From contig SXUI01000036.1 of the NCBI GenBank assembly GCA_005790605.1, positions 1 through 35,308 of the forward strand: DNA of 35,308 nt. Reading direction: 5' to 3'. Position 1 is the stretch's first letter. Each line of letters starts with the position of its first letter. Below are positions 1-35,308 of this stretch, piece after piece. The notes under the pieces are model-generated. The model was not told where the DNA came from. It worked only from the letters and a program-made list of their open reading frames with translations, and did no database searches. The DNA is from Planctomycetia bacterium (GTDB taxonomy: Bacteria > Planctomycetota > Phycisphaerae > Phycisphaerales > SM1A02). A program made the position numbers and the translations under genes.

Positions 1-22
1 ACTCGATCCCTTGAGCGTGGAG

Positions 23-1445
23 GCTGGGGCCAGAAGAGAGCCCCCGCTCAGTTACACTGAAACTCGATCGCTATATTTACACCGCGTCGCTGTGGCCAGA
101 AGAGAGCCCCCGCTCAGTTACACTCGAACGCTGGAAATCCAACGATGCTCATCTGCTGTGGCCAGAAGAGAGCCCCCGCTCAGTTACACTGCCGCAAATG
201 CCGCGGGATTGAGATTACCCGCTGTGGCCAGAAGAGAGCCCCCGCTCAGTTACACTCGGCACGCCGTACTTGTATGCGCGAATGAAGCTGTGGCCAGAAG
301 AGAGCCCCCGCTCAGTTACACTCATGTGGTGGAGGGGTAGAGCGCATCGATGGCTGTGGCCAGAAGAGAGCCCCCGCTCAGTTACACTGGAGCGGTGGAG
401 GATTTCACACTCTGACACGCTGTGGCCAGAAGAGAGCCCCCGCTCAGTTACACTGGCGCATCGTGGAACGCTGTCGCGTTGGATGCTGTGGCCAGAAGAG
501 AGCCCCCGCTCAGTTACACTAGCGGCGTGCAACTCGCGAATACGGATTATGCTGTGGCCAGAAGAGAGCCCCCGCTCAGTTACACTGCGTCGATCCTCCG
601 CGACTCCCGAATGCGAGCTGTGGCCAGAAGAGAGCCCCCGCTCAGTTACACTTCCTCGACCGTCAACGGGGTATTCAGTTCCCGCTGTGGCCAGAAGAGA
701 GCCCCCGCTCAGTTACACTCCTACATGATGCCCGAGTCGATGCGCGTTGGCTGTGGCCAGAAGAGAGCCCCCGCTCAGTTACACTCCCCGATCACCGACA
801 TCCTGCACCCGTCACGCTGTGGCCAGAAGAGAGCCCCCGCTCAGTTACACTTCGCGAAGAAGATTGCCGCCGAAGACAAAGGCTGTGGCCAGAAGAGAGC
901 CCCCGCTCAGTTACACTGCGAGCGTGCACGCTCATCGCGAACGATCTGCTGTGGCCAGAAGAGAGCCCCCGCTCAGTTACACTGCCGTCGGCATGTACTG
1001 ATTGATCGCGTATGCTGTGGCCAGAAGAGAGCCCCCGCTCAGTTACACTGACGACCACCCGCTCTTGCGATTGTTCTCGGCTGTGGCCAGAAGAGAGCCC
1101 CCGCTCAGTTACACTGCCTTCGAGCAAGATGAGAAGGTTTTCCGTGCTGTGGCCAGAAGAGAGCCCCCGCTCAGTTACACTCTCATACCGCGATCTCCGT
1201 CGTTGGCGACAGCTGTGGCCAGAAGAGAGCCCCCGCTCAGTTACACTATGATCCTACCGATGCATCGTGCATCGGATGCTGTGGCCAGAAGAGAGCCCCC
1301 GCTCAGTTACACTCAGCACGCGATCATCGCGCTCGTCGGTGCGGCTGTGGCCAGAAGAGAGCCCCCGCTCAGTTACACTCCAAGCCCTACATGGGCGATG
1401 TATGTTTCTGCTGTGGCCAGAAGAGAGCCCCCGCTCAGTTACACT
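23..1445 (+). CRISPR. Type II-C CRISPR array, 22 repeats and 21 spacers in the window
   Basis: Twenty-two 36-nt repeats start at 23, 89, 155, 221, 287, 353, 419, 485, 551, 617, 684, 750, 816, 882, 948, 1014, 1080, 1146, 1212, 1278, 1344 and 1410. Spacers are 30 nt, except 653-683, which is 31 nt. The repeats appear identical (begin GCTGTGGCCAGAAG, end GCTCAGTTACACT), except the first, which has G instead of T at repeat position 5 (base 27). The GYTGTRGC...TTACAMT ends match the usual orientation of II-C repeats, so the guide strand is +. This agrees with the tracrRNA anti-repeat at 6061 and with the terminator after the last repeat. The array may continue left of the window: bases 1-22 could be the end of another spacer or the flank. 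The spacers differ from each other; I could not assign targets. Confidence 0.98.
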
Positions 1446-1454
1446 CTTCTCTTT

Positions 1455-1488
1455 GCAACTCGCGTGCTCCACGCGAGTTGCTTTGTTT
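1455..1488 (+). terminator. Intrinsic terminator of the CRISPR array transcript
   Basis: A perfect 12-bp stem (1455-1466 with 1470-1481) closes a CTC loop and is followed by TTTGTTTT. It begins 9 nt after the last repeat. The T-rich tail lies only on the + strand, so it ends transcripts coming out of the array and protects cas2, which converges on it. On the - strand the stem is followed by A-rich sequence and would not terminate. Confidence 0.88.
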
Positions 1489-1494
1489 TCTGCT

Positions 1495-1848
1495 TCAGAA
1501 AAGCATGAGTTGAACGGGTGCTGATTCGGTCGCAACGCTCATTTCTCCAACGAACACCTGCATCTTGCCAAACTGTCTATCCGTGATGCTCATGAGTCGC
1601 ACCTGCCCCTCACTCGGGAGTTCGCGCGCGACAGAGTCGCGATAGTGCGACGCTGAATCCTCGGATGGGCAATGCCGAGCGTACACCGAATATTGCAATT
1701 TGCAAAAACCTTGATTGAGCAGGTGCTTTCGAAATCGCGTGTAACTCCGCTTCTGCGCCTTCGACTTCACTGGGAGATCAAACATCGCCATCAACCACAT
1801 GGCTTTGTATCCAGAATTTGGACAGCGTCTCAGGTCTGCTCGCGGCAT
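1495..1848 (-). CDS. cas2: CRISPR-associated endonuclease Cas2 (type II-C)
   Basis: This is the small subunit of the Cas1-Cas2 integrase that inserts new spacers. The 117-residue product contains the ferredoxin-fold first strand MWLMAMFDLPV, with the conserved Asp at residue 24, followed by a basic helix and the QYSVYARHC segment seen in type II-C Cas2 proteins. It is the last gene of the cas9-cas1-cas2 operon. The ATG at 1848 overlaps the end of cas1 (1830) by 19 nt, so translation is probably coupled. An in-frame TTG at 1860 would add four residues; I prefer the ATG because family members usually begin 10-20 residues before the FDLP motif. The stop codon lies just beyond the array terminator hairpin. 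Identification is firm; only the exact start is uncertain. Confidence 0.93.
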   Translation of the reverse strand: MPRADLRRCPNSGYKAMWLMAMFDLPVKSKAQKRSYTRFRKHLLNQGFCKLQYSVYARHCPSEDSASHYRDSVARELPSEGQVRLMSITDRQFGKMQVFVGEMSVATESAPVQLMLF

Positions 1849-2735
1849 GAAGGAACCCAAAGTTCAAGGTCGCGCTCTTCGCCGGTCAACACACGCGCAC
1901 AACTAACCGCGCTGCGCGAAAGCAGGTCAAACAGCGTTCGCTCCTCACCGCGCGCAGCGTGGCGGCCAAGAAGCGCAGACACAATCTCTGCTCGAACTTC
2001 TCGAGACATTTCTCCATCACCGCCCTCGCGCGCTACGACATTGAGAACCGCGCGATCCACCAATGGACGATAGGGTTCCATGAGGTCGTCCGCGAGGCAG
2101 AATGGGTTGTACTGATTGTGGTGCTGCACCCCGAGACTTGGATGAAGCCCAACTCCACAGATCGCGCGCGCCGTAACACTGCGCAACACCGCGTAGCCGT
2201 AATTGAGCAGCCGGTTTTGGTCGGGTGCGTCCCTATTGCGACGGAATGCGTCGCCGAAGAGCGCTTTCCAGTAGCGCGCCGCGGCTTGCGCTTCAACATT
2301 GCTAGGGTCACCCGACTGCACGCTCTTGAGCAGTTCCTCTAGACCTACTTGCGGTCGACCTGTGTATTCGAGTAGCTCCCACTGCGCACGAACTTTCGCT
2401 CGCACGATGGACTGCCACGCGCGCTTTTTTGTCGGCTCGGGCGCCTCAGCCTGCTTCGCCATCCGTGCTGTTTGGGTCGAATGCGAATCTAGTGGCAGCA
2501 ACATCGCGATGGGAAGAAACTGCTCCGACATGGCGACGAAGATTCCTCCCTCCTTTGCAAGTTCCGCGAGCACCGATTGGGAGAGCGACACGGCGGGGTT
2601 GGACACAACGATCGCCGCGATCTCACGCATCGGGACAAAGACGGGCGCTTGACCGTTGACTTCGATGGCGAGGCGACCGAGATCAACTCGCAATCGAACT
2701 GGGGTTTCTGTAAGTTCAATGATGCGATCAGTCAT
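1830..2735 (-). CDS. cas1: CRISPR-associated endonuclease Cas1 (type II-C)
   Basis: This is the catalytic subunit of the spacer integrase. The 301-residue protein has the N-terminal beta domain and the C-terminal helical domain expected for type II Cas1. Metal-binding residues can be placed at about E148 (NVEAQAAARYW), H205 (GVQHHNQYNPF) and D217 (LADDLMEPYRP), so it should be active. The ATG at 2735 overlaps the cas9 stop in the string ATGACTGA; there is no clear Shine-Dalgarno, which points to translational coupling with cas9. A longer reading from 2762 would add nine residues inside cas9 and is less likely. No csn2 or cas4 follows, which together with the Cas9 type assigns the locus to subtype II-C. 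Confidence 0.95.
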   Translation of the reverse strand: MTDRIIELTETPVRLRVDLGRLAIEVNGQAPVFVPMREIAAIVVSNPAVSLSQSVLAELAKEGGIFVAMSEQFLPIAMLLPLDSHSTQTARMAKQAEAPEPTKKRAWQSIVRAKVRAQWELLEYTGRPQVGLEELLKSVQSGDPSNVEAQAAARYWKALFGDAFRRNRDAPDQNRLLNYGYAVLRSVTARAICGVGLHPSLGVQHHNQYNPFCLADDLMEPYRPLVDRAVLNVVAREGGDGEMSREVRAEIVSALLGRHAARGEERTLFDLLSRSAVSCARVLTGEERDLELWVPSCREQT

Positions 2736-5700
2736 TGCTACGGCGAACATCGCCAAGGGCATGCACGACTAGTTTTTCGACTCCAGCGGCAAAGAACGCC
2801 TTCGCCGAGCTAACTCGCAATAGTCCAGTATCCCGCCCAGCCTTGGATTCCGCTCTCGCTTCGCCTCGCGGGCGCGCATCGCTCACGCGCTTGAGATGCA
2901 GATCGCCGTCGGACACCGCAGTCACAAGAGCGATACATCTCACGCCTTCACGATCCTTCAGTGATACGGAATCCCCGCTGCGAAGTGTGAACGCCAACCG
3001 CCGTCCCGTACCCCAATCCGTCTGCACGATGGGCGCACCGCGCTGCTTGCGCCGAAATGCTTCGAGAAGCGTGACCACCTCGAGTTCACAGCCGATCACC
3101 TTGCCCTCTGCATCCAGCGTCTCAATGACTTCCATGTGGTGGTTCGAGCCAGGCACGACATGTCGCGCCGCGCCGCCTCGACCCACTTCATCGAGCGTGA
3201 CATTTACCTGAATGCGCGCCTTCTGAATCAGAACATCACGCCCATCCCCATGTCGCATCGAGGGGAGATTCACCTTGTCCTTGAACGCGACCTTCGGATT
3301 CGGCTGCTTGAGTTCCGCGAGTTTCTGCTGCACAGCCTCCCGCACGCGGGGGTCGACAATGTATTTGACATCGCCCTCGCCGAGCTCAACGAGGAGATAG
3401 CGACGGTGACGCAGGGCGCTCGTTTTCCCAACCCCCCTCCTCACATCACCCCGAGCATCGCGAATCGGGCGACTGTAGTTCTTCTCTTGGTGCAGCGGTC
3501 CGCTCAGCCGACAATCGGCGCGATGCGATACGACGATGCCCGCGATAGAGCGCTTTACATCGTCAATGAAGTTGGGCCAAGGCACATCGAGTTTCAGCCG
3601 ATGTGACGCTTCACCGCGCACGACTGCTGCTTCTGATGCATCAGCGATCGCCTTGACCTCTGCTGGCCCGGTGAGAGCGATTGCTATGGCGTCGATGGCG
3701 TGATGACGGTGATCGCTGCGGTTCTTCCCACCACCACCCAACACGCCCTCAATGCCGAGTTTGCGCCGAACAATTGCCGTTGCACCGCCGGCGCTCACGA
3801 AAACACGCTGGCGCTTCGTGAGGTCGATACCGCCGCCAAAGAGCAATCCCACATAATCCATGGCGAGCCGCGACGCATAGCGCGTGTCATTCAGTTGTCG
3901 CTTGAGAAAGTCGCCGAAGATTTCGCTACCGTTGGCGACGCTCTCGAAAAGGCGCAACTTTTTTCGCGCAGACGGGCTTCGAAACAGCTTGGCGCGTGAA
4001 ATGATGGAATCCCATTGCGGGGTGCCGTGGTACGCCCCGTAAGGTGAGTTGCGGCGCTTGCGGTTGCGATTCTCATTGACCTCACAAAGCGTTTTGTTCC
4101 CAAATCCATCCTCAAGGCACAGGGCATACGGAATGATGTGCTCGACCTCGAAGCGGGGGCTTTGCCCGAACAGGTCTTCGAAGTTGATGGATTTGCCCGT
4201 GTATGGACACACGCCTCCACACTCTTCCCAGAGCAGAACCTTTTCGACATCCGACCTCTTGTTCGAGTCGGCGATGTGCGAAAACCCTTCCTTAACCATT
4301 CGGTCGAGGGCACTGTCCCGTCGCCCCTCCTGTTCACGCATCCGTTTCGTTTCGTCCACCCGTTCCTTCCGCGGCTTTTTCAAATCGCGCGCCAACTCGA
4401 TGCGCACTTGATCCGGCTTACCCCAACGGCGAATGACAGCGTTTATGATCTTGCGCAGTTCCGACAACGACCTCTCCACTGCTGGATTTCGGATTTCTAT
4501 CCCTCGATATGGACGACCTCCTGAACTGTGCTCCTGCCAAACGCGATCGGGTTTGATCGGAGGGAGGAATTCCCAAGGCGCGTCGACCCCGCTCTGTGAT
4601 GGATACGCGAGGACCTTCGCCTCCGCTACAAAGAGGCCGGCCTCAAGATGAGGGAGCAGATTACGAATCGCACGCGCTGAGAGATTCAGCCGAGCGGCCT
4701 CAAGTTTGATGGCCGCAACATTTTTGGCGTCATCCTTCGACAGCCCCCATCGGCGAACACACCGCGTCTCTAGTGCTTCCTGTGATTCATACTCAAGAAC
4801 ATCATCAATCAGCCGTGCTTGATCCTCTTCACTCATGTCGTCCCAACAGGCTCCGATCGCCACGCGCATTGTGGCAGCCGTGCGATTGCCGATCAGATCC
4901 TTCTCTCCTCCAAGTTCTATCGAGAACTTGACGCCTTTCGGCTTGAAACCGAGCAACTTCTTCGCTTGCGTCCAAGTGAGATGGCTCTCGAGCTCAAGTG
5001 CCTTGATCAGCGCGTCGCGCTCCGTGGAAGTGAGTGCGCGATTCACGCGCTCGATCTCACCATCCATCTCCATCACGCGAAGGTGATTCACATTCTGAAG
5101 CACTCGAAAACGCTGCGCAGCTGGGTACGCGACTGGACAGCGGATCTCTGCAGGCTCGATCGAACACCGACCGATCAAATGACTCTGATCGCGCAATGGT
5201 CGCTGCCTGAAGATTGCGTCTTCAATCAGCTGCCAATCGGCTTCGCTCAAAGATGACTGATGGCGGCTCTGCGCTCTCTGAATTGCCTTGAACTCAGGAA
5301 TGATAAACTCGTTGCGACCGAGCCAGCGCGCGCGAATGCGCTCAACCTCAGGGTCAATCGACGCGAAGTATGCGCCAAGCGTCAGGAGGCCCGACGCATT
5401 CATCTTCGCCTGCAACTCGTGAATGCCTTCCGCGACCACGCCGTCCTCCTCGCCGTCCTTCTTTTTGGCAAGGCGATTGCTGAGAAACCCACGATGCTGC
5501 GCCAAGTGGTAGAGCGCGCGTCCGAGTTCATGCGCAGGGACCACAGTTTGCGCGGCGCGTGCTCGAAGCCGGTAGTGAAACACCTGTGCACCGCGACGAT
5601 CACCCATCAGAGGATCCTGAGCGCCAAGGCGGGCATCGAGTTCCTTGAGCATGCGATCGATCGACGCAGGATCGAATGCTCCTGGATCTGGAAGTAACCC

Positions 5701-5970
5701 GAGTCGCACGAGCGCCCGAAGTAACTTCAGCAGTCGTCGGCGACGGCGCCAGAGTTGTCGACGCATCTGCCTCGCTTGGCGCCGCTTCTGATTCTTTGGT
5801 TCATCACGACCATTCTTGAAATCGCCATCGACTCCTGGAGAGAAGATCCGACTTCCGGTACCAAGAATCCGACTCGGGACTTCGTTCCGATACTCCAGAA
5901 GGCACCAACCAACTGAAGCAACACCGATGTCGAGGCCAAGAACCGTCTGAGTCGTGCGCGAAGTGCTCAT
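2728..5970 (-). CDS. cas9: RNA-guided endonuclease Cas9, compact type II-C
   Basis: This is the CRISPR effector that cuts double-stranded DNA with a crRNA:tracrRNA guide. The 1080-residue length is typical of II-C. Domains in order: RuvC-I (LGLDIGVASVGW, D14); arginine-rich bridge helix (about 58-92, with a run of five Arg near 75); REC lobe (about 95-480); RuvC-II (VRIELARDLKK, E525); HNH (about 575-660, FEVEHIIPY with H611, and N625 in FGNKTL); RuvC-III (HRHHAIDA, D760); C-terminal PAM-interacting region (about 790-1080). All nuclease residues are present, so both strands should be cut. The ATG at 5970 has GGAG seven bases upstream; a TTG at 5985 in the same frame lacks such support. The gene is divergent from the tracrRNA and overlaps cas1 by 8 nt. 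PAM preference cannot be read from the sequence. Confidence 0.97.
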   Translation of the reverse strand: MSTSRTTQTVLGLDIGVASVGWCLLEYRNEVPSRILGTGSRIFSPGVDGDFKNGRDEPKNQKRRQARQMRRQLWRRRRRLLKLLRALVRLGLLPDPGAFDPASIDRMLKELDARLGAQDPLMGDRRGAQVFHYRLRARAAQTVVPAHELGRALYHLAQHRGFLSNRLAKKKDGEEDGVVAEGIHELQAKMNASGLLTLGAYFASIDPEVERIRARWLGRNEFIIPEFKAIQRAQSRHQSSLSEADWQLIEDAIFRQRPLRDQSHLIGRCSIEPAEIRCPVAYPAAQRFRVLQNVNHLRVMEMDGEIERVNRALTSTERDALIKALELESHLTWTQAKKLLGFKPKGVKFSIELGGEKDLIGNRTAATMRVAIGACWDDMSEEDQARLIDDVLEYESQEALETRCVRRWGLSKDDAKNVAAIKLEAARLNLSARAIRNLLPHLEAGLFVAEAKVLAYPSQSGVDAPWEFLPPIKPDRVWQEHSSGGRPYRGIEIRNPAVERSLSELRKIINAVIRRWGKPDQVRIELARDLKKPRKERVDETKRMREQEGRRDSALDRMVKEGFSHIADSNKRSDVEKVLLWEECGGVCPYTGKSINFEDLFGQSPRFEVEHIIPYALCLEDGFGNKTLCEVNENRNRKRRNSPYGAYHGTPQWDSIISRAKLFRSPSARKKLRLFESVANGSEIFGDFLKRQLNDTRYASRLAMDYVGLLFGGGIDLTKRQRVFVSAGGATAIVRRKLGIEGVLGGGGKNRSDHRHHAIDAIAIALTGPAEVKAIADASEAAVVRGEASHRLKLDVPWPNFIDDVKRSIAGIVVSHRADCRLSGPLHQEKNYSRPIRDARGDVRRGVGKTSALRHRRYLLVELGEGDVKYIVDPRVREAVQQKLAELKQPNPKVAFKDKVNLPSMRHGDGRDVLIQKARIQVNVTLDEVGRGGAARHVVPGSNHHMEVIETLDAEGKVIGCELEVVTLLEAFRRKQRGAPIVQTDWGTGRRLAFTLRSGDSVSLKDREGVRCIALVTAVSDGDLHLKRVSDARPRGEARAESKAGRDTGLLRVSSAKAFFAAGVEKLVVHALGDVRRSND

Positions 5971-6026
5971 TGTTTTTCTCCACAAAAGGTCTGCCTGGAA
6001 ATCTTCTCATCTCAGCATGGCTTCGC

Positions 6027-6054
6027 TTGACACCGAGCCATCATCCTCTACACT
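6027..6054 (+). promoter_or_regulatory. tracrRNA promoter
   Basis: TTGACA (6027-6032), a 16-nt spacer and TACACT (6049-6054) form a good sigma-70-type promoter. A start seven bases downstream of the -10 box falls at 6061, exactly where the complementarity to the CRISPR repeat begins. The -10 hexamer is the same TACACT that ends every CRISPR repeat. Confidence 0.85.
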
Positions 6055-6060
6055 ATGGGC

Positions 6061-6183
6061 AGTGTAACTGAGCGGGTGCTCCTTCTTGTCATGATAAGTA
6101 GGGAAACCTGCGCGAGGCTCTGCTCCCGACCGCTTGCGTTCGGTGCGCAACCCCGACCCCAACTCCGAGTTGGGGTTTTTTTT
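6061..6183 (+). ncRNA. tracrRNA of the type II-C system
   Basis: This trans-activating RNA pairs with the repeat part of crRNA and loads it on Cas9. Bases 6061-6076 (AGTGTAACTGAGCGGG) are the exact reverse complement of the repeat 3' end. Pairing continues with one mismatch, a small bulge and several G-U pairs to about 6096, so the anti-repeat covers nearly the whole repeat. ATGATAAG (6091-6098) follows, as the ATAAG segment does in known II-C tracrRNAs. Then come a GGGAAACC-type hairpin, GCTCTGCTCCC, a hairpin TTGCG/CGCAA (about 6134-6150), and a terminal hairpin with a T tract. Predicted length is about 123 nt. It lies between cas9 and the next gene and is transcribed away from cas9. The ends are inferred from the promoter and terminator. 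Confidence 0.93.
6157..6183 (+). terminator. tracrRNA intrinsic terminator
   Basis: A perfect 8-bp stem (CCCCAACT at 6157-6164 with AGTTGGGG at 6168-6175) closes a CCG loop and is followed by eight T (6176-6183). Confidence 0.93.
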
Positions 6184-6251
6184 GCCCGGTCAAGCGCCTG
6201 ACTGCCGTTCAGCGCGAGACTTCGAAGCTTTCCGGATTCAACCGACTCCCC

Positions 6252-7712
6252 CTACCCCGCGTTGGTGACCATGGTGGGGTCCGCGACAACTTGGAACGCG
6301 ACGCTCTTTTCGGCAACGGTTGCGGTTGCTTCGTCGCGGATCGTCATCTTGAGGACATAGCTTCCCACCGAGAGATGCGGGCTGAGCGTCACGATCTCTC
6401 CCACAAAGAAGTCATCGCGCTTCACATCGCTCGCATCAACGACCGCCGTCCACTCTGGGCTTCGTCGCCAGACTTCCACGCCATCGCGCTCCGTCAAGAT
6501 CGAAATCTTCGTCGCCAATCGTGTCGTCCACTTCGCATCGGCCATCGCGCTGACGAAGTTTTCAAGTTCGCTATACACGATGACGCGCGGACTTGTTGCT
6601 GCGAGGAATCTTCGATTGTCAATCGGATCAATCTGCCCAAACGCCTGCACCCTTGTGCAGAACTCCACTCGCGGCAACGCAAGCATCGGCGCTGGTTTGA
6701 GTGCCGTGAGAAGTTGCTCGATCGTGCTCACGAGCGCCGCGTCGTCCTTGCCTTCTTGCAAGTCGCGACCGATGCGTACAAATGCTGCGTGGAACTTCTC
6801 CGCTGTTGCGCGCTCTTCATCCGTGAGATGCGTCGAGAGATCCTTCGGCAACTCAATCGTTGGATCCGTCACTGCTAAGGCAGAGAGCGCGAGCAATTGC
6901 CGCATCGGCGTGGCACTCGTCGTCGCATCGCTCGAGAGCGTCGAGGCAAGTTTCGTCGCGATGCCTTGCGCATCGATGGGCAGCGTGGTCGTCGCAGGAG
7001 TCGGAAGCGCAGCAGAAAGTGGCTCATTTGCAGTGGTTTGCTCGGGCAGCGCAGGCGCAGCAGCATCGCCCGCCACCATGGGTGCCTCGGTCGAGCGCGC
7101 GATGGATGCATTCGCCGCCGCAGCTGCGCGATCAAGCAGATCACGCTGAGCACTCGAGCGCATGGAAGTGAGTCGATCGGGAGCAGCCCCGGTTGTTCCA
7201 TCACTCCATTCGATCGTGGGTGGCGTTGCAGTGTCTGCAGTCGTCGGTGTCACGGATCGCGCGAATGTCTGCGAAACAGTTTGGGAACCCATCGACGACT
7301 CACCTGATGCCGTGACTGTCGCGGAAGGTGCCGCAGCAGACGCCTGCATCGAAGCAAGCGCCGCGAGATCCGCTTCATAGGTCGCCGCTAAGTCCGACAC
7401 CGTCGCCTTGGTTGGCGCGGAAGTTGGAGAGACCGTGGCGGAACTCGTCGTGTCCGCGGGCCCTGTGAACTCGGCGCTTGGCGCGGCTGCGGATTCTGGA
7501 AGTGGACTCATCTCCACTTCGACTGGGGCAAGGCCTTCATCGTTGTACGCAAGTCGCGATGACTCCTTCGCACTCGCGCATCCGCCGAAAAACATGAATG
7601 CGATACCAGTTCCGAGGAAGGTCGAAATCATGCACACCGCTGTCATTTGCCTTTCCGCAAACGCGCGAGCCATGAGTCGACGGGAACACACTTTGGTTGA
7701 GTACTGAGCCAT
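6252..7712 (-). CDS. Hypothetical lipoprotein with Ala/Thr/Ser-rich linker
   Basis: Function not recognised. The 486-residue product starts with a basic stretch, a hydrophobic segment and the lipobox-like FFGGCAS near residue 45, so it is probably exported and lipidated. Residues about 60-270 are low-complexity, rich in Ala, Thr, Ser and Pro, a typical flexible linker. The C-terminal ~170 residues look folded: they contain a Cys in VEFCTRVQAFGQ, a YSELENF segment, and an Ig-like beta pattern ending in YVLKMTIRDEATATVAEKSVAFQV. The ATG at 7712 has GGAGG seven bases upstream and is preferred over an ATG at 7736. The gene stands alone, downstream of holA on the same strand. The assignment as a surface or periplasmic scaffold protein is inference. 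Confidence 0.75.
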   Translation of the reverse strand: MAQYSTKVCSRRLMARAFAERQMTAVCMISTFLGTGIAFMFFGGCASAKESSRLAYNDEGLAPVEVEMSPLPESAAAPSAEFTGPADTTSSATVSPTSAPTKATVSDLAATYEADLAALASMQASAAAPSATVTASGESSMGSQTVSQTFARSVTPTTADTATPPTIEWSDGTTGAAPDRLTSMRSSAQRDLLDRAAAAANASIARSTEAPMVAGDAAAPALPEQTTANEPLSAALPTPATTTLPIDAQGIATKLASTLSSDATTSATPMRQLLALSALAVTDPTIELPKDLSTHLTDEERATAEKFHAAFVRIGRDLQEGKDDAALVSTIEQLLTALKPAPMLALPRVEFCTRVQAFGQIDPIDNRRFLAATSPRVIVYSELENFVSAMADAKWTTRLATKISILTERDGVEVWRRSPEWTAVVDASDVKRDDFFVGEIVTLSPHLSVGSYVLKMTIRDEATATVAEKSVAFQVVADPTMVTNAG

Positions 7713-7910
7713 GGCGACGCCTCCATGCGTCTTCATTCAGTTCGGCGGACATGCCGGGCGGACTGGTGACTTGCGCTGCGTCTGACGCCCTCCGGGCATC
7801 AACGAATCACGCGGCGCAAGAAACACTGCCCTCGCCTCTGGAAAACCCAAAGGCGGAGTGCAGTGCGGACTGATGAGAAGGCGCGGCGGCAACCGAACTT
7901 TCACACAGAA
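7713..7910. other. Intergenic region with two hairpins, weak holA terminator candidate
   Basis: No gene is supported here. A hairpin at 7833-7855 (CGCCTCTGG/CCAAAGGCG with one wobble pair, A-rich loop on +) is followed on the - strand by GTGTTTCTT and may weakly terminate holA. A second hairpin at 7784-7800 (GACGCCC-TCC-GGGCATC) has no T tract. The - strand promoter of the lipoprotein gene should lie here, but I see no convincing -35/-10 pair. Confidence 0.35.
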
Positions 7911-8927
7911 TCAATGAACGCTATCGGCAAAGAGTGCCGCAAAGCCTTCAATCGTTCTTGGGAGATCTCCCGCTGCCCCCTGCTTCGACCGGCGGTCGAG
8001 GTCGACGCACTCCGCGAAGAGCCGCGCGGCGCGTGCGGGACCAAGTTTGCGCGCCATTCTCAGCGTCGGCGCCGTCGCATCGCCCCACAGTCGAACCGTC
8101 CTTGAGACGGAGTTCTCGGGCTCCCCTTGCGCCATGAGTCGCGCGCAATCGTGCAGTTTTCTTGAAAGGTCAACCAGCGACCAGATGAGAAGCTGTTCGG
8201 GTGCTTGCGAAGTTTCCACGAGTTCGCGCACCTTCGAAACCACGCCGCCGGGGGAACCTCGAAGCACTGCCGACTGAATCTCCCACGCTTGCTCCTCGCG
8301 GGTCCGACCTACAAGTTGCGAGACGACCTTTGCGTCGATCTTGGGTGTCGAGCCCGCGGCGCCCGTTCCTGCAACAAACGAGGCCAACTTCGCAATCTCT
8401 GAGTCGAGTCGAGAGAGGTTTGTCCCGAGACGGTCGACGAGTGCGTCGGCCGCTTGGGGGAGCAATTCCGCTTGATGCACATGCGCTGCTCGTTTGATGC
8501 ACCACGCCGCTGCATCTGCGGCGTTTGGCTCTTCGCACTTCACAACCGCGCCGCCCTTCGCAACCACGATCTTGTCGAAGTTGCCTGGTCGCCAAGTCTC
8601 CGCGCGGAGGACGAGCGTCGACCCTTCCGCTGGTTCTTCGGCGTAGCGCTCAAGCGCGCGTCGACGCTCTTCCACCGCAAGCAATTGATCCGCGCGATCC
8701 ACCACGATCAACTTGTGTGAGGCAAGCAAGCCGAACGTGCGAAGTTCATCGAGAATGTCCGAGAGCGACGCGGACGCGCCGTCAAAGTCAAACCGCGCCA
8801 CCGGTTCGCCCGCATGGGCATCAAGCGCGAGTTGGAGGCGCTTCAACCGCTCGACAAGCTGAAAGTTGTCCTTCCCATGAAGCACCACCACGCGCATGGT
8901 GTGATTGAGAGGATCCGCCTTGGCCAT
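7911..8927 (-). CDS. holA: DNA polymerase III subunit delta (HolA)
   Basis: This is the clamp-loader subunit that opens the beta sliding clamp during replication. The 338-residue length and layout fit the family: an N-terminal AAA+-like domain that begins MRVVVLHGKDNFQLVERLKRL-like at residue 11, a strand and helix set around LRTFGLLASHKLIVVDRADQLL, a middle helical domain (DRLGTNLSRLDSEIAKLASF, highly typical of HolA), and a C-terminal helical collar domain (LLIWSLVDLSRKLHDCARL). The ATG at 8927 has no Shine-Dalgarno, but TACACT lies six bases upstream, so the mRNA may be leaderless. It is divergent from the histidine kinase gene. A later start at 8897 is possible. Confidence 0.88.
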   Translation of the reverse strand: MAKADPLNHTMRVVVLHGKDNFQLVERLKRLQLALDAHAGEPVARFDFDGASASLSDILDELRTFGLLASHKLIVVDRADQLLAVEERRRALERYAEEPAEGSTLVLRAETWRPGNFDKIVVAKGGAVVKCEEPNAADAAAWCIKRAAHVHQAELLPQAADALVDRLGTNLSRLDSEIAKLASFVAGTGAAGSTPKIDAKVVSQLVGRTREEQAWEIQSAVLRGSPGGVVSKVRELVETSQAPEQLLIWSLVDLSRKLHDCARLMAQGEPENSVSRTVRLWGDATAPTLRMARKLGPARAARLFAECVDLDRRSKQGAAGDLPRTIEGFAALFADSVH

Positions 8928-8933
8928 GCTTGG

Positions 8934-8939
8934 AGTGTA
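8934..8939 (-). promoter_or_regulatory. -10-like box immediately before holA
   Basis: TACACT on the - strand (read 8939 to 8934) is separated from the holA ATG by only six bases (CCAAGC). A transcript started seven bases after the hexamer would begin at the start codon. No good -35 was found. Confidence 0.5.
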
Positions 8940-8961
8940 CGAAGGCAACAGCGCGTCTGCG

Positions 8962-8967
8962 TACACT
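8962..8967 (+). promoter_or_regulatory. -10-like box immediately before the FHA-kinase gene
   Basis: TACACT (8962-8967) lies seven bases before GTG at 8975, the start that gives the canonical beginning of an FHA domain. The upstream region has no Shine-Dalgarno. It forms a divergent pair with the holA box on the other strand. Confidence 0.5.
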
Positions 8968-8974
8968 TCACATC

Positions 8975-10537
8975 GTGCCCACCCTCCTCGTCGTGCATGG
9001 CCCCGATCGCGGGCGAGCGTTTCCGCTCCCGCCGGATGAGCCGCAATTGGTGGGTCGTTCCTCCGAAGCCCTTGGATTGACGGATCGCACGGTCTCGCGA
9101 TTGCACGCCGAACTCACGCCCGATGGCGATCACTGGACTGTGCGCGATCTTGGTTCGAGTCATGGGACTTTCTTGAATGGCCTGCGAACCGCAGGACATG
9201 TCGCACTCCAACGCGGAGATCGACTGCGACTTGGCGATAGTGAGTTCCTCGTCGTCGATGAAGGCGCGATACACACTGCTGCACCTGATCTCACAACGCA
9301 GCTTTCCTCTGCGACACAAACCGCGCTTCCTCTCCCGGAGTCGCGTGATGCGATTCTTGCGTACCGCCTCGCTCGGTTGAGTGCCGAGCCCACGCGCACG
9401 GATGACTTCTTAGAGCAAGCGTCAAGACTCATTCAATCGAGTGCAGGTCTTGAGAGTTGCGTGATGCTGCGCGGGGGAGCCAATGGTTTTCTCGTCCCAA
9501 CAACGGTGCAGCACGCGCCTCTCGCACTTGCCGAGCAAGCTCTCGCGAGTGGCGAGCCGATGCTCGCGCGAGATGAACAACGCGGCAATCATCACGCGGT
9601 CGCGATTCCAATCGCAGCGCACATGCATGGCGCCGTGGCAACCGTGCTCATCGCGCGCGGTGGTGCGGAACTGACAAGCACCTCGACGCTTGCAGCGCTG
9701 CAACTTTCCGCGCAACTCGTCGGCCTTGGTCTTGCGGCTCGCGCTGCGAACAGCGAGAACGATGGTCGACTCGCGGCGATCGGGGAGTCGATGGCGACGC
9801 TTTCGCACGCCATCAAGAACATCTTGCAAGGGCTTCGCAGTGGCGCCGATGCCGTGGAGATGACGATCGCGCGAGGCGATCTTGCCCAAGCACGCGAAGG
9901 CTGGCCAATTTTGCAGCGCAATCTTGATCGCATTCAGTCGCTGGTCCTCAACATGCTTGCATGGGCGAAGGAACGGCCACTCGAACCAGAGATGATCGAT
10001 CTCAACGCGCTCGTCACCGAGGTGAAAGAACTGCTTCAGGCTGCCGCGACTCGAAAACGCCTCCGCCTTGGAATCGAACTCGAATCGACGCTGCCACCTG
10101 TGTACGCAGACCTCAGCGCGATCTATCAAGCGATCACCAACCTTGCGATGAACGCCATTGAAGCGGCGCCGGAGAAAACCGGCGTGGTCACGATTCGCAC
10201 CCGCTACAACGCGCAAGATGATGCCGCGTGCATCACGGTCATCGACAATGGTGCGGGGATTCCACTCTCCCTACGAAGTCGGCTCTTTGAACCGTTCTTG
10301 TCAACCAAAGGGCAACGAGGCACTGGACTCGGTCTCGCGGTCGCGCGCAAGATTGCCCATCGACATGGCGGCAGCGCGCGACTGGTTCGAAGCGACGAGC
10401 ACGGGACGGAGATCGCGCTCATCATTCAGGCATCACGGCTTGGGAATGAAGACGCGAGTTCGCTCGATGACCTTGACGCAACGCGTGCCCCGCGTTCTGC
10501 CTCAAGTCGAGATGTGCCGTGGACCTTCGGGCCGTAA
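8975..10537 (+). CDS. FHA-GAF-type sensor histidine kinase
   Basis: This is a signal-transducing kinase of 520 residues without membrane segments. FHA domain at 1-95: VGRSS near 26, SRLHAEL near 41, and DLGSSHGTFLNG near 58, the phosphothreonine-binding signature. A GAF-like sensor region spans about 140-255. The dimerisation/phosphoacceptor helix has the H-box LSHAIKNILQ (H278). The HATPase domain has the N-box NLAMNAIEA (N393), DNGAGI (D424), a phenylalanine box EPFLST and the GTGLGLAV loop. It should autophosphorylate in the cytoplasm; a response regulator is not encoded nearby. The GTG at 8975 (MPTLLVVHGPDRG) fits family starts better than a TTG at 8930. The combination of FHA and histidine kinase is seen in several phyla, including planctomycetes; its signal is unknown. 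Confidence 0.88.
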   Translation: MPTLLVVHGPDRGRAFPLPPDEPQLVGRSSEALGLTDRTVSRLHAELTPDGDHWTVRDLGSSHGTFLNGLRTAGHVALQRGDRLRLGDSEFLVVDEGAIHTAAPDLTTQLSSATQTALPLPESRDAILAYRLARLSAEPTRTDDFLEQASRLIQSSAGLESCVMLRGGANGFLVPTTVQHAPLALAEQALASGEPMLARDEQRGNHHAVAIPIAAHMHGAVATVLIARGGAELTSTSTLAALQLSAQLVGLGLAARAANSENDGRLAAIGESMATLSHAIKNILQGLRSGADAVEMTIARGDLAQAREGWPILQRNLDRIQSLVLNMLAWAKERPLEPEMIDLNALVTEVKELLQAAATRKRLRLGIELESTLPPVYADLSAIYQAITNLAMNAIEAAPEKTGVVTIRTRYNAQDDAACITVIDNGAGIPLSLRSRLFEPFLSTKGQRGTGLGLAVARKIAHRHGGSARLVRSDEHGTEIALIIQASRLGNEDASSLDDLDATRAPRSASSRDVPWTFGP

Positions 10538-10622
10538 GCCAAGTTGGCGAATCGTTCGGGAAGCGGAAGTCTCGAACTTTCTCGCGCCGAAATTGAAATT
10601 GCTGCGGGGGCAGCGCTCCCAT

Positions 10623-10649
10623 TTGCCGAAGAAGGGTCGAGCCTATGAT
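10623..10649 (+). promoter_or_regulatory. Candidate promoter of the clpP operon
   Basis: TTGCCG (10623-10628), a 15-nt spacer and TATGAT (10644-10649) resemble a sigma-70 promoter. Transcription would start near 10656, about 57 nt before the clpP1 start. No CIRCE-like inverted repeat is visible. The region 10538-10712 otherwise holds only a weak hairpin at about 10605-10619. Confidence 0.5.
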
Positions 10650-10712
10650 GCGCCCCAAGGCTGTAGTTCCCCCTTCTCAAGATTCAACTGACCGAACGGT
10701 CCCTTACCTCCG

Positions 10713-11363
10713 ATGCTCCATTTCAACAACCAATCGTCCGCCGGCGTGCTCACCGCACTTCCTCCGCACATGCAGCGCGACATCTTGGCATCGACCAGCT
10801 ATCAGCGCACACGCGAGATGACGATCGACGAGCTGCTGCTCGAGAACCGCGTGATCTTTCTGATCGGTGAGATCAATCACGCCTCTGCGGCGCGTGTCTT
10901 GATGCAAATGCTCTATCTGGAGAACCAGAAAAAGGGCCAAGACATCAACTTCTACATCAATAGTCCAGGCGGCGCGGTGGATGACACGCTCGCTATCTAT
11001 GACACGATGCAGTTCATCACGAGCGAAGTCGCCACTTTCTGCATCGGTCGCGCCTATTCAGGCGGTGCGGTGCTGCTTGCGGCCGGTCAACCGGGCAAGC
11101 GCCACATTCTGCCGCACGCGAAGGTCATGATCCATCAGCCACATGGCGGCGTGACCGGACAGACCACCGACATTCAGATTCAAGCGGAACAAATCATCAA
11201 GGCCAAGCGGACGCTCAATGAGATTCTCGCACGACATTGCGGTCGCGATGTGGATGCGGTCGCCCGCGATGGCGAGCGCGACAAGTATTTCTCGGCCGCG
11301 GAAGCGAAGGCATACGGGCTCGTCGATGAACTTTGTGTGTTCCCTGAGAAGGCGAAGCGCTAA
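10713..11363 (+). CDS. clpP: ATP-dependent Clp protease proteolytic subunit (first of three)
   Basis: This is a serine peptidase that forms the barrel of Clp proteases and works with ClpX, ClpA or ClpC (not in this window). The 216 residues include the SPGG loop near 84, the nucleophile S116 in RAYSGGAV (usual form ASMGA), H141 in VMIHQP and D190 in ERDKYF, so the triad is intact. The SYQRTREMTIDE segment is an N-terminal part typical of planctomycete and cyanobacterial ClpP variants. It is the first gene of a run of three clpP paralogues; clpP2 follows after 48 nt. The Tyr and Gly around the nucleophile are unusual and may alter substrate preference. The start ATG follows CCTTACCTCCG, with no clear Shine-Dalgarno. 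Confidence 0.92.
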   Translation: MLHFNNQSSAGVLTALPPHMQRDILASTSYQRTREMTIDELLLENRVIFLIGEINHASAARVLMQMLYLENQKKGQDINFYINSPGGAVDDTLAIYDTMQFITSEVATFCIGRAYSGGAVLLAAGQPGKRHILPHAKVMIHQPHGGVTGQTTDIQIQAEQIIKAKRTLNEILARHCGRDVDAVARDGERDKYFSAAEAKAYGLVDELCVFPEKAKR

Positions 11364-11411
11364 CCGATTCCCTGTCGCGTTCCCCCGCAAAGCAAGCGTG
11401 AGTTGCTCGCC

Positions 11412-12056
11412 GTGAGTGAAGAAGATCCACCGCTCCTCGTCCCCCATGTCATCGACAGCTCCGGACGAACGGAGCGCGAGTATGACATTTGGTCGCGACT
11501 CCTAGCGGATCGCATCGTGATGTGTTCAGGCGAAATCGAGGAGGAGATGGCAAGCTCGATTTGCGCGCAACTCCTCTATCTCGCTTCGGATGATCCGAAG
11601 GCTGAAATCTCGATCTATGTCAACGGCGTGGGCGGCAGCGTCACTGATGGTTTGGCCATCATCGACACGATGCGAGCGATCCCGTGCAGCGTCGCGACTT
11701 ATGTCGTCGGATGCGCGCCGAGCATGTCAAGCATGATCGCGGCCTGTGGAACGAAGGGGCGCCGCTTCGCGACGCGCAACGCGTGGCACATGATGCACCA
11801 AGGCCGCATCGGCGGCGTCATCGAGGGTCAAGTCACCGACCTCGAAATCGAAGCGCGACACATGCAAGCACTCGAAGTGCGATGCAACCTGCTGTACGCC
11901 GAAGTGACTTCGAAGTCGCTCGAGCAAGTCACGCAAGATTGCGACCGCGACCGCTGGCTGAACGCTGATGAAATGCTTGAGTATGGATTGATCGATGCGA
12001 TTATCGATCGTGTCCCGCTCTCCAACCGACCGCAACCACAATTGCAATCCTCCTAG
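11412..12056 (+). CDS. clpP: ClpP-family protease subunit (second of three)
   Basis: This 214-residue ClpP paralogue keeps a Ser-His-Asp set: S104 in GCAPSMSS, H129 in MMHQG and D180 in CDRDRWL. Two normally strict features differ: the SPGG loop reads GVGG (about 72-75), and the Gly after the nucleophile motif SMG is Ser (SMS). Both positions help form the oxyanion hole and the strand that binds peptide, so activity may be reduced. I infer that it acts in a mixed barrel with its neighbours. The GTG at 11412 is chosen because it gives a family-like start (SEEDPPLLVPHVIDSSGRTE); a TTG at 11403 is also open. It lies 48 nt after the first clpP and 51 nt before the third. Confidence 0.9.
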   Translation: MSEEDPPLLVPHVIDSSGRTEREYDIWSRLLADRIVMCSGEIEEEMASSICAQLLYLASDDPKAEISIYVNGVGGSVTDGLAIIDTMRAIPCSVATYVVGCAPSMSSMIAACGTKGRRFATRNAWHMMHQGRIGGVIEGQVTDLEIEARHMQALEVRCNLLYAEVTSKSLEQVTQDCDRDRWLNADEMLEYGLIDAIIDRVPLSNRPQPQLQSS

Positions 12057-12107
12057 ATCACGACTTCTGCTGACCTCGACAGAACCTATAGCCCGAAGGA
12101 CTACGCG

Positions 12108-12710
12108 ATGAGCATCATTCCGATCGTCATTGAGAAAACTGGCCGCGGCGAGCGCGCCTACGACATCGTCTCCCGCCTCCTCAATGATCGCATCATCTTT
12201 GTCACGGGCCCTGTGAGTGATGGCATGGCGAATCTGGTTGTGGCGCAATTGCTGTTCCTCGCCAATGAAGATCCAAAGGCCGACATCTCGATCTATGTGA
12301 ACAGCCCTGGTGGCAGCGTCACTGCGGGATTAGGCATCGTCGACACAATGCGTTTCGTGCCGTGTGATGTCGCGACCTATGTCATTGGACAAGCCGCAAG
12401 CATGGGATCAGTGATCGCATGTGCAGGCACCAAGGGGAAGCGATACGCGCTGCCCAACGCCGAAAACTTGATGCACCAACCGCTCTTGAGCGGATGGCTC
12501 GAGGGGCAAGCAACGGATCTTGAAATCGAGGCGCGCCACATTCTCCGGTTGCGAGACCAGATTTACGCGTTGTATGCGGAAGTCACCGGACAAAAGAAGG
12601 AGCGCATCGCGGAGGATTGCGAGCGCAACCTCTGGCTCTCTTCGCAACAGATGCTCGAGTACGGGCTTGTCGACAAGATTCTCGAGAAGCTCTCGCCCAA
12701 AGCGTCGTAA
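12108..12710 (+). CDS. clpP: ClpP-family protease subunit with Asn in the catalytic triad (third of three)
   Basis: This 200-residue paralogue has a canonical core: NSPGG near 65, GQAASMGS with S98, and LMHQP with H123. The position of the catalytic Asp (ERDxFL in E. coli, D171) reads ERNLWL, so residue 174 is Asn. An Asn-containing triad is known for Listeria monocytogenes ClpP1, which is poorly active alone and works in a mixed complex with ClpP2. By analogy this subunit may depend on the other two paralogues. A Shine-Dalgarno AAGGA lies eight bases before the ATG. The DUF72 gene follows after 11 nt and is probably cotranscribed. Confidence 0.92.
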
Positions 12711-12721
12711 CTCAAACATGT

Positions 12722-13726
12722 ATGTCCGCCCAAACGCCAAGTCTCTTTGGTCCTGAGGGCGACGACGGCGATCAATCGCCCAAGCGCGGAAAGCTCGTGC
12801 TTGCTCGCGCCGCAAGCGAGTTGCACACGCTTGCGAGCAAGATGCCTCCCGCGCTGCGAATGGGGACATCAAGTTGGAGTTTTCCAGGCTGGCGCGGCAT
12901 CGTGTGGGAATCAGAGGCGAGCGAAGCAACTCTTGCGCGCGATGGCTTACGGGCCTACGCGGCGCATCCACTTTTTCGCACCGTCGGCATCGATAAAACC
13001 TACTACCGACCGGCGCCGCGTGCAGAGTTCGAACGGCTCGCGAGTCAGGTCCCTGCGGACTTTCGCTTTCTTACGAAGATGTGGCGCGGCGTCATCGATG
13101 ACGACTCGCGCGCGAATCCAAATGCCCCAAGCGCTGTACTCGATGCGCGCATCGCAACGATTGACTGCATTCTGCCCGCGATCGAGGGGCTCGGCGAGAA
13201 GGCGGGGCCTTTGCTCTTTCAGTTTTCGCCGTCAAACTACGCAAGTGCGCGCGCGAAAGCGGCGTACATGGAGCGGCTTTGCGGGTTCTTCGCCGCGCTC
13301 CCCACACTTGATGCGCAGGGCAGTGCGTTTTACGCCGTCGAGGTACGCGATCGGAATCTCGTGTGCGCTGAGTTTGGTGAGTTGCTCGCCGCACATCGAG
13401 TCACACCGTGCTTGACGGTGCATCCAACGATGCCGCCACTGCGCGAGCAGTCGCAAGCACTCGCGCTCGATCCATCGCGTCCACTCGTTATGCGATGGAT
13501 GCTCCGCGGCAACCTCGCGTATGCAGAAGCGAAGGACCTGTACGCGCCATTCGATCAGCTCGCCGAACCAGACGACAGCAATCGAGATGATCTTGCCGCG
13601 CTCGCCGCCGCTGCGCTGCAAGCTGGTCTGGGTGCATGGATCGTCGTCAACAACAAAGCTGAGGGAAGCGCGCCGTTGTCCGTCGAACGCGTTGCGCGTT
13701 GCCTCGCAGCGCGGCTAGAGAAGTGA
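12722..13726 (+). CDS. DUF72 family protein (YecE-like TIM barrel)
   Basis: Members of DUF72 adopt a TIM-barrel fold; their reaction is not established. The 334-residue product has the family hallmarks LRMGTSSWSFPGWRGIVW at about 45-62, a VGIDKTYYRP strand, DFRFLTKMWRG near 120, GPLLFQFSPS near 160, FYAVEVRDRNLV near 200, and LVMRWMLRG near 255. About 45 N-terminal residues before the barrel look disordered. The ATG at 12722 is taken because the upstream extension runs inside clpP3. It is the last gene of the clpP run and converges tail-to-tail with the hydrolase gene, with two bases between stop codons. Its link to the Clp protease is positional only. Confidence 0.85.
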   Translation: MSAQTPSLFGPEGDDGDQSPKRGKLVLARAASELHTLASKMPPALRMGTSSWSFPGWRGIVWESEASEATLARDGLRAYAAHPLFRTVGIDKTYYRPAPRAEFERLASQVPADFRFLTKMWRGVIDDDSRANPNAPSAVLDARIATIDCILPAIEGLGEKAGPLLFQFSPSNYASARAKAAYMERLCGFFAALPTLDAQGSAFYAVEVRDRNLVCAEFGELLAAHRVTPCLTVHPTMPPLREQSQALALDPSRPLVMRWMLRGNLAYAEAKDLYAPFDQLAEPDDSNRDDLAALAAAALQAGLGAWIVVNNKAEGSAPLSVERVARCLAARLEK

Positions 13727-13728
13727 AG

Positions 13729-14718
13729 TCAAGGCAACGCGAGATAGAACACGCGCATCGCTTCACGCACAGCGTCCGGCGCGTCATACGAAAGCACATG
13801 ACCTGCGTCGGGGATAATGACCCCCTGCGCGTGCGGCATTTCGCGCAAGAAAACCTCAAGCATGGACGGATCCGTGAGTTGATCGCTCGCGCCGTAGAGC
13901 ACAAGCGTCGGCGTCTGGATATTCGCGAGGTCTGCCTCAAGTCCTGTTGTCAAGAATGGGCGAAGATCTTCTACGATCCGCAAGTAGTTGGCCCGCCGCT
14001 CTAGCGCTCGCGCAATGAACGCCTCGCGAATCGGCGGCGGCATCGGCGGTTGATGTACAAAGTTCAATCGCAGTACTTCGCGCAGACTCGCTTCGTCTTT
14101 GATGTCGAGCGGGATCTCTCCTGCGATCACTCGCTTCATGAAGGTATTGGTCACCGGCGCAGTGACGCCCGCAGGTGAGAGCAGAACTAGCGAATGCACG
14201 AGGTCGGGATACCGTGCGGCATACGCAGCTGCGAGCGCGCCTCCCATGGAAGTGCCGACCAAGTCAACGACGCCGAGTCGCTCGTGAACTTGCAGTGCAT
14301 GCACCGCGTCAAGATAGAACGCCGCATCGTGCGCCAACGCGCCGTGTGAGTCGTGATCGCCGAATCCTGGCAAGTCTGGAATCACGACGCGCGCGCCCGC
14401 CGGAACCATGGACGCGATGGGAAGCATCGCTTCCGCACTTGTCCCAAGCCCGTGCAACACAAGAACCGTGCGGGAGGAAACGGCGGTTGCTACAGCATCG
14501 TCTGTCTCAAGCACTCGCCAAGAGAAACCCTGGATCATGACGGTGCGCTCAGTCAAACCCGCTCGCCACTGACCCGCGCGCACGAGGCATCGGTAGAGCG
14601 AAGGCGGGTCATTCCAAAGCCAGATTCCCGCGAGGAGCAACACAAACAGTACGAGCGCGAGGCATTTCACTGCGCGCCGAACGCAGACGCGAAGTCGTGA
14701 TGGCGGCCTCATACCCAT
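13729..14718 (-). CDS. Membrane-anchored alpha/beta hydrolase
   Basis: This is a 329-residue alpha/beta-hydrolase-fold enzyme with a single N-terminal membrane helix (LALVLFVLLLAGIWLWN at about 20-36) that should hold it on the periplasmic face. Fold landmarks are LVLHGLG (oxyanion region), IPDLPGFGDHD, the nucleophile elbow GTSMGG (Ser), the acid in GASDQLTD and the base in PDAGHVLS. The substrate cannot be told from the sequence; esterases, lipases and C-C hydrolases share this pattern. The ATG at 14718 is preceded by TATCCT six bases upstream and has no spaced Shine-Dalgarno; longer in-frame starts up to 14763 would overlap the divergent MoxR gene. It is divergent from the MoxR gene, 47 bases apart. 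Confidence 0.85.
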   Translation of the reverse strand: MGMRPPSRLRVCVRRAVKCLALVLFVLLLAGIWLWNDPPSLYRCLVRAGQWRAGLTERTVMIQGFSWRVLETDDAVATAVSSRTVLVLHGLGTSAEAMLPIASMVPAGARVVIPDLPGFGDHDSHGALAHDAAFYLDAVHALQVHERLGVVDLVGTSMGGALAAAYAARYPDLVHSLVLLSPAGVTAPVTNTFMKRVIAGEIPLDIKDEASLREVLRLNFVHQPPMPPPIREAFIARALERRANYLRIVEDLRPFLTTGLEADLANIQTPTLVLYGASDQLTDPSMLEVFLREMPHAQGVIIPDAGHVLSYDAPDAVREAMRVFYLALP

Positions 14719-14724
14719 CCTCGA

Positions 14725-14730
14725 AGGATA
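14725..14730 (-). promoter_or_regulatory. -10-like box before the hydrolase gene
   Basis: TATCCT on the - strand (14730 to 14725) lies six bases before the ATG at 14718, again compatible with a leaderless transcript. No clear -35 is present. Confidence 0.4.
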
Positions 14731-14751
14731 CGCCGCTCGATCGATCGTCGG

Positions 14752-14757
14752 TAGTAT
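14752..14757 (+). promoter_or_regulatory. -10-like box before the MoxR gene
   Basis: TAGTAT (14752-14757) lies eight bases before the ATG at 14766, and no Shine-Dalgarno separates them. It pairs with the box of the divergent hydrolase gene. Confidence 0.45.
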
Positions 14758-14765
14758 TCCCACCT

Positions 14766-15758
14766 ATGACGGAGATCAGCTCGCTCGTGACAACTTTCCG
14801 CGAAGACTACGCTCGAACGCGTGCGGAAATCGCAAAGGCAATCGTTGGACACGAAGAGACCGTCGATGGCGTGCTCACTTGCCTCTTCGCCGGCGGACAC
14901 TGCTTGCTTGAGGGTGTTCCAGGTCTTGGAAAGACCCTCCTCATTCGCTCGCTCGCGCAAGCGCTCGACTTGCAGTTCAGCCGTGTGCAGTTCACGCCCG
15001 ACCTCATGCCAGCGGATGTCACGGGCACAACCATCGTGGTGGAAACGGAGCACGGTCGCGACTTTCAATTCCGAAAGGGACCGATCTTCGCGCAGATCGT
15101 GCTCGCGGACGAAATCAATCGCGCAACGCCGAAGACGCAGTCATCGCTGCTCGAGGCCATGCAAGAGCGAAGCGTGACGATCGGCGGCGTTTCCCAGCAA
15201 CTCGATCGACCATTCTTGGTGATGGCGACGCACAATCCGATTGAGCAGGAAGGCCCCTACCCGCTTCCAGAAGCGCACCTCGACCGCTTTTTCTTCAAAC
15301 TCGTCGTGGGATATTCCACGCGCAATGAACTCTCCGCCATTCTTGATCGAACCACCACGGGCGTTGAACCGGTGCTCAACCGAGTGCTCGACGCGGCGAA
15401 GATCATCGCGCATCAGAAACTCGTGCGGCAGGTCGCGGTGGCGCCACATGTCCAGGACTATGCAGTTCGCATGGTGCTCGCAACGCATCCGCAAGGTCAA
15501 TTCGCCACGCCGATGACCAATCAGTTCTTGCGCTTTGGCGCGAGTCCGCGCGCTGCGCAAACGCTCATTCTCGCCGCGAAAGTCAAAGCGCTTCTTCAAG
15601 ACCGAACCGCAGTGAGCTTCGACGACATCAAGGCGAACGCGCTCCCTGCACTTCGGCACCGCATCCTTCTCAATTTCGAAGCGGAGGCGGAGGGTCGTAC
15701 GAGCGAAGAAATCATTCAGAACATCGTCGACACGCTCGTCCTTGACGCGCGCGCTTGA
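14766..15758 (+). CDS. MoxR-family AAA+ ATPase
   Basis: This is an ATP-driven chaperone-like protein of 330 residues, close to the family standard. Walker A is GVPGLGKT (50-57), Walker B IVLADEINRA (111-120, D115/E116), followed by KTQSSLLEAMQE, the sensor MATHNPIEQEG and the MoxR signature YPLPEAHLDRFFFK. MoxR proteins help mature or insert partner proteins, usually together with DUF58 and VWA-domain genes. Neither partner is seen here; the next gene, 18 nt downstream, is an outer-membrane barrel protein. The ATG at 14766 gives the usual beginning; in-frame sequence up to 14697 lies inside the divergent gene and is unlikely to be used. Confidence 0.93.
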   Translation: MTEISSLVTTFREDYARTRAEIAKAIVGHEETVDGVLTCLFAGGHCLLEGVPGLGKTLLIRSLAQALDLQFSRVQFTPDLMPADVTGTTIVVETEHGRDFQFRKGPIFAQIVLADEINRATPKTQSSLLEAMQERSVTIGGVSQQLDRPFLVMATHNPIEQEGPYPLPEAHLDRFFFKLVVGYSTRNELSAILDRTTTGVEPVLNRVLDAAKIIAHQKLVRQVAVAPHVQDYAVRMVLATHPQGQFATPMTNQFLRFGASPRAAQTLILAAKVKALLQDRTAVSFDDIKANALPALRHRILLNFEAEAEGRTSEEIIQNIVDTLVLDARA

Positions 15759-15776
15759 TTGCCTCGGAGAAATTTC

Positions 15777-16751
15777 ATGTCATATCTCTCACTCTCCTCA
15801 CTTGTTGTGATCGCCTCTTCGACTCTCGCTGTTCATGCGCAGGAGAGCCTTCCTGCGACATCGGAACCTCAGCCCGTCGAAGTCAAGACGGAAGAGCCTA
15901 GGAAAATGTCCTATGACCGATCGCTCGCAGTTGGCTACGCACACTTTTTCGACGCCTCCTTTGGTTCAGGTACGAGTGGAAGCGTGAGCGAGAACCGCAG
16001 TTACGCGAAGTATGCGATCGAAGAAGTTGGGACCGACGCGACGAAGCTCGGCATTAGTTTCAACTACTCCGGGACCTGGTACGACTTTGAAGGCGCCTCC
16101 CCTCTCGATCCCGCGCCGGGCGCTGCACCGTGGGGCGCGGTGACCTCACTCCTCATCAGTCCTTCCCTCAGCGTCAAGTGCGACGCGCACTGGAACGCAT
16201 TCGCGCGCGTGTTCGTTGGATGCAGCGGCGAGAACAGCGCGGATGTTTGGGACAGCGCGACAGCAGGCGGAGCGGTCGGTGCGAGTTACTCCTTCAACCA
16301 GGATTTCACGCTCGGTCTAGGGGTGCTTGCGACAAGTCAGATTGAAGACAACATCCTGGTGATCCCGCTGTTGATCGTTGACTGGGAGATCTACGAGGAC
16401 CTTCGAGTGACGAATGTCGCCGGACCCGCGGCATATCCAACGGGGAACGGTCTCGAACTCGCGTGGCGCGTGAATGACTCGTTCGAACTCGCATTCGGCG
16501 GGCGCTGGGAGATTGATCGCTTCCGACTTGACGATGATGCGTCGAATCCCGATGGCGTTGGGCAAGATGAGGGACTCCCGCTCTGGGTACGCGGCACTTG
16601 GAACATCAACAAGTCCATTCGCCTCGACCTCCTCGGCGGCGTGCGCGTCGGAAGCGAATTCCATCTCTACGATCGGAATGGCAACGGGCTCACATCGACC
16701 GATGTCGACGCGCAACCGTTCCTCGGCATCTTCTTCTCTACCTCGTTCTGA
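15777..16751 (+). CDS. Predicted outer-membrane beta-barrel protein
   Basis: No specific family name can be assigned. The 324-residue precursor has a signal peptide (LSLSSLVVIASSTLAVHA, cleavage probably after AHA at about residue 22). The rest alternates hydrophobic and polar residues in strand-length pieces (LAVGYAHFF, KLGISFNYSGTWYDF, SLSVKCDAHWNAFARVFVG, FTLGLGVLAT, FELAFGGRWEI, SIRLDLLGGVRVGSEF) and ends in FLGIFFSTSF, a C-terminal aromatic typical of barrels recognised by BamA. The DUF6268-type barrel is the closest match I can recall, with modest certainty. The ATG at 15777 has GGAGA seven bases upstream. It follows the MoxR gene by 18 nt and probably shares its transcript. Confidence 0.75.
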   Translation: MSYLSLSSLVVIASSTLAVHAQESLPATSEPQPVEVKTEEPRKMSYDRSLAVGYAHFFDASFGSGTSGSVSENRSYAKYAIEEVGTDATKLGISFNYSGTWYDFEGASPLDPAPGAAPWGAVTSLLISPSLSVKCDAHWNAFARVFVGCSGENSADVWDSATAGGAVGASYSFNQDFTLGLGVLATSQIEDNILVIPLLIVDWEIYEDLRVTNVAGPAAYPTGNGLELAWRVNDSFELAFGGRWEIDRFRLDDDASNPDGVGQDEGLPLWVRGTWNINKSIRLDLLGGVRVGSEFHLYDRNGNGLTSTDVDAQPFLGIFFSTSF

Positions 16752-16823
16752 GCTGAGCCTTGAGGCACTCCCTCGCGGCGCGCGAAAATGCCACGCAGGC
16801 CTAGGATCTTCTGCGCAGCAACA

Positions 16824-18428
16824 TTAGGTTCCCCACGCGGCAAGCAGCGTCGCAAGGTCTGCTGCGTCGACGACGCCATCGAGGTTGAAATCGGTTGGGC
16901 AGATTCCCGCGCATGGTCCCCAGGCGTTGAGGAGGATTGCGAGATCTGCAGCACCGACCTCGCCATCAAGATCGATGTCCTCTGACGCGCGGCCGATCGA
17001 AGCCGCACGCAACGCGTTCATCACGCCATATCCACGGATGTAGAGCGGATCAAAGGTCCCATTGGCGAGCACGTCATCCGCAGTCGTGAAGAGCGATGTG
17101 CGCATGCTGCTCACCGTGTACTCGCTGCGAGCCTGCAAGATGTTCGCGACTGCCCCCGCAAGGAGCGGTGTCGCGAAACTCGTACCACTTCCGGAGGTGA
17201 TCGCGGTTGGGTTGTTCGGATCAATCGTGTAGCAACCCACGCCTCGCGCGCAGACCTCAGGCTTCACGCGTCCATCTGCGCTCGGACCGTCGCTCGTAAA
17301 CCACGCGGTCGCTCCGTTGAGATCGACTGCTCCGCAAGAGATGACCTGGAGTGCGTCGGCAGGCGCGAGCAGGTGATTCGTCGCTGGATTGCTGTCATTC
17401 CCTTGATTTCCAGCAGCTGTGCAGCAAATCAACCCAAGCGTTGTCGCGATGTTGACTCCCTGTGAAGTGACGGCGGTCACGCCGTTGAGTTGCTCTGGCG
17501 TGTACCAATCGATGTATCCAAGCGAACTCGTCGCGATGTCCGCGCCGTTGGCTTCGATGAATTCAAGCCCAGCGACGTAGTAGTCCTCTTCGACCGGCGT
17601 CTCGCTCGTGATGTCCTCTGTCTTCGCCAGGATGTACTGCGCTTCATACGCTGCACCAATCATCTGCGTCGGCAAGTACGCCGCCATGAATCCGAGGACC
17701 GCGCTGCCATGCCAATGCTGGTTGCCAGCATCGCCCGCTTCGATGCCAGTGTTTCCATCGTTGTTGATGAAGTCCCACTCCGCAATGACGCTCAGGGGAT
17801 GCTCCGCCGAAGCGAAGCCGGCATGCGCTCGATGAAATCCCGTGTCGAGAACGCCGATGACTTGACCTGCGCCGCGAAATCCGCGCGCATGCATCTCATC
17901 TACACCGATCTGATTGAGTTGCGCGTCGCTCCACGCGCCGCTTCCCGCGACGCCTCCTTGCATGACTTCGCCTCCGTCCACAAGTTCGAGTCGTCGCGAG
18001 TGATGCACTGGGAACACCCCGCGCACGAACGGCAACTTGCAGATCGCGCGAAGTTCGCTCGGCGATGCGTGCACGCTCGCGAGATTCAACCAGCGGCTCA
18101 CGGCTCGGAGGGACGCGCCAGTCGCGGTGAGGCGATCGACGCGCGCAGGCGCAATCGGAAGATCCGCTGAAGTGATGAGTTCGCGCATCGTCCCGCGCGC
18201 AGCCCGGCGATCGAGGGCGCGTTGCGTGAGCGGCGTATCCGAGAGACGGAGCGCGCGCTTGGGAAGTTCCTTCGGCGCAAGCATGACCCACCACGCCTCA
18301 CGCTCTGGTGCGCTCGGGCCGTCCGCCGCGGACGCGCTCGAGCCGATTTCGATGGCGACGACAGCGGCAAGAATTGCCCCAAAGGTGAAACGACAACGCG
18401 TGGTGAGTGATGCGTGAGTCTTGTTCAT
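16824..18428 (-). CDS. Secreted S8 (subtilisin-like) peptidase with dockerin-like tail
   Basis: This is a secreted serine protease of 534 residues. A signal peptide covers about 1-35 (cleavage near SASAA). A prodomain-like region with an inhibitor-type pattern extends to about 150. Catalytic residues are D195 (VIGVLDTGF), H240 (QHWHGSAVLGF) and S417 (GSGTSFATPLLAGA), with the oxyanion Asn in AAGNQGN (N341). The last ~50 residues carry two dockerin-like calcium loops, DIDLDGEVGAADLAILLNAWG and a second FNLDGVVDAADLATLLAAWG, joined by a short CxxxxC segment. Such tails are very common on secreted proteins of Phycisphaerae, where their binding partner is not settled. The ATG at 18428 is preceded by AAGG; a longer start at 18482 is open but gives a poorer signal peptide. 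Confidence 0.9.
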   Translation of the reverse strand: MNKTHASLTTRCRFTFGAILAAVVAIEIGSSASAADGPSAPEREAWWVMLAPKELPKRALRLSDTPLTQRALDRRAARGTMRELITSADLPIAPARVDRLTATGASLRAVSRWLNLASVHASPSELRAICKLPFVRGVFPVHHSRRLELVDGGEVMQGGVAGSGAWSDAQLNQIGVDEMHARGFRGAGQVIGVLDTGFHRAHAGFASAEHPLSVIAEWDFINNDGNTGIEAGDAGNQHWHGSAVLGFMAAYLPTQMIGAAYEAQYILAKTEDITSETPVEEDYYVAGLEFIEANGADIATSSLGYIDWYTPEQLNGVTAVTSQGVNIATTLGLICCTAAGNQGNDSNPATNHLLAPADALQVISCGAVDLNGATAWFTSDGPSADGRVKPEVCARGVGCYTIDPNNPTAITSGSGTSFATPLLAGAVANILQARSEYTVSSMRTSLFTTADDVLANGTFDPLYIRGYGVMNALRAASIGRASEDIDLDGEVGAADLAILLNAWGPCAGICPTDFNLDGVVDAADLATLLAAWGT

Positions 18429-18555
18429 AAGCAATCGCCTTGCAAGGCAGAGTGTGCCGGATAGAAACGCGGTTGCAACCACGAATCATTCACTTTCTGC
18501 AAACCACCGCCGCAGCGTCGCGCGCGCCTTCTAACCGTGGTACACCATCGCTTCG

Positions 18556-19404
18556 ATGCAATCCGAAGTGAGTCAAAGAGAGCCCACAACAAGTCTTCCG
18601 TCGACCCCGCGACCTGTGGCCGTTGTTACGGGCGCATCGAGTGGTCTGGGTCGCGATTTCGCGATCGCGTTAGCCGAACGCGGATACGACCTCGTTGTCA
18701 TCGCGAGGCGAGAGGATCGGCTGATTGCCCTCAAAAAAGAAGTTGCGAGCCGGTTCGCGGCTCGCGCGATGGTGATCGCAATGGACCTCGCGGTCCCGAC
18801 TGCTCCGCGCGAGATTCACTCCATTGTTGAGGGTTCAGGACTTGAAGTCAGCTTCTTGGTGAACAACGCGGGCTACGGGCTTCGCGGGAGGTTCCTTGAT
18901 GTCCCATGGTCGACACACGCGGACTTCTTGCAAGTCATGGTCAACTCATGGCTGCACCTCACGCACCTCTTTCTCCCCGCGATGCGCACGCGCGGGCATG
19001 GTCGATTACTTCATGTGTCGAGCCTTGCGTCTCTGACTCCTGAACCACCAGGAAGCTTGTACTCACCAGCCAAGTACATGATGACGAGCGCAAGCCGCGC
19101 GCTGCGATTGAACCTCCTCAAGACTGGCGTGCATTGCACTGCGCTCTGCCCTGGTTTCACGCATACTGAGTTCCACGATGCGCTCGGATGCCGCGACCAG
19201 ATGAATAAACTTCCAGCGTACATGTGGATGGAATCGCGCACGGTCGTGGAAGCAGGCCTCCGCGGCGTCGAGGAGAATCGAGCGCTCGTAATCCCAGGCG
19301 CGTTCAACAAGTTCGCCGCGAGTATGTGCAAACTGCTCCCCTACGCCGTGACGAGCAAGTTCATTCCTGACGCGGTGCTTCGAGAACACGACGCGACGCG
19401 GTAA
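18556..19404 (+). CDS. Short-chain dehydrogenase/reductase (SDR)
   Basis: This is an NAD(P)-dependent oxidoreductase of the classical SDR type, 282 residues. The cofactor loop TGASSGLG is at about 30, NNAGYG at about 100, the catalytic Ser in HVSSLAS, and YSPAKYMM supplies the catalytic Tyr and Lys. The basic pair in VVIARRED after strand two favours NADP(H). About 22 N-terminal residues before the fold look disordered. Substrate unknown; the C-terminal part with CPGFTHTEFHDA resembles DltE/YqjQ-like SDRs. The aroDE gene follows after 17 nt and may be cotranscribed. The start is at the first ATG; TACACC at 18541 is nine bases upstream, and there is no Shine-Dalgarno. Confidence 0.88.
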   Translation: MQSEVSQREPTTSLPSTPRPVAVVTGASSGLGRDFAIALAERGYDLVVIARREDRLIALKKEVASRFAARAMVIAMDLAVPTAPREIHSIVEGSGLEVSFLVNNAGYGLRGRFLDVPWSTHADFLQVMVNSWLHLTHLFLPAMRTRGHGRLLHVSSLASLTPEPPGSLYSPAKYMMTSASRALRLNLLKTGVHCTALCPGFTHTEFHDALGCRDQMNKLPAYMWMESRTVVEAGLRGVEENRALVIPGAFNKFAASMCKLLPYAVTSKFIPDAVLREHDATR

Positions 19405-19421
19405 GTTCGCAGCTCACACCA

Positions 19422-20981
19422 ATGACTTTGCTCTGCGTCCCGATTCCTGTGCATGCCATCGACGAGATCCCGTCGCTCCTTGCGCGCGCAGCGCGAGTTG
19501 CGGAGCACGGCGCAGAGATCATTGAGTGGAGGATTGACCCGCTCGTCGCGCAATCGTTCGACACGCAAGACGCGTATGAGTCCGCACTCGATGCACTTGC
19601 GCGGTTGATTCGTGACTGCGTCCTGCCATCGATCGCGACTGCGCGCACGACTGCGGAGGGTGGCCAGTGTGCGATGCGCGCAGACGAGCTCTTCGAGGTG
19701 CTCGGCGACATCGCCTCCCTGCAGTTCCCACCTCGATTTGTCGATGTAGAGTTTGCGATGGTCGAAAAACTCGGTCGCACCCCGCAAGTCCGCGCAGGAG
19801 GCGCGTCGCTTCTTTTCAGTGCGCATGACATGCAGGGCCCGCCATCATCACTCGCGCGCATCTATCAGCGGATGGCACAAGACGATCGGTGTGCGGTAGC
19901 GAAGATTGCCTACCGAGCTCGCAGTGTTCGCGATTGCCACGACGCGTTCGAACTCCTCGCGCTTCGCGCGAAACCCTCGATTCTTCTGTGCATGGGAGAA
20001 GAGGGACTCGCCACGCGAGTGCTCGCGAAGAAATTCAACGCGTTCCTCACCTTCGCGTCCGAGGGCGATGGACTCGAAAGCGCACCCGGACAACCAACGA
20101 TTGACAGCCTGATGCGGCAGTATCGATGGCGCGAGATTTCCCCGTCGACAGCGGTGTATGGAGTGATCGGCTTTCCAATCGCACACTCGCAATCGCCTGC
20201 GTTTCATAATGCGCGCTTCGCCGAAGCGAATCGGAACGCGGTGTACCTCACGCTTCCGGTACGCCCCGAGTGGGAGAGTTTCAAAGCGACGCTTTCGATG
20301 TTGCTCGATGACCCACGACTCTCCTTCCGCGGCGCGAGCGTCACCATCCCGCACAAAGAACACCTTCTGCGATTCGTTGAGGAGTGCGGTGGGATCGTGG
20401 ACGAAGCGAGCGCTCGGGTCGGCGCCGCCAACACGCTTGTGGTTCGCGGTGATCGCACGCTTTTTGCGACAAATACAGACCTCCCTGCGGCCTGCAGCGT
20501 GCTCGCCGAGGCTTTCGCGTCTCCCTTGCGAGGGAAGCGCATCGCTGTGTTCGGCGCGGGTGGCGTCGCTCGCGCTATTGCTGGCGGGTTGGCGAGCCAA
20601 GGAGCGTTTGTTGCGATCGTCAATCGCACGCATGAGAAAGCGGTGCACCTTGCGCAAGAGCTTTCCCATGGTGGCGCGTCGGTCGTCAGCGCGATGGATG
20701 AATCTGCATTCGCGTGCCACTCCCCGCAGTGCGAACGCTTCGACTGCTTTGTGAACGCAACGCCCGTTGGCATGGCGGGAGGTCCGGATCCAGATGGATT
20801 CATTCTCCCCGATGCAGTTCACCTCGATGCGGAGACTGTTGTGTTCGACACGGTGTACACGCCGAAGGACACTCCCCTGCTCAAACTCGCCCGCGCTCGT
20901 GGCGCACGGACCGTCGACGGGCAATCCATGTTTCTCAGACAGGCCGCGTTGCAATCTGAGCTTTGGTTGCAGGCGGACTGA
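19422..20981 (+). CDS. aroDE: Bifunctional 3-dehydroquinate dehydratase / shikimate dehydrogenase (AroDE)
   Basis: Fusion of two consecutive shikimate-pathway steps, 519 residues. Residues 1-235 are a type I (class I aldolase-like) dehydroquinase: E35WR, SIATARTTAEGG, H135 in SAHDM and the Schiff-base K161 in VAKIAY. Residues 243-519 are shikimate dehydrogenase: GFPIAHSQSPAFHN, VTIPHK (K312), GAANTL, NTDLPA (D353), the nucleotide loop FGAGGVARA, NRT, NATPVGM and GQSMFLRQA. All catalytic residues are present, so both reactions should proceed: 3-dehydroquinate to 3-dehydroshikimate to shikimate. Such fusions are known in plants, Chlamydia and planctomycetes. Downstream are an unknown gene and an aromatic amino acid hydroxylase, which gives the region a theme of aromatic metabolism. 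Confidence 0.95.
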   Translation: MTLLCVPIPVHAIDEIPSLLARAARVAEHGAEIIEWRIDPLVAQSFDTQDAYESALDALARLIRDCVLPSIATARTTAEGGQCAMRADELFEVLGDIASLQFPPRFVDVEFAMVEKLGRTPQVRAGGASLLFSAHDMQGPPSSLARIYQRMAQDDRCAVAKIAYRARSVRDCHDAFELLALRAKPSILLCMGEEGLATRVLAKKFNAFLTFASEGDGLESAPGQPTIDSLMRQYRWREISPSTAVYGVIGFPIAHSQSPAFHNARFAEANRNAVYLTLPVRPEWESFKATLSMLLDDPRLSFRGASVTIPHKEHLLRFVEECGGIVDEASARVGAANTLVVRGDRTLFATNTDLPAACSVLAEAFASPLRGKRIAVFGAGGVARAIAGGLASQGAFVAIVNRTHEKAVHLAQELSHGGASVVSAMDESAFACHSPQCERFDCFVNATPVGMAGGPDPDGFILPDAVHLDAETVVFDTVYTPKDTPLLKLARARGARTVDGQSMFLRQAALQSELWLQAD

Positions 20982-21029
20982 ACGAACAGCGCACGCGCGA
21001 ACTGCGTGGCGGTCGGCACGGCGACGACC

Positions 21030-21035
21030 TAAACT
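21030..21035 (+). promoter_or_regulatory. -10-like box before the 207-residue gene
   Basis: TAAACT (21030-21035) is followed by six bases and the GTG start at 21042; no Shine-Dalgarno is present. A start seven bases downstream would fall exactly on the GTG. Confidence 0.45.
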
Positions 21036-21041
21036 AGTCGC

Positions 21042-21665
21042 GTGCAACAAGAGCCTAGTGTTGATGACGCAATCGCGTTCTTGCGTTCAAACCTCTGCGG
21101 AACGCTTCGGTTCGAGAGCGATTTCGTTCCGATCAAGATCGTCATTGATCAAGATGGGTGCCTTATCGCGTCGGTCATGGCGGCGATGCTGCAGTCCTTT
21201 GACACCACGCTGTACCTGCCCGACGAGAATGTGTGTGGCTTGCACCTTGAAGTCTCACTCGAAGAGTTTCAACCCAAGGGCGAAGATGCGCTGCGCTGCG
21301 ATCGCTGGCAGATCTATCACGGCGAGCCGCCTGATGTTCGTTGGGCGCGCATGAGTATCGATGCCGCGCGATTTGACTCGTTGTTCATCGACGGCGAAGC
21401 GATGATGCGACCGAATCCTCTCGCGGCGTGCTCCAATCATGTGGTGCGCGCCGTCAACGCGAATCGCCCAGCGCTCCGCCGTTTCTGCGCTGAACGCGCG
21501 GGGCTTGAGATTGAGGAGCCGATTCTGGTTGGCGTTGATCCCTTTGGTTTCGATGTTCGGAGAGCGTTCGACATCGTTCGTGTCGAGAGCGAAGATTTAC
21601 TCGAGAACGAGCAGGATCTTTGCGAGGAACTTCGGCGCCACGGATTCTCCCTTGAAGGAAGGTAA
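21042..21665 (+). CDS. Conserved-looking hypothetical protein, possibly split-barrel/DUF2470-like
   Basis: Not firmly recognised. The 207-residue cytoplasmic protein has an N-terminal strand-rich part (TLRFESDFVPIKIVIDQDG, then SFDTTLYLPDE) that could be a flavin-reductase-like split barrel. Its C-terminal part begins with NHVVRAVNANRP and contains ILVGVDPFGFDVRRAFDIVRV, which resembles the DUF2470 module (a D-x-x-G-F/M-D-L/V-R loop followed by an RxxF strand) found in haem utilisation proteins of the HugZ type. The resemblance is by eye and weak. The gene lies between aroDE (60 nt) and the aromatic amino acid hydroxylase (11 nt), so cotranscription with the latter is likely. GTG start at 21042; no Shine-Dalgarno. 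Confidence 0.6.
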   Translation: MQQEPSVDDAIAFLRSNLCGTLRFESDFVPIKIVIDQDGCLIASVMAAMLQSFDTTLYLPDENVCGLHLEVSLEEFQPKGEDALRCDRWQIYHGEPPDVRWARMSIDAARFDSLFIDGEAMMRPNPLAACSNHVVRAVNANRPALRRFCAERAGLEIEEPILVGVDPFGFDVRRAFDIVRVESEDLLENEQDLCEELRRHGFSLEGR

Positions 21666-21668
21666 ACT
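21663..21668 (+). promoter_or_regulatory. Possible -10-like box before the hydroxylase gene
   Basis: TAAACT (21663-21668) lies eight bases before the ATG at 21677. Its first three bases are also the stop codon of the preceding gene, so the match is less telling than at other sites. AAGGAAGG just upstream is too far from the ATG to be a normal Shine-Dalgarno. Confidence 0.3.
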
Positions 21669-21676
21669 CATCCCCT

Positions 21677-22561
21677 ATGGCGACCACTGAACGCGATCAA
21701 AAGTATGCCGGCAGCCTCAACAGCGCGATGATTGACGGCCCTGAAGGCCGTGCTGCGCAGGAGTGCGCAAATCGCTTTGGCGAGCCGGGCTACACCGATA
21801 TCACGAAGGTGTACATCGCACAGCGCTACGAGGGCTACACCGAGGAGAATCAAGAGAGCTGGCGCACGCTCTACGACAAGCAGATGGCGTACCTCACAAC
21901 ACACGCATCGAGTGTGTATCTGAGTGGCGCCCGCTCGATCAACCTCGTGCGCGACTACATCCCCTACCTTGAAGGTCCCAAGAGCGTCAATCACTTCTTG
22001 CAAACGCTCACGGGTTGGCAGAGTCGCGCGGTGCCTGGGTACCTACCCGCGAAAGCGTTCTTCGCATGCCTCGCTCGTCGAGAGTTCCCGACGACTGTCG
22101 TGATTCGCCCGAAGGAATCACTCCACTATCTACCTGAACCCGACATCTTCCACGACATCTTCGGGCATGTGCCACTGCATGCTGATCCTGTATTCGCAGA
22201 CTTCCTTCAAACCTACGGCAAAGCCGCGCTTCTCACGAACGATCCATATCACACTGAACGACTCGCCCGCCTATTCTGGTTCACCGTTGAGTTTGGGCTC
22301 ATTCGTGAAGGCGGAGAAGTCAAACTGTATGGATCAGGGCTGATCTCAAGCCCAGGAGAATCGGTCCATGCTCTCACGAGCACCGAAGTCGACCGCCGAC
22401 CATTCGATCTTGACACCGTCTGTAACACGAGCTTTGAGATCGATCACTATCAACCGATTCTCTATGTCCTCGAAAGCTTCGCGCAACTGCGAGATGCCAT
22501 GAACAGTTACGCGAAGCGGCTCATTGACGAGGCGCAACGCTCGCCCGCTGCTGTGCATTAG
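21677..22561 (+). CDS. phhA: Aromatic amino acid hydroxylase (phenylalanine 4-monooxygenase type)
   Basis: This is an iron- and pterin-dependent enzyme that hydroxylates phenylalanine to tyrosine. The 294-residue length matches bacterial monodomain enzymes without a regulatory ACT domain. Iron ligands are H159 and H164 in PDIFHDIFGHVP, and E205 in FWFTVEFGLI. The pterin/substrate region has AVPGYLPAKAFFACLARREFP, and GSGLISSPGES is the conserved loop of the C-terminal half. It is 11 nt downstream of the 207-residue gene. A pterin-4a-carbinolamine dehydratase (PhhB) is not in the window. Phe hydroxylase is chosen over Tyr or Trp hydroxylase because the bacterial forms are nearly all of this type. 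Confidence 0.92.
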   Translation: MATTERDQKYAGSLNSAMIDGPEGRAAQECANRFGEPGYTDITKVYIAQRYEGYTEENQESWRTLYDKQMAYLTTHASSVYLSGARSINLVRDYIPYLEGPKSVNHFLQTLTGWQSRAVPGYLPAKAFFACLARREFPTTVVIRPKESLHYLPEPDIFHDIFGHVPLHADPVFADFLQTYGKAALLTNDPYHTERLARLFWFTVEFGLIREGGEVKLYGSGLISSPGESVHALTSTEVDRRPFDLDTVCNTSFEIDHYQPILYVLESFAQLRDAMNSYAKRLIDEAQRSPAAVH

Positions 22562-22620
22562 CAGCGCGTACCTGAGCGCGCTTGTCGCACCGAACATCCG
22601 CGCATTCGCGTATATTCCGC

Positions 22621-24243
22621 ATGCAGATGCGGAGCGTATTCATTGCATTTTCGTCGGCGCCGATGCAGCGACTCCCGCTTCTCTGCGCCTCGTCGCTCAT
22701 TCTCGGGATCTCTGGATGCTCGGTGGGCCCGCAGGTCGTTCCCCTCGCATCGCAAGACGGTGGCGTCGCGCCTGCCGCGACCTTTACGCCGCCAGAAATG
22801 ACGACAGAAGAAATCGCCGCGGACGCGACCGCGCGGGACGCGACAATCGCTACCAACGCGGCTGAAGTCGACCTCTGGTGGACGCAGTTCAAAGATCCAG
22901 CGCTCGACGCATTGATCGTCAAAGCTGATCTGCTGAACGCGGACATCGCTCAAGCGCTGTCGCGCATTCGGATGAAGCAAGCGAGCCTCGGGGTCAGTGA
23001 AGCGGAACTCTGGCCAACACTCACAAGCGGCGCTGGCTACGCCCGCGTGCAACAGAACTTCTCGCAACTCGGCGCATTGGGAGTCGATCTCGAACCGTAC
23101 GACTCGTGGAGCTACGGACTAAGCGTTCCCTCTTGGGAGATCGACCTCTGGGGTCGAATCGCGAAGACGATCGCGGCTTCGACATCTGACCTCGAGGCAA
23201 GTGTGGATGACCTTCGTGGGGCGATGGTTTCGGTCCGAGCGCAAGTCGCGACGAGCTACATCCAAGTTCGGACGCTTCAAGCGCGGCTCGATGCGCTGAA
23301 CGCAGCGATTGCAAATCTCACGCAGTCACTCGCGCTCACACAGCAGAAGTACACCGCTGGGACGACGACGATGTTGTCGGTGAGTCAGGCGCAGACGAAT
23401 CTTGATCTCAAGAGCGCCCAAGTTCCGTCGCTCCGAGATTCGCTTGCAAAGACGATTGGTCAACTCGCCATTCTCTGCGGAACGAATGTCACCGAAGTCA
23501 CCGCGATTCTCGGCAGTGCCACGCCGATTCCCATCGGACCTGCGCACGTGAGTGTCGGTATCCCGGCGTCGCTTCTGCAGCGCCGGCCAGACTTGCGATC
23601 AGCAGAGATGGATTACGAAGCGGCCGTTGCGCAAATCGGCGCGGCGGAGGCGCTGAACTATCCGGCGCTGAGTTTGGCGGGAAGCTTCAGCATCTCGGCG
23701 ACGGAATTCTCCGGTCTCGGAGATATCTCGAACCGCGCCTACTCGTTTGGTCCGTCTCTTTCGCTCCCAATCTTCACAGGTTGGCAAATCTCTGCGGAGA
23801 TCGTGGGAGCAAAAGCACAAGCTGAACTCGCGTTCAATGCATGGCGCGGCACACTCGTTCGAGCCGTGAGCGAAGTTGACACATCAATTGCGACGGTCGC
23901 GTTCGCACGCGACGCCGATGCGCGATACACGCGGGCCGTCACAAGCGCGACCGAGACGACACAACTTGCGACGATGCAATACACAGCGGGGACGACGACA
24001 CTCGAGAACCTCCTCGATGTGCAGAACAATCTCTTGAGCGCGCAGGATTCGCAGGCGCAAGCCCGCGGCCTCGTCGCGCAAGCGATTGTCGAACTCTATA
24101 AATCGCTCGGAGGAGGTTGGAGCGATGTCGTACCAACCAAGGACAACACGAAAGAAGATGCATCGAGCGCGATCGCATCTTCGCCAGCACACGCTGCGTC
24201 CCTAAGCCCACTCGCGAAAGCCGCTTCGGAGACGAAGGAATGA
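22621..24243 (+). CDS. RND efflux outer-membrane lipoprotein (OprM/NodT type)
   Basis: This is the outer-membrane channel of the tripartite pump encoded with the next two genes. The 540-residue precursor has a lipoprotein signal peptide ending in the lipobox ILGISGC (Cys at about residue 33). The mature part has the duplicated TolC-like layout: WWTQFKDPALDALIVKA, a helical hairpin with VRAQVATSYIQVRTLQARL, the LLQRRPDLRSAEMDYEAA landmark, YPALSLAGSFS, LSLPIFTGW, then the second repeat with YTAGTTTLENLLDVQNNLL. TolC-family proteins form a trimeric barrel and periplasmic tunnel. The ATG at 22621 follows TATATT by four bases; an ATG at 22663 would give a shorter signal peptide and is an alternative. 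The stop overlaps the region before the adaptor start. Confidence 0.92.
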   Translation: MQMRSVFIAFSSAPMQRLPLLCASSLILGISGCSVGPQVVPLASQDGGVAPAATFTPPEMTTEEIAADATARDATIATNAAEVDLWWTQFKDPALDALIVKADLLNADIAQALSRIRMKQASLGVSEAELWPTLTSGAGYARVQQNFSQLGALGVDLEPYDSWSYGLSVPSWEIDLWGRIAKTIAASTSDLEASVDDLRGAMVSVRAQVATSYIQVRTLQARLDALNAAIANLTQSLALTQQKYTAGTTTMLSVSQAQTNLDLKSAQVPSLRDSLAKTIGQLAILCGTNVTEVTAILGSATPIPIGPAHVSVGIPASLLQRRPDLRSAEMDYEAAVAQIGAAEALNYPALSLAGSFSISATEFSGLGDISNRAYSFGPSLSLPIFTGWQISAEIVGAKAQAELAFNAWRGTLVRAVSEVDTSIATVAFARDADARYTRAVTSATETTQLATMQYTAGTTTLENLLDVQNNLLSAQDSQAQARGLVAQAIVELYKSLGGGWSDVVPTKDNTKEDASSAIASSPAHAASLSPLAKAASETKE

Positions 24244-24248
24244 CGATC

Positions 24249-25535
24249 ATGAATGAATTCAATGCGACGCCCCGTTGCACGCTTGCCATGGCGCTTCTGT
24301 CTATGGCATGCATCGCGACACTCTCCAGTTGCGAAAAGCCGAAGCCTGCAGGGCTGCCTCAGCTCGATCCGGTTGTGTCCACCGTACTGGTCGGGACGCG
24401 TGACATTCCACTCACGCACGATTTCCCCGCAACGATCACTTCGCCACAATCCGTCGACATCAACGCGCGGGTCACAGGTTGGCTGCTTGAGCAAGACACG
24501 CCAGACGGCTCGGTGGTCAAGAAGGATCAACTGCTCTACCGCATTGATCCGTCCCAATTCCAAGTGCAACTCGACGCAGCCAATGCGCAACTCGCCCAAG
24601 CAAAGGCGCAGCTCGAGGCCGCAGACGGTCAGCGCGATGCCGCCGTTGCGCAAGAGGTGCTCGCGCAGGCGACCTACGATCGAAATCAACCACTTGTCGC
24701 AGCCGGCGCAGTGAGTAAAGAGCAGTGGGATCAGATCACGGCGAATCTTGCTGAGTCGAAAGCGAGTGTGGAACAGGCGAACAGCAACATTGCGCTCGCG
24801 CAGGCGGGTGCGTTGAGCGCGACCGCGTCCATCGAATCAGCAAAACTTAATCTTGAGTGGTGCACGATCAAGAGCCCGCTCGACGGGACCATGGGGGCGT
24901 CGAAGTACTTCGAAGGCTCACTTGTCGGCGACGCAAGCAAGCAACTCCTAAACACCGTGGTGCAGATGGATCCGATGTGGGCGAGTTTCAGCCCAAGCGC
25001 AAACTACCTCCCGATCATTCTGGCAAAGCAAGGCACCACCCAACTTCCGGCGACCGTCACGCTCACGGGCGCGGCCTATGCGCCCGGTCCAGACAAGCCC
25101 GTCACCCTCGGCGCCAATCCGCCAACGGTTGAAGGCAAGCTCGTCATGGTGAACAACCAGATTTCCGGAACTTCAGACACGATCCTTATGCGCATTGAGT
25201 TTCCGAACGCTGCGCAGATTTTCCGTCCTGGCGCTTACGCCACGGTGACGCTCAACCTCGGAACTCGGAAGGACGCTGTCGTCGTCCCGCGCACTGCTGT
25301 GTTTGCTCGACAAACCGAAATGTTTGTGTGGAAGGTGAATGCAGACACGACCGTAGAAAGCGTGGCCGTTGAACCCGTCTCGGTGTACGGAGACGAGATC
25401 GTGCTCGCGAGTGGCCTCGCGCCTGGAACGAAGATCGTCGCCGAGGGCGTTGGCAAACTCCGCGCGGGAATGAAGGTGAAGGACGCTGCGTCCGAGCCCG
25501 CCGTCGCAACTCCTCCTCACAGCACGAAGGACTGA
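24249..25535 (+). CDS. RND efflux periplasmic adaptor (membrane fusion protein)
   Basis: This protein joins the inner-membrane pump to the outer-membrane channel. The 428-residue precursor has a lipoprotein signal peptide with lipobox LSSCEKPK (Cys about residue 27). The domains follow the HlyD/AcrA pattern: first half-barrel with ITSPQSVDINARVTGWLLEQ, coiled-coil hairpin with DAANAQLAQAKAQLEAADGQRDAA and its return helix, lipoyl-like return strand LNLEWCTIKSPLDGTMG, beta-barrel domain with ILMRIEFPNAAQIFRPGAYATVTL, and membrane-proximal domain VVPRTAVFARQTEMFVW. The ATG at 24249 has AAGGA eight bases upstream; an ATG at 24240 overlapping the previous stop is less well placed. The pump gene follows after seven bases. 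Confidence 0.93.
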   Translation: MNEFNATPRCTLAMALLSMACIATLSSCEKPKPAGLPQLDPVVSTVLVGTRDIPLTHDFPATITSPQSVDINARVTGWLLEQDTPDGSVVKKDQLLYRIDPSQFQVQLDAANAQLAQAKAQLEAADGQRDAAVAQEVLAQATYDRNQPLVAAGAVSKEQWDQITANLAESKASVEQANSNIALAQAGALSATASIESAKLNLEWCTIKSPLDGTMGASKYFEGSLVGDASKQLLNTVVQMDPMWASFSPSANYLPIILAKQGTTQLPATVTLTGAAYAPGPDKPVTLGANPPTVEGKLVMVNNQISGTSDTILMRIEFPNAAQIFRPGAYATVTLNLGTRKDAVVVPRTAVFARQTEMFVWKVNADTTVESVAVEPVSVYGDEIVLASGLAPGTKIVAEGVGKLRAGMKVKDAASEPAVATPPHSTKD

Positions 25536-25542
25536 CCGCACG

Positions 25543-28500
25543 ATGTTCTTCCGCTTCTTCATCGACCGACCAATCTTCGCGACTGTCATCGCGCTTGTAA
25601 TGACGCTCTCGGGCATCATCTGCGCGGTCGTTCTGCCGATCGCGCAGTACCCAAACATTGTTCCACCAACCGTGCAAGTCTCCGCGACTTACAACGGTGC
25701 GGACGCAGCCACGGTTGCGCAGGTGGTCACGCTTCCTCTCGAACAACAGATCAATGGCGTCGAAGGCATGTTGTACATGTCGTCGACTTCGACGAGTACT
25801 GGTGTTTCGACCATCACTGTGACCTTCGAGATTGGCTACGACCTCGACATTGCCGCTGTCGATGTGCTCACGCGCGTCAATCAGGCGATGCCGCAACTTC
25901 CCGATGCCGTGCAACGCGTCGGCGTCAACATCGCGAAGCAGTCGAGCAACATGACGGCGGTCATCAGTCTCTACTCGCCAAAGGGAACCTACGACAGCTC
26001 GTTTCTTTCGAACTACGCGAACATCACGGTCGAGCCCGTGATTTCGCGCGTCGACGGCGTCGGCAATACGACGATCTTCGGTCTTGAGCAGTACGCGATG
26101 CGTGTATGGCTCGACCCCGACAAGCTCTCACAACTCAATCTCACACCGACGGATGTGCTCGCGGCTGTCCGCGCGCAGAACAACCAAGCATCGCTAGGCG
26201 CAGTTGGCGCTGAGCCTTCGGTTGGAAAGCCTGCGACCACCCTCTCCATTCAAACCAAGGGCCGACTCACGAAGACGGACGAGTTTGAAGACATCATCAT
26301 TCGAAGTGAAAGTAACGGCGCGATCGTTCGACTGAAGGACATCGGTCGCGTTGACCTCGGGAGCTACCAATACTCGAGTTCCTCCTCCCTCAACGCCGGC
26401 CCGACCGCGACCGTTGCGCTTTACCAACTTCCGACCGCCAACGCGTTCGATGTCGTGGAGAAGACCGAGCAGGCGATGGAGCGACTTCGCTCGCAGTTCC
26501 CACCTGATCTTGAATACAAGATCGCCTACGACACAACGAAGTTCGTGAAAGCATCGCTCGACGACCTCGTCAAGACGCTTATCGAAGCAGGCATTCTGGT
26601 GCTGCTCACGATCTTTGTGTTCTTGCAGTCGTTCCGCGCGACAATCATCCCCATGATCGCAATCCCGGTGTCCATCGTCGGCACCTTTGCGATGATGGCG
26701 GTGTTTGGATTCTCCATCAACACCCTGACACTGCTCGGGCTGGTCTTGGCCATCGGTCTTGTCGTCGACGACTCGATCATCGTCGTGGAAAATGTGTACC
26801 GACAACTCGAGAGTGGCATCGAGGACCCCAAGGTCGCTGCGCAGAAAGCCATGGAGCAAGTCGGTGGTCCGATTGTGGCGACCAGCGCGGTCTTACTCGC
26901 GGTGTTCATCCCCGCGGCGCTCATGCCTGGCATCACAGGTCAGCTCTACAACCAGTTTGCGCTCACGATCGCGTTCTCCGTCGCGTTCAGTGCGGTGAAT
27001 TCGCTCACACTTTCGCCGGCGCTCTGCGGCGTGTTCCTCCGCAAAGAGCACCCCACGAAGTTTCCTCCGTTCGTGCTTTTCAATCGCGGCTTTGAATGGG
27101 TCTCAACCCACTACGCGCTCTTCGTTCGATTCTTGTGCAAGCACTGGTACGGCATGGTGGCCGTCTTCATGATCGGGTGCTTTGGCGTCGTGCACTACTT
27201 GCGTGCTACGCCAACCGCCTTCATTCCAAATGAGGATCAAGGCTACTACTTCGTCATTTTCCAATTGCCACCCGCGTCCAACCTGCTTCGCACACAGGAA
27301 GTGTCGAACCAACTGCAAGCGATTGCTCGAGAAGATCCAGCCGTCACGGATGTCGTGCAGATCAGTGGTTTGAACTTCCTCACGAGCGCGCAGCAGACCA
27401 ACTCTGGACTGCTCATTTGCGTCTTGAAGGATTGGGATGAGCGTGATGTGCGCACAGAAAATCTCCGCGCGATCATCATGCGTGCCTATCCGAAGATGCA
27501 CGCGATCGCTGATGCGATCGTGATGCCGGTTCCGCCGCCTCCGATTCCTGGCCTTGGAAGCGTCGGCGGATGGCAGTTGCAACTCGAAGCGCTCGAGGGG
27601 CAGAGCTTCGATGAACTCGCGGAAGTGAGCGAAGCGTTCCTCGCCAGTGCGATGAAACAACCGGAGTTGTCTGGGCTGACGAGCCCGTTCTCTGACTCCG
27701 TGCCGATGATTCATCTCGAGATCGATCGCACGCGCGTGTACGCGCTCGGCCTTGAGATCGATGATGTGTTCAACGCGCTCGGGCAGAACTTCGGGCAGAC
27801 CTTCATCAACAACTACAACGACTTCGGTCAGGTCTACAATGTGATGGTGCAAGCGCAGGCCACCTCGCGCATGCAGATCGCCGAGATCATGGACCTGCGC
27901 GTGCGCAACTCAAAGGGCGAAGAGGTCCCGTTCGCATCCTTCGCTCGGCCGTCCATCAAGACAGGCACCGACAACGCGACGCACTACAACCTCTACAACA
28001 CGGTGCAGGTCAACGGACAGACCGCGCCGGGCTTTGGTTCCGGAGATTCCATCCGCGCGATCGACACGGTCGCGAAGGCCTCGCTCCCCGAGGGCTTTTC
28101 CTATGAGTGGACAGGAACGACTTTCCAAGAGATCGAAGCAGGGAGCCTCGCGCCACTTATCTTTGGCATGGCCATCGTCGCGATCTTCCTCTTACTCGCG
28201 GCACTCTATGAGAGTTGGCTGCTGCCTTTCAATGTCTTGCTTGCCGTGAGTTTCGCCGTGCTCGGCGCGCTTCTCGCTCTCCACATCAGCGGACGCGCAC
28301 TCGATGTCTATGCGCAAATCGGCTTGGTGATGCTCGTGGGACTCGCAGCGAAGAATGCGATCCTCATCGTCGAGTTTGCGAAAGAGCGCGCGGACACAGG
28401 CGAGTCCGTCATGGACGCCGCGAGCGAAGCGTCGAGATTGCGATTGCGACCGATCATGATGACGAGCTTTGCATTCATCCTCGGAATCCTCCCCCTCGTT

Positions 28501-28668
28501 GTCGCGACCGGAGCGGGTGCACAAGCTCGGCATTCGATCGGCATCACAGTGCTCGGCGGCATGCTGGGTTCGACCATCATGGATCAGCTTGTCGTCCCAA
28601 GCTTTTTCTACATGTTCTATTCGCTGCGACGCAAGTTCGGGGTCGGCGTTCCTGAGTCGCGTGCTTGA
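25543..28668 (+). CDS. RND efflux pump permease (HAE1 family, AcrB-like)
   Basis: This is a proton-driven inner-membrane exporter of hydrophobic or amphiphilic compounds, 1041 residues, full length for the family. It begins with MFFRFFIDRPIFATVIA (TM1) and has two large periplasmic loops (about 35-335 and 565-870) and twelve predicted membrane helices. The proton relay is present: D409 and D410 in GLVVDDSIIVVEN (TM4) and the Lys in VGLAAKNAILIVEFA (TM10). The order outer-membrane factor, adaptor, pump with short gaps shows one operon. No regulator gene adjoins it, so induction cannot be predicted. Its stop codon lies at the edge of the first copy of the two-hairpin repeat described below. Confidence 0.95.
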   Translation: MFFRFFIDRPIFATVIALVMTLSGIICAVVLPIAQYPNIVPPTVQVSATYNGADAATVAQVVTLPLEQQINGVEGMLYMSSTSTSTGVSTITVTFEIGYDLDIAAVDVLTRVNQAMPQLPDAVQRVGVNIAKQSSNMTAVISLYSPKGTYDSSFLSNYANITVEPVISRVDGVGNTTIFGLEQYAMRVWLDPDKLSQLNLTPTDVLAAVRAQNNQASLGAVGAEPSVGKPATTLSIQTKGRLTKTDEFEDIIIRSESNGAIVRLKDIGRVDLGSYQYSSSSSLNAGPTATVALYQLPTANAFDVVEKTEQAMERLRSQFPPDLEYKIAYDTTKFVKASLDDLVKTLIEAGILVLLTIFVFLQSFRATIIPMIAIPVSIVGTFAMMAVFGFSINTLTLLGLVLAIGLVVDDSIIVVENVYRQLESGIEDPKVAAQKAMEQVGGPIVATSAVLLAVFIPAALMPGITGQLYNQFALTIAFSVAFSAVNSLTLSPALCGVFLRKEHPTKFPPFVLFNRGFEWVSTHYALFVRFLCKHWYGMVAVFMIGCFGVVHYLRATPTAFIPNEDQGYYFVIFQLPPASNLLRTQEVSNQLQAIAREDPAVTDVVQISGLNFLTSAQQTNSGLLICVLKDWDERDVRTENLRAIIMRAYPKMHAIADAIVMPVPPPPIPGLGSVGGWQLQLEALEGQSFDELAEVSEAFLASAMKQPELSGLTSPFSDSVPMIHLEIDRTRVYALGLEIDDVFNALGQNFGQTFINNYNDFGQVYNVMVQAQATSRMQIAEIMDLRVRNSKGEEVPFASFARPSIKTGTDNATHYNLYNTVQVNGQTAPGFGSGDSIRAIDTVAKASLPEGFSYEWTGTTFQEIEAGSLAPLIFGMAIVAIFLLLAALYESWLLPFNVLLAVSFAVLGALLALHISGRALDVYAQIGLVMLVGLAAKNAILIVEFAKERADTGESVMDAASEASRLRLRPIMMTSFAFILGILPLVVATGAGAQARHSIGITVLGGMLGSTIMDQLVVPSFFYMFYSLRRKFGVGVPESRA

Positions 28669-28704
28669 GCGGGAGCACCGCGGCGAGTGAATCGCCTGCG
28701 GCGC
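28669..28704 (-). repeat. Two-hairpin repeat, copy 1 (short form)
   Basis: Only hairpin A is kept: inner stem GGCGA (28682-28686) with TCGCC (28692-28696) around the loop GTGAA (TTCAC on the - strand), plus an outer stem (28675-28681 with 28698-28704) and a bulged T. On the - strand it is followed directly by GCTCCCGCTCAAG, like the end of copy 4. It begins right after the stop codon of the RND pump gene. Confidence 0.7.
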
Positions 28705-28730
28705 AATCTCGACAGAGATGAACGAACGGA

Positions 28731-28833
28731 GCTCGTTCTCCGGCGATGCCGATTCACTCGGCCCGCCGGAGTCCAGAGCGAGTGCAGGTTTTTGCGGCGC
28801 TGCGCCGCAAGAAACCTGCACGAGCGCTCAAAC
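28731..28833 (+). repeat. Two-hairpin repeat, copy 2
   Basis: Hairpin A: outer stem 28738-28745 with 28764-28771, inner stem GCCGA (28748-28752) with TCGGC (28758-28762), loop TTCAC. Linker TCCAGAGCGAG. Hairpin B: 18 paired bases (28782-28799 with 28803-28821, one bulged G at 28811) around the loop CTG. It ends in CGAGCGCTCAAAC. Only 20 bases separate it from the start codon of the M24 peptidase gene. Confidence 0.85.
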
Positions 28834-28841
28834 GGATGCGA

Positions 28842-28847
28842 TACCCT
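28842..28847 (+). promoter_or_regulatory. Possible -10-like box before the M24 peptidase gene
   Basis: TACCCT (28842-28847) is followed by six bases and the ATG at 28854. It fits a TAnnnT pattern but is a weak -10 box; there is no Shine-Dalgarno. Confidence 0.3.
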
Positions 28848-28853
28848 CCCCGC

Positions 28854-30080
28854 ATGAGTGAATCGCTGTCTATCACGCTTGGTGAATACGCCGCTCGCCG
28901 CACGAAGTTGTTGAAGCAACTCAAGGACTGCGTCGGACTGGTCTTTGCTGGTGACGCGGACGCGAGCATTCACGGCGAGTTCCGCGCGCATGCGAACTTC
29001 GAGTATCTCACGGGCATCACCAATGAAGCGGGCGCGATCCTCCTGCTTGATCCACAGAACCCTATCGAGGATCGAAGAGTCCTCCTCTTCCTAAAGCCAC
29101 TCAATCCAGAGTTGGAGAAGTGGGATGGATTTCGGATGGAAATTTCTTCCGCGCTCAAGGCGCAGTACGGCATCAAGACCGTCATGCGTACGACAGCGTT
29201 TGCGCGATTCCTTCTCGAAGCGACCAAGCGCTCGAAGCGATTCGCTTTGCTTCACTCGCTCGCGCCACACACGGCGCCCGTCTCGCCCGATCTCGATGTC
29301 TTCCGAAAGTGTGCCGAACGCATCCCGGGCGCGAGTATCGTCGATCAGTCGCAGCTGCTCGCCGTGATGCGAGCAGCGAAGTCAAAGGCGGAAATCGCGC
29401 TGATGCAGCGCGCGGCAGATGTCACAGCGGCTGGCTATAGCGCGGTGCTCAAGCAACTGAAGCCCGGCATGACGGAATTCGATGTGCAGGAAGTCATCGA
29501 GCATGGATATCGATCCAACGGATCTCGACGCGCTGCGTATCACACGATTGCGGGCGGCGGGTTCAACGCAACTGTGCTGCATTACCACGGGAATCGCGCA
29601 CCGCTCGCAAGCGGCGACCTCATCCTCATCGACTCCGGCGCCGACTTCAACGGGTACGCGTGCGATGTCACACGCACCTTCCCGGTGAACGGGAAGTTCA
29701 CGAAGCGCCAACGCGAGATCTACTCCATCGTGCTCGACGCGCAACTCGCGGCCATCGCCGCAACCAAGGCTGGAGTGACTTTCGCGAGTATTGACAAGGC
29801 CGCGCGCGATGTCATCACGAAAGCGGGATACGCCGATGCCTTCTTCCATGGCACGGGCCATCACCTCGGACTTGAGGTGCATGACATCACACCAGATGGC
29901 GTCATTCCCGAAAACGCCGTAGTCACGATCGAGCCGGGGATCTATCTCCCGAGCGAGAACTTCGGCGTTCGCATTGAAGACGACATTCTCGTCACCAAGA
30001 AATCTGGCGGAACGAATCTGACTGCCGCGATTCCAAAGTCAATCGACGCGATTGAGCGCGCGATGTTTGGGCGCTCGTGA
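28854..30080 (+). CDS. pepP: M24-family aminopeptidase P (Xaa-Pro aminopeptidase)
   Basis: This metallopeptidase removes the N-terminal residue before proline. The 408-residue protein has an N-terminal creatinase-like domain (AMP_N type, about 1-150, with FRAHANFEYLTGITNEAGAILLL) and a C-terminal pita-bread domain. The dinuclear metal site is complete: two Asp in LIDSGADFNGYACDVTRTF, His in FFHGTGHHLGLEVHD, Glu in VTIEPGIYL and Glu in GVRIEDDILVT. The ATG at 28854 gives a normal family start; the open frame upstream to 28746 only reads through repeat copy 2. The last codons and the stop (30066-30080) coincide with the end of repeat copy 3, so the repeat forms part of the coding sequence. Confidence 0.93.
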   Translation: MSESLSITLGEYAARRTKLLKQLKDCVGLVFAGDADASIHGEFRAHANFEYLTGITNEAGAILLLDPQNPIEDRRVLLFLKPLNPELEKWDGFRMEISSALKAQYGIKTVMRTTAFARFLLEATKRSKRFALLHSLAPHTAPVSPDLDVFRKCAERIPGASIVDQSQLLAVMRAAKSKAEIALMQRAADVTAAGYSAVLKQLKPGMTEFDVQEVIEHGYRSNGSRRAAYHTIAGGGFNATVLHYHGNRAPLASGDLILIDSGADFNGYACDVTRTFPVNGKFTKRQREIYSIVLDAQLAAIAATKAGVTFASIDKAARDVITKAGYADAFFHGTGHHLGLEVHDITPDGVIPENAVVTIEPGIYLPSENFGVRIEDDILVTKKSGGTNLTAAIPKSIDAIERAMFGRS

Positions 30081-30180
30081 CAGGTTTCTTGCCGCTGCAA
30101 GGCCAGCGGCAAAAACAAACGCTGCACTCGCTTTGGACTCCGGCGGGCCGAGTGAATCGGCACCGCCGGAGATCGAGCTC
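30066..30180 (-). repeat. Two-hairpin repeat, copy 3
   Basis: Reads on the - strand. Hairpin A at 30138-30171: outer 9-bp stem (30138-30146 with 30163-30171), inner stem GCCGA/TCGGC, loop GTGAA (TTCAC on -), bulged A at 30162. Linker on - strand: TCCAAAGCGAG. Hairpin B: TTGCCGCTG (30089-30097) with CAGCGGCAA (30104-30112), extended by shorter pairings. Its terminal ACGAGCGCCCAAAC overlaps the last codons of the M24 peptidase. Confidence 0.85.
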
Positions 30181-30203
30181 AGTCCGTCCGAAGACATTGG
30201 AGT

Positions 30204-30297
30204 TGCGCCGATCGCGATTCACTCGCGGCGGCGCATGCCAAAGGGAGCGATGGAATTTGTCCGCGCTTCGCGGCAGAATTCCGCGCTCCCGCTCAAC
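30204..30297 (+). repeat. Two-hairpin repeat, copy 4
   Basis: Hairpin A at 30204-30235: TGCGCCG/CGGCGCA outside, CGCGA/TCGCG inside, loop TTCAC. Linker TGCCAAAGGGAG. Hairpin B at 30243-30290: GGGAGCG/CGCTCCC, GGAATT/AATTCC and CCGCG/CGCGG, loop CTT. It ends in CGCTCAAC. The stem bases differ from copies 2, 3 and 6, yet pairing is kept. Confidence 0.85.
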
Positions 30298-30357
30298 TAC
30301 GCACTCGCTTTGGACTCCGGCGGGCCGAGTGAATCGGCACCGCCGGAGATCGAGCTC
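30243..30357 (-). repeat. Two-hairpin repeat, copy 5, sharing hairpin B with copy 4
   Basis: Hairpin A at 30315-30348 is the same sequence as in copy 3 (30124-30182 and 30301-30359 appear identical over 59 bp). Read on the - strand, it runs through CCAAAGCGAG into the same hairpin B (30243-30290) that copy 4 uses, so the two copies face each other. Confidence 0.8.
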
Positions 30358-30394
30358 AGGCCGTCGGATGAGCGCGAACAAAAGACGCCGGTAT

Positions 30395-30507
30395 TGCGCC
30401 TGTCCCGATTCACTCGGGCAGGCGCACACCAAAGCGAGCGAGGCGACGCGCTTACAGCACCGATCACGCGTTTGACCCGACGCGGCGCAAGTCGCGAGCG
30501 CTCAAAC
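30395..30507 (+). repeat. Two-hairpin repeat, copy 6 (first unit of a tandem pair)
   Basis: Hairpin A: TGCGCCTG (30395-30402) with CAGGCGCA (30419-30426), bulged T, inner CCCGA/TCGGG, loop TTCAC. Linker CACCAAAGCGAG. Hairpin B is longer and less regular, built on GCGAC/GTCGC and GCGC/GCGC pairings around 30443-30495. It ends in CGAGCGCTCAAAC. Confidence 0.85.
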
Positions 30508-30523
30508 CTCGCGACATCGAACT

Positions 30524-30636
30524 TGCGCCTGTCCCGATTCACTCGGGCAGGCGCATACCAAAGCGAGCGAGGCGACGCGCTTACAGCACCGATCACGCGT
30601 TTGACCCGACGCGGCGCAAGTCGCGAGCGCTCACAC
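30524..30636 (+). repeat. Two-hairpin repeat, copy 7 (second unit of a tandem pair)
   Basis: A direct copy of unit 6, 129 bp further on: 30394-30504 and 30523-30633 agree at 110 of 111 positions (C at 30427 versus T at 30556). It ends at the stop codon (30637-30639) of the - strand membrane protein gene. Between the M24 gene and this point (30081-30636) there is no gene; the whole 556-bp stretch is made of repeat copies 3 to 7 and short spacers. Confidence 0.85.
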
Positions 30637-31722
30637 TCATGCCTCAAACACACGCGGGAAAAATGTGTGCAGCGTGAGCAGAACCAGGGACCACACAACC
30701 GGAAGCGCGCTCAGGCAGATGGCAGCGATGGCGATCGCCTTTCCGGTGCTCATTCGAAGTCGGGCGAGCAACTCACACATCACAATGACCCACATCACGA
30801 GCGCGAACTTGAATGCGACGGCACCTTGCATGCCCCAAGCGTCGATCACCAACGCGGCGACGGGATTCACTTCGACGCCGTCGATTTCCAGGATCTTCCA
30901 AGTGAGCATGATGTCAAGGCTTGAGAAGAAGATGAACCAGACATACGCGTTCTGAAAACGCATCTCTGGACTCCGCGCGAACGACAAGACATCGCGCGGC
31001 AACGCTGCGCTACATGCAGGGCAATGCTGCGCACGATGCGCAGCGTGTGGATCAAGCGCGAATCCGCAGACGGTGCATCGACCAAACTTCTCTCGCTTTC
31101 GCCGGCGTAGCGCAAGCGGAAACGCGACGACGATCCATGCGACGCTCGTCCACACCAAGACATCCGCGATCAACGGCGCAATAATCGGTCGAAGCGGCAC
31201 AAGCAACGCTCGGTCATCAACGAACCCAAACTGGACCGCGCACCGAAACCCGGTCGGCGCCGCGCCCCTCGCACCGTCCACCGGCTGCCACGCCTCGCTC
31301 GCAAACGCACGGAAGGGCCAGCCGGAAAGCGTGGTTTGAATCTGCGTGAAATCGTCGTAGTCGGCGACATCGGGTGCTGTGATCACGGAGCCGGGCGGGT
31401 AGTGAAAGCGCGCAGACGCGAGACCCACGCGCATAAGCATGCCCGTCGGCCAACGGGACGCTTCAGGTTCGATGCGTGTCGATCGAAACGCTGTGTACAC
31501 ATCACTACACACACCTTGACGGACTTCGATTCGCGCGCATCCCTCACCTGAGTAACTGCTCACGCTCTGCCAAGTCACCATCGACGAGCTTGAAGGGTCG
31601 ATGTTGCGCAGCGCGAGCAGCATCGGGAGCCCCCATGCTGTGAACAGCGACATCGCAACACCTGCAATGGCGAACGGCGCAACTCGGCGCGGTTGTTGCA
31701 GCCTCGAAATCCTTCGGGACAT
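30637..31722 (-). CDS. Membrane protein with zinc ribbon and DUF5658-like C-terminus
   Basis: Function unknown. The 361-residue protein has an N-terminal membrane segment (VAPFAIAGVAMSLFTAWGLPMLLAL), a periplasmic part to about 185, a second segment (DVLVWTSVAWIVVAFPLAL), a cytoplasmic zinc ribbon (CTVCGFALDP ... CPACSAALP at about 215-245), and a C-terminal set of helices beginning YVWFIFFSSLDIMLTWKILE with NPVAALVI, which recalls DUF5658. This layout is frequent in Phycisphaerae and rare elsewhere. The ATG at 31722 (MSRRISRL) is preferred; it has GATAGT six bases upstream and no Shine-Dalgarno. Longer in-frame starts reach 31773. Its stop codon touches the repeat block. Confidence 0.75.
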   Translation of the reverse strand: MSRRISRLQQPRRVAPFAIAGVAMSLFTAWGLPMLLALRNIDPSSSSMVTWQSVSSYSGEGCARIEVRQGVCSDVYTAFRSTRIEPEASRWPTGMLMRVGLASARFHYPPGSVITAPDVADYDDFTQIQTTLSGWPFRAFASEAWQPVDGARGAAPTGFRCAVQFGFVDDRALLVPLRPIIAPLIADVLVWTSVAWIVVAFPLALRRRKREKFGRCTVCGFALDPHAAHRAQHCPACSAALPRDVLSFARSPEMRFQNAYVWFIFFSSLDIMLTWKILEIDGVEVNPVAALVIDAWGMQGAVAFKFALVMWVIVMCELLARLRMSTGKAIAIAAICLSALPVVWSLVLLTLHTFFPRVFEA

Positions 31723-31855
31723 AGTGGCACTATCGCGTGGACATGTGCCACTCCGCAAGTCTGCTTTATGCATTGCCAGATGCCTGCCGCCTTCGGGCTC
31801 GGGAGCGAACCTGCTTGCAGTGCTGCTTGCACCTCTTGACCACGATCGGGGACTC

Positions 31856-31883
31856 TTAAATAGGGTGTCGCGCGCGTTACACT
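31856..31883 (+). promoter_or_regulatory. Candidate promoter of the secreted Cys-rich protein gene
   Basis: TTAAAT (31856-31861), a 16-nt spacer and TACACT (31878-31883) could form a promoter with a start near 31890 and a leader of about 60 nt. TACACT is the same -10 hexamer as in the tracrRNA promoter. The -35 box is poor. Confidence 0.45.
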
Positions 31884-31951
31884 AGCAGTCACGGTAGTTC
31901 AGTCAAGTTCCACGCGGCAAGCGGAACCAGAAATGAGAAGGAGAGTTGCTG

Positions 31952-33115
31952 ATGGGTAGGATCACGAACGGGTGGAGTCGGAGGGGATTGCGGCGACCAC
32001 GATCGTTGGCTGCTTCACGGACGAAGGTGATGTTCGCGCTCGGCGCGTTCCTGGCGTGGATCACGCCCTTGCACGCAACCGCGATCGCCGCGACGGGTGA
32101 ACGCAGTGTCTCAGATGTTCGCATTTCGCTCGGTGAGGAAGGTCGCCGCTGGACACTCGTGCCAACCATGTTGGAAGGAAGCGTCGAGTCGTTTCTCGCA
32201 CTGCGTCAGGGACTCGCTTGCGGAGAGAATCTCACAGCCGTGTGGTATCGCAGAGTCGCAATTGCCGACGGCACACAAGCGTGGGAGACAAAGGGCTTCG
32301 TCGAGCAAGATCAGTCGAAAGTAGTCCGTGCGGTGAAGGAGTCGCTCGCGCTGTCCAATACGACGGACGCATCGTGGCCGGTTGCCATCGCGCCCGTTCC
32401 AGCCCCCGACGCAGAGCGAATGACGCGGGGGATCCTCGAATCCGATCCACTTGCACCCCTCATCACCCAACTCGAGAATCCAAGGCCGCTGGTGGAAATG
32501 CTCGAAGCTGCGGGCTGGAAGGCCGCATGGATCGATCCGCTCGAAGAGATTGGGATGGCGACGGCTGACCCAAGCGACGTCGAGTGCTCGGCGACTGTCG
32601 TGCTCGACGCAATGGCAAGCGCGATTGAAACGTCGGGCGACGAGAGTCTCGCGACGGCACTGGATTCCATAGCGCAATCCATCATGCGCTGTCGCCCTTG
32701 GTGTATCCCCGCGACTGTGGAGACGGCTGGTCCGTGGGGACCATGGAACTGTGGTTCGGCGGCGTATGTGCTCGTTGACTGTGATCGCCAACCGGTCGCG
32801 GGGTGCGTTCATCACTGCAATTATGTGAAGCGAATTCAACGGACGCAGTTCCGATCCGTCGGCCGAATTCATATTGACTGCACCACGACAATCACGATGG
32901 AGTCCCGAACCGAGTACTACGAGAGCAACGGCGTATGCCAACGGAGTGGTTTCATGCCGCCAGGATGCCAAGGAGCACTCTTCTCCAACCCATGCCCAAC
33001 AGGCGCACCATGCAATCCGCAGTTCAACGGATCCAACTCCGGCATTTGCTCGAGCGATGCCCTCGCGTGTCCCCCGACACCTTCTCAGGAAACTGAGACA
33101 ACGGACTGGCAGTAA
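31952..33115 (+). CDS. Secreted cysteine-rich hypothetical protein
   Basis: Not recognised. The 387-residue product has a basic N-terminus and a signal peptide (VMFALGAFLAWITPLHATAIA, cleavage near residue 48). The middle (about 50-245) is mixed alpha/beta with few Cys. From about 248 there are many Cys (CRPWC, WNCGS, VDCDRQPVAGCVHHC, DCTT, VCQRSG, PGCQG, NPCPTGAPC, ICSSDALAC), which suggests a disulfide-stabilised extracellular domain. The ATG at 31952 has AAGGAGAG at a good distance; an upstream TTG at 31946 is less likely. The next gene starts three bases after the stop, so both should be translated from one mRNA. Confidence 0.78.
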   Translation: MGRITNGWSRRGLRRPRSLAASRTKVMFALGAFLAWITPLHATAIAATGERSVSDVRISLGEEGRRWTLVPTMLEGSVESFLALRQGLACGENLTAVWYRRVAIADGTQAWETKGFVEQDQSKVVRAVKESLALSNTTDASWPVAIAPVPAPDAERMTRGILESDPLAPLITQLENPRPLVEMLEAAGWKAAWIDPLEEIGMATADPSDVECSATVVLDAMASAIETSGDESLATALDSIAQSIMRCRPWCIPATVETAGPWGPWNCGSAAYVLVDCDRQPVAGCVHHCNYVKRIQRTQFRSVGRIHIDCTTTITMESRTEYYESNGVCQRSGFMPPGCQGALFSNPCPTGAPCNPQFNGSNSGICSSDALACPPTPSQETETTDWQ

Positions 33116-33118
33116 ACG

Positions 33119-33994
33119 GTGCGCGGGTTGTCCCGTCACGGATTCGGACGACGCTCCATTTGGCTCGCCTCGGTGCTTGCGCTCGGTGCGGTATCAAGTT
33201 GGACTACCGCCAGAGTGCAGTCCCTCGTCGGGCGCACTCCCAACGGATCGGCTGGATCGTCGGCGATCGGACACTGGCGCGCGATACCAACGCCGTCGAA
33301 CCTCGAATGGTTTCTCTGGGAAGGCTGGATCTGGGAGATGCGCGAAACGGGTTGGTTTTCTGGAAATCCCATTCGACGGATCGCCCAGTGGCCCGGGAAC
33401 GAAGGGCTCACTCGGAAGCGACCGCCGTACTGGAGTGCTGCATCGAATCCTGAGCAAGACTTTCCACGCGCTGCGATTGGATGGAATGCCTTCTACGAGG
33501 TCGAATTCGGATGGCCGCTGCCTTGCCTCGTGAGTGAGGATGTCGAGTACCCAACTGACCCCAAAGATCCGACCTCTTGGACCTCTGTATCCGTGCTCCA
33601 CGGCGCGCGCTACGAACGCCTGAAGCAGAACCCGATCGCCAATCTCTCATGGATGGCCTTTCCGTGGTTGACCGTGGAGGGAAGCGAGCAAGAATCGGTT
33701 CCGGCTTTCATTGATACGCACACCGAAGATGGCGTCCGGACTCAAACTCCAACCGCGAGTTTTCTGCCGACGCGCGTCGTTTGGCTCGGACTGCTCGCCG
33801 ATTCGCTCATCCACGGCGCGTGCCTTCTCATGCTTTGGTGGTCGATTGTTGGGCTTGGGATAGGCGCGCGATATGGCATCAGGTTCGCACTGCGCAACTC
33901 ATCCCGCAGTCGCGCGCGCCGTGGTGCATGCCGCGCTTGTGGGCACCAACTCGCTGGACTCAAGCGCTGCCCTGAGTGTGGGGCGCCGCGCTAA
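33119..33994 (+). CDS. Membrane protein with C-terminal zinc ribbon, hypothetical
   Basis: Not recognised by function. The 291-residue protein has an N-terminal membrane segment (SIWLASVLALGAVSSW), a periplasmic domain rich in Trp and Pro (about 35-215), a second segment (LLADSLIHGACLLMLWWSIVGLGIGA) and a cytoplasmic basic tail with the zinc ribbon CRACGHQLAGLKRCPECGAPR-like at the very end (four Cys, CxxC...CxxC). This two-helix plus zinc-ribbon plan occurs in many Phycisphaerae proteins. The GTG at 33119 is three bases after the upstream stop; later starts would lose the first membrane helix. It converges on thiC. Confidence 0.72.
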   Translation: MRGLSRHGFGRRSIWLASVLALGAVSSWTTARVQSLVGRTPNGSAGSSAIGHWRAIPTPSNLEWFLWEGWIWEMRETGWFSGNPIRRIAQWPGNEGLTRKRPPYWSAASNPEQDFPRAAIGWNAFYEVEFGWPLPCLVSEDVEYPTDPKDPTSWTSVSVLHGARYERLKQNPIANLSWMAFPWLTVEGSEQESVPAFIDTHTEDGVRTQTPTASFLPTRVVWLGLLADSLIHGACLLMLWWSIVGLGIGARYGIRFALRNSSRSRARRGACRACGHQLAGLKRCPECGAPR

Positions 33995-34041
33995 CCGATT
34001 CGCGTACGCGTGCGCCTCAAACCTCGAGATCACTTCCCGCG

Positions 34042-35308
34042 TCAGATGACGCGGTCATCCTTCGAGATGTTGAAGACGGGTGCGAGATTGACCTGCACGA
34101 GCGTGCCAAGTTTCTCGCCTTGGATCGACTGAGCGGCGTCGGGATCGACGAAGTCAGAGTGACAGGATGCCTTCTGCCCATCCTCGGCACCGATCGCCTT
34201 CTTTGTCTTCGAAGCAAGCTTGTGAATCTCTTCGGGCGAGAGGACACCGCGCTTGGCAAGAATCTCGCGTTGTTCATCCGTCAGCGCAGCGCTCTTGACT
34301 GGCTTGCCGCGCTGATACTCCTCATCCTTGCCACTCGCAAACTCCTGAATCTCCTTCGAGATGCGGACGCTGCACCAATCGTGCCCACACATCGCGCAGA
34401 AGTCCGTATCGACATCGAGGTCTTCGTCGTGATACGCGCGGGCGGTGTCTGGATCGAAACTCAGTTCGAAGTGCTTCTCCCAATTCAGCGCCGCGCGCGC
34501 CTTGGTGAGTTCATCATCGCGGTCGCGCGAGGCTGGAATGCCGAGCGCAACATCCGCGGCATGCGCCGCGATCTTGTAGGCGATGCAACCCTGCTTGACA
34601 TCGTCCTTCTTCGGAAGCCCAAGATGCTCCTTCGGCGTGACATAGCAAAGCATGCTCGCGCCGTGATAGCCCGCCGCGGTCGCGCCGATGCAACTCGTGA
34701 TGTGGTCGTAGCCCGGGAACATGTCGGTCACGAGCGGACCGAGCACATAGAACGGCGCGCCGTGGCAGAGTGTGCGCTGCAACTTCATGTTGTATTCAAT
34801 TTGATCAAACGGGACATGGCCAGGTCCTTCCACCATGACCTGCACACCCATACGCCACGCTCGCTCGGTCAACTCGCCGATCGTCGTGAGTTCTGCAAGT
34901 TGCGCGCGATCGGTCGCATCCGCAAGGCCACCCGGACGAAGACCATCACCAATGGAGAAGGTCACATCGTACCGACGCATGACCTCGCAAATCTTCTCCC
35001 AACCGGTGTACATCGGGTTTTGCTTGTTGTGCACCAACATCCACTTCGCGAGCAGCGCACCACCGCGCGACACGATGCCGATGACGCGCTTCTTGATGAA
35101 GGGCAGATGCTCCTTCAGCACGCCCGCGTGAATCGTGAAGTAATCGACCCCTTGCGCCGCTTGGTGTTCAAGCGTGGCGAGGATGATTTCTTCGTTCAAC
35201 TCTTCTAGTTTTTTCCCGATGATCATCGAGTAGATCGGCACGGTGCCGATGGGAACGGTGGAGTTTCGGCAGAGCGCATCGCGACATTCATCGAGGTTGC
35301 CACCAGTG
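34042..35308 (-). CDS. thiC: Phosphomethylpyrimidine synthase ThiC, 5' end outside the window
   Basis: This radical-SAM enzyme converts aminoimidazole ribotide to HMP-P for thiamine synthesis. The reading frame is open to the right edge, where TGGNLDEC, then [14 protein letters not shown], is clearly ThiC sequence; the start and any upstream TPP riboswitch lie outside. Visible landmarks are [85 protein letters not shown] and the C-terminal cluster motif [10 protein letters not shown] (CxxCxxxxC). About 109 residues follow the last cluster Cys, clearly more than in the usual ThiC; the extension includes [23 protein letters not shown]-like helices and [11 protein letters not shown]. It converges with the upstream membrane protein gene. 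Confidence 0.96.

Follow-up and report, generated by a model that had tools for sequence, protein, structure and literature searches.

In REPINs and BIMEs, which together with other REP elements and the IS200/IS605 family are the closest described systems, the inverted doublet is presented as the replicative unit and singlets as its remnants, and the elements are extragenic and carry compensatory changes in their hairpins (PMC3116915). REPs tagged with GTAG or CGTC are described as short hairpins forming head-to-head dimers near the 3' ends of convergent or unidirectional genes; the termini of GTAG REPs are reported to supply stop codons, and the CGTC class seems, in the same description, to be without a dedicated transposase (PMC3733652). 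The ends of IS200/IS605 and the substrates of E. coli TnpA_REP are given as irregular hairpins in which a base is unpaired or mismatched and the loop is recognised (PMC8266576). The planctomycete repeats considered here are probably untagged, small, non-autonomous mobile repeats that work like REP/REPIN elements.

Scanning of the window (the whole 35,308-nt stretch of DNA that was analysed) located seven hairpins with the loop TTCAC, at 28684(-), 28750(+), 30149(-), 30215(+), 30326(-), 30406(+) and 30535(+). The core of the earlier note, a seven-copy family of such hairpins (hairpin A) whose stems differ while pairing is kept, was thereby borne out. Of the single plan proposed for all seven, the loop and the paired stems stand, but three copies lie on the minus strand. 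The supposedly common linker, CCAAAGCGAG, is exact in four of the seven, with CCAGAGCGAG at 28750, CCAAAGGGAG at 30215 and none at 28684, and the terminal CGAGCGCTCAAAC is exact in two of the seven units and one mismatch off in two more; the 30215 unit ends in CTCCCGCTCAAC and is met tail-to-tail by 30326. Copy 1 (28665-28704, minus strand, 32.9 bits) is degenerate and consists of an outer end, TTGAGCGGGAGC at 28665-28676, and hairpin A without a linker; this outer end includes, at 28666-28668, the TGA that closes the upstream RND-pump gene (25543-28668). Copy 2 (28737-28833, plus strand, 67.9 bits) is a type I unit with hairpin A at 28738-28771, a linker, a second hairpin (hairpin B) and the end CGAGCGCTCAAAC at 28821-28833. 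Copy 3, also of type I (30065-30172, minus strand, 73.7 bits), has hairpin A at 30138-30171, linker, hairpin B and its end at 30065-30077, which supplies the final codons (TTT GGG CGC TCG TGA) of an aminopeptidase P-like gene; this gene has a different 3' end in relatives. Copy 4 is a type III unit (30202-30296, plus strand, 61.3 bits) with hairpin A at 30203-30236, the linker AAAGGGAG, hairpin B and the end CTCCCGCTCAA at 30286-30296; copies 3 and 4 make up a head-to-head doublet (30067-30296) whose fold gives only five end-to-end pairs. Copy 5 (30303-30349, minus strand, 73.7 bits), with hairpin A at 30315-30348 and a linker, runs tail-to-tail into copy 4. Copy 6, a type II unit (30393-30507, plus strand, 67.9 bits), has hairpin A at 30394-30427, linker, a long hairpin B and the end CGAGCGCTCAAAC, and copy 7 (30522-30636, plus strand, 66.9 bits) is its near-duplicate in tandem, ending in CGAGCGCTCACAC next to the stop codon of a convergent gene (30637-31653). 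Since 30394-30507 and 30523-30636 are 98% identical over 114 nt, copies 6 and 7 scarcely provide two independent counts for covariation. Folded as DNA, three window hairpins gave z values of -3.7 to -6.8 and the block 28669-28833 gave -7.4; as RNA, 28728-28836 gave -5.6, and 30513-30645 was weaker (-2.6, an equally good fold being found in 4 of 200 shuffles).

The family extends far beyond the window. The 3.03 Mb genome contains 93 exact occurrences of CGATTCACTCG and a single one of the reversed control pattern, and a covariance model search found 119 copies at E<=0.001, so that the family survived the genome search for further copies proposed as a means of refuting it. For model building, 10 of the 93 exact loop words were removed first (nine judged chance, one cut by a contig end), leaving 83; removal of 12 odd ones left an alignment of 71. 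Hairpin A has a lower stem of 8-9 bp, a one-base bulge in the 5' strand, an upper stem of 5 bp and the TTCAC loop. The near-constant unpaired base had been overlooked: it is the best fit, at the same place, in 82 of the 83 own copies, and 62 of the 71 aligned ones have a T there, as does copy 2 (T 28747). The sole bulge-free copy, L081:3385, is among the 12 removed, and in copies of the related genome G002 the irregularity is larger than one base. The own copies were chosen by the exact loop word, so loop constancy among them arises by construction; among 50 model-found copies of relatives (46 from the model search and four from large contigs of G001), the TTCAC loop is present in 38.

The hairpin structure is conserved through compensatory changes. 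In the own copies 94.7% of cells are paired, against 75.5% after shuffling, double changes occur at 10 of 14 pairs, and the covariation score is 0.429 against 0.116 for shuffled and at most 0.078 for slid alignments. The copies from three same-genus genomes show 96.9% pairing, double changes at 11 of 14 pairs and a score of 0.510, against 0.152 when shuffled and at most 0.100 when slid. The covariation in a larger alignment on which the claim of selection for structure had been staked is present in both sets, and the claim was not refuted. It is worth noticing that palindrome correction can yield paired changes without selection. That template switching of this kind, or gene conversion among copies, produced the pattern would suit copies that are numerous and partly identical, one of them having no bulge; however, correction should erase the one-base bulge, whose position is unchanged in nearly all own copies, and the loop, linker and end are nearly fixed, and we consider this explanation very improbable.

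A complete unit of about 100-115 nt consists of hairpin A, a AAAGCGAG-type linker, hairpin B and a GAGCGCTCAA-type end, the stems of hairpin A going together with several types of hairpin B. Units are present in both orientations. Among neighbouring pairs, 29 of 59 are head-to-head, 27 of these at 71-92 bp (p 5e-5), and the doublets are mostly 214-244 bp long; one of them, when folded, reached z values of -6.7 as DNA and -5.8 as RNA, and 11 of the 14 doublets whose ends were found have a stem of 8 or more pairs joining end to end. The termini of the doublets read TTGAGCGCTCG and CGAGCGCTCAA or differ little from these, which would suit a MITE that has inverted ends of the TTGAGCGCTCG type and is mobilised by a classical DDE transposase. 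Such an origin is improbable: no clear target duplication was seen in six doublets, the ones among 14 isolated doublets for which ends were found, many clusters (19 of 55) consist of one unit, and recognition of duplex ends would, on general knowledge, leave the kept bulge, the loop and the stem covariation unexplained. In the 22-nt flanks of the same six doublets the longest common word is at most 6 nt and inconsistently placed, the borders being uncertain and the relatives too diverged to fix them. If the doublet is the mobile form, as the preferred REPIN-like reading has it, units standing alone and arrays probably represent remnants and duplications; in the G001 stretches neighbours are mostly on the same strand.

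The copies are dispersed with a preference for gene 3' ends. Placement was counted for 114 copies (119 hits of a separate model search of the fetched stretches, minus five at E 0.001-0.01), 10 hits of the genome-wide search at E<=0.001 lying outside these stretches and hence being absent; 112 of the 114 are intergenic. The gene context was readable for 48 clusters: 27 lie between convergent genes, 20 between tandem genes and one between divergent genes, the last following a tRNA-Leu gene on its 3' side, against a background of 18 convergent and 42 divergent among 182 gaps (399 kb of large G001 contigs). Repeat ends can supply stop codons, and 22 of 70 stop-facing ends lie within -18 to +12 nt of a stop. 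Both window sites are repeat-free in three same-genus genomes that do carry the family: the first measures 176 bp with repeats and 74, 79 and 82 bp there, the second 577 bp and 18, 26 and 34 bp. At the loci of the four named relatives, the covariance model found nothing at E<=0.01, and none of the four has a repeat at the site of copy 1. Judging by isolate names, the named relatives include lake MAGs. Elsewhere, 16 of 43 clusters of relatives occupy the same gap as an own cluster, with copies differing in type, number and orientation (4 of 71 model hits, above E 0.001, omitted), a pattern as compatible with hotspots or a retained function as with recent jumping. Of the own clusters only L079 has a counterpart position in the large G001 contigs (399 kb), which hold five strong copies, and that position is copy-free; pieces around known copies were skipped, so this site-sharing test is weak and biased.

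The preference for convergent and tandem 3' ends, the abutment on stops and the gap sharing despite differing copies could also be explained if the hairpins were RNA elements kept as transcript 3' ends (protecting mRNA, acting as barriers to Rho or RNase, or terminating in both directions), spread by recombination and maintained where genes end. We find this unlikely. Transcription termination, suggested earlier as something to check, is not enriched in the window block 28600-30700, where one intrinsic terminator was predicted against 2.2 expected from shuffles, and this one touches the repeats only in the 5' arm of copy 6. Moreover, units lie in both orientations, the relatives' versions of both window sites are repeat-free, and known REPs too are described behind genes (PMC3733652). 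Rfam covariance models gave no match at E<=1 in 28000-31400.

As to the mobilising enzyme, the earlier note had suggested looking for a RAYT gene elsewhere; a Pfam search for Y1_Tnp found none in the own genome (G000), G001 or G003, which are the three genus genomes with most copies. The repeat carrier G002 has five RAYT-like paralogs, four of them of 386-411 aa, and a profile built from four of the five, searched against 101 genomes, likewise found none in G000, G001 or G003. None of the 24 RAYT-like loci (G002 and other genera) contains the loop word ATTCACTC, and the covariance model gave only weak matches nearby (best E 0.028, at L198). As neither the Pfam search, the profile search nor these loci provided a link, Y1/RAYT was rejected as the mobiliser. 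A special case of the preferred explanation, in which a G002-type RAYT-like Y1 transposase mobilised the family and was since lost from G000, G001 and G003, is possible but rather doubtful. It accords with the paralogs in G002 and with G028 and G060, which belong to another genus and have both the protein and similar repeats; class 3 of such proteins, described as mainly from Planctomycetes and flanked by atypical structures, would be a candidate parallel (PMC6006769). It does not agree with the genomes richest in copies, with the 24 loci, with G031, which has repeats without the protein, or with G014, G021, G023, G025, G029 and G088, which have the protein without a repeat match at E<=0.01. 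The nearest NCBIfam model is REP_Tyr_transpos; its cut-off is 80 bits, and the three proteins scanned reach 27.6-37.9. Repeat parts are in similar order in G028, G031 and G060, which are of other genera.

Other candidates were rejected as well. An IS200/IS605-derived element should come with Y1 TnpA and TnpB, and TnpB (PF07282) was found in none of the four genus genomes. For an integron attC array, the integrase model TIGR02249 stayed below its cut-off in all four, as in all 14 controls; for a retroelement, reverse transcriptase (PF00078) was found in one of the four carriers, G001. A single pattern scan of viral contigs gave no matches for a viral origin. No gene-carrying version of the element was seen.

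The explanation that we favour, mobile repeats of the REP/REPIN kind, would work as follows. Two head-to-head units would form a doublet foldable into a four-armed structure, in which the ends and linkers pair with each other. A trans-acting enzyme may recognise the hairpin in single-stranded DNA by reading the loop and the bulge, by analogy with IS608 and E. coli TnpA_REP, which read an extrahelical base or irregular stem. Transposition would then proceed through single-stranded DNA, and stem letters could drift as pairs. Copies would survive at the least harmful places, between convergent genes and directly after stop codons, and the enzyme may have been lost, be missing from the assemblies or be of an unrecognised type; some contigs do terminate within the repeats, so that a transposase gene might lie in an assembly gap. 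The further proposal that an enzyme other than Y1/RAYT moves this two-hairpin element in lake planctomycetes, reading it as a four-armed single-stranded doublet via the TTCAC loop and fixed bulge, and that its ends are fashioned to terminate reading frames so that it can settle directly on gene stops, is speculative and rather unlikely. Paired replacement is seen in the stems, whereas loop, bulge, linker and ends persist; the alignment can therefore show which parts are recognised, and these can be tested in vitro. A median intergenic spacer of 43.5 nt is reported for Nemodlikiaceae, a family of lake Phycisphaerae (PMC6461901). If the source genome belongs there, which is a guess from names, intergenic blocks of several hundred bases are notable and are probably tolerated at 3' ends only.

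The suggestion that the repeats are REP/RAYT-like or mobile small repeats can be retained for their dispersal, the repeat-free sites in relatives, the REP-like placement and the head-to-head pairing. Membership in REP/RAYT proper is not supported, either by a Y1 gene, none having been found in three of the four carriers, or by a tag: in 14-15 nt windows at the hairpin foot of 105 copies, GTAG occurs in two (5') and none (3'), CGTC in two on either side, and GGAG in 7 (5') and 44 (3'), the 3' set belonging to the type I stem. Cyanobacterial small dispersed repeats are tagless, hairpin-forming and restricted to few lineages, and the planctomycete family can be likened to them by description, not by sequence. 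As in IS200/IS605 and TnpA_REP substrates, the hairpin is irregular and has an unpaired base (PMC8266576), whereas a Y1 gene was not found in three of four planctomycete carriers, nor TnpB in any of the four. As in REPINs and BIMEs, narrowly spaced inverted doublets that fold as one, extragenic placement and compensatory changes are found; REPINs, however, combine REP 16-mers with RAYTs (PMC3116915), whereas each planctomycete half holds two hairpins and a repeat-flanked RAYT gene was not found in three of four carriers. With tagged REPs the family shares high copy number, palindromic form, head-to-head dimers, extragenic placement mostly behind genes and stop-supplying termini (PMC3733652), and it differs from them by the second hairpin B and the untagged foot. 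It bears on a point left open in that account, the origin and persistence of palindromic repeats without a dedicated transposase, and the untagged REP-like repeats mentioned there are likewise tagless, hairpin-forming and confined to few lineages, a likeness of description rather than of sequence (PMC3733652).

The window, contig C22 of a source genome of 3,034,408 bases (80 contigs, 99% complete), carries seven hairpins with the loop TTCAC within 28684-30545, four on the plus and three on the minus strand, distributed over two gaps between genes. The first gap (28665-28833) has a gene for an RND efflux pump on one side (25543-28668; Pfam ACR_tran) and an aminopeptidase P-like gene on the other (28854-30080; Pfam Peptidase_M24 and AMP_N), while the second (30065-30636) lies between the aminopeptidase P-like gene and a convergent one that matches no Pfam family at E ≤ 1e-5. 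Throughout the genome the exact CGATTCACTCG occurs 93 times, compared with once for the reversed control; nine sites were judged to be chance, as no pairing was found, and one is truncated at a contig end, which left 83 copies, 71 of them used to build a covariance model. This model gave at least 130 matches at E ≤ 1 and at least 119 at E ≤ 0.001 from the 150 candidates that were scored, of 6,293 at first look. Because several contigs begin or end in or beside repeats (L242, L245, L246 and L248-L250 in the same-genus genome G003; L040 and L092 in the window's genome, G000), the repeats probably fragment MAG assemblies and the true copy numbers are probably higher.

In hairpin A an 8-9 bp lower stem is separated by a single unpaired 5'-strand base from a 5 bp upper stem, which is capped by the TTCAC loop; in its strict form this rule holds at 70 of the 93 exact-loop sites. 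The one-base bulge is the best fit in 82 of the 83 retained copies, 73 of which form 7 or all 8 of the lower pairs; the sole bulge-free copy (L081:3385) is a perfect stem. Correction of the palindrome by template switching would be expected to lead to loss of the bulge. In the alignment of 71 copies (57 distinct), 94.7% of cells are paired vs 75.5% after shuffling, both-sided changes occur at 10 of 14 pairs, and the covariation score of 0.429 (shuffled, 0.116) was equalled by none of 500 shuffles and fell to 0.078 or less when the partner was slid. Since the structure had been read from these same copies, the test was repeated on 50 copies (46 distinct) from the same-genus genomes G001, G002 and G003, found by the model, which itself favours pairing: 96.9% of cells are paired vs 76.7% shuffled, double changes occur at 11 of 14 pairs, and covariation reaches 0.510 vs 0.152 shuffled and at most 0.100 slid. 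Among the five measures, that of further pair types was unexceptional in this set (127 of 500 shuffles were as good). The stems vary by genome on a common plan, e.g., TCAACCG/CGGTTGA in G001 and CCGCTGG/CCAGCGG in G003. At the bulge, 62 of the 71 own copies have T, and the relatives' 50 copies divide into 31 with T and 19 with C; the irregularity at this position exceeds one base in G002 copies, and a few G001 copies have a shortened loop.

Hairpin B could be parsed in 74 of 114 hits, and the 64 distinct forms were divided by a script rule into type I (34), short type II (9), long type II (15) and type III (6). In most forms of type I and short type II, a foot AGCG/CGCT and an asymmetric internal loop (A x GAG) lie under a variable stem; many long type II copies fold differently from this form, and in type III GGGAGCG is paired with CGCTCCC or a near variant. 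Hairpin A stems combine with various B types, the mixing being greater within classes than free. Of 59 pairs of neighbouring units, 29 are head-to-head, with a spacing of 71-92 bp in 27 of the 29 (modes 76 and 90; binomial p 5e-5). For one complete doublet, the predicted fold has four arms, with TTGAGCGCTCG paired with CGAGCGCTCAA and CTCGCTTT with AAAGCGAG. Among 14 doublets with both ends located (214-244 bp long in 13 cases and 327 bp in one), end-to-end pairing of at least 8 pairs was found in 11, the window's own doublet having only 5, and the second, linker stem was predicted in all seven doublets containing both exact linker words. We infer that this complementarity accounts for the constancy of linker and end. 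At L089:3031-3300 one unit seems to be a nested insertion within another unit's hairpin A, in the loop region, and G001 copies in L223, L221 and L235 have a common inter-unit spacer bearing a small third palindrome, ACCGACTCCGTCGGT or a near form.

Copies lie outside called genes in 112 of 114 cases (coding fraction 85%). With both neighbours called for 48 of 55 clusters, 27 are convergent, 20 tandem and one divergent; against a background of 182 G001 gaps (30 bp or longer, from 399 kb), of which 18 are convergent and 42 divergent, the Fisher test gives p 5e-11 for convergent and 3e-4 for divergent, values which are approximate, as the background comes from another genome, from stretches that skip copies already known, and from genes called by a home-made tool. 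The divergent cluster (L048) lies 3' of a tRNA-Leu gene missed by the gene caller. Two clusters stand directly behind tRNA 3' ends, L048:3137-3220 (tRNA-Leu) and L086:2941-3013 (tRNA-Gly); the L085 and L181 clusters had a similar look, but ARAGORN predicts no tRNA at either. Of 89 located unit ends, 70 are turned towards a stop codon and 16 towards a start, and 22 of the 70 lie at -18 to +12 nt from the stop. The stop TGA falls within TTGAGCG in 8 rows (7 distinct ends), with 10 more at 0-3 nt, and TTGAGCG contains or adjoins 30 of 276 gene stops, a few by chance. In the window, the present stop of the RND-pump gene is a TGA inside a repeat end and the last codons of the aminopeptidase gene are supplied by another such end; both genes terminate differently in the relatives.

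The two window sites are short in G001, G002 and G003 (74, 79 and 82 bp vs 176 bp at the first alignment gap; 18, 26 and 34 bp vs 577 bp at the second), all three being carriers of the family. Copies are likewise absent from these sites, with no model match at E ≤ 0.01, in SIAK01000020 (Baikal-deep-G172), QWPV01000046 (ZH-13MAY13-plancto70), SXUJ01000013 (F1-140-MAGs142) and QWPW01000004 (ZH-13MAY13-plancto74), the first three of which, by equal gap sizes, appear to be identical with G001, G002 and G003. Nearby, at 31654-34041, about 2.7 kb separates alignable blocks (31345-34042), where L093, L094 and L096 have about 0.4-0.6 kb; neither of the two ORFs there (32006-33115 and 33215-33994) has a Pfam match at E ≤ 1e-5, and both are probably accessory genes. 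Across the genomes, 16 of the relatives' 43 clusters share a gap with an own cluster, at 13 own sites, and 4 are anchored in own stretches without one, the place of 23 not being determinable; the chance of such sharing is p 9e-12, assuming 55 in 1,300 gaps, a rough figure given that stretches were repeat-chosen and regions clustered. In the same-gap pairs examined, copies are mostly unlike in type, orientation and number, with one apparently orthologous copy (L048/L252) differing by paired changes. Some gaps are therefore favoured or colonised repeatedly.

Over 101 genomes, the model (at most 61 candidates scored per genome) found matches at E ≤ 0.01 in 14, with 15 or more only in the four genus members, the large counts being minimum values because of this cap; outside the genus, G028 has 5 matches, G031 6 and eight others one each. 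G028, G031 and G060 show a like order of hairpin, AAAGCGAG-like linker, second hairpin and GCGCTCAA-like end, the G031 loop differing from TTCAC. L165:1501-1532, from another family of the order (G079), is a hairpin that shares the GATTCACTC loop but pairs perfectly, with no bulge, and the loop word is present in the single match of G092 (L164); the single matches in L161, L163 and L167-L169 look like chance.

Regarding a mobilising enzyme, Y1_Tnp was not found in G000, G001 or G003, and G002 encodes five RAYT-like paralogs. A profile from four of them matched 17 of the 101 genomes (E ≤ 0.001), nine of them strongly at E < 1e-30, with G000, G001 and G003 unmatched at E ≤ 0.001, and the loop word occurs in none of 24 RAYT-like loci. 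One G002 RAYT-like gene (L189:1315-2825) has near-identical palindromes of 36-38 nt on either side, unrelated to the TTCAC-loop family and possibly its own inverted ends. Among the four genus genomes, TnpB was found in none, integron integrase matches stayed under the cut-off, and reverse transcriptase was found only in G001, where L293 holds a 1019-codon open frame carrying this domain. Neither the literature matches covered nor 12 of the 31 matching places in PMC6461901 gave an earlier description of such repeats in Phycisphaerae. The family resembles REP/REPIN elements in its head-to-head dimers, 3' placement and ends supplying stops; unlike tagged REPs, it lacks the defining tag feature, and, unlike REP/REPIN, most of its carriers yielded no RAYT. 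It is accordingly classed as a variant of the REP/REPIN kind.
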